Shown here piece after piece: positions 1 to 54,252 of a DNA stretch of 54,252 nucleotides. Position numbers and translations under genes: made by a program. How positions within the stretch are numbered: the first letter of the stretch is position 1; each line of letters opens with the position of its first letter. This stretch comes from Patulibacter minatonensis DSM 18081 (GTDB lineage Bacteria; Actinomycetota; Thermoleophilia; Solirubrobacterales; Solirubrobacteraceae), in assembly GCF_000519325.1 (NCBI RefSeq), contig NZ_KI912613.1, forward strand, positions 91,279 to 145,530. Reading direction: 5' to 3'. The notes beneath the pieces were generated by a model, which made no database searches, was not told the DNA's origin, and was given only the letters and a program-made list of their open reading frames with translations.

Positions 1-46
1 CCACCGGCGGACAGCCACCGGCGGACGGCGACCTGCACCCGGTCGG

Positions 47-850
47 TCACCCTCGGGACGCCCGCCCGCCCGACCGCCCGACGACCGTGCCGGTGTCCGC
101 GTCCCGCACCACGAGCGGGCCGTCCGTGACGGCCGCGACGGCGATCCGGAAGCCGTCCGGCGCGTCGACGTCCGCCAGCGCGATGCCGGCGGGCCCCGGC
201 AGCCCCTCCGGGGTCGCCAGCACCTCGGGCGGCGGGCCGTCGCCCACCGCGAGCCCCTCCATGGGGACGACGAGGCCGAGCCGGACGGCCTTCAGCACCG
301 CCTCCTTGCGCACCCAGTGCCGGAGGACCGCGTCGACCGTCGCCGGGGCGGGACGCCCCGCCGACGGCCAGTCGAGCGGCCCGACGGCCGCGCGCTCCTC
401 GGGCGACGTGACGCTCCGCCACAGCTGCTCGTCGATCGTGCGGAGCACCCCCGGTCCGCCCTCGACGTCGACGCCGACCTCGACGCCGTCGGCGAGCACG
501 ACCACGACGACGTCCGCGGCGTGGGCGATCGAGACGTCCAGGGTGGTGTCGGGGACGCGCGGCTTCCAGCCCGGCCGCGGGACGGCGAGGTCGACGTCCT
601 CGGGTGCGAGACCCAGCCGCCCTCCGAGCAGCGTCCGGGCCAGGGCGCGCCCGGTGACGAACCGCTCCGCGTCCTGCGGTCGGCGGAAGCGCGCGACCCG
701 CTCACGCTCCGCGCCGTCGAGAACGGCGAGCGCGGCCGGTGAGAGCGGACCGGGAGCGGCACGGGACAGGACGACCTCGACGGGGACCGCTGCGCCCTGG
801 CGGTCCGTCGGGAACCGGGGCGCATAGGTCGCGGGCGGCTCGGCGGACAC
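47..850 (-). CDS. 4'-phosphopantetheinyl transferase superfamily protein
   Basis: Predicted cytosolic enzyme of 267 aa that moves the phosphopantetheine arm of CoA to a serine of carrier proteins (acyl, peptidyl or aryl carrier domains). The Sfp-type signature is visible: GVDVE at residues 126-130 (Mg-binding D128, E130) and WVRKEAVLK at 179-187, with SIAH at 107-110 matching the conserved substrate-pocket histidine motif. Length is slightly above the usual 220-240 aa for Sfp-type enzymes. No carrier protein, PKS or NRPS gene lies in the window, so its substrate cannot be told; it may be the housekeeping activator or serve a distant cluster. It is divergent from the ATPase gene at 941. Family assignment is firm, substrate unknown. 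Confidence 0.9.
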   Translation of the reverse strand: MSAEPPATYAPRFPTDRQGAAVPVEVVLSRAAPGPLSPAALAVLDGAERERVARFRRPQDAERFVTGRALARTLLGGRLGLAPEDVDLAVPRPGWKPRVPDTTLDVSIAHAADVVVVVLADGVEVGVDVEGGPGVLRTIDEQLWRSVTSPEERAAVGPLDWPSAGRPAPATVDAVLRHWVRKEAVLKAVRLGLVVPMEGLAVGDGPPPEVLATPEGLPGPAGIALADVDAPDGFRIAVAAVTDGPLVVRDADTGTVVGRSGGRASRG

Positions 851-904
851 GCCGCGACCCTATCCGGACGCCCGACCGCACGAGCACCCGCGTACAGCCC
901 GAGG

Positions 905-943
905 TGGACATGCGTGTATAGCTCGAACTATACTTTCTCGGTG
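905..943 (+). promoter_or_regulatory. Promoter with overlapping palindromic operator, leaderless start
   Basis: A -35-like TGGACA (905-910), an 18-nt spacer and a -10 TATACT (929-934) place transcription start at about 941, exactly at an in-frame GTG. A perfect inverted repeat, GTATAG (916-921) and CTATAC (928-933) around CTCGAA, overlaps the spacer and -10 and looks like an operator. The regulator is not identified. Confidence 0.6.
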
Positions 944-2062
944 GCCGACTATCCGTTCAAGCACGCCGGACCGGTCCCTTCGGCCCGGATGATCGACCGG
1001 GAGGACGAGCTCCGGCTGCTCGGGCGCGCCGCCGGGGAGCGGACCCCGATCCGCCTCGCGGCGCCACGACGGTACGGCAAGACGACGCTCCTGGCCGCCC
1101 ATGCCGAGGCCGTCGGCCGGTCGGGCTGGCGGGCGGTCCGGGTCGACCTCGGCGGGATCAGCGACCTGGCCGGCCTGACCCGCGCGCTGCTCGTCGCGTG
1201 GGCGGGGCACCGCGAGGCCGGGCCCGTCCGGCGGGCCGAGCGCCTGGCCGGGCGCCTCGGGGCGGACGTCTCGCTGACCGGCCCGCGGATCACCCTGGCG
1301 CCCGCGCGTGCGGAGCCGTCCGACCACGGGCGTCTGCTGGAGGAGCTGCTCGCCCTGCCGGACGAGGTGGCGAAGAGCACCGGCGATCCCGTGCTCGTCG
1401 TGCTGGACGAGTTCCAGGACCTGCTCGTCGCCGGGCCGGGCCTCGACGCCCGCCTGCGCGCCGTGATCCAGCACCACCAGGACGTCGCGTACGTGTTCGC
1501 CGGCTCGGAGCCGTCGATGCTGGCCCGCATGTTCGAGCGGCACGAGGCGCCGTTCTTCGGGCAGGCCGAGCCGCTGACCCTGTCGCCGCTGCCGATCGAG
1601 TCGACGATCGACGAGGTCGAGCGGCGCTTCGCCGAGCTCGAGCTGTCGCCGGGCGACGCGGCGGCCGCCCTCGTCGAGCTGGGCGAGGGCCATCCGCAGC
1701 GCACGATGCTCCTCTGCCACCTGCTCGCGCGGCGGCTGACGGAGCCCGACGGCGGCGCGGGGACCGAGGGCGATGCCGACGCCCTGGTCGACCTGGTGCT
1801 GCAGGACGCCCTCGAGCAGACCGCGGAGATCCACGCCGCCGCGCTGGCCCCCCTGACCCGCAACCAGCGGATCGTCCTCGGCGAGGTCGCGCACGGCCGC
1901 GCGCCGACGTCCGCCGACCTCGCCGCCCGGCAGGGTGCGACGCGCGGGTCGTTCCACCAGGCGGCCGAGGCGCTGGTCACGGCGGGGCAGCTCCTCGCCC
2001 GCGACCCCGGCCCGCGCTGGCGGCTGATCGACCCGCTGCTGCGGCTGCGGCTGCGGCGCTGA
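941..2062 (+). CDS. Archaeal-type AAA+ ATPase with C-terminal winged helix
   Basis: Predicted P-loop ATPase of 373 aa. Visible motifs are the N-terminal FKHAGPV...DREDEL segment typical of the archaeal ATPase (PF01637-like) family, Walker A APRRYGKTTL (residues 41-50) and Walker B VLVVLDEFQD (151-160). The last 80 residues (from LTRNQR) resemble a winged helix ending in LIDPLLRLRLRR, the usual DNA- or partner-binding part of these proteins. An in-frame GTG at 914 with a GAGGTGG upstream would add nine residues, but it lies inside the promoter; the 941 GTG sits at the predicted transcript end, so I prefer it. Cellular role is unknown; relatives are often stand-alone. No defence or transposition partner is adjacent. 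Confidence 0.85.
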   Translation: MADYPFKHAGPVPSARMIDREDELRLLGRAAGERTPIRLAAPRRYGKTTLLAAHAEAVGRSGWRAVRVDLGGISDLAGLTRALLVAWAGHREAGPVRRAERLAGRLGADVSLTGPRITLAPARAEPSDHGRLLEELLALPDEVAKSTGDPVLVVLDEFQDLLVAGPGLDARLRAVIQHHQDVAYVFAGSEPSMLARMFERHEAPFFGQAEPLTLSPLPIESTIDEVERRFAELELSPGDAAAALVELGEGHPQRTMLLCHLLARRLTEPDGGAGTEGDADALVDLVLQDALEQTAEIHAAALAPLTRNQRIVLGEVAHGRAPTSADLAARQGATRGSFHQAAEALVTAGQLLARDPGPRWRLIDPLLRLRLRR

Positions 2063-2075
2063 GGCGGGCGCGGCG

Positions 2076-2092
2076 CGCGCCCCGAGGGCGCG
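2076..2092. terminator. Hairpin between convergent genes
   Basis: CGCGCCC (2076-2082) and GGGCGCG (2086-2092) form a 7-bp stem with a 3-nt loop just after the ATPase stop codon, between convergent genes. There is no T-tract, as is common in high-GC actinobacteria. Confidence 0.4.
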
Positions 2093-2174
2093 ATCGGCGG
2101 GAGGTCGGTGGTCCGTCGTCGCGTCCCGCGAGACCGATCGACACCCACCCGCGGCCGGCGGGACCGGTCCCCGA

Positions 2175-2555
2175 TCAGTCCGCGGGCGCGTACCGGTGGT
2201 GCAGATCCAGCACGTTGCCGGCGGGGTCCCGGAACAGCGCCTGGTGACAGACACCGCTGTCGATCGTGTCGCCGAGGAAGCGCACGCCGCGCTCCTCCAG
2301 GGTCGCGCGGGCCTCCGCGACGTCGGGGACCTGGAGCGCCAGCGGCACCGCGTGGGCCCGGAACTCCTGCCCGAACGCGCCGGGCTCCATCAGCGCGATC
2401 GTCAGGTTGCCGGCCTGGAACTCGGCGCCGGGCATCGTCCCCCAGCGCTTCACGAACGGCAGCCCGAGGGTCTCGCCGTAGAACTCCATCGACGCGTCGA
2501 AGTCCTTCACGGGCAGCGTGACGAAGTCGACGCCGGTGATCTGCAGGGTGCTCAT
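2175..2555 (-). CDS. VOC (glyoxalase/bleomycin-resistance fold) family protein
   Basis: Small soluble protein of 126 aa with a duplicated beta-alpha-beta-beta-beta vicinal oxygen chelate fold. Visible features are the N-terminal VTLPVKDFDASMEFYGETLGL strand-helix unit and the C-terminal FRDPAGNVLDLHHR, the common VOC ending. I start at ATG 2555 because AGAGG lies 9 nt upstream; longer frames would read back into the neighbouring gene's end. It follows the FAD dehydrogenase after 40 nt on the same strand, so the two are probably cotranscribed. VOC members include lyases, dioxygenases and resistance proteins; the substrate cannot be predicted. Confidence 0.85.
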   Translation of the reverse strand: MSTLQITGVDFVTLPVKDFDASMEFYGETLGLPFVKRWGTMPGAEFQAGNLTIALMEPGAFGQEFRAHAVPLALQVPDVAEARATLEERGVRFLGDTIDSGVCHQALFRDPAGNVLDLHHRYAPAD

Positions 2556-2595
2556 CGCTGCATCCTCTCGTGGATCGTGTCGTCGTCTGCGCGCG

Positions 2596-4314
2596 CTATC
2601 CCAGCGCCCGCGCCGCCGCCCGGCCGGCCGTCCGCCCGGAGAACAGGCAGCCGCCCAGGAACGTGCCCTCGAGCGCGCGGTAGCCGTGCATCCCGCCGCC
2701 GCCGAAGCCCGCGACCTCGCCGGCCGCGTAGAGACCCGGGACCGGCTCGCGGCGGCCCGCACCGGCCTCGCCGTGCGCGGTCGACGCGAGGCCGTCGACC
2801 TTGCGCAGCACCCGGCCGTCGAGGTCGGTGTGCAGGCCGCCGAGCGTCTTGCGGGTGAGGACGTGGAGCTTCACCGCGATCAGCGGACCGGCCTCGGGGT
2901 CGAGCAGGCGGTGCGGCTTCACGACGCGCGTGAGGCGGTCGACGAAGTACTTCCGCGCGCCGTGGATGGCGGTCAGCTGGAGGTCCTTCGTGTAGGGGTT
3001 CTCGACCTCGCGGTCGCGCTCGGTGATGATCTTCCGCAGGCCCTCGAGGTCGATCAGCGGCGTGTCGGTCTTCGCGTTCATGCCGCGGACGAGGGCCTCG
3101 AGATCCTTCTCGACGACGAAGTCGACGCCCTTGTCCATGAACGCCTGGACCGGGCCGGGAGGACCGGACGACAGCCGGGCCTTCAGGGTCTCGACGACGC
3201 TCTTGCCGGTGATGTCGGGGTTCTGCTCCGAGCCCGAGAGCGCGAACTCCTTCTCGATGATCCGCTCGGTCAGCACGAACCACGTGTGCTCGTGCCCCGT
3301 CCCCATGATGTGGTCGAGCGTGCCGAGCGTGTCGAAGCCCGGGAAGAGCGGGACGGGCAGGCGCTTGCCGGTCGCGTCGAGCCAGAGCGACGAGGGCCCG
3401 GGGATGATCCGGATGCCGTGCGCGGTCCAGATCGGGTCCCAGTTCTGGATCCCCTCGACGTAGTGCCACATGCGGTCGGGGTTGATCGTCTCGCCGCCCG
3501 CGTCCTGGGTGATCCGGATCATCCGGCCGTCGACGTGGTCGGGGACCCCGGAGATCATGTGCTTCGGCGCGGTGCCGAGGCGGGCGGGCCAGTTCTCGCG
3601 GACGAGGTCGTGGTTGGCGCCGATGCCGCCCGAGGTGACGATCACGGCCTGCGCACGGAGCTCGAACTCGCCGGTCTCCGTCCGCGAGCTCTTCGCGCCG
3701 CGCACGACGTCGGAGGGCTCGAGCGTCGCACCCCGCACGCCGACCACGGCGCCGGACTCGACGAGCAGCTCGTCGACGCGGTGGCGGAAGCGAAACCGGA
3801 CCTTCCCGGTGACGACCGCGCGACGGACGCGCTCCTCGAACGGCGCCATCACGCCGGGGCCCGTCCCCCACGTCAGGTGGAAGCGCGGGACCGAGTTGCC
3901 GTGGCCGCCGGCGTCGTAGCCGCCGCGCTCGGCCCAGCCGACCTGCGGCATGAGCTTGATGCCCTGCCCGGTGATCCACTCGTGCTTCTCACCCGCGGCC
4001 CAGTCGACGTACGCCTCGGCCCACTTCCGCGGCCACTCGTCCTCGGGCCGGTCGAACGCCGCGGTCCCGAGCCAGTCCTGCCAGGCGAGGTCGCGCGAGT
4101 CCTTGATCCGCATCCGCCGCTGCTCGGGCGAGTCCACGAGGAACAGCCCACCGAGCGACCAGAACGCCTGCCCGCCCAGCGACTGCTCGGGCTCCTGGTC
4201 CACGAGCAGCACGGTCCGCCCGGCGTCGGCGAGCTCGGCGGTCGCCACCAACCCGGCGAGCCCTCCGCCCACGACGATGACGTCCGCCTGCTCCTGGGTG
4301 CTCATGGGACGCAT
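2596..4314 (-). CDS. FAD-binding dehydrogenase (3-ketosteroid dehydrogenase-like)
   Basis: Flavoprotein of 572 aa in the fumarate reductase/3-ketosteroid-delta1-dehydrogenase superfamily. The N-terminal dinucleotide-binding motif VVGGGLAG spans residues 14-21, and the C-terminal FAD motif GLYAAGEVAGFGGGGMHGYRALEG-type segment (about 525-550) is typical of the predicted FAD-dependent oxidoreductases grouped with COG3573. It probably oxidises or reduces a C-C bond of an unknown substrate in the cytosol. A second ATG at 4305 (MSTQEQ) is an equally good start. It is 112 nt downstream of the azoreductase gene and 40 nt upstream of the VOC gene, all on the minus strand, suggesting one redox operon under the divergent MarR regulator; that link is inference. 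Confidence 0.88.
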   Translation of the reverse strand: MRPMSTQEQADVIVVGGGLAGLVATAELADAGRTVLLVDQEPEQSLGGQAFWSLGGLFLVDSPEQRRMRIKDSRDLAWQDWLGTAAFDRPEDEWPRKWAEAYVDWAAGEKHEWITGQGIKLMPQVGWAERGGYDAGGHGNSVPRFHLTWGTGPGVMAPFEERVRRAVVTGKVRFRFRHRVDELLVESGAVVGVRGATLEPSDVVRGAKSSRTETGEFELRAQAVIVTSGGIGANHDLVRENWPARLGTAPKHMISGVPDHVDGRMIRITQDAGGETINPDRMWHYVEGIQNWDPIWTAHGIRIIPGPSSLWLDATGKRLPVPLFPGFDTLGTLDHIMGTGHEHTWFVLTERIIEKEFALSGSEQNPDITGKSVVETLKARLSSGPPGPVQAFMDKGVDFVVEKDLEALVRGMNAKTDTPLIDLEGLRKIITERDREVENPYTKDLQLTAIHGARKYFVDRLTRVVKPHRLLDPEAGPLIAVKLHVLTRKTLGGLHTDLDGRVLRKVDGLASTAHGEAGAGRREPVPGLYAAGEVAGFGGGGMHGYRALEGTFLGGCLFSGRTAGRAAARALG

Positions 4315-4426
4315 CTTCGCGGGTCCGGGGGTCGGGCGGGGAAGTCCTACCGGCGGTAGGGGTGGTGACGACCGCCAGGCGGGAACGACGCTGCCGACCG
4401 CGCCGCGCGCGGGACCACCCCGCCGC

Positions 4427-5071
4427 TCAGGCGACCGCCGGCTCCCACGCCGCGTCGACCGCGCGCTCGGCCGCCGCGAGGCTCTCCTCGTGCAGCGGGA
4501 TGAGCTCGGCGAGCGCCGGGTTCTTCGGGGCCATCGTCAGCTCGGCGATGACGATGCGCGGCTCGAGCCCGGTCATGGCGAGGCCGTGGGGCAGCCACGA
4601 CTCGGCGTGGTCCCAGCCGGCCTTCGGGGTGCCGGGACCGAAGCCGCCGCCGCGGGAGACGACGACGAGCAGGTCGCGCCCGCCGAGCAGGCCGCTCATC
4701 GTCGCGTAGTCGACCGACAGCCCGGGCGCGACGAGGTGGTCCACCCAGGACTTCACGGAGCTCGGCGCGCCGAAGTTGTAGAGCGGCACGCCGAGGACGA
4801 TCGCGTCGGCCTGCTGCACCTCGGCGACGACCTCCTCGGTCAGCGCCCACGACGCGGCCTGTGCCGGGGTCTGCTGGTCGGGCGGCACGAGCCGGGCCAT
4901 CCCGCCCTCGGCGTCGAGGTGCGGGAGCGGGTGCGCGCCCAGGTCGCGGTAGGTCACCTCGCCGTCGGGGTGGGCGGCCTTCCACGCGTCGACCGCGCGG
5001 GCGGTCAGGCGCCGGGAGATCGAGCCCTCGGTCTGGATGCTCGAGTCGATGTGCAGCAGTCGGTGCGTCAT
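4427..5071 (-). CDS. azoR: FMN-dependent NADH-azoreductase / quinone reductase
   Basis: Flavodoxin-fold reductase of 214 aa that would use NADH and FMN for two-electron reduction of quinones or azo compounds. The AzoR pattern is clear: LLHIDSSIQTEGSISRRL near the N terminus (phosphate-binding), VPLYNFGAPSSVKSWVDHL in the middle and VVVSRGGGFG later. A Shine-Dalgarno AGAGG precedes ATG 5071 by about 10 nt. On the minus strand a -10 TATAAC (complement of 5095-5100) lies inside the inverted repeat 5089-5109, which the divergently encoded MarR protein probably binds. This is the standard arrangement for MarR-controlled, electrophile- or quinone-inducible azoreductases. Confidence 0.9.
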   Translation of the reverse strand: MTHRLLHIDSSIQTEGSISRRLTARAVDAWKAAHPDGEVTYRDLGAHPLPHLDAEGGMARLVPPDQQTPAQAASWALTEEVVAEVQQADAIVLGVPLYNFGAPSSVKSWVDHLVAPGLSVDYATMSGLLGGRDLLVVVSRGGGFGPGTPKAGWDHAESWLPHGLAMTGLEPRIVIAELTMAPKNPALAELIPLHEESLAAAERAVDAAWEPAVA

Positions 5072-5088
5072 GCGTTGCCTCTCGTAGA

Positions 5089-5109
5089 TCGTTTGTTATA
5101 CGCAAACGA
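5089..5109. promoter_or_regulatory. Inverted-repeat operator between azoR and marR-family gene
   Basis: TCGTTTG (5089-5095) and CAAACGA (5103-5109) are perfect 7-bp arms around a 7-nt centre. The repeat covers the minus-strand -10 TATAAC of azoR. The AT-rich arms stand out in the GC-rich surroundings, as expected for a MarR-type operator. Confidence 0.6.
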
Positions 5110-5147
5110 GTTGTAGCACACGACTGATTGGCGTCCGGGCGTAGACT

Positions 5148-5843
5148 GTGGGCATCGCCTCGACGCCCCGCACCGACGCGGCTGCCCCGCCGACCACCGA
5201 CGCTCCGCGGTCCGCCGCGCTCCTGTCGCACCTCGCGCGCCGCATGCGCGTGCGCTCGGAGTCGGCGATGGCGCCGCTCGGTCTGCGTCCGCGGCACCTC
5301 GTGACGCTCACCGTGCTGCGCGACCACGGCGGCAGCACCCAGCAGGCGCTGGCGGGCACGCTGCGGATCGACCGGACGAACCTCGTGGGCCTCCTGAACG
5401 AGCTCGAGGCCCAGGACCTCATCGCCCGCCGGCGCTCCGAGGAGGACCGCCGTCGGCACATCGTCGAGGTCACCGAGGCCGGCCTCGCGCGGCTGGCCGA
5501 GGCCGAGGACGCGCTCGGGGCGGCCGAGGACGAGGTCTTGGCCGGACTCGACGCCGAGCAACGCCGGACCCTGGCGGACCTGCTCGCCCGGGCCACGCGG
5601 GAGGAGTCGGCCGACTGCGTGAGCGAGGCCGTCGACCCGTGCGTGGCGCCGGGTGCAGGGACGGACGACTGCGTGGAGTCGGGCGGCGCGGCCGCGGACG
5701 ACTGCGTGGAGGCGGGCGGCGCGGGCGGGGACGACTGCGTGGAGCCGGGCGGCGCGGGCGGGCCGACCGGGTCGGATCACGTCGTCGAGGAGTGCGTCGA
5801 GGCCGGCACGTCCCCGCAGCCGGGGACGCCGGCACGGGGTTGA
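5148..5843 (+). CDS. MarR-family regulator with cysteine-repeat C-terminal tail
   Basis: Winged-helix regulator of 231 aa. Residues about 25-150 form a normal MarR domain (LRPRHLVTLTVLRDHGG, TLRIDRTNLVGLLNELEAQDLIARR, beta-wing EEDRRRHIVEVT). The remaining 75 residues are unusual: a low-complexity tail containing three perfect-length 11-aa repeats, DDCVExGGAxx, at residues 173-183, 184-194 and 195-205, plus three more cysteines, all spaced along an Asp/Gly/Ala background. The domain itself probably represses azoR through the operator at 5089-5109. The tail could be a redox or metal sensor or simply an expanded repeat. Start GTG 5148 abuts a -10-like TAGACT, so the exact N terminus is uncertain. 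Confidence 0.88.
   Translation: MGIASTPRTDAAAPPTTDAPRSAALLSHLARRMRVRSESAMAPLGLRPRHLVTLTVLRDHGGSTQQALAGTLRIDRTNLVGLLNELEAQDLIARRRSEEDRRRHIVEVTEAGLARLAEAEDALGAAEDEVLAGLDAEQRRTLADLLARATREESADCVSEAVDPCVAPGAGTDDCVESGGAAADDCVEAGGAGGDDCVEPGGAGGPTGSDHVVEECVEAGTSPQPGTPARG
5664..5762 (+). repeat. 33-bp in-frame tandem repeat, three copies
   Basis: Units at 5664-5696, 5697-5729 and 5730-5762 each encode DDCVE(S/A/P)GGA(A/G)(A/G). The copies differ at only a few bases, so the expansion is recent or under homogenisation. Confidence 0.9.
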
Positions 5844-5893
5844 GCCTGGCCGCACCGGCGGCGAGGGCCGGGTGGCGGACAGCCGGCCCGGCC

Positions 5894-5931
5894 GCTGCGG
5901 ATTCCTGCCGCCCCGCGGCAGAAACCCGCAT
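5894..5931. repeat. 39-bp-type two-tier hairpin, family B, copy 1
   Basis: GCTGCGG, then CCTGCCGC, a CCC loop, GCGGCAG and CCGCA form an outer and an inner stem separated by a small internal loop. It lies between convergent genes (MarR stop 5843, acetolactate synthase stop 6028), so a bidirectional terminator role is possible. Two close relatives are at 50084-50183. Confidence 0.75.
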
Positions 5932-6027
5932 CACGCCCGGCTCTCGCCGCGATCGCGACGACGGGCCCGACAGCCGCGGACCCGCGCCTTGCGGCCCGGC
6001 TCGCGCCAGCCCTCGAGGCGCGGGGCC

Positions 6028-7866
6028 TCAGTCCCGCGGCACCGCCACCGTGCCGGCCGCGAACGCCGGGTCGCAGCCCTGGTCGACCGGGAGGCCGATC
6101 CGCAGGAGCGCCGGGCCGTCCGTCGCGAGCCACGTGGCCATCGCGTCGTCGAGGTCCGCAGGGTCGTCGACCGACCACGCCGGGACGCCGAAGCCGGCCC
6201 CGAGCGCGACCCAGTCCAGCCCGGGCAACGAGGAGGCCGCGCGGCGACCGGCGTAGTGCGTGTCCTGCTGCTGGCGGACCATGCCGAGCGACGCGTTGTC
6301 GAACAGGAGGACCTTCACCGGCACGTCCTCGGCGACGGCCGTGGCGAGTTCCTGCAGGTGCATGACCAAGGAGCCGTCGCCGGTGACGCAGACGACCGGC
6401 GGACGGTCGGCGGCGTCGGCCCGGGCGGTCCCGTCGCGGTCGTCGCCGCCCGTCCCCCGGGTCCCGTCGTCGCCCGCCGTCGCCAGCGCCGCGCCGATCG
6501 CCGCGGGCAGGCCGAAGCCCATCGTGCCCAGGCCGCCCGAGGTGACCCAGTTCCGCGGCGCCGCGAAGCGCAGGCGCTGGGCGGCCCACATCTGGTGCTG
6601 GCCGACGTCGGTGGTGACGATCGCCCGGTCGCCCGTCAGCTCGCGCAGGCGGTCGAGGGTCGCCTCGGCGCTGATCGCGTCGTCCGTGTGCTCGAGGCGA
6701 CGGACCGGGTGCTCGGCGCGCCAGGCGGCGATCCGCTGCCACCAGGGGCGCAGCTCGGCGGCGACCTCGCCCTCCTCGGCGAGCGTCCGCAGCGCGTCGG
6801 CGATCCCGGCCAGCGCGGCCTTGGCGTCGCCGACGACCGGGACGTGCGCGGCGACGTTCTTGCCGATCTCGGACGCGTCCGCGTCGACGTGGACGACCCG
6901 GGCGCGCGGTGCGAACGCGTCGAGCCGGCCGGTCACGCGGTCGTCGAAGCGGGCGCCGACGGCGACGATCAGGTCGGCCTCGTGCAGCGCGCGGTTCGCC
7001 GGGGCCGCCCCGTACATGCCGGGCATCCCGAGCCAGCGGACGTCGCCCTGCGGGTAGGCGCCCAGCGCCATCAGCGTCGTGACGACGGGCAGGTCGTGGC
7101 GGCGGGCGAGCGCGGTCAGCTCGGCCTCGGCGCACGCGTGGACGACGCCGCCGCCGGCGTAGAGGACCGGCCGGCGCGCGACGGCGATCGCCTCGGCGGC
7201 GCGGCGCAACTGCCGGCCGTTCGGGGTCTCGCGCGGGCGGTAGCCGGGCAGGTCGACCCCGTCGCGGCCGCCGCGGGACTCCCGCGCGGGCGCCTTCAGG
7301 AGGTCGGACGGCACGTCGACGAGCACCGGACCCGGCCGGCCGCTGCCCGCGATCGCGAAGGCCTCGTGGATCGCGTCCGCGACGTCGTCGGCGCGTTCGA
7401 CCGCGATGCCGTGCTTGACCACGGGCGCGGTCATCCCGATGACGTCGCACTCCTGGAACGCGTTGGAGCCCCGGAGCGTCGTCGGGACCTGCGCGGTGAT
7501 GAAGACCGTCGGCAGCGAGTCGGCGTAGGCGTCGGCGATCGCGGTGACGAGGTTCGTGGCGCCGGGGCCGCTGGTGACGATCGCCACGCCGGTGCGGCCC
7601 GACGCGCGCGCCCAGCCCTCGGCGGCGTGGCCGGCGGCGGCCTCGTGGCGGACGAGGACGTGACGGATCGCGGACGCGTCGATCGCGTCGTGAAGCGCCA
7701 GCGACGCACCGCCCGGCAGCCCGAAGACCGTGTCGACGCCCTCGGCGACCAGGGCCTCCACCAGGCGGTCGGCGCCGCGGAGGGTCGTGTGGTCCCGGGG
7801 CGGCTCGGCGTCACCGGCGGCGGTCGCGGCCGCCGCCGGGTCGGCAGTGCGGTCGGTCGCGCTCAT
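6028..7866 (-). CDS. ilvB: Acetolactate synthase, large (catalytic) subunit
   Basis: Thiamine-diphosphate enzyme of 612 aa that condenses two pyruvates, or pyruvate and 2-ketobutyrate, in valine/leucine/isoleucine synthesis. The catalytic glutamate is E75 in RHEAAAGHAAEG; SGPGATN, NAFQECDVIGMTAPVVKH and the ThDP-Mg motif GDGS (496-499) with DNAS (523-526) are all present. ATG 7866 is chosen because it overlaps the upstream small frame's TGA (ATGA). About 25 residues rich in Gly/Asp/Thr are inserted just before GDGS compared with typical enzymes. No ilvN or ilvC follows, which is unusual; the regulatory subunit must be elsewhere. A leader peptide and attenuator-like fold lie upstream. Confidence 0.93.
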   Translation of the reverse strand: MSATDRTADPAAAATAAGDAEPPRDHTTLRGADRLVEALVAEGVDTVFGLPGGASLALHDAIDASAIRHVLVRHEAAAGHAAEGWARASGRTGVAIVTSGPGATNLVTAIADAYADSLPTVFITAQVPTTLRGSNAFQECDVIGMTAPVVKHGIAVERADDVADAIHEAFAIAGSGRPGPVLVDVPSDLLKAPARESRGGRDGVDLPGYRPRETPNGRQLRRAAEAIAVARRPVLYAGGGVVHACAEAELTALARRHDLPVVTTLMALGAYPQGDVRWLGMPGMYGAAPANRALHEADLIVAVGARFDDRVTGRLDAFAPRARVVHVDADASEIGKNVAAHVPVVGDAKAALAGIADALRTLAEEGEVAAELRPWWQRIAAWRAEHPVRRLEHTDDAISAEATLDRLRELTGDRAIVTTDVGQHQMWAAQRLRFAAPRNWVTSGGLGTMGFGLPAAIGAALATAGDDGTRGTGGDDRDGTARADAADRPPVVCVTGDGSLVMHLQELATAVAEDVPVKVLLFDNASLGMVRQQQDTHYAGRRAASSLPGLDWVALGAGFGVPAWSVDDPADLDDAMATWLATDGPALLRIGLPVDQGCDPAFAAGTVAVPRD

Positions 7867-8135
7867 CGTGTGGCCTCGCTCGGGGTCGTCGTGTCGTCGT
7901 GGCCCGCCGTCGCACCCGTGGCATCCGCCCACGGGGCGCGGTCGGCCGCGGTGAACGACGCCTCCCCCATCCCGACGGCGACCGCGCGCTCGGCCACGAC
8001 GCCGCGGTCGACGCCCGCGAGCGCGAGCTGCGGCGAGGCGACGAGGATCGAGCCGAGGCCGGTGGCCGGGATCGAGGTGCGGTGGGAGCGGGTCTGAGTG
8101 GGGAGCATGGTCGTGTCGGTCGTGGGAGCGCACAC
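7863..8135 (-). CDS. Small hypothetical protein, start-stop coupled to ilvB
   Basis: A 90-aa frame whose stop codon TGA overlaps the ilvB start (ATGA), the classic sign of translational coupling. The sequence (TRSHRTSIPATGLGSILVASPQLALAGV near the N terminus) is not recognised. GTG 8135 has GGGAG 7 nt upstream; ATG 8108 and GTG 8141 are alternatives. It could be a real protein or merely a translated leader that carries ribosomes into ilvB. Codon use is ordinary for the window. Confidence 0.45.
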   Translation of the reverse strand: MCAPTTDTTMLPTQTRSHRTSIPATGLGSILVASPQLALAGVDRGVVAERAVAVGMGEASFTAADRAPWADATGATAGHDDTTTPSEATR

Positions 8136-8190
8136 GAGCACGCTCCCGATGTTCGGGGCGGGCGGCGGACTCTGGAGGCTGAGACGCGGG

Positions 8191-8247
8191 TCCGGCGGGG
8201 CGCCGGTCGCGGTCTATGCCTGGGAGAGACCGGCCGTGAGGCCGGCT
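8191..8247 (-). promoter_or_regulatory. Candidate branched-chain amino acid attenuator upstream of ilvB
   Basis: On the minus strand four segments can pair alternately: 1 = GCCGGCC (8246-8240), 2 = GGCCGGT (8235-8229), 3 = ACCGGCG (8207-8201), 4 = GCCGGA (8196-8191). 1:2, 2:3 and 3:4 pairings exclude one another. Segment 1 begins two bases after the GTA GTA codons of the leader peptide, so a ribosome stalled on valine codons would free segment 2 for an anti-terminator. The 3:4 stem lacks a T-tract. Confidence 0.55.
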
Positions 8248-8327
8248 ACTACGAGCACGCCGAGGCGGACGCCGGAGGCGCCCGCGGAGATACGCGGCGT
8301 GATGTGACGGGAAGTCACGCCCGACAT
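8214..8327 (-). CDS. ilvB leader peptide
   Basis: A 37-aa frame ending in VRLGVLVVAGLTAGLSQA and a TAG at 8214-8216. The control codons read GTG CTC GTA GTA; GTA is rare in this GC-rich genome, which fits a ribosome-stalling run. Actinobacterial ilvB genes are known to be controlled by Val/Leu/Ile leader peptides, so position and composition agree. A GTG at 8318 is an alternative start. AGG lies about 10 nt before ATG 8327. Confidence 0.55.
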   Translation of the reverse strand: MSGVTSRHITPRISAGASGVRLGVLVVAGLTAGLSQA

Positions 8328-8378
8328 GATGCACGACCTGCGCGCGGATCGCCACCCGGGGTCGCCCGACAGCCCTCC

Positions 8379-8415
8379 GTGTCGGGTTCGGTACCCGGGC
8401 GGTACACGATCCGAC
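8379..8415 (+). repeat. 39-bp two-tier hairpin, family A, copy 1
   Basis: Begins GTGTCGGGTTCGGTACC and ends GGTACACGATCCGAC, matching the three copies at 9436-9613 except for a degenerate last arm. It lies in the divergent promoter region between the ilvB leader and the hydrolase gene. Confidence 0.85.
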
Positions 8416-8507
8416 GCGCAGCACCTTCGCCTCCACCACCACGCCACGCCCCGCCCCACCTGCCGGCCGCACGCGCCCGCGGGCCCCGCGCGTGCAACGC
8501 TCACCCG

Positions 8508-9383
8508 GTGACCGCCGCCGCCCCACCCGTCGTCGACCGCACCGTGGACGCCGGGGACGTCGAGCTCGCCCTCGTGGAGCGGGGCGAGGGACCGCTCGTC
8601 GTCGTCCTGCACGGATTCCCGGACAGCGTGTGGAGCATGGTGCCGCTCGTCGAGACGCTCGCGGCGGCCGGCTTCCACGCCGTCGCCCCCGCGATGCGCG
8701 GCTACGCGCCGTCGTCGCTGCCGGCCGGCCGGCGGACCACCCCGGTCGACCTGGCGCGCGACGTGCTCGCGATCGCCGACGCGCTCGGCGAGGAGGAGCT
8801 GATGGTCGTGGGCCACGACTGGGGTGCCGTGACCGCGCACACCGTCGCGACGCTGGCGCCGCACCGGATCCGCCGGATCGTGATGGCCGCCGTGCCGCAC
8901 ACCCACACGGTGATCACGAAGCCGACGCTCCGGCAGCTGTGGCGCTCCCGCTACATGCTGCAGTTCCAGGTCCCCGACGTCCCCGAGCGGATCGTCGGCC
9001 GCGACGGGCTGCGGTGGATCGACGACCTCGTCCGCCGCTGGTCGCCCGGCTGGGACCCGACCGACGAGCAGCTCGCGAGGTTCCGCGCCGGGTTCGCGAC
9101 CCGCGGCAACCTCTCCGCCGCGCTCGGCTACTACCGCGGGATCCCGCTGGCGATCACGCACGGCGACGACCGCCGGATCGTCTTCGGCCGCGTCCCCGTA
9201 CCGACGCTCGTGATCCGCGGCGAGGGCGACGCCTGCATGGGGCCCGAGAAGTTCGACGACCTCGGCGACCGCTTCACCGGCGGGGTGCGCCTGGCGTCGA
9301 TCCCGGGCGCCGGCCACCACATGCACGTCGAGGCGCCGGACGTCTTCGCCGACCACGTGCTCGCCCACCTGCAGAGCGCCTGA
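8508..9383 (+). CDS. Alpha/beta hydrolase, epoxide hydrolase-like
   Basis: Soluble hydrolase of 291 aa. The nucleophile elbow VGHDWGA carries Asp, the residue used by epoxide hydrolases and haloalkane dehalogenases rather than the Ser of esterases; HGFPD at about residue 40 forms the oxyanion hole, RGEGDACMG supplies the acid and GAGHHMHVEAPD the catalytic His. A cap segment with YMLQFQVPD follows strand 6, as in epoxide hydrolases. The start is GTG 8508; no good Shine-Dalgarno is seen. It is flanked on both sides by family A hairpins. Substrate unknown; a dehalogenase role is less likely given the HGFPD and cap sequence. Confidence 0.88.
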   Translation: MTAAAPPVVDRTVDAGDVELALVERGEGPLVVVLHGFPDSVWSMVPLVETLAAAGFHAVAPAMRGYAPSSLPAGRRTTPVDLARDVLAIADALGEEELMVVGHDWGAVTAHTVATLAPHRIRRIVMAAVPHTHTVITKPTLRQLWRSRYMLQFQVPDVPERIVGRDGLRWIDDLVRRWSPGWDPTDEQLARFRAGFATRGNLSAALGYYRGIPLAITHGDDRRIVFGRVPVPTLVIRGEGDACMGPEKFDDLGDRFTGGVRLASIPGAGHHMHVEAPDVFADHVLAHLQSA

Positions 9384-9435
9384 GGGCCCGGGCCGACGAT
9401 GGCCCGGGTGGGGCGGGCCGAGGCCGACGTGCCGC

Positions 9436-9613
9436 GTGTCGGGTTCGGTACCTGGGCGGTACACGATCCGACACGGCCGCCCTCCGGGCGGGCGCCGACC
9501 GCCGCGTGTCGGGTTCGGTACCCGGGCGGTACAGGATCCGACACGACCGCCGTCCGGTCGCGGGGCCGACCGCTGCGTGTCGGGTTCGGTACCTCGGCGG
9601 TACACGATCCGAC
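9436..9613 (+). repeat. Family A hairpin array, three copies at 70-71 bp period
   Basis: Copies at 9436-9474, 9506-9544 and 9577-9613 share GTGTCGGGTTCGGTACC, a TGGGC-like loop and GGTACACGATCCGACAC. The outer arms GTGTCGG/CCGACAC and inner arms GTACC/GGTAC are self-complementary. The 31-32 bp between copies are also related to one another, so this is a 70-bp tandem repeat. The array fills the gap downstream of the hydrolase gene (9384-9816); no gene is visible there. Confidence 0.9.
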
Positions 9614-9816
9614 GAGGTCGTCCCCGGCCGGACCGTCGTCCACGGCCACCACCGGCCCGACCGCACCGCCCACCCGGATCGGGAACCCGTCACCGCCGTC
9701 GCCCCGGGAGGGGTAGTCTGCGCGCGCACGCCGTCCCGCCGATGCCCGGCGACGATCGCGTGCAGGACGGTGTTCCCCGCACCACCGGCGGTTCACGAGG
9801 TCACCACGGGAGCGAC

Positions 9817-10200
9817 GTGTCGCAGTACGGCAGCACCACCACGATCGAGGGCGACGGTCCGGGCGGCCGACCATCCGCCTGGGTCCCCCGCCCCGCAGTG
9901 ACGCAGCTGGTCGTGTCGGACGCCGCGGTCCAACCCGCGCACGCCCCGTCGGTCGCCGTCGCGCACCATGTCCCCGCGTTCGAGTCCGGCGTGGTGGTCC
10001 CGCGCCGAGCTCCGGCCTTCGAGCGCGACGCCGCACCGCGCACCGAGCCGGTCCCCGCCGACGCGGCCGACCCCGGAGCGCTCGCCTCCCCCTGGGACCA
10101 CACCGATCCGCGGGTCTGGTTCCGCGCCCTGCTCGTCCCCGGCGTGCTGCTGCTCGTCGTGGTCGTCGTCGCGGTCGTCGCGATCACGTCGCCGGCGTAG
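9817..10200 (+). CDS. Small single-pass membrane protein
   Basis: A 127-aa protein with a soluble, Pro/Ala/Val-rich N-terminal region of about 95 residues and one C-terminal transmembrane helix (FRALLVPGVLLLVVVVVAVV), i.e. a tail-anchored topology. GTG 9817 is preceded by GGGAG at 4-nt spacing; an in-frame ATG at 9742 has no ribosome site. No family recognised. It ends 134 nt before a convergent gene, with a strong hairpin between. Confidence 0.6.
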   Translation: MSQYGSTTTIEGDGPGGRPSAWVPRPAVTQLVVSDAAVQPAHAPSVAVAHHVPAFESGVVVPRRAPAFERDAAPRTEPVPADAADPGALASPWDHTDPRVWFRALLVPGVLLLVVVVVAVVAITSPA

Positions 10201-10285
10201 GCGACGCCGCACGACCCCGACGCCGGTGGGCGGAGCGCCGGTCAGGCGGGCCGGCGGCGAGGCGCGGCGCCGGTGGGGCGCGACG

Positions 10286-10324
10286 CCCGCGGCCGGCGGG
10301 CCGATGCCCGTCACCGGCCGCGGG
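10286..10324. terminator. Strong bidirectional hairpin
   Basis: CCCGCGGCCGG (10286-10296) pairs perfectly with CCGGCCGCGGG (10314-10324), with an inner CGGGC-CGAT-GCCCG hairpin. It separates convergent genes ending at 10200 and 10334. Confidence 0.65.
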
Positions 10325-10333
10325 ATCCGCCGG

Positions 10334-10648
10334 TCAGAGCTCGCCCTTGTCCCCGCCGATCGGGATGGCCCCGTAGGTGCGGATGTCCGGCGCCTGGTCG
10401 AGGAGCTCCTCCGCGCGGGCGAGGACCGCCTTCAGGTGGTCGGTCTCGAAGTGCCCGCCGAGCGCCTCGGGGCTCGCCCACTTCTCGATCGTCGTGAACT
10501 CCTGCGGGTCGTCGACGTTCTTCTGCAGGGAGTAGAAGAGGCAGCCCTCCTCGCCGTGGGTGGCGGCGACGAGCTCCGAGAGGGCGGCCTCGGTCTCGGC
10601 CTCCTTGCCCTCGCGGGCGTGGATGTGGGCGACGACGACGACGGTCAT
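10334..10648 (-). CDS. Antibiotic biosynthesis monooxygenase (ABM) family protein
   Basis: A 104-aa ferredoxin-like dimeric barrel protein. The pattern MTVVVVAHIHAREGKEAETEAALSELV, then GCLFYSLQKNVDDP and FTTIEKWASPEAL...HFETDHLK is typical of YgiN-type quinol monooxygenases and related ABM proteins, which act on quinols or polyketides without cofactors. ATG 10648 lies 6 nt after a minus-strand -10 TAGCGT (complement of 10655-10660), so the mRNA is probably leaderless. Stand-alone gene; substrate unknown. Confidence 0.85.
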   Translation of the reverse strand: MTVVVVAHIHAREGKEAETEAALSELVAATHGEEGCLFYSLQKNVDDPQEFTTIEKWASPEALGGHFETDHLKAVLARAEELLDQAPDIRTYGAIPIGGDKGEL

Positions 10649-10736
10649 GGACCGACGCTATCCGCGGTCGTCGCGGCGCGGGGATCGTGCGGCGTACGCG
10701 GCTGCGGGAGGCCACCCCGCCTGCGACGATCGCCCG

Positions 10737-10967
10737 ATGAGCGCGCGCGACCTGGTCCACGTCACCACCGCGCTCGGGCGCCTGGCCGGGGGCCGCGCCG
10801 GCGTCGGCGTGTCGGTCGACGCGATCGACGGCGAGATCGGCCGCGGGCACGGCGACATGCGCACGCCGCTGAACCTCGCCGACCTGGCCGCGCGCGGGCA
10901 CGCCGAGGAGCAGCCGGACGGCACCTGGGCGCTGACCCCCGCGGGCGTCCAGCGCCTGGAGGCCTGA
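10737..10967 (+). CDS. Small hypothetical protein, possible winged helix
   Basis: A 76-aa protein. The segment AIDGEIGRGHGDMRTPLNLADLAARGHAEEQPDGTWALTPAGVQRLEA reads like the second half of a winged helix (recognition helix, then wing with a W-x-LTPxG turn common in PadR/MarR-like domains). It probably is cotranscribed with ybaK, which starts 2 nt after its stop codon; GGAGG at its end is ybaK's ribosome site. Function unknown. Confidence 0.65.
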   Translation: MSARDLVHVTTALGRLAGGRAGVGVSVDAIDGEIGRGHGDMRTPLNLADLAARGHAEEQPDGTWALTPAGVQRLEA

Positions 10968-10969
10968 GC

Positions 10970-11446
10970 GTGGCGGGCCGCGAGACGCCCGCCACGCGGG
11001 CCGCCCGGTCCGCGGGCGTGGCGTTCCAGCTGCACGAGTACCCGCACGACCCCGCCGCAGACTCGTACGCGCTGGAGGCGACCGAGGCGCTCGGCCTCGA
11101 CCCCGCGCGGGTGTTCAAGACCCTGGTGGTCGACCGCGACGGCGCGCTCGCGGTCTGCGTCGTCCCGGCGGACGCGACCCTCGACCTGCGGTCGCTGGGC
11201 AAGCGGACGACGATGGCCGACCCGGCGCGGGCGGAGCGCGCGACGGGCTACGTCACCGGCGGCATCAGCCCGCTGGGGCAGCGGCGGGCGCTGCCGACGC
11301 TCGTCGACGACAGCGCGACGGGGTCGGGCACGATCTTCGTCAGCGCCGGGCGCCGGGGCCTCGAGATCGAGCTGGCGCCCGAGGACCTCGTGGCACTGAC
11401 GGGTGCGGAGGTCCGTCGGGTCCGACGGACCCCGTCGTCGACCTGA
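10970..11446 (+). CDS. ybaK: Cys-tRNA(Pro) deacylase, YbaK/EbsC family
   Basis: A 158-aa trans-editing domain protein that would hydrolyse misacylated Cys-tRNA(Pro). Family landmarks are TPATRAARSAGVAFQLHEYPHD at the N terminus, the catalytic-lysine region ARVFKTLVV, and TGYVTGGISPLGQRRALPT, a hallmark of YbaK. Start GTG 10970 is preceded by GGAGG at about 8 nt. Length fits the family. It is the second gene of a two-gene unit and ends at a hairpin (11454-11469). Confidence 0.93.
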   Translation: MAGRETPATRAARSAGVAFQLHEYPHDPAADSYALEATEALGLDPARVFKTLVVDRDGALAVCVVPADATLDLRSLGKRTTMADPARAERATGYVTGGISPLGQRRALPTLVDDSATGSGTIFVSAGRRGLEIELAPEDLVALTGAEVRRVRRTPSST

Positions 11447-11453
11447 CCGCGGG

Positions 11454-11469
11454 CCGGCGCTCGCGCCGG
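11454..11469. terminator. Hairpin between convergent genes
   Basis: CCGGCGC (11454-11460) and GCGCCGG (11463-11469) are perfect arms with a 2-nt centre, located between ybaK and the convergent small membrane protein gene. Confidence 0.5.
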
Positions 11470-11497
11470 TCGACGGAGCCCGGACCTCGTCGTCGGC

Positions 11498-11644
11498 CTA
11501 GTGGTACGGGCGGTTCGCGAAGAACAGGACGATGCCCAGGAGCATCGCGAAGACGCCCATCCCGCAGGCGCCGATGAACATGACCGTCAGCTTGGCGATC
11601 AGCTCCTCGGCCTTCCGCACGTCGTTCAGACCGGGGTCGCTCAT
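11498..11644 (-). CDS. Small single-pass membrane protein
   Basis: A 48-aa protein with an amphipathic N-terminal region (DVRKAEELIAKL) and one hydrophobic helix (VMFIGACGMGVFAMLLGIVLFF). ATG 11644 lies 6 nt after a minus-strand -10 TACGAT (complement of 11651-11656), the recurrent leaderless arrangement of this window, which supports it as a real gene and fixes its start. Function unknown. Confidence 0.65.
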   Translation of the reverse strand: MSDPGLNDVRKAEELIAKLTVMFIGACGMGVFAMLLGIVLFFANRPYH

Positions 11645-11767
11645 ACCCGGATCGTAGTCCTGGGACGGGGCCACCCGAGCGGGGTGGCGCGCTGCATCGC
11701 ACCGGGCGGATCGCCGCTCACCACGGAGGATCCGAGCCGTCGGGCGCATTGCCGCCCACGTGGCGCT

Positions 11768-12346
11768 TCAGCCCTCGAGGCGCTCCCGGAGCGCCGCGAT
11801 CCGGGCCCCTCGGGAGGACGGCGGACGATCGCCGGGACGGGCCGGGACCTCGCCGCGGGCGACCGACGCCTCGAGCTCCTCGAGCAGCGCCTCGGTGCGG
11901 CGCCGGAGCACCCTGCCGCCGAGGTCGGCGACGAGCTCGTCGAGCCGGTGCTCGTTGTCGGGCTCCTCCTCGACCTCCGCCACGACCGCGACGCTGCCGG
12001 GCGGCAGGTCGTGGACGGCGGCCACGATCGCGTCCTCGTCCTCGGACGCCTCCTCCGCGTCGAAGCGCTCGCCGAGTCGGGTCCCGACGCCCCAGCCGAC
12101 GACCGCCCCGAGGGGGCCGCCGAGGATCCCGACCAACCCGCCGAGCGTGCCGGTGTGCCGCATCCCGTCGCCGGCGGCCTCGCGCAGCTCGCCGACCGCG
12201 ACGGTGCCGTCCGCGGCGACCTCCACCGTGACGAGCGCGTTCAGGACGAGCTTGTCCATCCGCGACGCGTCGCGCAGGGCGTCCACCACCGCCGTCGCCC
12301 GGGCGGGGTCCTCCAACCGGATCGAGACGACGTTCTCATGGGTCAT
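11768..12346 (-). CDS. DUF1269-like protein
   Basis: A 192-aa protein resembling the DUF1269 family: an N-terminal ferredoxin-like half (VVSIRLEDPARATAVVDALRDAS), a central glycine-rich hydrophobic hairpin (GTLGGLVGILGGPLGAVVGWGVG, about residues 87-110) that may insert into or associate with membrane, and a second charged half (SVAVVAEVEEEPDNEHRLDELVADLGGRVLRR). The C-terminal 35 residues are basic and disordered. GGAG lies about 8 nt before ATG 12346. It is 54 nt downstream of the quinone oxidoreductase gene, so cotranscription is likely. Relatives are often stress-associated, but the role is unknown. Confidence 0.7.
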   Translation of the reverse strand: MTHENVVSIRLEDPARATAVVDALRDASRMDKLVLNALVTVEVAADGTVAVGELREAAGDGMRHTGTLGGLVGILGGPLGAVVGWGVGTRLGERFDAEEASEDEDAIVAAVHDLPPGSVAVVAEVEEEPDNEHRLDELVADLGGRVLRRRTEALLEELEASVARGEVPARPGDRPPSSRGARIAALRERLEG

Positions 12347-12400
12347 GCGGCAGCTCCGTGGCGGACGCGCCCGGGAGCGGACGCGGCGTCCCCGTACCCG

Positions 12401-13321
12401 TCAGGGCACGAGCACGATCTTGCCGTGGGTCGTGCGGTCGGCCAGGCGCGTGTAGGCCTCCGCCACCCGCTCGAGCGGGTAGGTCGCGGCGATCGGCACC
12501 TCGACGGCGCCCGATGCGACGAGCTCGGCGACCTCGGCGAGCGCCTCCGCGCTCGCGGTCTCCGACGTTCCCTGCGTCGTGATGCCGTGCGCGGCGGCGG
12601 CCTCGAAGTCGAAGATCGTGTTGATCCGCTCCTTCGCGACGCCGAGACCCAGCGCGAGCTCGACGTACCCGTTCCCGAAGAGGTCGACGAACCCGTCGAC
12701 CCGACCGCCGGCGGCCTCCCGGATCCGGTCCTCGACCCCGTCGCCGTGCGCGACCGGGACGACGCCGTGGCTCCGGAGCCACTCGTGGTTGCGCTCGCTC
12801 GCCAGGCCGATCACCGTCGCCCCGGTCCGGCGGGCGAGCTGCGTCGCGATCGACCCGACGCCGCCCGCGCCGGCCGACACGACGACGACCTCGCCGTCCT
12901 GCGGCGCCACCGCCCGGACCGACCCGAGCGCCGCCATCCCGGCGACGAACAGCGACCCCGCGACCTCCCAGGACACCGCCTCCGGCTTCGCCGCCACCTG
13001 GTCGGCCGGGACGACGACGAGCTCCGCGTGGCTGGCGCGCTCGTCGGTCCACCCGAGGACCTCGTCGCCGACCGCGACCGCGTCGACACCGGCCCCCAGC
13101 TCCTCGACCACGCCGGCGAGGTCGCTGCCCTGGCCGGACGGGAACGTCGTCGGCCAGCGGTCGGCGAAGACGCCCTCCCGGATCGCGCTCTCGCCGGGGT
13201 TGATCCCGGCCGCCTTCACCCGGATCAGCACCTGCCCGTCCCCGGGCGTCGGCCGCTCGACCTCCCGCACCTCCAGCACGTCGACCCCGCCGTGCTCGTC
13301 GAACCTGATCGCCTTGGACAT
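12401..13321 (-). CDS. NADP-dependent quinone oxidoreductase (MDR superfamily)
   Basis: Zinc-independent medium-chain dehydrogenase/reductase of 306 aa, expected to reduce quinones or enones with NADPH. The GroES-like part shows MSKAIRFDEHGGVDVLEVREVERP and GINPGESAIREG, and the Rossmann part shows VVSAGAGGVGSIATQLARRTGATVIGL. No zinc-ligand cysteines are present. ATG 13321 is preceded by AAGGAG at 6 nt. The gene is divergent from the ATPase-LuxR regulator at 13459, with inverted repeats in the gap. Confidence 0.88.
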   Translation of the reverse strand: MSKAIRFDEHGGVDVLEVREVERPTPGDGQVLIRVKAAGINPGESAIREGVFADRWPTTFPSGQGSDLAGVVEELGAGVDAVAVGDEVLGWTDERASHAELVVVPADQVAAKPEAVSWEVAGSLFVAGMAALGSVRAVAPQDGEVVVVSAGAGGVGSIATQLARRTGATVIGLASERNHEWLRSHGVVPVAHGDGVEDRIREAAGGRVDGFVDLFGNGYVELALGLGVAKERINTIFDFEAAAAHGITTQGTSETASAEALAEVAELVASGAVEVPIAATYPLERVAEAYTRLADRTTHGKIVLVP

Positions 13322-13352
13322 CCCGTGCTCCTTCGTTCGTTGCGTCTGACCT

Positions 13353-13403
13353 GCACCCATGGTGCGGTCCGGGCGCCTGCCCGACGACTACCCGCTCGGG
13401 CAG
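13353..13403. promoter_or_regulatory. Inverted repeats in divergent promoter region
   Basis: GCACC-CAT-GGTGC (13353-13365) and CTGCCCGA (13377-13384) with TCGGGCAG (13396-13403) lie between the quinone oxidoreductase and the LuxR-type gene, followed by a third hairpin CTGCCCG-GG-CGGGCAG. They are candidate regulator sites; no direct evidence of binding. Confidence 0.4.
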
Positions 13404-13458
13404 TCCTGCTGCCCGGGCGGGCAGGTGGGCGGGGACGGCCGCGAGCTACGATCGCTCC

Positions 13459-14778
13459 ATGACGCAGCCCGCGTGGAGCGACCCGGCCTGGGCCCTGGAC
13501 GCCGCCGCGCGGCTCGTGGCCGCGCCGCGCCCCGAGGTCCTGAGCACGTTGCAGCCGCTGATGGACGAGGTCCTCCCCGCAGGCGACGACCGGCTCGTCG
13601 CGATGCTCACCGGCGACTGCTCGCGCGCGCCGCTGAAGCGCCACGGCGGGTCCGGGCTGGAGGCCGCGCCGACGAGCGCCGAGCTCGCGCAGCTGGCCGG
13701 GCGCACCTCCCCCGGCGCTCCGTGGGTCGGTGTCGCGCCGCTGGCCGGCACGGAGCGACCGATCCTGGCCGTCGCCTCCTCGCCGCCGGGGTCCGGCGGC
13801 GCGCTGCTGGCGATCGTGCTCCGGGACGACGCCCCCGACCCCGAGGCGGTGCGGGTCGCCCGCGGGCTCTGCGACGTCGTGGTCGCGGCGATGGCCGACC
13901 GCGCTGCGGACGTCCCGCCGAGCAGCCTCGTCGACAGCCTGGCCGCGTCGCAGGAGCGGGCGCGGACGATCGCCGAGCTCGGTGACGCGCACGAGGCGAC
14001 CCTCGCGGCGCTGCTGGGGACGCTGCGGGCCCGCGACGTCGACGACCGCACCGCGCGCGCGGCCGCCGTCGACGTGGCGGTCGCCGCCCTCATCGAGCTG
14101 CGCGAGGCCGGGCACCGCGACCGTGCGCTCAGCGAGGAGCCCGCCGACAAGGCGTTCGAGCGCCTCGCCGAGGAGCTCGGGCCCCTCACGCGGTTCGGGT
14201 CCGCGACGCTCGAGCTCGTCGGCCCCGAGGACGACCGCGCCCTGCCGGCCGACCTCGCCCACGCGGCGCGCGCGATCTCCCGCGGCGTCGCGCTCGTGCT
14301 GCTCGACCAGGACGCCGTCGGCCGGATCCGCCTGGGGTGGCGCGTCCAGGACGACGCGCTCGTGCTCGTCGCGCGGGACGACGGCCCGGGCGCGATCACC
14401 CGCGACGCCCTGGCGGTCCACCGCACGGCGGAGCGCGTCGCGGCCCTGGACGCGACGCTCGACGTCGACGCCACGCCCGGTTGGGGGACGACGGTCACCG
14501 TCCGGGTCCCGCTGGCGGCCGTCGCCGCACGGGAGGCAGGCCCGCTCGCGGCCCTCGGCGAGCGCGAGCTCCAGGTCCTCGCCGAGCTGACGCGCGGTGC
14601 CCGCAACCGCGAGATCGCGGAGACCCTGTCGGTCACCGACCACACGGTGAAGTTCCACGTCGCCAACGTCCTGAGGAAGCTCGACGTGCGCTCCCGCGGG
14701 GAGGCCGCCGCCCTCGCGCGCGAGCACGGGCTCGGGGCCGCGGCGCCCCGGCTGCGCGCGGTCGCCGGCGGGCGATGA
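13459..14778 (+). CDS. Fused histidine kinase-type ATPase and LuxR DNA-binding regulator
   Basis: A 439-aa protein with three parts: an N-terminal region (1-130) of unknown fold, possibly a small sensor; a central part with a helical segment (130-220) followed by a GHKL/HATPase_c-like ATP-binding domain (about 245-355: VARDDGPGA as G1 box, GWGTTVTVRVPL as G2-like end); and a C-terminal LuxR helix-turn-helix (366-420: LGERELQVLAELTRGARNREIAETLSVTDHTVKFH). It thus combines ATP binding and DNA binding in one chain with no receiver domain and no obvious phospho-acceptor histidine motif. ATG 13459 lies 6 nt after TACGAT (13447-13452), a leaderless promoter. It may control the divergent quinone oxidoreductase. 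Confidence 0.8.
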   Translation: MTQPAWSDPAWALDAAARLVAAPRPEVLSTLQPLMDEVLPAGDDRLVAMLTGDCSRAPLKRHGGSGLEAAPTSAELAQLAGRTSPGAPWVGVAPLAGTERPILAVASSPPGSGGALLAIVLRDDAPDPEAVRVARGLCDVVVAAMADRAADVPPSSLVDSLAASQERARTIAELGDAHEATLAALLGTLRARDVDDRTARAAAVDVAVAALIELREAGHRDRALSEEPADKAFERLAEELGPLTRFGSATLELVGPEDDRALPADLAHAARAISRGVALVLLDQDAVGRIRLGWRVQDDALVLVARDDGPGAITRDALAVHRTAERVAALDATLDVDATPGWGTTVTVRVPLAAVAAREAGPLAALGERELQVLAELTRGARNREIAETLSVTDHTVKFHVANVLRKLDVRSRGEAAALAREHGLGAAAPRLRAVAGGR

Positions 14779-14890
14779 GGGCCGGCGCGCGGCCGACCCG
14801 GCCGTCGCACGGGCCCGGCCGTCGTGGGTGCGTCCACCCACTCGTCGAACCCGTGCAGGTCGACGGCCCGGGGCGTTCTATATTGGGCCG

Positions 14891-14935
14891 ATGCCCGCCT
14901 GCCGCCTCACGCGTCGCCCCGCGCCCCGGCGATGA
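14891..14935 (+). CDS. Leaderless upstream mini-frame coupled to TetR gene
   Basis: ATG 14891 lies 6 nt after a -10 TATATT (14879-14884), so it would be the first codon of the transcript. The 14-codon frame (MPACRLTRRPAPRR) ends in a TGA overlapping the TetR start ATG (ATGA at 14932-14935). The TetR ATG itself has no Shine-Dalgarno, so reinitiation after this mini-frame is a sensible way to translate it. Confidence 0.5.
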   Translation: MPACRLTRRPAPRR

Positions 14936-15558
14936 GCCCCGAGCGCGGCGCCAACACCCGTCGCACGCCGGTGCAGGAGCGGTCGGTGGCGACGGTCGAC
15001 GCGATCGTCGAGGCCGCGGCCCAGGTCTTCGCCCGCCACGGCTACGAGGCCGGCACCACGAACCGCATCGCCGAGCGCGCGGGCGTGTCGATCGGGACCG
15101 TCTACCAGTACTTCCCGGACAAGGACGCGATCCTCGTCGCCCTCGTCGAGGAGCACCTCGACGGCGCCCTCGCGGCGCTGACGCCGCTCCTGACCGACCT
15201 CGTCGTGCGGTCGCCGCCGGTCGAGGAGGGCATCCCGCGGATGCTGCAGGCGCTCGTCGAGCTGCACCGCCGGCACCCAGCGCTGCACCGCGTGCTCTTC
15301 GAGGAGGCGCCGCGCCCCGAGGCCCTGCGCCACCGGCTCGACCGCACCGTCGGTGCCGCGGTCGACGCCGTCACGGGCTACCTCGAATCCCGGCCCGAGG
15401 TCCTCCCGCCGGACCGCCGACTGGCCGCGCAGCTCGTCGTGCAGATCGGCGAGACCGTGACCCACAACCTCGTGATCAACCCGCGCGACGGCGCGGACCC
15501 CGAGTCGTACGTGCGCGAGACCGAGGTGCTGCTCGTGCGCTACCTCACCGGGCGCTGA
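14932..15558 (+). CDS. TetR/AcrR-family transcriptional regulator
   Basis: A 208-aa helix-turn-helix regulator. The DNA-binding domain is near the N terminus: VATVDAIVEAAAQVFARHGYEAGTTNRIAERAGVSIGTVYQYFPDKDAILVALV. The ligand domain resembles the TetR_C group with HPALHRVLFEEAPRPEALRHR, seen in many regulators of fatty-acid or xenobiotic genes. Frames reading further upstream are open but pass through the promoter. The gene precedes the aldo/keto reductase at 15660 by about 100 nt, a plausible target. Confidence 0.88.
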   Translation: MSPERGANTRRTPVQERSVATVDAIVEAAAQVFARHGYEAGTTNRIAERAGVSIGTVYQYFPDKDAILVALVEEHLDGALAALTPLLTDLVVRSPPVEEGIPRMLQALVELHRRHPALHRVLFEEAPRPEALRHRLDRTVGAAVDAVTGYLESRPEVLPPDRRLAAQLVVQIGETVTHNLVINPRDGADPESYVRETEVLLVRYLTGR

Positions 15559-15659
15559 GCGGCACGGCGCCACCCCCCGCCGGGACGTGCGTGCCCGGCA
15601 CGTCGTGCGCCTGCTCCGCAGCGTGCGACGCGCTGCCGTGATGGGTACTCGCCTGACCG

Positions 15660-16508
15660 ATGAGCCCGACCGAGACGACCCCCGCCCCCACCGTCCCCCT
15701 GGCCAACGGCGCCGTCATGCCGCGCCTGGGGCTCGGGACGTGGCCGCTGGACGACCGCGAGGCCGAGGCCGCCGTCGCCCAGGCGATCGGGATCGGCTAC
15801 CGCCTGATCGACACGGCGTTCAACTACGGCAACGAGGTCGGCGTCGGCCGGGGCCTCGCGGCGAGCGGCGTGAAGCGCGAGGAGCTGTTCGTCACGACGA
15901 AGCTCAACAAGGAGGACCACGGCGTCGACGAGGTCCAGCGGGCGTTCGAGCGCAGCGCCACGAAGCTGGACGTTGACTACATCGACCTGCTGCTGATCCA
16001 CTGGCCGAACCCGGCGCAGGACCGCTACGTCGACGCGTACCGCGGGCTCGTGCGGCTGCTGGAGGACGGCCGGGTGAGCGCGATCGGCGTCTCGAACTTC
16101 AAGCCCGCCCACGTCGACCGCGTGCTCGACGCGACCGGCGTGACGCCCGACGTCGACCAGATCGAGCTCGACCCGACGAGGACCCGCGTCGCCGAGCGCG
16201 CGTACCTGCGCCGGAAGGGGATCGTCTGCGAGTCGTGGAGCCCGCTCGGCGGACAGCACGCCGGACTGCGCGAGCACCCGACCGTCGCCCGGATCGCCGA
16301 GAAGCGCGGGAGGACGCCGGGGCAGATCATCCTGCGCTGGCACATGGAGCTCGGCCTCGTCACCGTCCCGAAGTCCGCCGACGCGACGCGGCAGCGCGAG
16401 AACCTCGAGGTCTTCGACTTCGCGCTGACCCGCGAGGAGATCGACGAGATCAGCGCCCTGGACCGCGGCGGCGAGGGTGTCACGGACTCCGACGCGTTCG
16501 GGCACTGA
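15660..16508 (+). CDS. Aldo/keto reductase (2,5-diketo-D-gluconate reductase-like)
   Basis: NADPH-dependent TIM-barrel reductase of 282 aa. The catalytic tetrad is visible: D and Y in LIDTAFNYGNE, K in VTTKLNKED, H in LLLIHWPNP. The cofactor segment VPKSADATRQRENLEVFDFALT is standard for the family. A -10-like TACTCG lies 8 nt before ATG 15660. It is stand-alone or follows the TetR gene; physiological substrate unknown. It ends 18 nt from a convergent small gene. Confidence 0.9.
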   Translation: MSPTETTPAPTVPLANGAVMPRLGLGTWPLDDREAEAAVAQAIGIGYRLIDTAFNYGNEVGVGRGLAASGVKREELFVTTKLNKEDHGVDEVQRAFERSATKLDVDYIDLLLIHWPNPAQDRYVDAYRGLVRLLEDGRVSAIGVSNFKPAHVDRVLDATGVTPDVDQIELDPTRTRVAERAYLRRKGIVCESWSPLGGQHAGLREHPTVARIAEKRGRTPGQIILRWHMELGLVTVPKSADATRQRENLEVFDFALTREEIDEISALDRGGEGVTDSDAFGH

Positions 16509-16526
16509 GGGCGTCGGCCCGCGGGC

Positions 16527-16730
16527 TCAGCCGCGCCGGCCGCGGAGGTCGCGCCCGGGACTCAGGAGGTCGACCATGCAGAGCACGAACCCGAGGACCG
16601 AGAGGATCGCTCCGAGCGGCTGGTCGGCGAGCACGACCACGAACAGGCCGAGCATGACGACGAGCGTCCCCAGCCTGCCCAGGGGTCCGCCGGGCCTGGG
16701 CTCGTCCTTGCCGTGCGTCACGTCCGCCAT
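16527..16730 (-). CDS. Small two-helix membrane protein
   Basis: A 67-aa protein with two predicted transmembrane helices (LGTLVVMLGLFVVVLA and LGAILSVLGFVLCMVDLL) joined by a tight turn and a basic C-terminal end (GRDLRGRRG), suggesting a hairpin with both ends cytoplasmic. ATG 16730 lies 6 nt after the minus-strand TAGACG (complement of 16737-16742), so a leaderless transcript is likely. Function unknown. Confidence 0.6.
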   Translation of the reverse strand: MADVTHGKDEPRPGGPLGRLGTLVVMLGLFVVVLADQPLGAILSVLGFVLCMVDLLSPGRDLRGRRG

Positions 16731-16790
16731 GTACGACGTCTACCCCGGTCCGCCGGGACGCATGTCCCGGAACGCCGCGCGGTCGCGGCC

Positions 16791-17999
16791 TCAGACGACC
16801 TGCGCCGCCGCGTGGCCCGACGCCCAGGCCCACTGGAAGTTGAACCCGCCCAGGTGGCCGGTGACGTCGAGGACCTCGCCGACGAAGTAGAGGCCGGGGC
16901 TCCTCAGCGACTCCATCGTCTTCGACGAGACCTCGCGGGTGTCGACGCCGCCCAGGGTGACCTCGGCCGTGCGGTACCCCTCGGTGCCGGCCGGCACGAC
17001 CCGCCACGCCGACAGCCGGTCCGCGATCGCCCGGAGCTCAGGTGGCGCGTGCTGCTTCATCGGCCGGTTCGTGAACCACCGGTCGGCGAGGAGGCCCGCC
17101 ATGCGCTTCGTGAAGACCTCGGCCAGGACGGTGCGCAGCTCGGCGTCGGGGCGTGTCGCCCGCCGGTCCTCCAGCCACTCCAGGGCGTCGCGGTCGGGCA
17201 GCAGGTCGATCTCGACGACGTCCCCGAGGTTCCAGAACGACGAGATCTGGAGGATCGAGGGGCCGCTCAGCCCGCGGTGGGTGAAGAGGAGGTTCTCGCG
17301 GAAGCTCTCGCCGCCGCAGCGGGCGACGCTGTCGACCGACGTCCCGGAGAGCTCCTCGCACAGCGGCTTCAGCTGGTCGGTGATGATGAACGGCACGAGA
17401 CCGGCGCGGGTCTCCCACACCTCGTGGCCGAACTGCCGCGCGACGTCGTAGCCGAAGCCGGTGGAGCCGAGCGTCGGGATCGACAGCCCGCCGGTGGCGA
17501 TCACGAGCGACTCGGTGACGACCTGCCCGATGTCGGTCCGCAGGTCGTAGCCGTCGTCGGTGCGCTCGATCCGGTGCACCCCGGTCTTCACGTGGAGCTC
17601 GACGCCGTGCTTCCGGCACTCGCCCAGCAGCATCTCGAGGATCGCCTTGGACCGGTCGTCGCAGAACAGCTGGCCGAGCTTCTTCTCGTGGTAGCCGACG
17701 CCGTGCTCGGTGACCATCCCGATGAAGTCCCACGGGGTGTACCGCGCCAGCGCCGACTTGCAGAAGTTCGGGTTGTGCGACGCGTAGTTCGCGGGCTCCG
17801 CCCACATGTTCGTGAAGTTGCAGCGGCCCCCGCCGGACATGAGGATCTTCTTGCCCGGCTTGTTCGAGCTCTCGATCACCACGACGCGCCGTCCGCGCGC
17901 GGCGGCGGTCAGGGCACACATGAGGCCGGCGGCACCGGCGCCGATGATCACCACGTCGGTGGAGCGCACTTCGTCCTCGGGCTCGGGGATCCCGGCCAC
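16791..17999 (-). CDS. BaiN/HI0933-family FAD-dependent oxidoreductase
   Basis: Flavoprotein of 402 aa. Landmarks are the N-terminal VVIIGAGAAGLMCALTAAARG, the family-specific KPGKKILMSGGGRCNFTN, ATGGLSIPTLGSTGFGYDVA, the middle THRGLSGPSILQISS and the C-terminal GLYFVGEVLDVTGHLGGFNFQWAWASG. These define the HI0933-like flavoprotein family, some of which reduce unsaturated bile-acid-type C-C bonds. The GTG at 17999 is the first possible start. The gene follows the secreted-protein gene at 18036 after 36 nt on the same strand. Substrate unknown. Confidence 0.92.
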   Translation of the reverse strand: MAGIPEPEDEVRSTDVVIIGAGAAGLMCALTAAARGRRVVVIESSNKPGKKILMSGGGRCNFTNMWAEPANYASHNPNFCKSALARYTPWDFIGMVTEHGVGYHEKKLGQLFCDDRSKAILEMLLGECRKHGVELHVKTGVHRIERTDDGYDLRTDIGQVVTESLVIATGGLSIPTLGSTGFGYDVARQFGHEVWETRAGLVPFIITDQLKPLCEELSGTSVDSVARCGGESFRENLLFTHRGLSGPSILQISSFWNLGDVVEIDLLPDRDALEWLEDRRATRPDAELRTVLAEVFTKRMAGLLADRWFTNRPMKQHAPPELRAIADRLSAWRVVPAGTEGYRTAEVTLGGVDTREVSSKTMESLRSPGLYFVGEVLDVTGHLGGFNFQWAWASGHAAAQVV

Positions 18000-18035
18000 G
18001 CAGGGTACGGCCGTCGGGTCGCGGGCGTGGGGCGC

Positions 18036-18854
18036 CTACCCGCACTCGTCGCCGGCCGGAGCGGGCAGCTCGGCGAACGCGAACGACGCGACGGGGCGTC
18101 CACCGAACGCCGGGACCCGGAGCCGGTGGACGAAGCTGCCGCCGCAACCGTCGTGCTCCCCGCCGACGACGAACCGCAGGCCGCGGGCGACCGTGGCGGC
18201 GTCCGTCGGCCCGGCGTCGCCGAGGAAGTACTGCCGCCCGCTGCGGTGGACGTCGGCGGGCGCGCCGTCCGCGTAGAACGAGGTCGCCGGCTCGTCGACG
18301 GACTCCACGGCGAGCCCGACGACGCCGCGGGCGGTCACCCACGCGGTCCCCAGGTCGGTGGTCAGCAGCCGGACCACCCGGTCCTCCGCGGCGGCGACGC
18401 CCTCACGGGCCACGGCGGCGCGGGACGTCCTGAGCCACCGCCGGCCGGACGCGACGTCCACCGTGTCGATCCTGTCGCTCGGCACCCCGGCGTCCGACCG
18501 GGTGGCCGTGGTCCAGGCGACGGTGCCGTCGCCGACGGCGACCTGCGTCGCGGGCGACCACGGGCCGAGCACGCGGACGTGGCGTCGCTCGCCCGACCCG
18601 CGGGTGCAGGCCTTCATCGTCGTGCCCTCGCGCCAGACGCGCAGGTTCGGGGCCGTGTCCTTCGCGAGCGTGCGGCCGACCGTCGGGCACGGTGCGGGCC
18701 GGACGGCTGCCCCGGCGGGGGTGGCCGACGCTCCGGAGAGGACCGCGACGAGCGCCACGGCGGCGGGGAGGCCGGCGAGGACGAGCCGGGACGACGGTCG
18801 TCCGGCCGACGCATGGTCGTGGGTCGTGCGGAGGGACGTCGTGGTGCGGGGCAT
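18036..18854 (-). CDS. Secreted hypothetical protein
   Basis: A 272-aa protein with a long basic N region and a Sec-type signal (SRLVLAGLPAAVALVAVLSGASATPAGAA). The mature part has repeated beta-like segments (RVLGPWSPATQVAVGDGTVAWTT, RIDTVDVASGRRWLRTSR, VRLLTTDLGTAWVTARGVVGLAV) that read like blades of a propeller or WD-type repeat domain, and four cysteines that could form disulfides. ATG 18854 is chosen because it precedes the signal directly; a frame beginning at 18929 adds 25 uncharacteristic residues. No family recognised. Confidence 0.7.
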   Translation of the reverse strand: MPRTTTSLRTTHDHASAGRPSSRLVLAGLPAAVALVAVLSGASATPAGAAVRPAPCPTVGRTLAKDTAPNLRVWREGTTMKACTRGSGERRHVRVLGPWSPATQVAVGDGTVAWTTATRSDAGVPSDRIDTVDVASGRRWLRTSRAAVAREGVAAAEDRVVRLLTTDLGTAWVTARGVVGLAVESVDEPATSFYADGAPADVHRSGRQYFLGDAGPTDAATVARGLRFVVGGEHDGCGGSFVHRLRVPAFGGRPVASFAFAELPAPAGDECG

Positions 18855-18977
18855 GGAGGGTTCCGGGGAGCGGCGGGCGGTCCGACGACTCTCGCGGGTC
18901 TCCGCCGCACCCGACACGTCAGGCGTCACGCCCGCACCGCTCCGTGGGTCACGCGGGCCGGGAGGGCCCCCGGCGGC

Positions 18978-19661
18978 TCAGCCCCCGAGCAGCCCGGAGA
19001 CCAGCGGGAGCCCCGGGAGCAGCGGCGCCGGGGTCGGCGTGGGCGACGGGGCGGGGGTGCTCGGCGTCGGGATCGCGCCCGTCGGCCCCGGAGGGGTCAC
19101 CGGCCCGGGCACCGTCGGCGACGCGGGCGGGGCGGGGGCGCGCCGGATCAGCTTCTGCCCCCGGTCCCGCCGCGAGTTGCCGCGGCGGAACCGCGGGTTC
19201 TGCGCGTTCAGGCCGCGGATCATCCGCCGGTACGCCGTGCGGTAGGTGCGCTCGGACCGGGCGTTCGTCATCCCGCGGATGCCGCGACGGAACGCGACGA
19301 CCGTCCCGTGCGCCGCGGCGGAGAGGTCCCCGTGGGCCCGGAGGACCAGCGTCCGGCCCCGGGCGGCGTCGGAGGTCTGGGGCGTCTGGGCCCGGTAGCT
19401 GCGGCGCAGGCCGTCGACGCTGCGCTCGATCCGCGCGTAGTGGTTCGTGACGCGCCGGAGGAAGCGGATGTACGCCGGGAACGACTTCGAGCTCGGTGCC
19501 CGCAGGCGCTTCTCCGCCGCGTTCAACCGGTTGCTGACCGCGACGTCGCGCTTGACGACCTCGCGGAGTCCGTCGTCGCTTGCGGCGGCGACCGCCGGTG
19601 GTCCGAGCAGGCCGAGGAGGACCACGAGGACGACGGAGAACCACCGGTGGGACGCACGCAT
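18978..19661 (-). CDS. Secreted helical protein with Pro-rich C-terminal tail
   Basis: A 227-aa protein with a signal peptide (MRASHRWFSVVLVVLLGLLGPPAVAAAS), a central helical, basic region (about residues 30-165) and a 55-residue proline/threonine-rich tail (TVPGPVTPPGPTGAIPTP...) ending in a hydrophobic LLPGLPLVSGLLGG. Such tails often lie in or across the cell wall. An ATG six codons upstream (19679) is an alternative start. Family not recognised. Confidence 0.65.
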   Translation of the reverse strand: MRASHRWFSVVLVVLLGLLGPPAVAAASDDGLREVVKRDVAVSNRLNAAEKRLRAPSSKSFPAYIRFLRRVTNHYARIERSVDGLRRSYRAQTPQTSDAARGRTLVLRAHGDLSAAAHGTVVAFRRGIRGMTNARSERTYRTAYRRMIRGLNAQNPRFRRGNSRRDRGQKLIRRAPAPPASPTVPGPVTPPGPTGAIPTPSTPAPSPTPTPAPLLPGLPLVSGLLGG

Positions 19662-19869
19662 GCGGCGCAGGGTAGCCACCGCGGCGCCACGCGACGGGGC
19701 TGCCGGACGACCGTCGTACCGGGTGCGCCGCGGTCCGCGCCGGCGGAGACGGCCGTCGATCCGTGACGCCCGAGCCGGCGCGTCGTCGGCCGGCCGACGG
19801 GCCGGTGGATGGCCGGCGTCGCGCGCAAACCTCTCCCCGCCGCCGTGTCCGCCGACCTAGGGTCGGGGC

Positions 19870-20286
19870 ATGAGCACGACGAACAGGACGCCGCTGCAGG
19901 TGGTGCAGCACGAGGTCGAGCGCTGGGCGACGAGCTACGACGAGCTCCGCGCGTCGTTCCGCGACCTGCTGGGCGACGAGGGCGAGTACCTCTGCCAGCA
20001 GGACATGCCGCTCCTCCGCGGCGCCGACCAGGCGCTCGAGGCCATCACGGGGTTCCACGAGGGCTTCGGCGTGGAGACCATCGAGGTCGACTGGGTCGAG
20101 ATCGAGCAGGTCGGGAACACCGTCTGGAACGAGCGCGTCGACCACATGGTCGACGCCGCCGGCGAGCGGTTCCTCGCGATCCCGATCGCCGGGTTCTTCC
20201 GGTTCGACGACGCCGGCACGCTGACCGCGTGGCGCGACTACTGGGACATGCGCAAGCTCCTGGCGCTCGCGCCGGAGGCGACGTAG
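19870..20286 (+). CDS. Limonene-1,2-epoxide hydrolase-like (SnoaL-fold) protein
   Basis: A 138-aa NTF2/SnoaL-fold protein. The segment VWNERVDHMVDAAGERFLAIPIAGFFRFDDAGTLTAWRDYWD carries the Asp-Arg-Asp arrangement of limonene-1,2-epoxide hydrolases (D in ERVD, R and D in WRDYWD), so an epoxide-opening role is plausible; the natural substrate is unknown. ATG 19870 lies 6 nt after TAGGGT (19858-19863), a leaderless promoter. The following gene starts 48 nt downstream. Confidence 0.8.
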   Translation: MSTTNRTPLQVVQHEVERWATSYDELRASFRDLLGDEGEYLCQQDMPLLRGADQALEAITGFHEGFGVETIEVDWVEIEQVGNTVWNERVDHMVDAAGERFLAIPIAGFFRFDDAGTLTAWRDYWDMRKLLALAPEAT

Positions 20287-20333
20287 GCGGGGCCGGGTCG
20301 CCGGACGCGGAGCCGATCGTCGGAGCGCTCCCC

Positions 20334-20900
20334 GTGGTCGGCCGGATCCTGCTGCGAAGGTCCCGTCGGGCGAAGGTGGCGGCCCTCGTCGGTCTGCTGA
20401 CCGTGGTCGCCGCGATCGCCCTCGTCGTGGCGACCGCCGGACACTCCCGGCTCGACGAGGTGCGCGAGGCGGTGCGGTTCTCCGGGTGCGACGAGGTCCG
20501 GCCGTCCCGGGACCCCGCGGTCGCCCGATGGACGGCCGCGGTCGAGACGGAGACCGACGCCTGCGAGAACCTCGGCCCCTTGTTCACCTACGCACGGTTC
20601 CCCGACGAGGCCGCGCTGCGCTCGGACCTGCTGCGGCACCCACCGTCGTCGGCCGTGTGCCTCATCGACGACACCGAGGTCCTCATGACGGACCTCATCC
20701 ACGGCGGCGACGTCGAGGCGTGCCACCGCCTGCACGGCGTCGTCGTGTCGCGCACCGAGCACGTCGCGCCGGCCAGGGGCCTGTCGCTCGACGCGATCGA
20801 CCGCAGCGGCGCGCGCTTCGAGCGCCAGGCGTCGGTGGCCATGGGCCACGCGCTGCGCCGCCACTGGGACCGCCATCCCCTCGGGGGACGGCCGAAATAG
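20334..20900 (+). CDS. Membrane-anchored hypothetical protein
   Basis: A 188-aa protein with a basic N end (GRILLRRSRRAK) followed by one transmembrane helix (VAALVGLLTVVAAIALVVATAG) and an extracytoplasmic domain containing paired cysteines (FSGCDEV, DACENLG, AVCLIDD, EACHRLHG), which probably form disulfides. GTG 20334 has GGAG 8 nt upstream. It probably is cotranscribed with the limonene-epoxide-hydrolase-like gene. Function unknown. Confidence 0.6.
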   Translation: MVGRILLRRSRRAKVAALVGLLTVVAAIALVVATAGHSRLDEVREAVRFSGCDEVRPSRDPAVARWTAAVETETDACENLGPLFTYARFPDEAALRSDLLRHPPSSAVCLIDDTEVLMTDLIHGGDVEACHRLHGVVVSRTEHVAPARGLSLDAIDRSGARFERQASVAMGHALRRHWDRHPLGGRPK

Positions 20901-21013
20901 TCGGCGCCGCGCGTCGAGGAACGGCCGCGGCAGTCGGTGCCGCGTGTCGGGCGCCTTGGCCGCTTGCGCTGTACGCTGATGCCGCACCGCTCCTGCCGGA
21001 TCGTGGAACCCAC

Positions 21014-21730
21014 ATGCTCACGCCCCTCACGCGCACGTCGGTCGCCATCGTGGCGGGCCTCGCGATCTCGACATCGCCCGGCGGCGCGGGAGCCGCCGCC
21101 GGAGAGACGATCGCGGTCTCCAGGAGCGGCGGGACGATCACCGTGGTCGGCACGAGCGGGGCGGACTCGATCACGGTCGAGCAGCTCGACCGCTCCGTCA
21201 CGTTCTCCGTGAACGCGCCCGCGGCGTTCACGATCGGCGCCGGGTGCTCGGGCCGGGAGCAGCAGGTCGTCTGTCCGTCCGCCAAGGCCCTGCGCGTGCG
21301 GCTCGGCGGCGGGGCCGACCGCTTCCGCGACTTCAACGACCCGCGGTACCGGCTCACGCTCGACGGCGGAGCGGGGGACGACGACGTCCTGACGACCACG
21401 AGCGAGGCGCTCCGCCTGACCGGGGGCGACGGGGACGACCGGCTGCACGTCGACGAGGCCGGGTCCCACGCGCGCACGCTGCTCGGCGGCGCCGGCGACG
21501 ACGATCTGTTCGGCGGCTACGGCAACGCGCAGAGCACCGCCAGGGGGACCGTCGACGGCGGCGCGGGCGACGACCGGGTCGTCGGCGGCGCCGGGGTCGA
21601 CCGGATCCGCGGCGGCGCCAGGAACGACGCCGTCACCAGTCGCGACGGCCACCGGGACCGGGTGGACTGCGGGCCGGGCCGCGACACGATCGAGGCCGAC
21701 CGGCGCGACGTCGTGCGGCGCTGCCCGTAG
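21014..21730 (+). CDS. Secreted RTX-like calcium-binding repeat protein
   Basis: A 238-aa protein with a Sec signal (RTSVAIVAGLAISTSPGGAGAAAG) and a C-terminal array of glycine/aspartate nonapeptides (LDGGAGDDDV, LTGGDGDDRL, LLGGAGDDDL, VDGGAGDDRV, VGGAGVDRIRGGARNDAV) that would fold into a calcium-loaded beta-roll. The preceding part repeats short beta strands (ITVVGTSGADSITVEQ). It is small compared with haemolysins and has no type I secretion neighbours, so it is probably Sec-exported and cell-surface associated. A -10 TACGCT near 20971 would give a 5' UTR of roughly 30-35 nt. Confidence 0.8.
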   Translation: MLTPLTRTSVAIVAGLAISTSPGGAGAAAGETIAVSRSGGTITVVGTSGADSITVEQLDRSVTFSVNAPAAFTIGAGCSGREQQVVCPSAKALRVRLGGGADRFRDFNDPRYRLTLDGGAGDDDVLTTTSEALRLTGGDGDDRLHVDEAGSHARTLLGGAGDDDLFGGYGNAQSTARGTVDGGAGDDRVVGGAGVDRIRGGARNDAVTSRDGHRDRVDCGPGRDTIEADRRDVVRRCP

Positions 21731-21757
21731 ACGCCGGCGCCCTGCGACCGACCCCCG

Positions 21758-22537
21758 TCAGACCGCGGGGTGCTCGCCGCCGTCGACGATCAGACTCGTG
21801 CCCGTGACCCACTGCGCGCGGTCGGAGAGCAGGTAGGCGACGGCCTCCGCGATGTCGCGCGGGTCGCCCGGGCGGCCGAGAGGGATCGCCCTCGTCGTGT
21901 CGGCCAGGGAGATCCCCTGCGCGTCGGCGAAGTCCTGGCGGATCGCGTCGGCGCCGGGCGTGAGCACGTTGCCGGGGGTCACGGTGCTGACGCGGATGCC
22001 GGCCGGTGCCAGCTCCGCGGCGAGCGCCTTGCCGTAGGAGATCAGCGCGGCCTTCGCGGCGCCGTAGTGGATGAGCGCCGGCGGTGGCGTGAGCGCCGCG
22101 ACCGACGAGATGTTCACGATCGCCGCGCCCGCGCCGGAGTCCCGCAGGGCCGGGAGCAGCGCGTTGTTCAGGCGGACGGCCGACAGGTAGTTCAGGTGCA
22201 GCGCGTCGAGCCACTCCTCGTCCGGGATCGCGTCGGCCCCGCCGAGGTGCGCCCGGGCCGCACCCGCGTTGTTGACCACGAGGTCGACGCCGCCCAGCGC
22301 GTCGAGCGCCGCGGTCGCGAACGCCCGGACGCCGGCGACGGTGCTGCTGTCGCCGGTGATGAACGTGGCGCCCGGGGGCGTCGTGTCGGTGGGGGTGCGC
22401 GCGCCGGTGACGACGGTGGCGCCGCCGTCGAGCAGGCGCTGGACGATGGCCGCGCCGATGCCGCGCGAGCCTCCCGTCACGACGGCACGCCGGCCGGCGA
22501 ACTCGGTGGGGTCGGGCGATGCGATGGTTCTGAACAT
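21758..22537 (-). CDS. Short-chain dehydrogenase/reductase (SDR)
   Basis: Classical SDR of 259 aa. NAD(P)-binding TGGSRGIG, NNAG, catalytic S in NISSVAAL, and YGAAK (Y-x-x-x-K) are all present, with the C-terminal DPRDIAEAVAYLLSDRAQWVTGTSLIVDGG typical of FabG-like oxidoreductases. ATG 22537 (MFRTIAS) is preferred: on the minus strand -35 TTGAAC, an 18-nt spacer and -10 AATATT place the transcript start at this codon. The gene is divergent from a TetR regulator and shares with it the operator at 22531-22573, the left arm of which includes the start codon itself. Confidence 0.9.
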   Translation of the reverse strand: MFRTIASPDPTEFAGRRAVVTGGSRGIGAAIVQRLLDGGATVVTGARTPTDTTPPGATFITGDSSTVAGVRAFATAALDALGGVDLVVNNAGAARAHLGGADAIPDEEWLDALHLNYLSAVRLNNALLPALRDSGAGAAIVNISSVAALTPPPALIHYGAAKAALISYGKALAAELAPAGIRVSTVTPGNVLTPGADAIRQDFADAQGISLADTTRAIPLGRPGDPRDIAEAVAYLLSDRAQWVTGTSLIVDGGEHPAV

Positions 22538-22573
22538 ACGGTCCAATATTGCACATTCTGGACCGTATGTTCA
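22531..22573. promoter_or_regulatory. TetR operator, 14-bp perfect inverted repeat between divergent genes
   Basis: TGAACATACGGTCC (22531-22544) and GGACCGTATGTTCA (22560-22573) are perfect arms around a 15-nt AT-rich centre. The arms overlap the -35 and start codon of the SDR gene and lie just upstream of the TetR gene's -10 TAGGAT (22582-22587), so one regulator could block both directions. Confidence 0.8.
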
Positions 22574-22594
22574 AAACGGCGTAGGATGCGGGGC

Positions 22595-23185
22595 ATGGGA
22601 CGTCCGCGGAAGTTCGATGAGCGCGAGGTCGTGGTCGCCGCACGGCGGCAGTTCAACGAGACCGGGTTCCACGGCACCTCGGTCGACGAGCTCTCGCGGG
22701 CCACCGGCCTGAGCAAGGGCAGCCTGTACGGGGCGTTCGGGGACAAGGAGGGCCTGTTCCGCCGCGTGTTCGACGACTACTGCGCGGGGACCGACGAGGG
22801 TGCCGCGTCGCGCCTGGAGGGCCCCGAGGACGAGGCGCTGGACCGCGCGCGCGACTGGCTCCGGACGACCGCCCGCAGCACCGACCCCCGGGGCTGCCTG
22901 CTGGCGAAGGGCACCGCGGAGCTCGCGTCGGAGAACCCGGCGGTCGCGGCGCGCGCCAACGCCGCGTACACGACCCTGCTCGCGGGATGCCGCGGCCTGA
23001 TCGAGCAGGCGCAGCGCGCCGGCCGCGTCGACCCCGGGGCCGACGCTGCGGCGCTCGGCGGCGTGCTCCTCACGACGCAGCGCGGGCTCGAGGCGCTCGG
23101 CAGGGCCGGCGTCGACCCGTCCGTGCGGCTCGCGATCGCCGACGCGACGATCGACGGCATCGCGGCGTCCCGGCCCTCGGGGTGA
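22595..23185 (+). CDS. TetR/AcrR-family regulator of the divergent SDR gene
   Basis: A 196-aa regulator. The N-terminal MGRPRKFDEREVVVAARRQFNETGFHGTSVDELSRATGLSKGSLYGAFGDKEGLFRRV is a typical TetR helix-turn-helix, and the C-terminal part (STDPRGCLLAKGTAELA...) resembles the NemR/YxaF-like group whose cysteine in the GCL motif often senses electrophiles. ATG 22595 lies 7 nt after TAGGAT, a leaderless promoter. Autoregulation and repression of the SDR through the shared operator are likely inferences. Confidence 0.9.
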   Translation: MGRPRKFDEREVVVAARRQFNETGFHGTSVDELSRATGLSKGSLYGAFGDKEGLFRRVFDDYCAGTDEGAASRLEGPEDEALDRARDWLRTTARSTDPRGCLLAKGTAELASENPAVAARANAAYTTLLAGCRGLIEQAQRAGRVDPGADAAALGGVLLTTQRGLEALGRAGVDPSVRLAIADATIDGIAASRPSG

Positions 23186-23294
23186 AGCGACCGCCGCGCG
23201 GAGGCGCCGCGCGGCGGACCGCGGCTGGACGGACGACGGAGCCCGGACCACGGACCGACTCCCGCCCCTCCGACTGCCCCTATCGTCGGAAGCG

Positions 23295-24173
23295 ATGACC
23301 GTCCGCCCAGACGCGCCGCTCCGGCGAGCGCCGATCGTCCTCGTCGCGCTCGCGCTCCTCGTGCTGCTCGGCACGGCCCAGGTCGCGCGGGCCCGTCCGC
23401 AGACCGGCGTCGCCAGCGGCGTCTACGCGGACCGCGGCGACGCGAGGCGCCTCTCGGCCGTCGGGGCGTCGTGGACGTACGACTGGTCCGCCGAGAGCGC
23501 GCTGCGGAGCTCGCGGGTCGAGTTCGTGCCGATGCTGTGGGGCGCGGGGAGCGTCACCGACACGACGGTCGCCCGGCTCAACGCGGACCACCGCGCCGGA
23601 CGCGCGCGTCACCTGCTCGGCTTCAACGAGCCCGACCTGGCCGGCCAGGCGAACATGAGCCCCGCCGACGCGATCCGGCTGTGGCCGCGTCTCGAGGCGA
23701 CCGGCCTCCGGCTCGGCAGCCCGGCGGTGGCGAGCATCCACACGCCGTCGCAGTCCGACCGCGCGAAGACGTGGCTCGACGACTTCATGGAGCGCGCAAA
23801 AGCCCAGGGCCGGCGCGTCGACTTCATCGCGCTGCACTTCTACGGCGACCCCACCGACCCGGACAGCGTCCGCTCGATCGAGCGCGACATCCGCCGCGTC
23901 CACGAGCGGTGGGGCCTGCCGATCTGGGTGACGGAGACGGGCGCTCTGAAGACCTGGACGTGGCAGGGCGCCCGCCCCCACGCCCGGCCGACCGCGGCCC
24001 GGATGCGCTCCCACCTGCGCCGGACGAAGCGGATGCTCGACCGGCTCCCCTACGTCGAGCGCTGGGCGTGGTTCATGGACCGCTGCGCCGGCGACTGCCG
24101 CCAGTCGTCGCTCTACGACGCGCGCGGGAAGCGGACGGCGCTCGGGCGCGAGCTCGCACGCGTCGCGCGCTGA
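23295..24173 (+). CDS. Secreted GH128-like glycoside hydrolase
   Basis: A 292-aa secreted TIM-barrel protein. A signal peptide (IVLVALALLVLLGTAQVARA) is followed by the glycosyl hydrolase catalytic core of the GH128/Asl1 group: FVPMLWG, LLGFNEPDLAGQANMSP with the acid/base E112, FIALHFYG and WVTETGAL with the nucleophile E214. GH128 enzymes cleave beta-1,3-glucan, so attack on fungal or plant wall glucan is the best guess. TATCGT (23281-23286) lies 8 nt before ATG 23295. It is one of four secreted GH-A-like proteins in the window. Confidence 0.85.
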   Translation: MTVRPDAPLRRAPIVLVALALLVLLGTAQVARARPQTGVASGVYADRGDARRLSAVGASWTYDWSAESALRSSRVEFVPMLWGAGSVTDTTVARLNADHRAGRARHLLGFNEPDLAGQANMSPADAIRLWPRLEATGLRLGSPAVASIHTPSQSDRAKTWLDDFMERAKAQGRRVDFIALHFYGDPTDPDSVRSIERDIRRVHERWGLPIWVTETGALKTWTWQGARPHARPTAARMRSHLRRTKRMLDRLPYVERWAWFMDRCAGDCRQSSLYDARGKRTALGRELARVAR

Positions 24174-24191
24174 GCGGCGGCGCGGGGGCCT

Positions 24192-24253
24192 GCCGGCGCG
24201 CGACGGCTCGACGGGGCGGCGCGCGGGCCGGCCGGCGCGCGGCGGCTCGACGG
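24192..24253. repeat. 39-bp period tandem duplication
   Basis: GCCGGCGCGCGACGGCTCGA-type units begin at 24192 and 24231 in the gap after the GH128-like gene. They are very GC-rich; no function is visible. Confidence 0.6.
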
Positions 24254-24296
24254 TCGTCGTCTTGTGCCCCGTCGCCGCCCGCGCGAGGATGGAGCG

Positions 24297-25154
24297 GTGC
24301 GTGTGCGGATCTGGGTCCCGACGACGGCCGTGGCGGCCGCGCTGTCCCTGACGGCGGTGCTCGCGCTGTCGTCCCGCCCCGGTGACGCGCAGGGCAGGGA
24401 GACCCCGAACGCCTCCCGGACCGCGACCGAGGACGGCATCCGGTGGCGCTTCGACGGGCGGTCCGTCGTCGTGACCGCGACCGACGAGGCGCCCGCGGCG
24501 GTGCGGCGACGCCTGAGCGGCGATCTCAGCATCGGCTGCACCCGGGTGCCGCTCCTGGGGTCGCGCGCGAAGCTGATCACCGGGGCCGGTGCCGCGCGGT
24601 TCGCCGACGTCCCGGGAACGGTCCGCGTCCGGCTGGCGCCACGGATCACGCGCGCCGACTCCTGCTTCATCGAGCGGAAGGGCGATGCGGAGGACGTCGC
24701 GAGCGTCCGGTTCCCGGCGGACGCCTACGCGTCGACCAGCGGCGGGGCCGTCCCGTCCGGGCCCGAGCGGGCGGCGATCGTCGCCGGTCTCGTCCGGTAC
24801 TTCGACGCGGTGATCGCGGACGACCGGGAGGCCGAGTGCGCGAGCTACACCGAGGACGTCCGGGACGCCGTCGCCGCCTACCACCGGCGCTTCGTGAAGC
24901 ACCCGTCCAGGGTGAAGGACTGCGTCAGCGCCTACCGGGAACTCGCCCGCGACCTGCCGTCGGACGCCGTCGGCATCGTGCCCGTCGACGCGCAGGCCGT
25001 CCGCAGGAGGCTCCGCGACCCGTCGAAGCTCGACATCCGGGTGAAGCACGGACGAGCCCGGGTCTCGAGGACCGGGACGGTGCTCGACTTCGGGTTCGAG
25101 CTGACCAGGTCCCGCGGGCGGTGGCTGATCGACCGCAAACCCGGGATCGGCTGA
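24297..25154 (+). CDS. Secreted hypothetical protein with NTF2-like C-terminal half
   Basis: A 285-aa protein with an N-terminal signal (WVPTTAVAAALSLTAVLALSS). The mature N-terminal half is beta-rich with two cysteines. The C-terminal half (ERAAIVAGLVRYFDAVIADDREAECASYTEDVRDAVAAYHRR...RGRWLIDRKPGIG) has the layout of DUF4878/NTF2-like lipoprotein domains. GTG 24297 is chosen with GAGG 8 nt upstream; a longer frame to 24264 exists. The next gene starts 6 nt after its stop. Function unknown. Confidence 0.65.
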   Translation: MRVRIWVPTTAVAAALSLTAVLALSSRPGDAQGRETPNASRTATEDGIRWRFDGRSVVVTATDEAPAAVRRRLSGDLSIGCTRVPLLGSRAKLITGAGAARFADVPGTVRVRLAPRITRADSCFIERKGDAEDVASVRFPADAYASTSGGAVPSGPERAAIVAGLVRYFDAVIADDREAECASYTEDVRDAVAAYHRRFVKHPSRVKDCVSAYRELARDLPSDAVGIVPVDAQAVRRRLRDPSKLDIRVKHGRARVSRTGTVLDFGFELTRSRGRWLIDRKPGIG

Positions 25155-25160
25155 ACGGAC

Positions 25161-25742
25161 GTGTGGCCGTGGATCGAACCGCCCGACGCCGACGACGTCC
25201 TCGTGGCCAAGGCCCGCGCGTTCGCCGACGCACCGGAGCCGGTCGGCCCGATCGCGTTCGCGCGCGAGCCGATCGATCCACGAACGGCGCCGCTCGTCGC
25301 GCAGCGCCTCTGCGTCCTCGAGATCCCGCTGCCGCCCGGCTGCAACTCCGCGGCCCACGTCGGATGGCTGGGCGAGGACATGGGGCAGACCACGACCGTG
25401 GAGGACGCTCGCACGGTCCTTCGTGCCAACGCGTTCCGCGACTGGCTCTGGTTCGGCACCCACCATCCGCTCGACGACGCGCAGCTCGAGGTGTTCACCG
25501 CCGTCGTCGGGCACCGGCGCGCACCCACGCGCGCACCCGTCCTCGAGATCCTCGACGCCGTCGCGCACGGACGGCCGACCCGCGAGCACCGCGACCTCGC
25601 CCGCCGCCCCTTCCCCGATCTCGGCGGTCGACCGGGCCCGGCACCGACCGAGGAGCTCTGGGCCGCCCGGCTCGCCGATGGCCGGCGCACCGGTCGCGTC
25701 GCGGCCGACGGCACCGTCGCCTGGGGGTCGCGCGGGCTCTGA
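25161..25742 (+). CDS. Hypothetical protein
   Basis: A 193-aa soluble protein starting MWPWIEPPDADDVLVAKARAFADAPEPVGPIAFAREPIDP. It contains aromatic and histidine clusters (WLWFGTHHPLDDAQLEVFTAVVGHRR) but no family I recognise. GTG 25161 is 6 nt after the preceding stop codon, so it is probably translated from the same mRNA. The region after it to 26250 is non-coding. Confidence 0.55.
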   Translation: MWPWIEPPDADDVLVAKARAFADAPEPVGPIAFAREPIDPRTAPLVAQRLCVLEIPLPPGCNSAAHVGWLGEDMGQTTTVEDARTVLRANAFRDWLWFGTHHPLDDAQLEVFTAVVGHRRAPTRAPVLEILDAVAHGRPTREHRDLARRPFPDLGGRPGPAPTEELWAARLADGRRTGRVAADGTVAWGSRGL

Positions 25743-25899
25743 CGCTCGTCGGCGGCGACGGGCGCACCGGGCGGGCGGAACGTCACCGGCGCCCCACCGT
25801 CCCGGTGCGCGCGGGCGACGATCGCGCCACCGTTCGCCCTTCGCGAGACCTGGTGCGACCCGGCGACGGTCGTTCGCCGGACCACGAGCGATCGTCGAG

Positions 25900-26012
25900 C
25901 TGCAGAATCCGACAACGAACACGGCCGGGTGATCGACTGTCGGCGGATGCACGGTGGGCATGCATCGTCCGACAGTCGATCGGGACCCTGGATTCGTTGA
26001 CGGATCGTGCAG
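25900..26012. repeat. 113-bp interrupted palindrome
   Basis: The two 44-nt arms are about 75% complementary overall. The core is perfect: GATCGACTGTCGG (25931-25943) with CCGACAGTCGATC (25969-25981), and inside it GATGCA/TGCATC around a 9-nt loop containing TGGGC. The outer part pairs CTGCA..ATCCG.CAACGAA with its complement. It lies in a 508-bp gap (25743-26250) with no gene. The TGTCGG/CCGACA arms and TGGGC loop recall hairpin family A. Confidence 0.85.
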
Positions 26013-26120
26013 GTCCGCCCGGCACATCCGAGTGGCCCCGCCGACGGTCTCGCCGACCGGGCCGCCCAGGCCCCGCCGACCGCCCTCCGAGTGACGGGGC
26101 GCGTCGCGGGGCCGGCACGC

Positions 26121-26190
26121 CGCCGCCCGACCCGCGCCGCAGGCTCGCGAGGCCACCGCCGCCCGACCCGCGCCGCAGGCTCGTGACGCC
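26121..26190. repeat. 36-bp period tandem duplication
   Basis: CGCCGCCCGACCCGCGCCGC plus following bases occurs at 26121 and again at 26157, differing at one or two positions, just upstream of the VOC gene. Confidence 0.65.
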
Positions 26191-26250
26191 GCGGCCGCCC
26201 GAACGCGCAGCGCACCGATGAGTTGCGCCTCGCCGCCGGGTCGGTGGAGC

Positions 26251-26670
26251 ATGACCTCCCCCGCGCTCCACCTCACCGGCGTCGCGACCATGGTCGTGCC
26301 CGTCTCCGATCAGGATCGGGCGCTCGCGTTCTACGCGGGCGTCCTCGGATTCCGGGCCACGATCGACTTCACGTACGACACCGGCGAGCGGTGGCTCGAG
26401 GTGTCGCCGCCCGACGGCGGGACGCGGCTGACGCTCGCCGCGGCCGAGCCCGCCGGGCTGATCGGTGCCGAGACGGGGGTGATCCTGGCCAGCTCCGACG
26501 TGCCCGCCGACCACGCGGCGCTCGAGGCCGCCGGCGCCGACGTCGACCCCGCGCTCCTGATGTCCGGGGAGGTCGTGCGGTGGGCCAGCGCGCCCCTCGC
26601 GGGGCACCCGGCGCAGTTCCGGCTCCGCGATCCCGACGGCAACGGCCTGCTCGTCGTGTCCGACCACTGA
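26251..26670 (+). CDS. VOC family protein
   Basis: A 139-aa vicinal-oxygen-chelate protein. MVVPVSDQDRALAFYAGVLGFRATIDF and the C-terminal FRLRDPDGNGLLVVSDH are the two halves' typical strands; WLEVSPPDGGTRLTL fits the lactoylglutathione-lyase-like subgroup. ATG 26251 follows GGTGGAG closely; an in-frame ATG at 26218 is an alternative. Substrate unknown. The gap to the next VOC gene contains a duplicated 44-bp sequence and an operator-like region. Confidence 0.85.
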   Translation: MTSPALHLTGVATMVVPVSDQDRALAFYAGVLGFRATIDFTYDTGERWLEVSPPDGGTRLTLAAAEPAGLIGAETGVILASSDVPADHAALEAAGADVDPALLMSGEVVRWASAPLAGHPAQFRLRDPDGNGLLVVSDH

Positions 26671-26680
26671 CCCCGGAGAC

Positions 26681-26768
26681 CGGCCGCCCGCCGACCGCGC
26701 CGGGACCGTGGTCGGCACCCCGTCCGGCCGCCCGCCGACCGGGCCGGAACCGCGGTCGGCGCGCCGTC
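26681..26768. repeat. 44-bp tandem duplication
   Basis: CGGCCGCCCGCCGACCG-type units start at 26681 and 26725 and carry the same GGTCGGC and CCGTCC segments with a few substitutions. Confidence 0.6.
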
Positions 26769-26812
26769 CGGCCGGCCCCCGCACGCCGCCGTCGACCGCC
26801 CCGTGAACGTCC

Positions 26813-26850
26813 CGTGACCGCGGCGCAATGCGGTCACGGACTGACCGCAT
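26813..26850. promoter_or_regulatory. Three alternating TGACCGC half-sites upstream of VOC gene
   Basis: CGTGACCGC (26813-26821) and GCGGTCACG (26830-26838) form one inverted repeat; ATGCGGTCA (26828-26836) and TGACCGCAT (26842-26850) form a second that shares the middle half-site. The cluster ends 8 nt before the -10 TAGGTT (26858-26863), an ideal position for a repressor or activator. Confidence 0.65.
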
Positions 26851-26869
26851 CCGTCCATAGGTTCCACCC

Positions 26870-27244
26870 ATGCCTTCCATCACCCGCATCGACTTCGTCC
26901 CGATCCCCACGCAGGACGCCGAGCGCTCGAGGGCGTTCTACCGCGACGTCCTCGGCCTGGAGGAGTCCGAGCACACCGTCGGCAAGCCGTTCTCGGAGTT
27001 CGACCTCAACGGGACGACGCTCAGCGTCTGGGACCCGAGCTCCGCCGGTCGCCCGTTCAACGCGAACACCAACGCGATCGCGCTCCACACCGACGACGTG
27101 GCCGGCATGCGCGGGCAGCTCGAGGGCAAGGGCGTGAGCTTCCTCGGCGAGACGTTCGACACCGGCGTCTGCCACATGGCGTTCTTCGCGGACCCCGACG
27201 GCAACCCGCTGATGCTCCACGGGCGTCACCAGCCGCGCGGCTGA
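26870..27244 (+). CDS. VOC family protein
   Basis: A 124-aa glyoxalase-fold protein: MPSITRIDFVPIPTQDAERSRAFYRDVLGLEES at the N terminus and MAFFADPDGNPLMLHGRHQP at the C terminus. It resembles the minus-strand VOC protein at 2175-2555 (LGETFDTGVCHMAFFADPDGN against LGDTIDSGVCHQALFRDPAGN), so the two are paralogues of one subgroup. ATG 26870 lies 6 nt after TAGGTT, a leaderless promoter controlled by the half-site cluster just upstream. Substrate unknown. Confidence 0.88.
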   Translation: MPSITRIDFVPIPTQDAERSRAFYRDVLGLEESEHTVGKPFSEFDLNGTTLSVWDPSSAGRPFNANTNAIALHTDDVAGMRGQLEGKGVSFLGETFDTGVCHMAFFADPDGNPLMLHGRHQPRG

Positions 27245-27257
27245 CCGGGAGGACGAC

Positions 27258-27794
27258 TCAGCGGTAAACGACGCCGGGCGTGAACCGCGCCGCCTGCCCG
27301 ATGCGGCGGCCGGCGTCGTCGACGAGGTTCCACATCGTCACGTCCTCGATCCAGAACCGCCGGCCGGTCCGGGAGATCCGGCGGCCGCGGTACCCGGCGA
27401 AGAAGCCGTCGCGCTCCACCGCGTCGAGCAGGCGCTGGCGGTCCTCGCGGCGGTCCGGCTCGGCGGAGAGCCGCGAGGGCAGGCCGACGTGCTCGTCCCA
27501 CGTCCGCTCGAACGCGGCGAGCGCGACGCCGTTGGCGTAGACGAACCGCGGCGTGTCCTCGGCGGTGTGCGCCAGGACGCCGAACGGGGCGTCGGCGAAC
27601 AGCCACCCCGGTCCGGCACCCTCGGGCGTCAGCGGTCGTCCGACGAAGCGCGCGTGGCTCGCGGCCAGGACGGCGAAGAGCTCGGCGTCGAGCGGGTCGC
27701 TGCGGTCGCCGGGGAGGCTCAGGACGACGGCCGGGGACGGGGCATCGCGGGGGAACCTACCGGCGCGCCGGTGGTCGCGCCCGAGGTGCCGCAC
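27258..27794 (-). CDS. MEKHLA domain-containing protein
   Basis: A protein of about 178 aa with a MEKHLA domain, a PAS-like small-molecule-sensing fold first noted in plant HD-ZIP III proteins and common as a stand-alone bacterial protein. Diagnostic segments are FGVLAHTAEDTPRFVYANGVALAAFERTWDEHVGLPSRLSAEPDRREDRQRLL, then FFAGYRGRRISRTGRRFWIEDVTMWNLVD and IGQAARF. GTG 27794 is a plausible start, but the frame is open further upstream and the N terminus is uncertain. It is divergent from the lipoprotein gene at 27860. Ligand and partner unknown. Confidence 0.82.
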   Translation of the reverse strand: MRHLGRDHRRAGRFPRDAPSPAVVLSLPGDRSDPLDAELFAVLAASHARFVGRPLTPEGAGPGWLFADAPFGVLAHTAEDTPRFVYANGVALAAFERTWDEHVGLPSRLSAEPDRREDRQRLLDAVERDGFFAGYRGRRISRTGRRFWIEDVTMWNLVDDAGRRIGQAARFTPGVVYR

Positions 27795-27859
27795 CGTCCG
27801 AGATCGCCGAGGCTCGTAGTGTGCCTGGGGTCCACCTCCTCCCAGCCCCGGACCAGACC

Positions 27860-28315
27860 ATGCTGATGAACCGCGCATTCGCTGCCGCCGCCCTCACCAC
27901 CCTCACCCTCGGCATCACCGCCTGCGGAGGTGACGGGGACACGCTGAACAAGAAGGACCTGACCTCGAAGGCCGGGTCCATCTGCAAGGACTTCGAGGCG
28001 AAGACGAAGGCGATCTCGCAGCCCTCCGGGACCGACGAGAAGGCCCAGATCGACTACTACGGCAAGGTCGCGTCGACGCTCGGCGACTTCGTCGACGAGC
28101 TGAAGAAGCTGAAGCCCGCCGACGACGTCAAGGACGACTGGAACACGCTGACCACGAACCTCGAGAAGTCGGCGAACGGCACGAAGACGATCGTCGAGCA
28201 GGCGAAAAAGAAGGACACCGCCGGGCTCCAGAAGACCAACCAGGAGCTCACGACGGCGACCGCGGCCGCCGACGGTGCCGCCAAGAAGCTCGGCCTGGAC
28301 GACTGCAGCAACTGA
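27860..28315 (+). CDS. Small lipoprotein, paralogue of 32176-32652
   Basis: A 151-aa lipoprotein: signal and lipobox in AAALTTLTLGITACGGDGD (acylated Cys in ITAC), then a mostly helical, lysine/aspartate-rich domain with conserved SICKDFEAK and a C-terminal LGLDDCSN whose two cysteines probably bond. The same layout (AICKEFEAK ... LGLTACDD) occurs in the lipoprotein gene 4 kb downstream, and both have ADDV(K/Q)DDWN(T/A)LT in the middle. ATG 27866 is an alternative start. The two paralogues bracket the ABC exporter and two-component system. Confidence 0.75.
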   Translation: MLMNRAFAAAALTTLTLGITACGGDGDTLNKKDLTSKAGSICKDFEAKTKAISQPSGTDEKAQIDYYGKVASTLGDFVDELKKLKPADDVKDDWNTLTTNLEKSANGTKTIVEQAKKKDTAGLQKTNQELTTATAAADGAAKKLGLDDCSN

Positions 28316-28331
28316 GATCGCGCCGGGCCGC

Positions 28332-29192
28332 TCAGCTGCGGGGCTCCCAGCGGAACGTCCGCTTGGCGACCTCGTAGCCCAGGGCGGCCCAGAAGACGAG
28401 GGCGGAGGCCGCGGTCAGTACGTCGCCGCCGCCGTCCCACCCGGCCTGGATCAGGTGCATGATCGCGCCGCCGGGGTTGACCAGCATGAGGGTGGTCGCC
28501 TCGTCGACGGGCTTCGAGACGATCCAGAAGGCCCCGGCGAGCGCGGCGAAGAAGAACGGCATCGTCGTCACCTGCGCCATCTCCGGCGTCGCGGTGACGC
28601 GGGTCGTCGCCAGCGCGAACGCGGCGCACAGGACGGCCCCGCCCGTCGCCGCGGCGAGCACGAGCGCCGGGTTCTCCGGCAGCCCGGCGCCGAACGCGAG
28701 GAACATGCCGCCGATCAGGACGGACTGGACGACGGCCAGGCCGACCGTCGGGAGCAGCATCCCGGTGAGGATCGCCCACTCCGGGGTCTCGCCGCTGCGC
28801 ATGCGCTTGAGCACCAGGCCGCTGCGCCGCGCCGCCACCGCGGTGGTCGCGGCGATGTAGACGGTCAGGAGCAGCATCGTGAGGATCATGAAGGCGACCG
28901 TCCCGCCCCAGCCCTCGCCGTAGCGCAGGCCGCTGGCGCCGAAGCCCGCGGCCGTGGCCAGGGGGATCAGGAGCGCGGTCGTGGCGACCAGGCGGTTGCG
29001 GACGAGGAGGCGGACCTCGCTGCCGGCCAGCGCGAGGATCGCGCGGGTCGTGGAGGCGCGCGTCCTCGCGCCGCCGGTGGTGGTCGTCGCGTGCGTCATG
29101 GTCGGGTCGTCCTTCGTGGTCGGGGTGGTCGTGGTGGCCGGGACGGCGTCCGCGCCCGGGGTCGTCATCGGGGTCCTCGTCGCGGGGCTCAT
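28332..29192 (-). CDS. ABC transporter permease (ABC-2 type)
   Basis: A 286-aa inner-membrane protein with an approximately 45-residue Thr/Ala/Pro-rich cytoplasmic N-terminal extension and six predicted helices (VATTALLIPLATAAGFGASG; GTVAFMILTMLLLTVYIAATT; and others), plus the ABC-2 motif LKRMRSGETPEWAILTG between helices 2 and 3. ATG 29192 overlaps the ATPase stop codon (ATGA), so translation is coupled; ATG 29099 (MTHATTTT) would remove the extension. It forms an exporter with the ATPase encoded upstream; drug or lipid export is the usual role. Confidence 0.88.
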   Translation of the reverse strand: MSPATRTPMTTPGADAVPATTTTPTTKDDPTMTHATTTTGGARTRASTTRAILALAGSEVRLLVRNRLVATTALLIPLATAAGFGASGLRYGEGWGGTVAFMILTMLLLTVYIAATTAVAARRSGLVLKRMRSGETPEWAILTGMLLPTVGLAVVQSVLIGGMFLAFGAGLPENPALVLAAATGGAVLCAAFALATTRVTATPEMAQVTTMPFFFAALAGAFWIVSKPVDEATTLMLVNPGGAIMHLIQAGWDGGGDVLTAASALVFWAALGYEVAKRTFRWEPRS

Positions 29193-30094
29193 GCCTGCAC
29201 CCCCGCGAACACGTCGTCCAGCGACCCCTCGGAGGCCTGCAGCCGGTGCAGCGCGACGCCGTGCGCGTCGGCCCACCGCAGCAGGACCGCGAGGTCCCGC
29301 TGCAGCTCGGCGGTCGTGACGACCACCACCTCGCCGCGCGCGGTCTCCATCGATCCGGTGAGGCCCGGCAGGTCGTGCGGCGCGGCGACGCCGTCGGGGA
29401 GCACGAACGAGATCGTGCCCTGCAGTCCCGTGACGAGCTCGGCCATCGTGCCGCTGCGGGCGATCCGTCCGCCGTCGAGGATGGCGATCCGGTCGGCGAG
29501 CTTCTCGGCCTCCTCCATGTAGTGCGTCGTCATCAGGACGGCGGTGCCGCCGGTGACGAGGTCGGCGATGACGTCCCACGTCCGTCGTCGCGACTGCGGG
29601 TCCAGTCCGGTCGAGGGCTCGTCGAGGAACAGGACGTCCGGATCGCCGAGCAGCGCGATCGCCATGTCGAGGCGCCGTTGCTCGCCGCCGGAGAGCTGCT
29701 TGACCTGGACGTCGCGACGGTGGCCGAGGTCGAGGCGCTCGAGCGCGCCGTCGTAGTCGCGGGCACGGGAGCGCAGGCGCGTCCAGAGCCGCGCGGTCTC
29801 GAGCACCGTCAGCTCGCCGGCGAAGCCGCTGCTCTGGAGCATGATCCCGACGCGCGGCCGGATCTCGTCGCGGTCCTTCCACGGGTCGTGGCCGAGCACC
29901 GACACCGTCCCGCCGTCGGCCGCCCGGTGGCCCTCGATCGTCTCCATCGTCGTGGTCTTGCCCGCGCCGTTGGTGCCCAGCAGCGCGACCAGCTCGCCGC
30001 GGCGGACGGTGAGGTCCACCCCGTCGACCGCCACGTGGCTGCCGTAGGCGCAGCGCAGGCCCTCGACCTCGATCGCCTTCTCGTTCGTGCTCAT
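29189..30094 (-). CDS. ABC transporter ATP-binding protein
   Basis: A 301-aa ATPase of the DrrA/NatA-like class. Walker A GTNGAGKT (40-47), signature LSGGEQRR (134-141), Walker B DVLFLDEPSTGLDPQSRR (153-170) and the H-loop TTHYMEEAE are all intact. The C-terminal 80 residues resemble the extension of drug-export ATPases. AAGGTG precedes ATG 30094 by about 8 nt. It is divergent from the sensor kinase at 30210, an arrangement common for LiaR/DesR-type systems that control their neighbouring exporter. Confidence 0.92.
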   Translation of the reverse strand: MSTNEKAIEVEGLRCAYGSHVAVDGVDLTVRRGELVALLGTNGAGKTTTMETIEGHRAADGGTVSVLGHDPWKDRDEIRPRVGIMLQSSGFAGELTVLETARLWTRLRSRARDYDGALERLDLGHRRDVQVKQLSGGEQRRLDMAIALLGDPDVLFLDEPSTGLDPQSRRRTWDVIADLVTGGTAVLMTTHYMEEAEKLADRIAILDGGRIARSGTMAELVTGLQGTISFVLPDGVAAPHDLPGLTGSMETARGEVVVVTTAELQRDLAVLLRWADAHGVALHRLQASEGSLDDVFAGVQA

Positions 30095-30162
30095 GCATCG
30101 CACCTTCACGACCGGGGCCCGGGCCCACCAGAGCCCGGTCGTCACCCGTTCGTGTGCAGGTG

Positions 30163-30209
30163 TCATGACGTTCCGGGGCGGCGTCAGAACGCCACTACAG
30201 TGACGTCCG
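30163..30209. promoter_or_regulatory. Divergent control region of ABC exporter and two-component system
   Basis: GTCATGAC (near 30162), GGCGT-CAGA-ACGCC (30180-30193) and -10 TACAGT (30196-30201), 8 nt before the kinase ATG at 30210, lie in the 115-bp gap. The inverted repeat is a candidate site for the response regulator. Confidence 0.45.
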
Positions 30210-31472
30210 ATGGCTGCATCCCCCGCATCCGCCACGGACGACGTCCCCGCCGGCCCCGTCGCCCCGGCCGCCGACGACGCCGCGGACCGCGCCGACGCGC
30301 CGACCCGCACCGGCGGCGCCGACCGCCCCGACGACATGGCCCGCGTCCGGACGTTCACGCGGTGGTCCCTGATCTTCATCGCCGCGATGACCGTGCTGCT
30401 CCCGGTGATCGACCTCGCCGACCGCGACGCGTCGTCCGCCGCGAAGGGCGCCATCGGGGTCGGGCTGCTCGTCGTGGGCGTGGAGCAGATCCGTCTGCTC
30501 CTGGGGGCGATGGGCACGGTCGACGCGCGGGCGCTCCGGCGTCCGAGCGTCGCGATCGCCGGGGTCGCGGCGCTCGCGCTCCTCGCGGTGCCGGCCTCCG
30601 ACGCGGACGCCGGCAGCACGGGCTGGTGGGCGCTGCCCTGGGCCGGCCTGGTCGGGAGCGCGGTGCTCTGGCTGCCGGCGGCGCGCCGCCGGGGGATGAT
30701 CGCCGGCGGCGCGGTCCTCGCCGCGGTCGTCGGCGGCGCGGCCGCCGCGATCGGGGAGGCGTCGGTCCTCCCGGCAGCGATCTCGCCCGCGATCGTCCTC
30801 GTCTGCGTGACCGGCGGCGCCATCCTGCAGCTGTGGATCTGGGACGTCACCGTCCGGCTCGACGAGGCCCGGTCGACCGCCGGCGAGGTCGCGGTGCTGC
30901 GCGAGCGCCTGCGGTTCGCGGCCGACCTCCACGACGTGCAGGGCCACCACCTCCAGGCGATCGCCCTGAAGGCCGAGCTCGCCCGGCGCCTGGTCGGGAC
31001 GGACGACGACGCCGCGCGCCGCAACGCCGCGGAGGTGCAGGAGCTGACGCTGAAGGCGCTCGCCGACACCCGGGCGCTCGTGCACGGCTACCGCCGGGTC
31101 GGCCTGGTGACGGAGCTCGAGAACGCCGTTCAGATCCTGCGCGCGGCGGGCGTCGAGACGACGGTGACCGGCACGCCCGAGCGGGTGCCCGAGGCGCTGC
31201 AGCCGCTGTTCGGGTCGCTCGTCCGCGAGGGCGCCACGAACCTCCTGCGCCACACCCGCGCGGACCGCTGCACGCTGTCCGTGCGGCTCGAGGGGGCGGA
31301 GGTCGTCCTGCGCGTGGAGGACGACGGGACCGCGCGCGCCGCCGCGACCGACGACGACCGGGGCACCGGCATCGTCGCGCTGGGCGAGCGCTTCGCCGCC
31401 GTCGGCGGGCGGGTCGACGCCGCACCGCTCCCGGACCGCGGGTTCGCGCTGACCGGCCGGGCGCCGCGATGA
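30210..31472 (+). CDS. Sensor histidine kinase (HisKA_3, NarL/DesK type)
   Basis: A 420-aa membrane kinase. A 45-residue disordered N-terminal part is followed by about six transmembrane helices (50-210), a dimerisation helix with the phospho-acceptor H241 in RFAADLHDVQGHHLQAIALKAELA, and a short HATPase_c domain (VREGATNLLRH as N box, VEDDGT as G1-like, GTGIVALGERF as G2). There is no large periplasmic domain, so it may sense membrane state or the adjacent exporter's substrate, as DesK/LiaS-type kinases do. Its stop codon overlaps the regulator's start (ATGA). Confidence 0.92.
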   Translation: MAASPASATDDVPAGPVAPAADDAADRADAPTRTGGADRPDDMARVRTFTRWSLIFIAAMTVLLPVIDLADRDASSAAKGAIGVGLLVVGVEQIRLLLGAMGTVDARALRRPSVAIAGVAALALLAVPASDADAGSTGWWALPWAGLVGSAVLWLPAARRRGMIAGGAVLAAVVGGAAAAIGEASVLPAAISPAIVLVCVTGGAILQLWIWDVTVRLDEARSTAGEVAVLRERLRFAADLHDVQGHHLQAIALKAELARRLVGTDDDAARRNAAEVQELTLKALADTRALVHGYRRVGLVTELENAVQILRAAGVETTVTGTPERVPEALQPLFGSLVREGATNLLRHTRADRCTLSVRLEGAEVVLRVEDDGTARAAATDDDRGTGIVALGERFAAVGGRVDAAPLPDRGFALTGRAPR

Positions 31473-32071
31473 TCCGCCTGCTGCTCGCCGACGACGAGGA
31501 CCTCCTGCGCGACGCGCTGGCGTCGCTGCTCGGGCTCGAGGCCGACATGACCGTCGTCGCGCAGGCGGGCGACGGCGCCGAGGCCGTGGCGCTGGCCGCC
31601 GAGCACGAGCCCGACCTCGTGGTGCTCGACCTCGAGATGCCGAAGCTCGACGGCGTCGAGGCTGCGAGCCGGATCCTGTCCCACCGCGAGGTGCCGATCG
31701 TCCTCGTCACCCGGCACGCCCGGCCCGGCGTGCTGCGCCGCGCGCTGGCGGGCGGGGTCCGGGGCTTCGTCCCGAAGACCACACCGGCCGACCGGCTTGC
31801 CCGGATCATCCGCGACGTGCACGCGGGCGGCCGCTACGTCGACTCCGAGATCGCCGCCACCGCCCTGACGGAGGGCGCATGCCCGCTCAGCGACCGCGAG
31901 CTCGAGGTCCTGCGCCTCGTCCGCGAGGGCCTGAGCGCCTCTTCCATCGCCGCCGCCGCGCACCTCGCGCCCGGCACCGTCCGCAACTACCTGTCGGCGG
32001 CGATGGCGAAGCTCGGGGCACCGACGCGGGCCGAGGCCGCGCGGATCGCGTGGGAGGAGGGCTGGATCTAG
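31469..32071 (+). CDS. Response regulator (NarL/LuxR family)
   Basis: A 200-aa regulator: receiver domain with acidic pocket ADDED (residues 7-11), phospho-acceptor D54 in VVLDLEMP, T81 and K103; and a C-terminal LuxR helix-turn-helix (LSDRELEVLRLVREGLSASSIAAAAHLAPGTVRNYLSAAMAKLGA). It is translationally coupled to the kinase (ATGA) and should act on the divergent exporter operon. It resembles DesR-type regulators. A paralogous lipoprotein gene follows after about 100 nt. Confidence 0.93.
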   Translation: MIRLLLADDEDLLRDALASLLGLEADMTVVAQAGDGAEAVALAAEHEPDLVVLDLEMPKLDGVEAASRILSHREVPIVLVTRHARPGVLRRALAGGVRGFVPKTTPADRLARIIRDVHAGGRYVDSEIAATALTEGACPLSDRELEVLRLVREGLSASSIAAAAHLAPGTVRNYLSAAMAKLGAPTRAEAARIAWEEGWI

Positions 32072-32175
32072 AGGGTGGTCCACGCGGGACGCCGGAGCGG
32101 CCGCGCGCCCCCGGGATACGCACGCGGCCGGTCGGGTAGACGCCGTACGTCCCACCCCCGTCCCTGGACCCGAGC

Positions 32176-32652
32176 ATGCCTCTCCCCCGCATCTCCGCCG
32201 CGGTCGCCCTGACCACCCTCGCCCTCGCCGTCACCGCCTGCGGAGGCGACGACAAGCTCGACAAGGGCGAGCTGAACACGAAGTCCGGTGCGATCTGCAA
32301 GGAGTTCGAGGCGAAGATCAAGAAGATCCCGCAGCCGGCGGAGAGCTCGAACCCCGGCGAGGGCGGCACGGAGAGCGAGCAGCTCGCGTACTTCGAGAAG
32401 CTCGCGGCGGTCTACGGCGACTTCGGCGATCGCCTCGACGACCTGGAGCCCGCCGACGACGTGCAGGACGACTGGAACGCCCTCACGAAGAACGTCGCGG
32501 ATTCCGCGGACGCCACCGAGCAGCTCGTCGACCAGGGGAAGAAGAAGGACAAGGCGGGCACGGAAGAGACGACGAAGGAGCTCGACCGGCTCAGCAAGGA
32601 GGGCGACGCCCTCTCCAAGAAGCTCGGGCTCACCGCCTGCGACGACATCTGA
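32176..32652 (+). CDS. Small lipoprotein, paralogue of 27860-28315
   Basis: A 158-aa lipoprotein: ALTTLALAVTACGGDDK contains the lipobox (acylated Cys in VTAC). The mature part shares AICKEFEAK, ADDVQDDWNALT and the C-terminal LGLTACDDI with the gene at 27860, and both have two cysteines besides the lipidated one. It adds a Gly/Glu-rich loop (SSNPGEGGTESEQ). It may be read through from the response regulator gene or have its own promoter. Position on either side of an exporter and sensor suggests a role in envelope sensing, which is inference. Confidence 0.75.
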   Translation: MPLPRISAAVALTTLALAVTACGGDDKLDKGELNTKSGAICKEFEAKIKKIPQPAESSNPGEGGTESEQLAYFEKLAAVYGDFGDRLDDLEPADDVQDDWNALTKNVADSADATEQLVDQGKKKDKAGTEETTKELDRLSKEGDALSKKLGLTACDDI

Positions 32653-32813
32653 CCTCACCCCGAACCTGAAGCCGTCCTAAGACCTCGCGGCGTGGCGCCG
32701 CGGCGCCACAACTTCCCGCGCCGCGCCGGGTTCCAACCGCTGAACACCACGACCGTCCGGCCCGTCCCCGCGCCCGGCGGTCGTCCTCCGCCCCCCTTCG
32801 AGGAGCCCGATCC

Positions 32814-34385
32814 GTGTCATCCCTCCGCCGGCACCGCCGGTCGGCGCCCCGCGTCCTGCGCGTCCGCGTCGCCTCTCCCGTCGCGTCCGGACGCGCGTCG
32901 TCCCGTGGCCGATCGACCGCGGGGCTCCGCCTCGCGCTCGTGACGTTCCTGCTCGCCGCCGTCCCGACCGCCGGCCTGGCCGTCGCCGCCGCCCCCGCGT
33001 CCGCCGCCAAGGGCATGGTCACGACGATGGCCGACGACGGCGTGCTGAACGGCGCGCACGGCGACCCGGCGCCGATCGTGGCCAGGTGGAAGGCCGCCGG
33101 GGTCCAGAACGTGCGGATGTTCGCCCAGTGGTCGCACATCGCCCCGGACCCCGAGGCGACGAAGCCGCCCGCCGGGTTCGACGGGAAGGCAGAGGGCGCG
33201 TACTCCTTCGCGGACCTCGACCGCAAGATCGACCTGATCCGGCAGAACGGCATGACCGTGACGCTCGTCGTCACCGGCCCCGGTCCCGTGTGGGGCTCGC
33301 TCGAGCCCGCCCGCCGGAACCCGCGCTGGCGGCCGAGCCCCACGATGTTCGGGGACTTCGCCACCGCCGTCGCGAAGCACGTGAAGGACCGGGTCGACGA
33401 CTACATCGTCTGGAACGAGCCGAACGTCGCCACCTGGCTGCAGCCGCAGAACATGTGCACCGGCTCGAAGTGCCGCGTGTACTCGCCGCACCTCTACCGC
33501 AAGCTCGCGGCCGCCGGGTACGACGCGATCCACGGTGCGGATCCGGGCTCCACGATCGCGATCGGCGCCACCTCGTCGAAGGGCGACAGGTTCGTCAGAC
33601 GCATGAACGGCACGACGCAGCCGATGGTCTTCCTCCGCGAGCTCGCCTGCGTGGATTCGAAGTACCGCCGGAGGTCGACGGGGGACTGCAGGGGCTTCGT
33701 CGCGCCGAAGGGGAACGTCCTCGCCTACCACCCGCACTCGTCGAAGTACTCGCCCGGGTACACCTCGCCGAGCAGCGGCGACGCGCGGATGGGCGACCTC
33801 TCGCGCCTGACCACGGTCGTCGACCGGCTCACGAAGGCGAAGCGGCTGAAGGTCGTCGGCGCGTCGCGGTTCCCGCTCTGGCTCGACGAGTACGCGTACG
33901 AGACGAACCCGCCGGACACGACGCTCGGGATCTCCCCCGCCGCCCAGGCCGCATGGTCGCAGTGGGGCTGGTGGACCGCATGGCGCAACTCGCGCGTCCA
34001 GATGCTCGCCCAGTACGAGTGGATGGACGAGGGGTCGGAGAACACCGACGACGACCCGAAGGGCTGGCAGTCCGGCCTGTACTTCGACGACGGGCGCGCG
34101 AAGCCGCTGGCGCAGGTGTTCCCCAACCCGATCTTCGGCTACCGCACCACGAAGAGCGCGACGGTCTGGGGCCAGGTCCGCACCGCGACCGGCGCGACGA
34201 AGGTGACGCTGCAACGCGCGTCGGGCGGCAGCTGGAGGGACTACGCCACGGTCACGACCGACGCGCACGGCGCGTTCACCCGCACGGTCCCGCGGTCGAC
34301 CACCGCGAAGTACCGCTACACGTACGTCTCGCCGGTCGACGGGACCACGAGGACGAGCGGGAGCACCGCGCTGCGCAAGCGGTGA
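32814..34385 (+). CDS. Secreted GH-A clan glycoside hydrolase-like protein (copy 1)
   Basis: A 523-aa secreted protein: basic N region and signal peptide (LRLALVTFLLAAVPTAGLAVAAAPASAA), a TIM-barrel domain (about 65-430) and a C-terminal beta-sandwich of about 80 residues (TVWGQVRTATGATKVTLQRASGGSWRDYATVTTDAHGAFTRTVP...). The probable acid/base is E202 in VWNEPNVATW and the nucleophile E359 in LWLDEYAYET, the GH39/GH5-like pattern. GTG 32814 has GAGGAG about 10 nt upstream. It lies 93 nt before a paralogue. Polymer substrate unknown. Confidence 0.85.
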   Translation: MSSLRRHRRSAPRVLRVRVASPVASGRASSRGRSTAGLRLALVTFLLAAVPTAGLAVAAAPASAAKGMVTTMADDGVLNGAHGDPAPIVARWKAAGVQNVRMFAQWSHIAPDPEATKPPAGFDGKAEGAYSFADLDRKIDLIRQNGMTVTLVVTGPGPVWGSLEPARRNPRWRPSPTMFGDFATAVAKHVKDRVDDYIVWNEPNVATWLQPQNMCTGSKCRVYSPHLYRKLAAAGYDAIHGADPGSTIAIGATSSKGDRFVRRMNGTTQPMVFLRELACVDSKYRRRSTGDCRGFVAPKGNVLAYHPHSSKYSPGYTSPSSGDARMGDLSRLTTVVDRLTKAKRLKVVGASRFPLWLDEYAYETNPPDTTLGISPAAQAAWSQWGWWTAWRNSRVQMLAQYEWMDEGSENTDDDPKGWQSGLYFDDGRAKPLAQVFPNPIFGYRTTKSATVWGQVRTATGATKVTLQRASGGSWRDYATVTTDAHGAFTRTVPRSTTAKYRYTYVSPVDGTTRTSGSTALRKR

Positions 34386-34478
34386 GGCGTGGCGGCGCCG
34401 GCGATTCGGCGCCGCCGCCCGACCGGATCCGTAACCTGACGCCCGCGTCGTCCGTGTCCGCCCGTCCCGGAGCTGCTC

Positions 34479-35969
34479 GTGCCATCACCCCGCATGCTCC
34501 GCCGCCCTGGCCTCGCCGTCGCCCTCCTCCTCGCCGCGGCGGCCGGTCCCGCCGCCCTCGCGCCGCCGGCGTCCGCCTCGCACGCCGTCGTCACCACGAT
34601 CGCCGACGACGCGGTCCTGAACGGCGCGCACGGCGACCCGGAGCCGATCGTCGCGCAGTGGCCCGCGGCCGGGATCCGCAACGTGCGGATGTTCGCCCAG
34701 TGGTCGCACATCGCCCCGGACCCGCACGCGCGCCGGCCGCCCTCGGGCTTCGACGGGAAGGCCGACGGGGCGTACTCGTTCCTCGACCTCGACCGCAAGA
34801 TCGACCTCGTGCGCCGGCACGGGATGACCGTGACGCTCGTGATCACCGGGCCGGGGCCGGTCTGGGGATCGCTCGAGCCGAGCCGGAACAACGGGCGCTG
34901 GCGGCCGAGTCCCGCGAGGTTCGGCGATTTCGCCCGCGCGGTGGCGAAGCACACCGCCGACCGCGTCGACGACTGGATCGTCTGGAACGAGCCGAACGTC
35001 TCCACCTGGCTGCAGCCGCAGAACACGTGCCGCGGGCGGGTCTGTCGCGCCGTGTCGCCGGACGCGTACCGCAAGCTCGCCGAGGTCGGCTACGCGTCGA
35101 TCCGCGCGTTCGACCCGACGGGCCGGATCGCGATCGGCGCGACGTCCCCGAAGGGTGACCTCCGTCCGGTCAGGCCCAACGGGACGACGCCGCCGCTGAC
35201 GTTCCTCCGCGCGCTCTCGTGCGTCGACGACCGGTACCGCCGCCTCACGACCGGCGGGTGCCGCGGGTTCCGGGCGCCGAAGGGCAACGTGCTGGCCTAC
35301 CACCCGCACTCCAACGGGTTCTCCCCCGGCTACCGGTCGCCGCGCGCCGCCGACGCGCGGATGGGCGACCTGGGCCGCTTGACCTCCGTCGTGGACCGCC
35401 TGACGCGGATGGGGCGCCTGAAGGTGATCGGCGCCAGGCGGTTCCCGCTGTGGCTCACCGAGTACGGGTACGAGACGAACCCGCCGGAGCGCAAGCGGGG
35501 CGTCAGCGTCGGCACGCAGTCGCTCTACTCGCAGTGGGGCTGGTGGGTCGCCTGGAACACCCCGCGCGTCCAGATGCTCGCTCAGTACGAGTGGATGGAC
35601 GAGGGACCGGTGCAGCAGCAGGTGAACCCGAGCGGCTGGCAGTCGGGGCTGTCCTTCTCCGACGGCCGTCCGAAGCCGATCTCGCTCGCGTTCCCGAACC
35701 CGATCTTCGGCTACCGGACCTCCCGCGCGGGCACGATCTGGGGGCAGGTCCGCACCGCCACCGAACCGCTGACCGTCCAGCTGGAGCGCGCGTCGGTCGA
35801 CGGCTGGGTGCCCGTGAAGACAGCGACGACCGACATCCACGGCGCGTTCGTCGCCCGGGTGCCGAAGGGCTCGAAGGCCCGGTACCGCTACACGTACGTC
35901 TCGCCGGTCGACGGGACGACGGCGAACAGCACCACGGTGGCGCTGCGGTCGCTGACGTCGGCGCGCTGA
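34479..35969 (+). CDS. Secreted GH-A clan glycoside hydrolase-like protein (copy 2)
   Basis: A 496-aa paralogue of the preceding gene, clearly a tandem duplication (shared NVRMFAQWSHIAPDP, RMLAQYEWMDEG-type and RYRYTYVSPVDGTT segments). Signal peptide AVALLLAAAAGPAALAPPASA; catalytic glutamates E171 (VWNEPNVSTW) and E328 (LWLTEYGYET); same C-terminal beta-sandwich. Both copies keep the catalytic residues, so both are probably active and may differ in substrate. GTG 34479 is preceded by GGAG at 7 nt. Confidence 0.85.
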   Translation: MPSPRMLRRPGLAVALLLAAAAGPAALAPPASASHAVVTTIADDAVLNGAHGDPEPIVAQWPAAGIRNVRMFAQWSHIAPDPHARRPPSGFDGKADGAYSFLDLDRKIDLVRRHGMTVTLVITGPGPVWGSLEPSRNNGRWRPSPARFGDFARAVAKHTADRVDDWIVWNEPNVSTWLQPQNTCRGRVCRAVSPDAYRKLAEVGYASIRAFDPTGRIAIGATSPKGDLRPVRPNGTTPPLTFLRALSCVDDRYRRLTTGGCRGFRAPKGNVLAYHPHSNGFSPGYRSPRAADARMGDLGRLTSVVDRLTRMGRLKVIGARRFPLWLTEYGYETNPPERKRGVSVGTQSLYSQWGWWVAWNTPRVQMLAQYEWMDEGPVQQQVNPSGWQSGLSFSDGRPKPISLAFPNPIFGYRTSRAGTIWGQVRTATEPLTVQLERASVDGWVPVKTATTDIHGAFVARVPKGSKARYRYTYVSPVDGTTANSTTVALRSLTSAR

Positions 35970-36098
35970 GGCGCGGGCACCGGCACGCCGGCGTCGCCGG
36001 AGATCACGTCGGATCCGTGGGGGCGCGTCATGCGAGCACGCGTCCGAGGCGCGCTCGCGCGACGTCGGGAACCCGGCCCGAGGAGGAGACGCACCGCG

Positions 36099-36326
36099 TC
36101 ATCGGCCCCGATCGCGGAGCTCGACGCTCTGCTGCTCGAGCAGCAGCACGCCGAGGGTCACCTCGGCGGACGTCGACCCGGCGGCGAGCGCGAGCGCCGT
36201 CGCGACGAGGTGCTCCGCGCGCGCTCTCGACAGCGGGACGTTCCGCTCCTCCGCGATCGCCTCGACGAAGGCCACCAGGGGGTCGTCGCTGGGCACGCGC
36301 GCCGGCGTCCTGGTTCGTCTCCACAC
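36099..36326 (-). CDS. Small hypothetical protein
   Basis: A 75-aa, predominantly helical protein (DPLVAFVEAIAEERNVPLSRARAEHLVATALALAAGSTSAEVTLGVLLLEQQSVELRDRGR). No family recognised. GTG 36326 lies 6 nt after a minus-strand TACGGT, the recurrent leaderless layout, which is the main support for the start and for the gene being real. Confidence 0.5.
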   Translation of the reverse strand: MWRRTRTPARVPSDDPLVAFVEAIAEERNVPLSRARAEHLVATALALAAGSTSAEVTLGVLLLEQQSVELRDRGR

Positions 36327-36411
36327 GCACCGACCGTAGGACCGCGGCGCCGCACCGCTCCACGTCATCCGTCACGTTCGCCGAGCCGCGGTGCCGGGAG
36401 CTGGGGGACCG

Positions 36412-36735
36412 CTACAGCTGGGTGACGACCAGCAGGACGAGGACCAGGAGCGCGAGGGCCCCGACGACCATCCAGTCGAACCGCGTGCTGGTCCTCCCGC
36501 GGATGCCCGGGACGTTCCCCCACCCGAAGGCGGGCGAGGCCGGAGGGCTGCCGATCTCGGGCTCCTCGTGCTCTTCATCGTCGCCGCGACGGCTGTCGCG
36601 GATCCTGAGCGCGAACCCGAGTGCCGCGGGGATGCCCACGAGCAGCAGCAGGATCGCCAGGACGATCACGCCGCCGCCGGGTCCGGCGTCGGAGTCTCCC
36701 CCGCTCCCGAACGTGAGCGCCAGAACGCCGACCAT
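36412..36735 (-). CDS. Small membrane protein with two helices
   Basis: A 107-aa protein: an N-terminal short hydrophobic segment with a Gly/Asp turn, helix 1 (GVIVLAILLLLVGIPAALGFAL), a 45-residue acidic/proline linker (DDEEHEEPEIGSPPASPAFG) and C-terminal helix 2 (MVVGALALLVLVLLVVTQL). ATG 36735 lies 6 nt after the minus-strand TACGGT. Function unknown. Confidence 0.6.
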   Translation of the reverse strand: MVGVLALTFGSGGDSDAGPGGGVIVLAILLLLVGIPAALGFALRIRDSRRGDDEEHEEPEIGSPPASPAFGWGNVPGIRGRTSTRFDWMVVGALALLVLVLLVVTQL

Positions 36736-36847
36736 CGACCAACCGTATCCGCCGGCTCGAGGACGTCGACTGCGCGCCGCGCCGACGAGCATGGGGCCCC
36801 ACCGGTCCTCACCGATCTCGTTCGGGGGACCGGGTAGCTTGAGTCGC

Positions 36848-37024
36848 ATGTTCCGATTCAGACGGCGACGCGAGCCCGTCGTGGTGGACGTCCGGGTGCC
36901 GGCGCGTGTCGAGCGTCTGCGGTTCGATCCGCCCGTCCCCTTCGACGACGCAGCCGTGCGCGCCGAGGTGGTCCGGCATCTCCCCGAGCTCGAGGACGCG
37001 GTGCGGCCCCAGGACGGCGCGTAG
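36848..37024 (+). CDS. Small basic hypothetical protein
   Basis: A 58-aa protein with an arginine cluster at the start (MFRFRRRREP) and an acidic end (RAEVVRHLPELEDAVRPQDGA). ATG 36848 is 7 nt after TAGCTT (36835-36840), the leaderless layout. No family recognised; small size keeps confidence moderate. Confidence 0.5.
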   Translation: MFRFRRRREPVVVDVRVPARVERLRFDPPVPFDDAAVRAEVVRHLPELEDAVRPQDGA

Positions 37025-37057
37025 ACCGCGTCCCGGGTGACGCGTGGAGGTCGTGGG

Positions 37058-37555
37058 GTGACGGGGGCCCTCAGAACCCTCCGGGGTGAGCACGTCGTCC
37101 TCGAGCCGTTGGGGATCGCGCACGCGCGGCCGCTCGCAGCGGCGCTCAGCGACCTGTCGCTGCACCGGTTCATCGGTGGCGCGCCGTTGTCGCCGATCGA
37201 GATGGAGGACCGGGTGCGCCGGCTCGAGGCCGGGCGGTCTCCTGACGGGTCGGAGGACTGGTGCAACTGGGCTGTTCGGTGCCAGGGCGCAGTCGTGGGG
37301 ACCGTCCAGGCCACGGTCGACGGCGACGGCTCCGCGGCGGTGGCGTGGGTCGTCGCCGCGGACCGCCAGGGCCGGGGATACGCACGAGAGGCTGCTGCGC
37401 TGATGGTGGGCGAGCTCCGCAGGCGCGGTGTCGTCCGACTCCACGCCCTCATCCACCCGCAGAACATCGCGTCGGGTGCGGTCGCTCGTTCCGTCGGACT
37501 TCGACCCGGCCCCGAACTCATCGACGGAGAGGTCCGGTGGACGTCCCCTGGCTGA
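37058..37555 (+). CDS. GNAT family N-acetyltransferase
   Basis: A 165-aa acetyltransferase of the RimJ/RimL-like group: GEHVVLEPLGIAHARPLAAALSDLSLHRFIGG, WAVRCQGAVVGTVQATV, and the acetyl-CoA pyrophosphate loop DRQGRGYAREAA (R/Q-x-x-G-x-G/A), followed by the typical LHALIHPQNIASGAVARSVGLRPGPEL. GTG 37058 has GGAGG at 8 nt; the GTG at 37037 is an alternative. Substrate unknown. It starts 33 nt after the preceding small gene. Confidence 0.87.
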   Translation: MTGALRTLRGEHVVLEPLGIAHARPLAAALSDLSLHRFIGGAPLSPIEMEDRVRRLEAGRSPDGSEDWCNWAVRCQGAVVGTVQATVDGDGSAAVAWVVAADRQGRGYAREAAALMVGELRRRGVVRLHALIHPQNIASGAVARSVGLRPGPELIDGEVRWTSPG

Positions 37556-37598
37556 GGCGCGAGACCGAGCTGCGGGACCTTCACGGCGACCCGGTCCG

Positions 37599-37751
37599 TC
37601 AGGCGGCTCCTCGCCGCTTCCGGTCGGCGCTGCGGGCCGCGAAGACCGCGCCGAGCACGAGGCCCAGGACGAAGAGCGGAAACCATCCGCTTGCAGATCC
37701 GCCCTTCATCCAGCCGGAGACGATGAGCAGGATCAGCGCGACGGCTCCCAC
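37599..37751 (-). CDS. Small two-helix membrane protein
   Basis: A 50-aa frame on the minus strand: MGAVALILLIVSGWMKGGSASGWFPLFVLGLVLGAVFAARSADRKRRGAA in short form GAVALILLIVSGW (helix 1), a Gly/Ser turn, WFPLFVLGLVLGAVFA (helix 2) and a basic tail. Hydrophobic pattern and positive-inside tail suggest a real membrane hairpin; an in-frame stop lies three codons upstream of GTG 37751. Too short for most gene finders. Function unknown. Confidence 0.5.
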   Translation of the reverse strand: MGAVALILLIVSGWMKGGSASGWFPLFVLGLVLGAVFAARSADRKRRGAA

Positions 37752-37992
37752 GACCCGGTACCACTACCGACCCAAGCCCATCGCCACATCACCCACCCGC
37801 TCGCCGACCCATCCGGTGCGAGCGTACCGGCGCCGACCGCCGTCGACGGCATCGCCGCTCCGGGACATCCACCTCGAGCAGCTCCGCGTGGTCGAGGCGC
37901 CCGGGGTCACGCACCTCAAGTACCGGGTGAGGCGTTGAGCCGGACCTGCAACGCCGGCGGGGGCCCGTCGCACCGCGAACCCGTGCGAGGGA

Positions 37993-38508
37993 TCAGTCGG
38001 CGGCGTCGCGCTCGGCCAGACGTTTCGTGAGGTCCTCGAGCTGCGGGAGCCGGACGCGCCACGCGCCGTCCTGCCGCACGAGCCTGTAGCGCTCGTCCGT
38101 GGTCGGATCCCTGACCGAGGCCTTCGCGCCCTTCCGGCGGAGCTTCCAGTCCGCGTAGCGGGCGAGGCCCGGGTCCCACGGCCGCGCGCGCCTCGAGTTG
38201 ATCGCGAAGGCGTGCTCCTGCACGGACTCGCACGACGCACCGACCTTCGGGGGCCCGGGGCGGGAGCGGACGTTGATGACGACGACCGCCGTCCGGCTCG
38301 CCGGGGTCAGCGCCCTGCAGAACGCGCGGCCGTCCTTCTCGCTCAACGCCCCGAGGTACCGGTCGAGGGCGGTCAGGACGTCGGCGTCGCGCACGGTCGG
38401 GGCTGGTGCGGCGACCGTCGTGGGAGACCCGGGTGACGACCCGTCCGACGAGCCGCACGCAGCCAGCGCCGACGCCAGGAGGACGAGGGCTGGAGCGGAA
38501 CGACGCAC
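37993..38508 (-). CDS. Small lipoprotein with NTF2-like domain
   Basis: A 171-aa lipoprotein: APALVLLASALAACGSS holds the lipobox (LAAC). The mature part (VLTALDRYLGALSEKDGRAFCRALTPASRTAVV ... ERYRLVRQDGAWRVRLPQ) has the helix-pair plus final beta-hairpin ('W-R-V') of DUF4878/NTF2-like lipoproteins. GTG 38508 lies 6 nt after the minus-strand TACGCT (complement of 38515-38520), which fixes the start. Similar in design to the next minus-strand gene, from which it is separated by 146 nt with its own promoter. Confidence 0.72.
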   Translation of the reverse strand: MRRSAPALVLLASALAACGSSDGSSPGSPTTVAAPAPTVRDADVLTALDRYLGALSEKDGRAFCRALTPASRTAVVVINVRSRPGPPKVGASCESVQEHAFAINSRRARPWDPGLARYADWKLRRKGAKASVRDPTTDERYRLVRQDGAWRVRLPQLEDLTKRLAERDAAD

Positions 38509-38654
38509 CAGACTAGCGTACACCGTCGATTCGCATGGCTCGCCATCGTCGTCGAGCCGCCGCACCAGCTCGCCGACGGGCCGCTCTTCCCGGACCGTCG
38601 GACCCGACGGTGGCCGGCGCGACGCGCGCGCCGGTCGCGTTCCCGGGACCCCGA

Positions 38655-39119
38655 TCACCGCAGGGTGGCGGTCTCGGCTGCCTCGTCGATCCCCCACAGG
38701 CCGCCCTCCAGACGCAGCTCGATCGGGTAGGACGGCTCGCCCCTCAGCTTGATCCGCACCCGCGCGGTGCGCTCGCCGGTGAGCGCGATGCGCAGGTTGT
38801 CCCGGCCGGCTGCCGCGTCGGCCAGACCGTCGAGGAACCGCTGGTAGGACCGCGCGCCCTCACCGTGCCCGCTCGCGAACGCATGGCGTTCCCGCACCGT
38901 CTCAGGGCAGCTCGACCCGTCGGAGAACGACCTGCGGGCGTCGGCGGTCAGGAGCGAACAGAACCGCTCAGCCTCCCCGGAGGCATCGGCAGCGGTGTAC
39001 GCACGGACGACTCGCGGGATGGGACCTGCAGGCTCGCCCCCTCCCCCGACGCCGCACCCCGACGCCGCGAGAGCGGCGAGCGCCAGAGCGACCGGGAGGC
39101 ACCGTCGGGTCGCGAGCAC
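38655..39119 (-). CDS. Small lipoprotein with NTF2-like domain
   Basis: A 154-aa lipoprotein: LPVALALAALAASGCGVGGG contains the lipobox (ASGC). The mature domain (VVRAYTAADASGEAERFCSLLTADARRSF ... ARVRIKLRGEPSYPIELRLEGGLWGIDE) has the same design as the gene at 37993 and a Cys pair (FCSLL, GSSCPE). GTG 39119 lies 6 nt after the minus-strand TACGCT. It is divergent from the frameshifted lipoprotein gene at 39250. Confidence 0.72.
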   Translation of the reverse strand: MLATRRCLPVALALAALAASGCGVGGGGEPAGPIPRVVRAYTAADASGEAERFCSLLTADARRSFSDGSSCPETVRERHAFASGHGEGARSYQRFLDGLADAAAGRDNLRIALTGERTARVRIKLRGEPSYPIELRLEGGLWGIDEAAETATLR

Positions 39120-39249
39120 CGGCGCAGCGTACAGGCCACGCAGCCGGCCCCCGGGCCTACGCCGCCGCGCGGGCACCGAGCGCCTATCGCCGCACGTCAG
39201 CGGCGCGCCCTTCCCCCGCCGGCGGGGATCCACCGGATACGGTGCGGTC

Positions 39250-39786
39250 ATGCACTTCCGGGTCGCCGCCGCGTGTGGCGTGCTGCTATGGCGGGTTGTG
39301 GCGCTGACGACCCGACGCCGACCAGCACCCGATCCGCGTCCGACGACCGGACGGCGGCCTACTTCCAGACGTTCCGGGAAGCGTGCGACGCGCTGTTGGC
39401 CGACGAGCGTCGGTTCAAACGTGACGCGGTCGCTGCCGCCCGGAGGTACGTGGATGACGACGACAGGCGGGCCGCAGCGGTCTCGGCCATCGCAGCCACG
39501 CGGTTCGACGGACAGGCCCGACAGGCCCGACAGGTCGCAGCTGCCGTGGCGCCGCGCCGGTTCGCCGACTTCCAACGCGCGCTGCGCTCCGACACCCCCC
39601 GGTGCGGTGCAATACCTGCGGGACCTCGGTCGGGCCTATCGCGCCGTCGCGTCGAGCACCGACTTCGAGCGCCTCGGCCCCCCGCCTCCGCTGACGGGGG
39701 TGCAGAACCCCCGGACGCCCGACGGCCTGATCGAAGCCGCCCCGAGATGCACCCGGTACTTCATCGGCCCTACTCCGAGCGGCTGA
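39250..39786 (+). pseudogene. Small lipoprotein gene interrupted by two compensating frameshifts
   Basis: ATG 39250 (6 nt after TACGGT, 39238-39243) starts MHFRVAAACGVLL in one frame. From about 39287 the plausible protein continues in a second frame (MAGCGADDPTPT, DDRTAAYFQTFREACDALLADERRFKRDAV, RRFADFQRALRSDTP), which supplies the lipobox MAGC. At a run of six C (about 39594-39599) it returns to the first frame (GAVQYLRDLGRAYRAVASSTDFERLGPPPP ... RYFIGPTPSG). The joined product would be a typical 178-aa lipoprotein, so one base is missing near 39286 and one extra at the C run. Either real decay or assembly error. Confidence 0.65.
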
Positions 39787-39874
39787 CCGGACCTCGGCGC
39801 CGGCCCAACGCCTTCGTCAGCGAACACCGGCCACGACTGGTCTGCACCGGCCATCGCATCACCGGAACCGCCCC

Positions 39875-40408
39875 TCACCCGCCCATGATCAGCAGCGTCG
39901 ACGTCGCGTTGGCGACGAGCTTGCCGTCAGGGTCGCGGATCTCGGCCTCCGCGAAGGCGATGCGTCGGCCCGGCTTCGTGACCCAGCCGCGGATGCGGAG
40001 CTCGGTGCCGCCCGTGACGGGGCGCATGTAGTTGACCTTGATCTCGGTCGACGTGTAGCCCACGCCGGCGGGCAGCGTGGTGTGGACCGCGCACCCGGCC
40101 GCCGAGTCCAGGGCGGTGCAGATCAGTCCGCCGTGGACGATGCCCAGCGGGTTGTAGGTCGACTCGTCCGGGACGCAGCGGAACGTGATCTCCCCCGGCT
40201 GGACGTCGACGCCCTCGAGGTTGATGAGCTTCGCGATCGGTGACGACGGCAGACCGCCGTCGCCCATGGCCCGCAGGTAGGCGAGGCCGCTGAGCTGCAG
40301 CCCGACGGCGGCGGTCGGACCGGGGTCGTGCCACGTGATGGTCTTGGACCGCTCGGGCCCCCAGGTCGACGGGTCGCCCACCTGCGGCGGTGTGGCTTCA
40401 GCACTCAT
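39875..40408 (-). CDS. PaaI-family thioesterase (hotdog fold)
   Basis: A 177-aa acyl-CoA thioesterase-like protein. The motif YNPLGIVHGGLICTALDSAAGCAVHTTLPAG is the hotdog 4HBT signature (HGG followed by a catalytic-acid helix), and the TSTEIKVNYMRPVTGGTELRIRGWVTKPGRRIAFAEAEI part completes the sheet. GAGG lies about 7 nt before ATG 40408. The upstream region carries two copies of the TetR-type operator found at the nearby TetR gene, so it probably belongs to that regulator's unit. Substrate unknown; fatty or aromatic acyl-CoA is likely. Confidence 0.88.
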   Translation of the reverse strand: MSAEATPPQVGDPSTWGPERSKTITWHDPGPTAAVGLQLSGLAYLRAMGDGGLPSSPIAKLINLEGVDVQPGEITFRCVPDESTYNPLGIVHGGLICTALDSAAGCAVHTTLPAGVGYTSTEIKVNYMRPVTGGTELRIRGWVTKPGRRIAFAEAEIRDPDGKLVANATSTLLIMGG

Positions 40409-40438
40409 GACGAACCTCGTTCGGTCGGCGACGGGCGG

Positions 40439-40490
40439 CTATGACGCTCCTCATAGCCCGAACGCGGGACTCTACTATGTCGTCCGTCAT
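40439..40490. promoter_or_regulatory. Two TetR-type operator sites upstream of thioesterase gene
   Basis: CTATGACGCTCCTCATAG (40439-40456) and ATGTCGTCCGTCAT (40477-40490) match the site ATGACGCACGTCAT at 41684-41697 in 12 and 11 of 14 positions. They flank the thioesterase promoter region, about 40 bp apart, so regulation by the TetR protein encoded at 41099 is likely. Confidence 0.65.
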
Positions 40491-40576
40491 ATGCCGGGCC
40501 GTCGCGACGGACCGGGCGGCCCCGCCTCCGGCACCGACGACACGGTCCGCTGCCGACCTGACCTGACCGGCGGACC

Positions 40577-41074
40577 TCAGGCGTCGTCGTCGGCGACCTC
40601 GAACGCGAGGTAGTGGACGTCGGTGACCGTCCGCGAGACCAGCTCGAACAGCCGGCGCCCGAAGCCCCACTGCGACCGGACGACGGTCGCCGCGCGCTCC
40701 CGTTCCTGCGGGTCCTCCAGCACGCGCCCGCGCGCCGCCACCGCCGGGCCCTGCGGCGCGCCGGTCGGACCGCACGGGGCGAGGAGCGCCCGGGGGTCGC
40801 GACGCAGGCGCTTGGCCTTGAAGGCGTTGATCTCGGTCCAGACGTAGACGCGGTCGTCGTCGCGTGCGAACCAGACCGGCGTCGGGACCCCGGTGCCGTC
40901 GCGCTTGTACGTGACGAGCAGCGCGTGGGTGTGCCCGGCGAGGACGTCGAACCCCTCGGCGCGCGCGTCGTCGGCGAGGACGCCGGACGCGCGCTTCGAC
41001 CGGGCGCCGTCCATCAGCCTCTTGCCGATCCGGATCACCGGACGGAACCTCTGACCTGCGGTGTTCGGGGACAT
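40577..41074 (-). CDS. PPOX-class, probably F420-dependent oxidoreductase
   Basis: A 165-aa split-barrel flavin/deazaflavin protein: LLVTYKRDGTGVPTPVWFARDDDRVYVWTEINAFKAKRLRRDPRALLAPCGPTGAPQGPAVAARGRVL is typical of the PPOX-type F420-binding family common in actinobacteria. Length is normal. It starts 24 nt after the TetR gene on the same strand, so the two form an operon. Function could be reduction of an F420-linked substrate or biliverdin-like binding; substrate unknown. Confidence 0.83.
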   Translation of the reverse strand: MSPNTAGQRFRPVIRIGKRLMDGARSKRASGVLADDARAEGFDVLAGHTHALLVTYKRDGTGVPTPVWFARDDDRVYVWTEINAFKAKRLRRDPRALLAPCGPTGAPQGPAVAARGRVLEDPQERERAATVVRSQWGFGRRLFELVSRTVTDVHYLAFEVADDDA

Positions 41075-41098
41075 GCTCGGACCTCGGTGCTCGGTGGG

Positions 41099-41674
41099 CT
41101 ACGCGGCGACGTCGACGGTGGACATCAGGTGCCGCAGCTCGGTGGCGACGCGGATCAACGGGGCGCTCGACCGCTGCGCCCGTCCGAGGACGACCGCGCC
41201 CTCGATCGCCGCGATCGAGATCGTCGCGAGCGACGCGGCGCGCACCGGATCGACGCCGCGGCGCTCCAGCCCGTCGGCGATCAGGCGCTCCCACGCCGCG
41301 AATGCCGCGCCGGCGACGTCGACCGCGTCGGCCATCCGGGCACCCTCGAGCGTCGCGGCGACGACCGGGCAGCCGGCGGCGAAGTCGCTCTGCTCGAGGA
41401 TCGACCGCCACGTGGCGACGAACGTCTCGAGCGCGGTGGTCAGGTCGCCCTGCTCCAGGGCGGCGACGAGGCCGGCGGCGATGAAGTCCCCGGCGTAGCG
41501 CGTGGCCTCGGTGACGAGCTGCGCCTTGCCGTCGGGGAAGTGGAAGTAGATCGAGCCGCGGGGCGCACCCGAGTGCTCGAGGACCCGACGGAACGACGTC
41601 GCCTCGACGCCGTGCTGCTGCATCAGGACCGCGGCGCTCTGGATCATCTTCGAACGCGATCCCGACACGGCCAT
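41099..41674 (-). CDS. TetR-family regulator controlling the adjacent thioesterase/PPOX genes
   Basis: A 191-aa regulator: SRSKMIQSAAVLMQQHGVEATSFRRVLEHSGAPRGSIYFHFPDGKAQLVTEATRY is the helix-turn-helix, and the C-terminal part (DFAAGCPVVAATLEG, ISIAAIEGAVVLGRAQRSSAPL) is the LmrA/YxaF-like group. ATG 41674 lies 6 nt after the minus-strand CATACT (complement of 41681-41686), which the operator 41684-41697 overlaps, so it should repress itself. The same operator recurs upstream of the thioesterase. Confidence 0.88.
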   Translation of the reverse strand: MAVSGSRSKMIQSAAVLMQQHGVEATSFRRVLEHSGAPRGSIYFHFPDGKAQLVTEATRYAGDFIAAGLVAALEQGDLTTALETFVATWRSILEQSDFAAGCPVVAATLEGARMADAVDVAGAAFAAWERLIADGLERRGVDPVRAASLATISIAAIEGAVVLGRAQRSSAPLIRVATELRHLMSTVDVAA

Positions 41675-41680
41675 GGTTGG

Positions 41681-41697
41681 AGTATGACGCACGTCAT
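41681..41697. promoter_or_regulatory. TetR autoregulatory operator
   Basis: ATGACG-CA-CGTCAT (41684-41697) is a perfect inverted repeat overlapping the minus-strand -10 CATACT (41681-41686) of the TetR/PPOX operon. Confidence 0.7.
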
Positions 41698-41872
41698 GCT
41701 GATCGTGCGGATCGCCCGGCCCGGCGACCTGCTCCCCGGGACGTCCTAGACGGGGCTTCGCGCCGCGGGTCATCCGTCCCATGCGGCGCGCGGCGCCGCG
41801 CCACAAGGCATGATCGCCGCGGGTCCCCCGCCCGACGTCGCACCCCAGCCCACCCGAGCCCCGAGGACCCGC

Positions 41873-42895
41873 ATGACCCTCCGCCGATCATCCCTGCGCA
41901 CCGGCCGCCTGCTCGCCGCATCCGGCCTCGCGCTGCTGTCCACCGCCGCCCTGGCCGCGCCCGCCGGCGCGACCACGTGGGGGATCGCGGACCAGAAGCC
42001 GCAGACGTTCACGAACAGCTCGTTCCTGGAGCTGCGCGACGCGGGGATGACCTCCGCGCGGTACGTCATGCGCTTCGACGCGCTGAAGTACAAGAACGAC
42101 GCCTCGCGGAAGTTCTACGCCGAGCAGGCCGACACCTGGCTGAAGGCCGCGCAGGCCGCGAACGTCCGCCCGCTCGTGACGTTCTGGGTGACCGCGTCGA
42201 ACAGCTCGTCGCTGAAGCGCACGATCTCGACGTCGGCGTACATGACGGAGTTCAAGCGCTTCCGCAAGGCGTACCCGTTCGTGAAGGACTTCTCGATCTT
42301 CAACGAGCCGAACCTCACCGGTGCGTTCAAGACGAAGCCCGAGGCGCTCGGCCGGATCTACAAGGAGGTCGTCAAGAACTGCAGCGGCTGCCGCGTGCTC
42401 GGCGGCGACCTGCACCTGACCTCGGGGTCGGAGGCCGGGAACTACGCCGCGCGGGTGCGCAAGGGTGCGGGCTCCGCCGTGAAGCTCTGGGGCCTGAACA
42501 ACTACAACGACGTCAACGACGGCCGGTCGACCGACACCGCCCGCTTCCTGCGCTCCAGCGCGGTGAAGGGCTCGAAGGTCTGGATCACGGAGTCCGGCGG
42601 CGTCTACGCCCGCAAGGCGTCGTCGGAGAAGTCGAACCCGTTCCTCGCCCAGAAGAAGAAGGCGACGAGCGACGCCGCCCGCAGCAAGTACCAGCTGTCC
42701 GGCACGAAGTACCTGAAGACGATCGCGTCGAAGTACAAGTCGCAGATCCAGCGGGTCTACGTCTACCAGCTGCAGTCGGAGCCCAACGCGTCCTGGACGC
42801 CGGGCTCCCGCAACGGTTCCTGGGACTCGGGCCTGCTCGACCCGCGCGGCCAGAAGCGCGCCACGTTCGACTACGTGCTGGGCAGCATCCTCTAG
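41873..42895 (+). CDS. Secreted GH-A clan glycoside hydrolase-like protein
   Basis: A 340-aa secreted TIM-barrel protein: signal LLAASGLALLSTAALAAPAGA, then WGIADQKPQTFTNSSFLELRDAGMTSARYVMRFDAL, acid/base E145 in FSIFNEPNLTG and nucleophile E240 in VWITESGG. It lacks the C-terminal beta-sandwich of the two paralogues at 32814 and 34479 and is more distant from them. The mature part is very lysine-rich for this genome. ATG 41873 has GAGG 7 nt upstream. A hairpin (42924-42943) follows. Confidence 0.82.
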   Translation: MTLRRSSLRTGRLLAASGLALLSTAALAAPAGATTWGIADQKPQTFTNSSFLELRDAGMTSARYVMRFDALKYKNDASRKFYAEQADTWLKAAQAANVRPLVTFWVTASNSSSLKRTISTSAYMTEFKRFRKAYPFVKDFSIFNEPNLTGAFKTKPEALGRIYKEVVKNCSGCRVLGGDLHLTSGSEAGNYAARVRKGAGSAVKLWGLNNYNDVNDGRSTDTARFLRSSAVKGSKVWITESGGVYARKASSEKSNPFLAQKKKATSDAARSKYQLSGTKYLKTIASKYKSQIQRVYVYQLQSEPNASWTPGSRNGSWDSGLLDPRGQKRATFDYVLGSIL

Positions 42896-42923
42896 CGGCG
42901 CGGGCGCGGGGGGCCGGACCTTC

Positions 42924-42943
42924 GGCCGTCCCCGTGGACGGCC
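42924..42943 (+). terminator. Hairpin after secreted hydrolase gene
   Basis: GGCCGTCC-CCGT-GGACGGCC: a perfect 8-bp stem with a 4-nt loop, 29 nt after the stop codon. No T-tract. Confidence 0.5.
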
Positions 42944-43013
42944 CGCGCTACCCGGAGTAGGCTGGCGCGCGCCGCGGACCGCACCCTCACCCCCGCGGCG
43001 CCGGAGGACCACC

Positions 43014-45359
43014 ATGAGCACCCGCACCGCGTTCCGGACCTGCCCGCTCTGCGAGGCCACCTGCGGGCTCGAGGTCACGGTGCAGGACGACCGGCCGACG
43101 AAGGTGCGCGGCGACCGGCGCGACGTGTTCTCCCACGGGTTCCTGTGCCCCAAGGGCGTGGCGCTCGGCGAGCTCCACGAGGACCCCGACCGGCTGCGCG
43201 CGCCGCTGGTGCGCCGCGGCGACCGGCTCGTCGAGTGCACGTGGGACGAGGCGTTCGCCGAGGTGCAGCGACTGCTCGTGCCGCTCCTCGACGACCACGG
43301 CCGCGACGCATGCGCGCTGTACCTCGGCAACCCGGTCGCGCACTCGCCGGGGGCGACGCTCTACGCGCCGCTGCTCGCCAAGGCCCTGCGGTCCAGGAAC
43401 GTCTTCTCCGCCTCGACCCTCGACCAGATGCCGAAGCACGTGAGCGTCGGGAAGATGTTCGGGACGGCCCTGTCGGTGCCGATCCCCGACCTCGACCGGA
43501 CCGACCACCTGCTCGTCCTCGGCGCGAACCCGCTGGCGTCCAACGGCAGCCTGATGACCGCCCCGAACGCCCGCGGACGGCTGCGCGCGATCCGCGCCCG
43601 CGGTGGTCGTGTCGTCGTCGTCGACCCCCGACGCTCGCGGACGGCGGAGGAGGCCGACGAGCACGTGCGGATCCGTCCCGGCGGCGACGCGCTGCTGCTG
43701 CTCGCGATGGTCCACGTGCTGTTCGCCGAGGAGCGCGTGGCGCTCGGCCGGCTGGGCGCGTTCACCGCCGGCGTCGAGGAGGTCCGCGCCGCGGCCGAGC
43801 CGTTCTCGCCCGAGCGCGTCGCGGAGCACTGCGGCGTGGCGGCCCCCGACATCCGGCGCCTCGCCCGCGAGCTCTCCGACGCCCCGACCGCCGCGGTCTA
43901 CGGCCGGCTCGGGACGTGCACGGTCCCGTTCGGCACGGTCACCTCGTGGCTCGTCGACGTGCTGAACGTCCTGACCGGCAACCTCGACCGCGAGGGCGGC
44001 GCGCTCCTGACGACGCCGGCGATCGGCACCCAGCACACGCGGGGCGCGCCCGGCCACGGCCGCGGGATGCGGACCGGCCGCTGGACCAGCCGCGTGCGCG
44101 GGCTGCCCGAGGCCATGGGCGAGCTGCCGACGGCCGCGCTGACGGAGGAGATCGAGACCCCCGGGGACGGACAGGTCCGCGCGCTGATCACCGTCGGCGG
44201 GAACCCCGCCCGCTCCGCCCCGGACTCCGGCCGCCTCGAGGCCGCGCTCGCCGGGCTCGACGCGCTGATCTGCGTCGACATCTACCGGAACGAGACGACC
44301 CGCCACGCGCACGTCGTCCTGCCCCCGCCGTCGGCGCTGGAGCGCGACCACTTCGACGTCGTCTTCACCCGCCTGGCGGTGCGGAACGTCGCCAACTGGT
44401 CGCCCGCCGTCCTGCCCCGCGACGAGGACGCCCCGGACGAGTGGGAGATCTTGCTGCGCCTGCTCGGCGTCGTCACCGGCCAAGGGCCGAATGTCGACAC
44501 CGCCATGATCGACCGGTACGTCGCCGTCGAGGCCGCGCGCCGCGAGTCCGGCGACGAGCACTCCCCGCTCGCCGGCGCCGATCCGGAGGACGTCGTCGCG
44601 CGCCTCGTCGACGCCCACGGCGCGCCGCGGGTCGGGCCGGCCCGGCTCGTCGACCTGATGCTGCGCGCCGGTCCCTACGGTCGTGGGGTCGCCGACGGCT
44701 GGGTGCCGGGGACGGACGCCGCGCCGGGCGACGTCGACTCGGTCCTCGCCGCGATCCGGGCGCACGGGCTCACGCTCGCCGCGCTCGAGGCCGCGCCGCA
44801 CGGCGTCGACCTGGGACCGCTCCGGCCGTCGCTGCCCGACGCGCTGCGCACGCCGAGCGGGTCCATCGAGCTGGCGCCCGAGGAATTCCTCGCGGATCTC
44901 CCGCGCCTCGAGGCGACGCTCGCGGACCCGGTCGACCCCGATGCCCTGGTCCTCGTCGGCCGCCGCCACCTGCGGTCGAACAACTCGTGGCTGCACAACC
45001 TCCCGGTCCTCACCGGCGGGCCGGAGCGCTGCACGCTGCAGCTCCACCCCGACGACGCCACGCGGCTCGGGATCGCCGACGGGTCGACGGTCCGCGTGAC
45101 CTCCCGCGCCGGCGCGGTCGACGCGCCCGCGGAGGTCACCGACGCCCTGCGCCCGGGGGTCGTCTCCCTCCCCCACGGCTGGGGTCACGACGCCGACGGC
45201 GCCCGGCTGGGCGTGGCGGGCCTGCGCCCCGGCACGAACTCCAACGTCCTCACCGACGACCGCGAGGTCGACCCGCTGTCGGGCACCGTCGTGCTCAACG
45301 GCATCCCGGTGACGGTGCGGGCCGCGGACCGTGCGGCGGTGTCGGCGCCGGCAGGGTGA
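43014..45359 (+). CDS. Molybdopterin-dependent oxidoreductase, DMSO reductase superfamily
   Basis: A 781-aa molybdo/tungsto-bis-PGD enzyme. The N-terminal 4Fe-4S binding site is CPLCEATCGLEV...FLCPKG (C-x2-C-x3-C-x(n)-C). The bis-PGD domains follow (LLVLGANPLASNGSLMTAPNARGRLRAIRARGGRVVVVDPRRS; LNVLTGNLDREGGALLTTP) and the C-terminal cap is RHLRSNNSWLHNLP...SLPHGWGHD. At the usual metal-ligand position (SASTLDQMPKHVS) there is no Cys or Sec; a Ser or Asp may replace it. TAGGCT (42958-42963) and GGAGG (43003-43007) precede ATG 43014. No electron-transfer or accessory subunit is nearby, so it is an orphan catalytic subunit; substrate unknown. Confidence 0.92.
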   Translation: MSTRTAFRTCPLCEATCGLEVTVQDDRPTKVRGDRRDVFSHGFLCPKGVALGELHEDPDRLRAPLVRRGDRLVECTWDEAFAEVQRLLVPLLDDHGRDACALYLGNPVAHSPGATLYAPLLAKALRSRNVFSASTLDQMPKHVSVGKMFGTALSVPIPDLDRTDHLLVLGANPLASNGSLMTAPNARGRLRAIRARGGRVVVVDPRRSRTAEEADEHVRIRPGGDALLLLAMVHVLFAEERVALGRLGAFTAGVEEVRAAAEPFSPERVAEHCGVAAPDIRRLARELSDAPTAAVYGRLGTCTVPFGTVTSWLVDVLNVLTGNLDREGGALLTTPAIGTQHTRGAPGHGRGMRTGRWTSRVRGLPEAMGELPTAALTEEIETPGDGQVRALITVGGNPARSAPDSGRLEAALAGLDALICVDIYRNETTRHAHVVLPPPSALERDHFDVVFTRLAVRNVANWSPAVLPRDEDAPDEWEILLRLLGVVTGQGPNVDTAMIDRYVAVEAARRESGDEHSPLAGADPEDVVARLVDAHGAPRVGPARLVDLMLRAGPYGRGVADGWVPGTDAAPGDVDSVLAAIRAHGLTLAALEAAPHGVDLGPLRPSLPDALRTPSGSIELAPEEFLADLPRLEATLADPVDPDALVLVGRRHLRSNNSWLHNLPVLTGGPERCTLQLHPDDATRLGIADGSTVRVTSRAGAVDAPAEVTDALRPGVVSLPHGWGHDADGARLGVAGLRPGTNSNVLTDDREVDPLSGTVVLNGIPVTVRAADRAAVSAPAG

Positions 45360-45510
45360 CCGGGACGGCCCGGTCGTCGGGGTGACCGAGGCCGTCGGGT
45401 GGCCCTGACCGCAGCACGCCGGCGTCGCCGAGCGACGCGAACGTCCCCCGTGCCCCGCCCGATTCCCCCGTCGTGATCCGGTTCCGGGCCGCCGGTCGTA
45501 CTCTCGCCCG

Positions 45511-46107
45511 ATGGGGTTCTTCCCGACCGAACCGCCCGAGCCGCAGGCCGACGACACCGACGAGGACTGGCTCGCCTACGCACGGTTCGAGGGCCACACC
45601 GTCCCCGGTGCGGTACCCGAGCCGGTCGTCGTGGCGTCGACCGCGCTGGTCACCGTGATCGCCACCCTGACCGTCAGCGAGCGCGCGCTCGGGATCACGT
45701 GGCACACGATCGCCCGGCGCATCCCGCCCGGCGCGGCGCGCGACCAGCTCGGACTCCGCGACGCAGCGCGCCGTGGCCCGCTGCCCGACGAGTTCCTGCG
45801 CCTGGGCGTCGTCTACGAGGACGGCCGCTCGGTCACGAACCTGCCGTGGGAGGACGAGGACGTCGAGCCCGACGAGACCGACGACGGGCCCGCGGCGCTG
45901 GCCTGGCGGATGCGCGGCGGCAGCGGCACCCCGACGGTGACGACCACGAGCGTCGTGATCGTCCCCGGGCCCGACGCCGGGCCGGTGACCCTGGTCTGCG
46001 AGTGGCCCGCGATGCAGGTCCGCGAGAGCCGCGCGACCGTCCCGCACGACGTCCTCGACCGCGCGCGGCTGCTCGCGATCTCCGTGGAGCCGATCGAGGG
46101 CGAGTGA
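45511..46107 (+). CDS. Hypothetical protein
   Basis: A 198-aa soluble protein with an acidic N end (FFPTEPPEPQADDTDEDWLAYARFEG) and a C-terminal beta-rich half (TVTTTSVVIVPGPDAGPVTLVCEWPAMQV...LLAISVEPIEGE). No family recognised. ATG 45511 lies 6 nt after TACTCT (45499-45504), a leaderless promoter. It is convergent with the quinone reductase gene. Confidence 0.7.
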   Translation: MGFFPTEPPEPQADDTDEDWLAYARFEGHTVPGAVPEPVVVASTALVTVIATLTVSERALGITWHTIARRIPPGAARDQLGLRDAARRGPLPDEFLRLGVVYEDGRSVTNLPWEDEDVEPDETDDGPAALAWRMRGGSGTPTVTTTSVVIVPGPDAGPVTLVCEWPAMQVRESRATVPHDVLDRARLLAISVEPIEGE

Positions 46108-46173
46108 CCGCGGGTCCGGCGGTCGCCCACCCTCCGCGCCGGCGGGCGCCCGGTCCTCCGGGGTGCTCGCCGT

Positions 46174-47112
46174 TCAGGGCACCAGGACGATCTTGCCGTG
46201 CCGGCCCGGCTCCTCGACGACGGCGTGTGCCTGCGCCGCGTCGGCCAGCGGCATCGTGCGCGAGACGCGCGTCCGGAGGCCCCCGGTCGCCACGCCCTCG
46301 ACCAGGCGCTCGAGGCCCGCGGTGTCCTCCTCGATCAGCATCGGGCGCTGGACGATCCCGCGCCCGGCCTCCGCACGGACGACCCGCGTCGTCACCACGG
46401 TGCCGCCGTCGGCGATCGCCGGGAACGCGTGCCTACCGAGCGGGACCATGTCGAGGACCCACCGGAAGGTGCCCGCCGACGCGAGGTCCGCGTCCCGGGA
46501 GAGCACGCGTGCGGCCCCGAGGTCCTCCACCCACGCGTCGTCGCCCGTCCCCGCCTGCGCGACCACGCGGAACCCCTGCGCGACGGCGAGCTGCACGGCG
46601 AACGAGCCGACCGCGCCGGACGCGCCGGTGATCAGGAGCTCCGCGCCCTCGGGCGCCCCGAGCACGCCGATCGCCTGCTCGGCGGTGAGCGCGTTCAACG
46701 GGATCGTCGCGGCGTCGACGGCCGAGAGCGCCTCAGGTCGGCGGACGAGCCAGCGGGCCTCGAGCAGGACGAGCTCCTGGTAGGCGCCGTAGGCCGCGCC
46801 GGCGGCGTACCAGGGGATCATCCCGACCACCTCGTCGCCCGGCCCGAACGGCCCGATCCCGGCCGGGCCGTCGGCGACGCCCTCCCCGACGGCGACCACG
46901 GTCCCCGCGAGGTCCCAGCCGAGCACGTACGGCGGGCCCTCGATGCCGAAGCCCGGCGGGTACAGGCCCTGCCGGGCACCGACGTCGGTCGGGTTGATGT
47001 TCGCGGCCGCCATCCGCACCACGACCTGCCCCGGTCCGGGCTCGGGGTCCGGCCGGTCCTGCGGGACGAGGACCTCGGGTCCTCCGGCCTCGGTGACGAC
47101 GATCGCCTGCAT
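46174..47112 (-). CDS. NADP-dependent quinone reductase/alcohol dehydrogenase (MDR superfamily)
   Basis: A 312-aa zinc-independent MDR reductase: MQAIVVTEAGGPEVLVPQDRP, NINPTDVGARQGLYPP, the Rossmann AELLITGASGAVGSFAVQLAVAQGFRVVA and the C-terminal LADAAQAHAVVEEPGRHGKIVLVP. GAGAGG lies about 8 nt before ATG 47112. It is a distant paralogue of the enzyme at 12401-13321 and shares its C-terminal GKIVLVP. Likely acts on quinones or reactive carbonyls. Confidence 0.9.
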   Translation of the reverse strand: MQAIVVTEAGGPEVLVPQDRPDPEPGPGQVVVRMAAANINPTDVGARQGLYPPGFGIEGPPYVLGWDLAGTVVAVGEGVADGPAGIGPFGPGDEVVGMIPWYAAGAAYGAYQELVLLEARWLVRRPEALSAVDAATIPLNALTAEQAIGVLGAPEGAELLITGASGAVGSFAVQLAVAQGFRVVAQAGTGDDAWVEDLGAARVLSRDADLASAGTFRWVLDMVPLGRHAFPAIADGGTVVTTRVVRAEAGRGIVQRPMLIEEDTAGLERLVEGVATGGLRTRVSRTMPLADAAQAHAVVEEPGRHGKIVLVP

Positions 47113-47268
47113 CTGGGTCCTCTCGGTTCGGGGTGCTGCACCCAACGGATACCCGTCGGCGCAGGCCGGACCAGGGACCCTGTCACACCGTCCGCGGAGC
47201 CTCGTGTGCGTGCGCGGTCCACCGGCGCCGGCCCACGATCCCGCCCGCCGACCCGTCACAGTGGACGG

Positions 47269-47643
47269 ATGACCGTCCAGAACGCCGTCACCGTCGTCGC
47301 CCGACCGATGCTCGCCTACGGGTTCGTGACCGGCGGGTTGCAGGCGCTGAAGAGCCCGAAGGGCCTGATCGGGATGTCCGAGAAGGCCGGCATCCCCGCC
47401 GCCGACCGCGTCGTCCCGGCGACGTCCGTGGTGATGATGGCCGCGGGCACCTCGATGGCGCTGGGCGTCGCTCCGCGGACCAGCGCCGTGGCACTCGCCG
47501 GGTGCCTGACGGGCCTGACGTACACGCTCCACGGCTTCTGGCGGGACACCGAGGAGAAGCCGCGCCGCATGAAGCGCCAGGCGTTCGTCACGAACGTCGG
47601 GACACTCGGCGGCCTGCTCGCCGTCGCCGCGTCCGGACGCTGA
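47269..47643 (+). CDS. DoxX family membrane protein
   Basis: A 124-aa membrane protein with four predicted helices. MLAYGFVTGGLQALKSPKGLIGMSEKAGIPAADRVVPATSVVMMAAGTSMALG and the end MKRQAFVTNVGTLGGLLAVAASGR match the DoxX/DoxD-like family, whose best-known member contributes to a thiosulfate:quinone oxidoreductase; actinobacterial copies appear in redox-stress complexes. ATG 47269 lies 6 nt after CACAGT. Divergent from the quinone reductase gene; a redox link is inference. Confidence 0.8.
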   Translation: MTVQNAVTVVARPMLAYGFVTGGLQALKSPKGLIGMSEKAGIPAADRVVPATSVVMMAAGTSMALGVAPRTSAVALAGCLTGLTYTLHGFWRDTEEKPRRMKRQAFVTNVGTLGGLLAVAASGR

Positions 47644-47850
47644 ACGCGGGGAGCGCTCCGCCGTCCGCCCCGGGTGCCGGGACGGACGAGCGACGGTCGT
47701 ACCGAGGCGGTGCCCGTGCACGCGGCGGGCCGCCGGACACCGCCGGGGTCGGACGCCGCGAAATTTCGCAACCATGCTGCGTACGCTCGGGCACGGACGC
47801 CCCCGCCGGCGCTACTGTCGATCCCACGTTCCTCCTGGAACGGCCGTCCC

Positions 47851-48252
47851 ATGCCCCGCGCCGAACGCCACGTGAACCTCCCCGATGCCGATGCGGCGCC
47901 CGAGGCCGATGCCGCCGCGCTCGCCGACTGGATCGACGCCGAGCCGCTCCCCGCGCTCGAGCAGTACCGGCAGGAGCTCGCCGACCTGGCCGCCCAGGGC
48001 CAGCCGGACACCGAGCCGGTCGCCGACCGCCTGCTCGACGTGATCGCGGCGCTGAACGAGACCGGCGAGGCGCTGCGCGACTCCGAGCCGGGTGCGCTGC
48101 CGTCCGCGCTCGCCGCGGTCCTGGCGCGCTGCACGACGGACATCCAGGAGGCGCAGGACGCGGTCCTCGAGAGCCGCCGCCGGGTCGAGGACGCCGGGCG
48201 CCGCGCGGGCTGGCGTCCGCAGGACGACCGTCAGCGTCCGGCCGGCGCCTGA
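47851..48252 (+). CDS. Hypothetical protein
   Basis: A 133-aa acidic helical protein (DADAAPEADAAALADWIDAEPLPALEQYRQELADLAAQG and RCTTDIQEAQDAVLESRRRVEDAGRRAG), possibly a coiled coil. No family recognised. Its end overlaps the convergent XRE-type gene by 22 bp. A perfect palindrome GCGAAATTTCGC lies upstream (47758-47769). Confidence 0.55.
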   Translation: MPRAERHVNLPDADAAPEADAAALADWIDAEPLPALEQYRQELADLAAQGQPDTEPVADRLLDVIAALNETGEALRDSEPGALPSALAAVLARCTTDIQEAQDAVLESRRRVEDAGRRAGWRPQDDRQRPAGA

Positions 48253-49121
48253 GCCGACGCGGCCTCCGCGGACAGCCGCGCGAACGTCGCCCGCGTCGCG
48301 TCGTCGGCGGGGACGAACTGCGTCAGCCGCAGGTCGGGGTCGCTCGTCGGCACCGACTGCAGGTGGTAGATCTCGAGGCGGCCCAGGTCGTCGCGCTCGA
48401 TGACCTTCGTCCCGACCTGGTCGGCGAGGACCTCGTGCCGCGGCCACAGCTCGCGGAACGCGGGGCTCACGTCGAGCAGCGCGTCGAGGAGCTCCCGGAA
48501 GCGCGGATCGTCGTACCGGCGCGCGTGCTGGGCGCGGAAGCGGGCGACGTTGCTGCGGGCCGTCGCGTGCCACTGCGGGCCGCGATCGTCCGCGCCGTCG
48601 GCGGTGAACATCCACCAGAGCAGGTTCGTGGTCCCGTCCGGCGCCGCGGTCGGCGTGCCGAGCAGCCGGGTCGCGGCGGCGTTCCAGGCGAGGACGTCCA
48701 TCCGCGGGCCGAGCAGGTAGGCCGGGTACGGCTCGAGCCCCTCGACGATCGCCGCCAGGTGCACGGGCGCCTCGGTCGGGTACGCGCCGTCGGCCGTCGG
48801 CACCGCGACGCCGGAGAGGTGGAAGAGGTGCGCGCGCTCGGCGACCCGCAGGTCGAGGACGCGGGCGAGCGCGTCGAGGACGCCGGCCGACGGCGTGACG
48901 TCGCGGCCCTGCTCGAGCCACGTGTACCAGGAGAGGCCGACCCCGGCGAGCTGCGAGACCTCCTCGCGGCGCAGGCCGGGCGTGCGGCGCCGGCCGACGA
49001 CCTCGAGACCGACGCTCGCGGGCGTCGTGGCCTCGCGGTGCAGCCGCAGGAACTCGCCGAGCTCGGCGTGGCGGGACGGCGCCTCGGCGCGCGTCTCCGT
49101 GGGTGGTGGTGGCACTCCCAT
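48231..49121 (-). CDS. XRE-type regulator with MmyB-like ligand domain
   Basis: A 296-aa regulator: the N-terminal helix-turn-helix (LGEFLRLHREATTPASVGL, RRTPGLRREEVSQLAGVGLSWYTWLEQGRDVTPS) and the C-terminal MmyB-like PAS domain (YPAYLLGPRMDVLAWNAAATRLLGTPT...TNLLWWMFT...RLEIYHLQSVPTSDPDLRLTQFVP), which in relatives binds a fatty acid. It is the most common partner of short-chain reductase or aldo/keto reductase genes in actinobacteria, and here it is divergent from the aldo/keto reductase at 49171. The ATG at 49136 is an alternative start. Confidence 0.9.
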   Translation of the reverse strand: MGVPPPPTETRAEAPSRHAELGEFLRLHREATTPASVGLEVVGRRRTPGLRREEVSQLAGVGLSWYTWLEQGRDVTPSAGVLDALARVLDLRVAERAHLFHLSGVAVPTADGAYPTEAPVHLAAIVEGLEPYPAYLLGPRMDVLAWNAAATRLLGTPTAAPDGTTNLLWWMFTADGADDRGPQWHATARSNVARFRAQHARRYDDPRFRELLDALLDVSPAFRELWPRHEVLADQVGTKVIERDDLGRLEIYHLQSVPTSDPDLRLTQFVPADDATRATFARLSAEAASAQAPAGR

Positions 49122-49170
49122 GATGCGCCCGCTCATTGTCGCAGCCGCTCCCGGGGCGCACGCTGTCTCC

Positions 49171-50061
49171 ATGACCCAGCACAGCTTCCTCGGCGACAAG
49201 CGCGTGAACCGGATGGGCTTCGGCGCGATGCAGCTCGCCGGCCCCGGCGTCCTCGGCCCGCCCCGCGACCCCGACGCCGCCCGCGCCGTCCTCCGCCGCG
49301 CGGTCGAGCTCGGCGTCGACCACGTCGACACCGCCCAGTTCTACGGCCCCGACGTCGTCAACGACCTGATCCGCGAGACCCTCCACCCCTACCCCGACGG
49401 CCTGCGGCTCGTCACGAAGGTCGGCGCGCGCCGCGACGACGTAGGCGCCTGGCTGCCCGCCCAGACCCCGGCCGAGCTGCGCGCCGGCGTCGAGGACAAC
49501 CTGCGCTCGCTCGGCGTCGAGCGGATGGACCTCGTCAACCTGCGGCTCCACGGCGACGACGGCGCCGACACCCCGCAGGTGCCGATCGCCGAGCAGCTCG
49601 GCGAGCTCGCGGACCTGCGGCAGGAGGGCAAGCTCGACCTGATCGGCGTCAGCACCGTCACCCTGGACGAGCTCGACCAGGCGCTCGCGCTCACCGACGT
49701 CGCGTGCGTCCAGAACGCGTACTCGATCCTCGACCGCACCGGCGAGGACGTCCTCCAGCGCTGCATCGAGGCCGGGATCGCGTTCGTCCCGTACTTCCCG
49801 CTCGGCTCCGCCTTCAACGGGGGCCCGACGAAGCTCGCCGCCGACCCGCGGATCAGCGCCGTCGCCGAGAAGCACGGCGCGACCGCCACCCAGGTCGCCC
49901 TCGCGTGGCTCCTGGCGCGCGACGAGCGCGTGCTGCTCATCGCGGGCACGAGCTCCGTCGCGCACCTCGAGGAGAACCTGGCGGCCGCCGACCTCGTCCT
50001 CGACGCCGACGACCTCGAGGCGCTCGGGCAGGTGCAGGAGGTCGGGAACCCGATGGGGTGA
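49171..50061 (+). CDS. Aldo/keto reductase
   Basis: A 296-aa TIM-barrel reductase of the YajO/AKR12-like group: RMGFGAMQLAG, catalytic D and Y in DHVDTAQFYGPD, K in LVTKVGAR, H in LRLHGDDG, and the NADPH-binding GTSSVAHLEENLAAADLVLD at the end. It probably reduces carbonyl compounds; being divergent from the MmyB-type regulator suggests control by it. ATG 49171; no clear Shine-Dalgarno. Three hairpins (50084-50183) follow. Confidence 0.9.
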   Translation: MTQHSFLGDKRVNRMGFGAMQLAGPGVLGPPRDPDAARAVLRRAVELGVDHVDTAQFYGPDVVNDLIRETLHPYPDGLRLVTKVGARRDDVGAWLPAQTPAELRAGVEDNLRSLGVERMDLVNLRLHGDDGADTPQVPIAEQLGELADLRQEGKLDLIGVSTVTLDELDQALALTDVACVQNAYSILDRTGEDVLQRCIEAGIAFVPYFPLGSAFNGGPTKLAADPRISAVAEKHGATATQVALAWLLARDERVLLIAGTSSVAHLEENLAAADLVLDADDLEALGQVQEVGNPMG

Positions 50062-50083
50062 GGAGCCGTCCCGCGGCGGGCGC

Positions 50084-50183
50084 GCTGCAGGAACCTGCGG
50101 CCCCACGGCAGGGACCTGCAGCCGGCGGCCCCGCCGGCGGCAGCGCTGCGGGAACCTGCCGCCCCACGGCAGGAACCCGCAGC
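50084..50183. repeat. 39-bp two-tier hairpin, family B, copies 2 and 3
   Basis: Copy 2 is 50084-50122 (GCTGCAGGAACCTGC ... GCAGGGACCTGCAGC) and copy 3 is 50145-50183 (GCTGCGGGAACCTGCCG ... CGGCAGGAACCCGCAGC), with a small CCGGCGG/CCGCCGG hairpin between. Copy 3 is a nearly perfect 7+3+7+5+7+3+7 hairpin. Relative of 5894-5931. They follow the aldo/keto reductase stop at 50061. Confidence 0.85.
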
Positions 50184-50254
50184 GGCAGCTCCCGTCGTCA
50201 CCTGCCGACGCCGTCCACACCCCTCCGGCGCCCTGCGCCCGCGATCATCGACCG

Positions 50255-51184
50255 GTGGCCCCGGACACCGCAGCGCGCGACCGCGCCATGAGCCCCCGCG
50301 TGTGGGCGCTCTTCGTGACGGTCGCCGTGCTGTGGGGGATCCCGTACGCGTTCATCAAGATCGCGGTCGACGACGGCCTGTCGCCCGGGTTCCTCGCGTG
50401 GTCGCGGGTGCTCGTCGCCGCCGTCGTCCTCGCCCTGATCTCGCGGGCGTCGGGCGTGCTCGGGCAGGTCCGCGGGCGGTCGCGGTGGATCGCGGTCTAC
50501 GCGATGCTCGAAATCTGCGTCCCGTTCCCGCTGATCGGGTTCGGCGAGCAGCGCGTCAGCTCGTCGCTGACCGCGATCCTGATCGCCGCCGCACCGAGCT
50601 TCGTGGCGATCATCGCGCTGAAGCTCGTCCCCGGCGAGCGGATGACCGGCTCGCGCCTCGTCGGCCTGGTCGTCGGGCTCGGCGGCGTGGTCGCGCTCGT
50701 CGGCCTGGACGTCGCGGGCAGCGGCCGCGAGCTCGTCGGCGCCGGCGCCATCCTCGTGGCGACGCTCGGCTACGCGCTCGGCCCGATGGTGCTCACGCTG
50801 AAGCTCGCCGATGTCGACACCCGCGCGACGATGGCCGGCGCGACGATGCTCGGCTCGGTCGTCCTCCTCCCCCTCGCGATCGCCCACCCACCGGACGGCG
50901 TCCCCTCGGGCGACGGCCTCGTCGCGATCGTCGTGCTCGGCCTGTTCTGCACCGCCGCCGCGTTCGTCGCCTACGGGCGGCTCGTGGCCGGGGTCGGCCC
51001 GGGACGCGCCAGCATCGTCACGTACGTCGCCCCGGTGTTCGCCACCGGCCTCGGCGTGATCGCGCTAGACGAGGCGGTCGGCGTCGGCGCGGGCGTCGGG
51101 CTCGTGCTGATCCTCGTCGGCTCGTGGCTGTCGACGGGCGGGCGCCTGCGGCGGCGGACCGGGACGGGCGTCGGCGGGGGGTGA
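50255..51184 (+). CDS. EamA/RhaT (DMT) family transporter
   Basis: A 309-aa membrane protein with about ten helices and two EamA repeats: VWALFVTVAVLWGIPYAFIKIAVDDGLSPGFLAWSRVLVAAVV and, in the second half, LVAIVVLGLFCTAAAFVAYGRLVAGVGPGRASIVTYVAPVFATGLGVIALDEAV. Such carriers export amino acids or metabolites. GTG 50255 lies 6 nt after GATCAT; ATG 50288 would be a shorter start beginning right at the first helix. Family certain, substrate unknown. Tandem 60-bp repeats follow at 51181. Confidence 0.88.
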   Translation: MAPDTAARDRAMSPRVWALFVTVAVLWGIPYAFIKIAVDDGLSPGFLAWSRVLVAAVVLALISRASGVLGQVRGRSRWIAVYAMLEICVPFPLIGFGEQRVSSSLTAILIAAAPSFVAIIALKLVPGERMTGSRLVGLVVGLGGVVALVGLDVAGSGRELVGAGAILVATLGYALGPMVLTLKLADVDTRATMAGATMLGSVVLLPLAIAHPPDGVPSGDGLVAIVVLGLFCTAAAFVAYGRLVAGVGPGRASIVTYVAPVFATGLGVIALDEAVGVGAGVGLVLILVGSWLSTGGRLRRRTGTGVGGG

Positions 51185-51358
51185 TGCGCGGATAGCCCGT
51201 CCTCCCGTCCATCGGCGCATCGGTCGGACGTCGGCACGGGGTGATGCGCGAATCGCCCGTCCGACGGTCCTTCGGCGCATCGGTCGGGCGGCCGACACGG
51301 GGTGATGCGCGCACGGCCCGTCCCACCGTCCATCGGCGCATCGGTCGGGCGGCCGGCA
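51181..51358. repeat. 60-bp tandem repeats, three copies
   Basis: Units beginning GTGATGCGCG at 51181, 51241 and 51302 share GCCCGTCC, CGGCGCATCGGTCGG and CGGCAC segments. Each copy can fold GATGCGC with GCGCATC. The first unit overlaps the EamA stop codon by 4 bp. A partial fourth copy (51361-51381) is degenerate. No gene is seen in 51185-51471. Confidence 0.85.
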
Positions 51359-51471
51359 CTGCACCACGCGCGCACGGCCCGGGGTGGCCTGCTGGTGGTC
51401 GCCACCGATGAGTTCGTGGGCCCTCGGCGGTCCGAGCCCCCGAACCCGCCCCCGACCCGGAGGTCTCCCCC

Positions 51472-51879
51472 ATGTCCGCGCTGCACAACGCCCGCGCCGT
51501 GACCAAGCTGCCCGCCCAGGACCTGGAACGCGCCCGGGCCTTCTACCGCGACCGCCTCGGACTGGAGCCGGTCGAGGAGCGGGAGGGCGGCCTCCGGTAC
51601 GTCTGCGGCGCGACGGAGTTCCACCTCTTCGCGTCCTCGGGTTCCGCGTCCGGCGCGTCGACCCAGATGGGGTTCGAGGTCGACGACCTGCGCGCTGCGG
51701 TCGCCGAGCTCCGGGGCCGCGGCCTGGAGCTCGCGACGTTCGAGCTCGGCGACCTCGACGTCACCGACCAGGTCGTGACCGTGCCCGGCAACTACCCGAG
51801 CAAGGGCACGGGCGAGCTCGGCGCGTTCTTCTTCGACAGCGAGGGCAACCTGCTCGCGCTCGGGCAGCCGACGCGCTGA
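51472..51879 (+). CDS. VOC family protein
   Basis: A 135-aa glyoxalase-fold protein: AVTKLPAQDLERARAFYRDRLGLEPVEEREGGLRYVCGATEFHLF and the C-terminal FFFDSEGNLLALGQP. GGAGG precedes ATG 51472 by about 8 nt. It is the fourth VOC gene of the window. Substrate unknown. Confidence 0.87.
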   Translation: MSALHNARAVTKLPAQDLERARAFYRDRLGLEPVEEREGGLRYVCGATEFHLFASSGSASGASTQMGFEVDDLRAAVAELRGRGLELATFELGDLDVTDQVVTVPGNYPSKGTGELGAFFFDSEGNLLALGQPTR

Positions 51880-51922
51880 GGCGACGACCGGCCCTCGCGG
51901 CCGAACCACGACCACGTCGGGC

Positions 51923-52516
51923 TCAGCCCGCGCCGAGCACCGCCAGCGCACCCGTGATCCGCCGGGCGACGTCGTCGGCCGTCGCCCCCGGCTCGTCGAC
52001 GGCGAGGACGCCGTCGCGGGCCAGGGAGGCGAGGCCGTGGACCATCGAGATGCAGAGCAGCATCATCGTGCGGCGGTCGACGCCCGCCGCCCAGCCGGTG
52101 TCCTGCGCGCCGGCGACGGAGCGCTCGAGCACCGCCCACGCGCGCGCCCGGGCGGCGGCGAGGCCCGGGTCGTCGGCGTTCCAGAGCTCGGGGCGGACGA
52201 TCACCGAGAAGACCGCGCCGCGCTCCTGGGCGAACGCCACGTACGCGACGCCGCACGCCGCGAGGGCCGCCGCCGCGTCGTCGCCAGCCCCCGCCCTCGC
52301 TGCCTCGAGGGCGTCGGCCAGCTCGCCATAGACCCGCTCCGCCAGCGCCGTGAAGAGCCCCGCACGATCCCGGAAGACGTGGCCCGGCGCCTGGTGGGAC
52401 ACGCCGGCCCGCCGCGCGATCGCCCGCAGGCTGACCTCGCCGATCCCGGCCTCGGCGACCTCGGCCTCGGCGGCGTCGACGAGCACGTGCCGCAGCTCGC
52501 GGGGCGGGGAGGACAT
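51923..52516 (-). CDS. TetR-family regulator, divergent from MFS transporter
   Basis: A 197-aa regulator: LRHVLVDAAEAEVAEAGIGEVSLRAIARRAGVSHQAPGHVFRDRAGLFTALAERVYG is the helix-turn-helix; the C-terminal WHG-type domain (AYVAFAQERGAVFSVIVRPELWNADDPGLAAAR) is common in regulators of lipid or drug export. ATG 52516 lies 6 nt after the minus-strand CATGAT. The operator-like palindrome 52620-52630 in the MFS promoter is its likely target. Confidence 0.88.
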   Translation of the reverse strand: MSSPPRELRHVLVDAAEAEVAEAGIGEVSLRAIARRAGVSHQAPGHVFRDRAGLFTALAERVYGELADALEAARAGAGDDAAAALAACGVAYVAFAQERGAVFSVIVRPELWNADDPGLAAARARAWAVLERSVAGAQDTGWAAGVDRRTMMLLCISMVHGLASLARDGVLAVDEPGATADDVARRITGALAVLGAG

Positions 52517-52618
52517 GACCCCATCATGGCGGCCCCCGCGGACCGGCTCCGCGGATCGCCCGGTGCCCGTGACGCGCGCCCGCAGGGTCCCGCGCTCGAG
52601 TTTCGTGACCATACGCAC

Positions 52619-52654
52619 TTGACACTGTCACATCGTCGGCGTAGAACCTCTCCG
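52619..52654 (+). promoter_or_regulatory. MFS promoter with overlapping palindromic operator
   Basis: -35 TTGACA (52619-52624), a 17-nt spacer and -10 TAGAAC (52642-52647) place transcription start at ATG 52655. TGACA-C-TGTCA (52620-52630) overlaps the -35 box and is a good TetR operator. Confidence 0.75.
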
Positions 52655-54202
52655 ATGACACGCACCGCGACGACGTCCCCCACCGGGTTCACGGGTCGCG
52701 AGCGGGTAGCGTTGGCGATCCTCTGCGCCGCGGTCTTCGTGATCAACGTCTCGACGACGATCGTGAACATCACGCTGCCGCGACTCACGGAGGACCTCGG
52801 CGCGTCGACCGAGGACCTGCTGTGGATCGTCGACGCGTTCAACCTCGTGTTCGCCGCGCTCGTCCTCGCCGGCGGCAGCCTGTCGGACCGCTACGGCCGG
52901 AAGCGCGCGCTGGTCGTCGGCCTGGCGCTGTTCGCGGTCGCGTCCTTCGGCGGGGCGACCGCCGGATCGCCGGACGCCCTGATCGCCTGGCGTGCCGCGG
53001 CGGGCGTCGGTGCCGCGCTGATCTTCCCGGTGACGCTGTCGATCCTCTCGAACCTCTTCACCGACCGCCGGCGCCGGGCCAAGGCCATCGGCATCTGGGG
53101 CGCGACGACCGGCCTGGCGATCGCGGCGGGTCCCGTCGTCGGCGGGTTCCTCGTCGAGCACGTGTCGTGGAACAGCACGCTCGTGTTCCCCGGCGCGGTC
53201 GCGGTCCTCGCGCTGCTCGGCACGGTCTGGCGGATCCCGGAGTCCCGCGACCCGGCGACGCCGCCGCCCGACGTCGGCGGGATCGCGCTCTCGACGCTCG
53301 GCCTCGGGCTGCTCGTCTACACGCTGATCGAGGCGCCCGCCCACGGCTGGACGTCGACGGCGACGCTCGGCGGTCTCGCCGGTGCGGTCCTCGTGCTCGT
53401 CGTCTTCACGCTGTGGGAGCGCGCCCACGAGCACCCGATGCTCGACGTCCGGATCTTCACGAACCTGCGCTTCACCGCCGCCAGCGCGTCGATCACGTTC
53501 GCGTTCTTCGCGATGTTCGGGTTCATCTTCCTCGTGACCCAGTACTTCCAGTTCGTGAAGGACTACGGGCCGTTCGAGTCGGGGCTGCGGATCCTGCCGT
53601 TCGCGCTCTGCGTGGGGATCACGTCGATCGTCGGCTCGCGGCTGGCGGTGGCGGTCGGCACGAAGCTCGTCGTCGCCGGGGGCCTCGGGCTGCTCGCGGC
53701 CGGGTTCGCGTGGACGTCGACGGCCAGCGGCACCACCGACTACCTCGTGATCGCGGGCCAGATGGTCCTGATGGGCAGCGGGCTCGGCCTGACGTCGGCG
53801 CCGGCGACCGAGGCGATCATGGGCGTCGTCCCGGCCGAGAAGGCGGGCGTCGGCTCGGCCGTCAACGACGCGACGCGCGAGCTCGGCGGGACGCTCGGCG
53901 TCGCCGTGATCGGCAGCGTCTCGCTGTCGCTCTACCGCGAGGCGTTCGAGGGCGACCGGCTCCCCGCGGCGGTCCTCGAGCCCGCCCGCGAGTCGATCGG
54001 CTCGGCGCTCGGGGCGGCCGCGCGGCTCGCGGCGAGCGGGGACGGGGGGCCCGCCTCCGCGCTCGTCGTGAGGGCGCGCGGCGGCTACCTCGACGGCCTG
54101 CAGGCCGGGTGCGGTGGTGGCGGCCGGCGTCGAGCTGGTCGGGGCGGTGATCGTGGTGCTGTAGCCGCTGGCGCACCCGGGGGCGGGGCGAGAGGACGCT
54201 GA
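52655..54202 (+). CDS. MFS drug:H+ antiporter, DHA2 family (14 helices), C-terminal frameshift
   Basis: The frame encodes 515 aa. ALAILCAAVFVINVSTTIVNITLPRLTEDLGAS and the motif A-like GGSLSDRYGRKRALVVG identify a DHA2 (EmrB-type) efflux pump; thirteen helices are in frame. After LDGLQAG (near 54110) the frame becomes a Gly/Arg-rich string, while the next frame reads AVVAAGVELVGAVIVVL and stops at 54162-54164, exactly the missing 14th helix. So one base is extra near 54110, or the helix is lost. Divergent from a TetR gene, with a leaderless promoter. Confidence 0.85.
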   Translation: MTRTATTSPTGFTGRERVALAILCAAVFVINVSTTIVNITLPRLTEDLGASTEDLLWIVDAFNLVFAALVLAGGSLSDRYGRKRALVVGLALFAVASFGGATAGSPDALIAWRAAAGVGAALIFPVTLSILSNLFTDRRRRAKAIGIWGATTGLAIAAGPVVGGFLVEHVSWNSTLVFPGAVAVLALLGTVWRIPESRDPATPPPDVGGIALSTLGLGLLVYTLIEAPAHGWTSTATLGGLAGAVLVLVVFTLWERAHEHPMLDVRIFTNLRFTAASASITFAFFAMFGFIFLVTQYFQFVKDYGPFESGLRILPFALCVGITSIVGSRLAVAVGTKLVVAGGLGLLAAGFAWTSTASGTTDYLVIAGQMVLMGSGLGLTSAPATEAIMGVVPAEKAGVGSAVNDATRELGGTLGVAVIGSVSLSLYREAFEGDRLPAAVLEPARESIGSALGAAARLAASGDGGPASALVVRARGGYLDGLQAGCGGGGRRRAGRGGDRGAVAAGAPGGGARGR

Positions 54203-54212
54203 GGGCCGGACG

Positions 54213-54252
54213 TCAGGGGTCCCCGACCTCGAAGAAGCGGTCACCGACCCCC
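54213..54252 (-). CDS. Partial gene, C-terminal end only
   Basis: The minus strand at the window edge reads ...GVGDRFFEVGDP followed by TGA (54213-54215), a sensible protein end convergent with the MFS gene. The rest lies outside the window, so no family can be assigned. Confidence 0.4.
   Translation of the reverse strand, partial: GVGDRFFEVGDP

What the first reader, a model, noticed from the sequence alone, without database searches (positions are those of the whole stretch)
8191..8327. Leader-peptide attenuator upstream of ilvB with rare valine codons
A 37-aa frame ends VRLGVLVVAGLTAGLSQA with GTG CTC GTA GTA codons. Immediately after, four segments can form 1:2, 2:3 or 3:4 stems (GCCGGCC, GGCCGGT, ACCGGCG, GCCGGA), the classic three-way switch. 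GTA is rare at this GC content. If real, it shows regulation of acetolactate synthase by valine/leucine supply in a group where such leaders are poorly known. Unusually, a second 90-aa frame lies between the switch and ilvB.
Basis: partly seen in the sequence, partly recalled or inferred. Interest (0 to 1): 0.65.

Follow-up and report, generated by a model that had tools for sequence, protein, structure and literature searches.

The report
Valine leader peptide controlling orphan ilvB
A short upstream reading frame with valine codons that are almost never used elsewhere sits before a stand-alone acetolactate synthase gene in Patulibacter and its relatives, and very probably lets the cell sense its valine supply; it is a variant of a known kind of switch, unusual in having a second small frame that overlaps the enzyme gene in most relatives.

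Summary
The leader peptide is real; the three-way RNA switch drawn for it is not supported in this window. The frame starts at a GTG (8318), not the ATG (8327), which overlaps a -10-like box; the message is probably leaderless. All 25 relatives with readable upstream DNA (of 27 genomes carrying this ilvB, among 232 searched) have such a frame with in-frame GTA. GTA makes up 39/94 valine codons in 23 such frames, 0/1090 in the matching ilvB genes, and 1 and 0 in the other two frames. Three hairpins exist; the one behind GTAGTA shows compensatory changes. A competing-structure switch is predicted only in three sequences of another genus. The "90-aa frame" is a lineage-specific form of a second leader frame; in 18/18 comparable cases it overlaps ilvB by exactly 22 nt, usually with its own GTA. 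This ilvB lacks ilvN (0/41 loci, 22 genomes), while the ilvN-linked paralogue (33/33) shows no such leader. Closest known: C. glutamicum and M. tuberculosis ilvB attenuators. New variant of a known kind.

The parts
8326..8331 (-). -10-like box CATCAT, 7 nt before the GTG; weak -35-like TGGCGA at 8349-8354 (17 nt spacing)
   Evidence: sequence; CATNAT/CACAAT and a TTGCN/TGGCG box at similar distance in relatives; no transcript data
8214..8318 (-). uORF1, leader peptide MTSRHITPRISAGASGVRLGVLVVAGLTAGLSQA*, probably leaderless GTG start
   Evidence: conserved start and stop, in-frame gaps, in-frame GTA; CM R1 hit at this place in the window genome
8304..8318 (-). P0: GTGAC-N5-GTCAC mini-hairpin at the start codon
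   Evidence: both 5-nt arms invariant in 11 of 11 sequences of Patulibacter and g12, so no covariation evidence
8256..8301 (-). P1: two-part hairpin, outer 8301-8294/8263-8256, inner 8285-8277/8273-8265
   Evidence: cells paired 90.9% outer, 81.8% inner; 1 and 2 pairs with change on both sides
8247..8252 (-). GTA GTA, presumed control codons
8229..8246 (-). P2: hairpin GCCGGCC-TCAC-GGCCGGT directly behind GTAGTA, inside the frame
   Evidence: 4 of 7 pairs with changes on both sides; a hairpin within 0-6 nt of the last GTA in 24 of 24, better than mononucleotide shuffles at z < -2.5 in 13 of 24 (in the window that call chose a longer alternative)
8182..8215 (-). P3: hairpin starting at the uORF1 stop codon, no U-tract
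   Evidence: z < -2 for the region in 10 of 23 leaders, window -1.4
8141..8147 (-). Shine-Dalgarno-like GGGAGCG of uORF2, after a C-rich G-poor stretch
   Evidence: AAGGAGCG-type box in relatives; 30 nt before it average 52% C, 20% G against 36/37% in control
7863..8141 (-). uORF2 (starts GTG 8141 or 8135, or ATG 8108), last 4 nt overlap the ilvB start; in Patulibacter a longer frame with motif (I/V)P(A/S)TGLG
   Evidence: equivalent of the short Val/Leu-rich frame of relatives; no GTA in the window copy
6028..7866 (-). orphan ilvB (biosynthetic acetolactate synthase large subunit, 612 aa), no ilvN beside it
   Evidence: TIGR00118 645 bits against cut-off 538; ilvN absent

Best explanation
uORF1 (8318-8214) is a translated branched-chain amino acid leader peptide, valine first, of a stand-alone ilvB that has no ilvN. 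Shown by comparison: the frame, its start and stop, its rare Val/Leu/Ile codons, and the hairpin directly behind the last GTA are under selection in Patulibacter and relatives. Inferred: the message is leaderless; when charged tRNA-Val reading GTA is short, the ribosome halts on GTAGTA and covers the 5' arm of P2, so P2 (and P1, whose 3' arm it also covers) cannot form and RNA polymerase goes on; when valine is plentiful the ribosome runs to the stop and leaves, P2 and P3 form, and transcription stops or pauses there. In one other genus (g13) the same job appears to be done by a classical antiterminator/terminator pair. Inferred second tier, strongest outside Patulibacter: a second Val/Leu-rich frame (uORF2) overlaps ilvB by a constant 22 nt, so that ilvB translation is coupled to it.
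For: In-frame GTA in 23/23 uORF1 plus L178; GTA 39/94 Val codons in uORF1 and 17/78 in uORF2 against 0/1090 in ilvB (Fisher 2e-47, 2e-21), CTT 28/95 and 10/86 against 6/1124, ATT 8/22 and 6/24 against 2/476. Frame control: GTA 39/1/0 and 17/0/1 per frame. Gaps in the 11-sequence uORF1 alignment are multiples of 3. P2 covariation 4 of 7 pairs, whole structure 90.9% of cells paired, 0/500 shuffles. uORF1 mean fold z -3.0, 15/23 below -2; upstream control 0.0. GTA-bearing Val/Leu/Ile-rich frame in 22/23 type A loci against 2/36 ilvN-linked loci. CM R1: one strong hit in each of 11 genomes, all before this ilvB. uORF2 stop exactly 22 nt past the ilvB start in 17 cases plus L178. ilvN next door 0/41 against 33/33 loci. 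CUU and GUA are named control codons in C. glutamicum (PMC11857589, passages); GUA in M. tuberculosis (PMC13236596, passages).
Against: No transcription start, ribosome or reporter data exist here. P2 and P3 of the window lack a U-tract, so termination there is not shown. P3 does not respond to a ribosome on the GTA codons in Patulibacter or g12. The permutation test for the g13 switch is only suggestive (8, 12 and 6 of 100 permutations as high, related sequences), and L062, L044 and L064 of the same genus do not show it. The window's uORF2 has no GTA, and its GTG-started frame is broken in L035. Selective-charging theory (PMC1183508, passages) warns that a codon of very low usage can stay well charged, so rarity alone does not prove sensitivity. 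In S. coelicolor changing candidate ilvB leader codons had no effect (PMC1262725, passages).
Confidence: 0.66

Rival explanations
1. Classical three-way transcription attenuator in the window exactly as first drawn: stalled ribosome on GTA frees segment 2 to pair with segment 3 and so prevents the 3:4 terminator.
For: Six complementary bases between GGCCGGU and ACCGGC in the window (34/500 shuffles as long). A switch of this logic is predicted in L015, L024 and L061 of genus g13: P3 0.00, 0.01, 0.10 on the control codons and 0.72, 0.69, 0.80 past them.
Against: Window P3 0.94 on and 0.93 past the control codons. 2:3 pairing at chance in 10 of 11 sequences. No U-tract.
Confidence: 0.12
2. Mainly translational control: uORF1 and its hairpins set whether uORF2 is translated, and ilvB translation depends on ribosomes that end uORF2 inside the ilvB start region.
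For: Constant 22-nt overlap in one frame in 18/18 comparable cases although uORF2 length varies; several g13 ilvB genes show no Shine-Dalgarno box of their own (read by eye); GTA in 17 of 21 uORF2 read and in L178; the ilvB start region is if anything less structured than chance, mean z +0.76.
Against: If uORF2 translation drives ilvB, a stall in uORF2 would lower ilvB when valine is short, the wrong direction, unless the stall opens something not seen here. SD accessibility of uORF2 did not change consistently with ribosome position.
Confidence: 0.3
3. Rho-dependent attenuation: the C-rich, G-poor stretch between P3 and uORF2 is a Rho loading site whose exposure depends on ribosomes on uORF1 and uORF2.
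For: 30 nt before the SD average 52% C and 20% G in 23 leaders; fewer than 1% of 391 control 30-mers are as skewed. Rho was proposed for mycobacterial cys leaders (PMC1262725, passages).
Against: C-rich spacers before SD boxes may simply keep the site open; no test for Rho was possible.
Confidence: 0.2
4. Structured RNA element (riboswitch or protein site); the reading frame is incidental.
For: Strong folding and invariant stretches such as GTGAC-N5-GTCAC.
Against: GTA is confined to one frame, gaps keep the frame, peptide ends change freely between genera while GTA stays, no Rfam family matches.
Confidence: 0.05

Closest known systems
Corynebacterium glutamicum ilvBNC leader (ilvB-II motif; leader peptide MTIIRLVVVTARRLP)
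   Same: Leader peptide before ilvB, leaderless initiation discussed, control codons CUU and GUA, hairpins overlapping the frame (PMC11857589, passages; PMC10272879, passages).
   Different: There: ilvBNC operon, one uORF of 45-51 nt, terminator with U run. Here: orphan ilvB without ilvN beside it, no U-tract in the window, no predicted competition in Patulibacter, second frame overlapping ilvB, no Rfam match.
Mycobacterium tuberculosis ilvB1 attenuator
   Same: BCAA-rich uORF, GUA regulatory codon, ribosome-position logic (PMC13236596, passages).
   Different: There: 166-nt leader, operon with ilvN and ilvC, U-tract terminator with end mapping. Here: no such data, different gene setting, two frames.
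Streptomyces and other actinobacterial ilvB leaders of Seliverstov et al. 2005
   Same: Short frames with Ile/Val/Leu codons overlapping a hairpin before ilvB (PMC1262725, passages).
   Different: Reported hairpins carry poly-U runs; class Thermoleophilia does not appear in the passages seen.
Leaderless polycysteine sORFs of mycobacteria (Canestrari et al. 2020)
   Same: Leaderless small frame rich in the sensed amino acid upstream of the gene (title seen in a reference list; content recalled, paper not held).
   Different: Cysteine, not valine; one frame (recalled).

Membership tests
Actinobacterial ilvB leader-peptide attenuators (C. glutamicum / M. tuberculosis type) | Translated short frame rich in branched-chain codons upstream of ilvB | tested here: met
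   (coding evidence only; translation itself not measured)
Actinobacterial ilvB leader-peptide attenuators (C. glutamicum / M. tuberculosis type) | Rare control codons GUA / CUU | tested here: met
   GTA GTA in the window; CTT absent from the window frame but present in 20 of 23 leaders
Actinobacterial ilvB leader-peptide attenuators (C. glutamicum / M. tuberculosis type) | Competing antiterminator and terminator structures | tested here: not met
   window and the other Patulibacter and g12 leaders; predicted in L015, L024, L061 of g13 only
Actinobacterial ilvB leader-peptide attenuators (C. glutamicum / M. tuberculosis type) | Intrinsic terminator with U-tract before ilvB | tested here: not met
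   window: CAGCCTCC follows P3; L015 has CCTTTTCC, L061 TTCC
Actinobacterial ilvB leader-peptide attenuators (C. glutamicum / M. tuberculosis type) | Leads an ilvBN(C) operon | tested here: not met
   ilvN 0/41 loci (22 genomes) for this ilvB, 33/33 loci for the other paralogue
Actinobacterial ilvB leader-peptide attenuators (C. glutamicum / M. tuberculosis type) | Expression responds to valine/leucine/isoleucine supply through the leader | not testable with these tools
   needs reporter or RNA-seq
Classical trp-type three-way attenuator (1:2, 2:3, 3:4) | Conserved 2:3 pairing excluding 3:4 | tested here: not met
   for the window
Described RNA families of Rfam 15 (all families, including ilvB-linked motifs and riboswitches) | Match to a covariance model | tested here: not met
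   none

The most novel reading that the evidence does not exclude
A two-tier valine sensor for a feedback-free acetolactate synthase: two successive leader peptides, each with GTA control codons, the first acting on transcription through a hairpin occluded by the stalled ribosome, the second coupled to ilvB translation by a fixed 22-nt overlap. It would replace the missing IlvN feedback subunit: paralogues without ilvN carry leaders, the paralogue with ilvN shows none. In Patulibacter the second leader has grown into a conserved small protein of unknown use.
Probability: 0.35. Interest if true: 0.65.

Novelty: new variant of a known kind. Interest (0 to 1): 0.5.

Why it matters
It carries leader-peptide control of branched-chain amino acid synthesis into a group where the paper searches returned nothing on it, ties it to an enzyme copy that has no feedback subunit beside it, and shows a tandem arrangement in which a second leader frame overlaps the enzyme gene by a fixed length. 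The relation "no IlvN, but a leader" makes a direct hypothesis: expression control has replaced enzyme feedback. Relatives differ in RNA layout (occluded hairpin, or competing hairpins in g13) while keeping the same codons, a natural series for testing how such switches change.

Tried and rejected
Rejected: ATG 8327 as start (not conserved in all relatives, overlaps the -10-like box). Rejected for the window: three-way switch. Tried: whole-leader folding to the uORF2 start; too GC-rich to be read alone, so the analysis was cut at the end of P3. In one search the P3 of L007 and L012 was mis-assigned by the longer window; one search replaces it. Tried: covariance model R1 over 146 genomes of the family: 11 strong hits, all before this ilvB; the two weak ones (G052:C2 E 0.0018, G159 E 0.0047) have no leader anatomy where I read them and were taken as chance. 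R1 does not reach genera g9, g13, g21, g22, whose leaders I found by reading the upstream DNA of ilvB. Tried: Pfam and NCBIfam on uORF1 and uORF2 peptides, nothing. Phylum-wide search: 396 genomes, no further type A copy outside the family at that cut-off. The genome-contig scan returned mostly other ilvB; its use was one name, Patulibacter, for the contig of L036/L071.

Rows dropped before counts: L047/G127 and G053 (contig ends before the leader); L063/G196 (same leader as L062/G033); L035 and L036 from uORF2 counts (start uncertain); L178 was found later and is not. In one search one type A locus missed the 500-nt limit; I take it to be L007, whose frame lies further up (not listed by the call). 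Weakest points: no expression data; related sequences in all counts; P2 z-scores use mononucleotide shuffles; the permutation test does not reach 5% for any of the three g13 sequences.

Full report
What is there. The ilvB of the window (7866-6028, minus strand) is a biosynthetic acetolactate synthase large subunit (TIGR00118, 645 bits, cut-off 538). The genome holds a second ilvB at C1:4412188-4413867 which is followed by ilvN, and a third, distant relative. I call the window kind type A and the ilvN-linked kind type B. Type A was found in 27 of 232 genomes of the order: 25 (at 59% identity or more to the window protein) and G021 and G053, where they group with type A. It is confined to genera g1, g9, g12, g13, g21 and g22 of the family. 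A contig of genus g1 is named Patulibacter. ilvN lies beside none of 41 type A loci with at least 600 nt downstream (22 genomes, some held as more than one locus), and beside 33 of 33 type B loci (32 genomes).

The leader frame. Of the 27 genomes, 25 have upstream DNA (G127 and G053 end at the contig edge); G196 repeats G033, leaving 24 distinct leaders: 23 and L178. Each has a frame of 18-39 codons whose GTG or ATG start lies, in most, some 6-9 nt behind a -10-like box (CATCAT, CACAAT, CATCCT and the like), hence a probably leaderless message. In the window the frame is 8318-8214.

Codons. In the 23 frames GTA is 39 of 94 Val codons; in the ilvB genes of the same loci it is 0 of 1090. CTT is 28 of 95 Leu codons against 6 of 1124, ATT 8 of 22 Ile codons against 2 of 476, TTA 5 of 95 against 0 of 1124. 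Other rare codons are enriched too but less (Ala GCA+GCT 11/86 against 44/2226; Arg CGA 25/85 against 17/937), so the signal is strongest, not exclusive, for branched-chain codons. GTA counts by frame are 39, 1, 0; CTT 28, 7, 4; TTA, however, is 5, 10, 0, that is, commoner in another frame. All 23 frames, and L178, hold GTA. Among type B loci 12 of 36 have some GTA-bearing frame within 500 nt upstream, but only 2 are rich in Val/Leu/Ile, against 22 of 23 for type A.

RNA structure. uORF1 folds better than dinucleotide shuffles (mean z -3.0, 15 of 23 below -2, window -4.8); the region after the stop less so (mean -1.5, 10 of 23, window -1.4); upstream control 0.0. In the 11-sequence alignment the structure P0, P1, P2 pairs 90.9% of cells; pairs changed on both sides 7 against 2.2 in shuffles, 0 of 500 as high; P2 alone has 4 of 7 such pairs, P0 none because it never varies. 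P2 starts directly behind GTA. A ribosome with GTA in its A site would cover its 5' arm.

Test of the three-way switch. I placed a ribosome footprint (17 nt upstream to 14 nt downstream) on each codon and computed the probability of the hairpin after the stop (P3) on the transcript cut behind P3. In the window P3 stays near 0.9 from the start to the last few codons; 0.94 on and 0.93 past the control codons. The other Patulibacter and g12 leaders likewise show no contrast between control codons and later codons. In g13, L015, L024 and L061 behave as a textbook attenuator (0.00, 0.01, 0.10 on the control codons; 0.72, 0.69, 0.80 past them), and their P3 is followed by CCTTTT, CTCTT or TTCC; synonymous permutations reach the same contrast in 8, 12 and 6 of 100, so this is suggestive only, and L062, L044 and L064 of that genus do not show it.

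The second frame. In every non-Patulibacter leader a Shine-Dalgarno-like box precedes a second short frame, for example MRILAAVLPVVLIPAITAADRS... (L011) or MLLVVLSLDLTALVSS... (L015). Its stop ends exactly 22 nt into ilvB in 17 cases (16 non-Patulibacter and L037) and in L178: 18 of 18, although its length runs from 24 to 36 codons (78 in L037). Part of this constancy comes from the conserved start of ilvB, which supplies the stop; the constant frame does not. GTA is in 17 of 21 of the second frames read and in L178. In Patulibacter the frame is longer, ends at or in the ilvB start codon in L001, L006, L007 and L008, lacks GTA in those four, and carries (I/V)P(A/S)TGLG in the six sequences aligned (in L036 I see the motif by eye only). 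A profile of it finds only Patulibacter plus one weak hit. L037 is intermediate: Val/Leu-rich beginning with GTA and the Patulibacter tail. So the 90-aa frame of the finding is a lineage-specific form of a general second leader frame. The 30 nt before its Shine-Dalgarno box are 52% C and 20% G on average, against 36% and 37% in control.

Mechanism. Most likely: ribosome stalling on GTA in uORF1 prevents P2 (and P1) from forming and lets transcription go on; free passage lets P2 and P3 form. That the frame, codons and P2 are selected is shown; stalling, termination and direction are inferred from established leader-peptide biology. Coupling through uORF2 is inferred from the fixed overlap. In C. 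glutamicum the control codons are named as CUU and GUA and leaderless initiation is discussed (PMC11857589, passages), in M. tuberculosis the regulatory codon is GUA (PMC13236596, passages); the codon choice here is thus the known one. A caution from selective-charging theory (PMC1183508, passages) is that very rare codons need not be sensitive.

Place among known systems. It works like the actinobacterial ilvB attenuators; as a member it fails, in the window, the features of competing hairpins, U-tract and ilvBN(C) operon. No Rfam family matches. My paper searches (listings read, five papers read in passages) found no report of leader peptides for this group or of two tandem branched-chain leaders before ilvB, in a library that lacks most subscription papers.

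Noticed in passing
L172, L173, L175, L212, L214, L215, L216 (upstream of a third ilvB kind, 7 of 232 genomes): A different conserved leader: a short frame ending in Ile/Val codons (for example ...AIAAILIPR*), a hairpin such as CCCCCGCTAGGGGG over its stop, then GATCGATCGTC-like sequence with a complementary GACGATCGG shortly before the ilvB start. This ilvB also lacks ilvN (0 of 7). Looks like an isoleucine/valine leader with a long-range stem near the start; no Rfam match.
   Followed up: partly
window 8380-8415, 9437-9472, 9507-9542, 9578-9613: Imperfectly palindromic repeat TGTCGGGTTCGGTACC-N2-GGCGGTACANGATCCGAC; 21 copies in the genome at up to 3 mismatches, none for the reversed control pattern; clusters at about 70-nt spacing. 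One copy lies just upstream of the leader promoter.
   Followed up: partly
L008 859-1009; G052:C1:1001260-1001415: An extra copy of the Patulibacter uORF2-type small frame upstream of uORF1 in two genomes (one with an internal stop), as if the leader region had been duplicated.
   Followed up: partly
L008 uORF1: The P2 hairpin with its GTA is duplicated in frame; the second copy has compensatory changes (GTCAGCC-TCAC-GGCTGAC against GTCGGCC-TCAC-GGCCGGC).
   Followed up: yes
L002, L040-L043 upstream of the ilvN-linked ilvB: In Patulibacter the ilvBN leader has a hairpin GGCCGTCC...GGCGGCC or alike followed by a T-containing stretch and a possible SD-covering CCCC...GGGG pair, without a leader frame; possibly a separate regulatory element (read by eye).
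   Followed up: no
window 5645-5760: 33-bp tandem repeat (GACGACTGCGTGGAG...GGCGGCGCG) in the 3' part of the reading frame at 5148-5843, giving a D-D-C-V-E repeat tail.
   Followed up: no
window 32924-35930: Tandem duplication of about 1.57 kb, copies 75-90% alike over the reported blocks.
   Followed up: no
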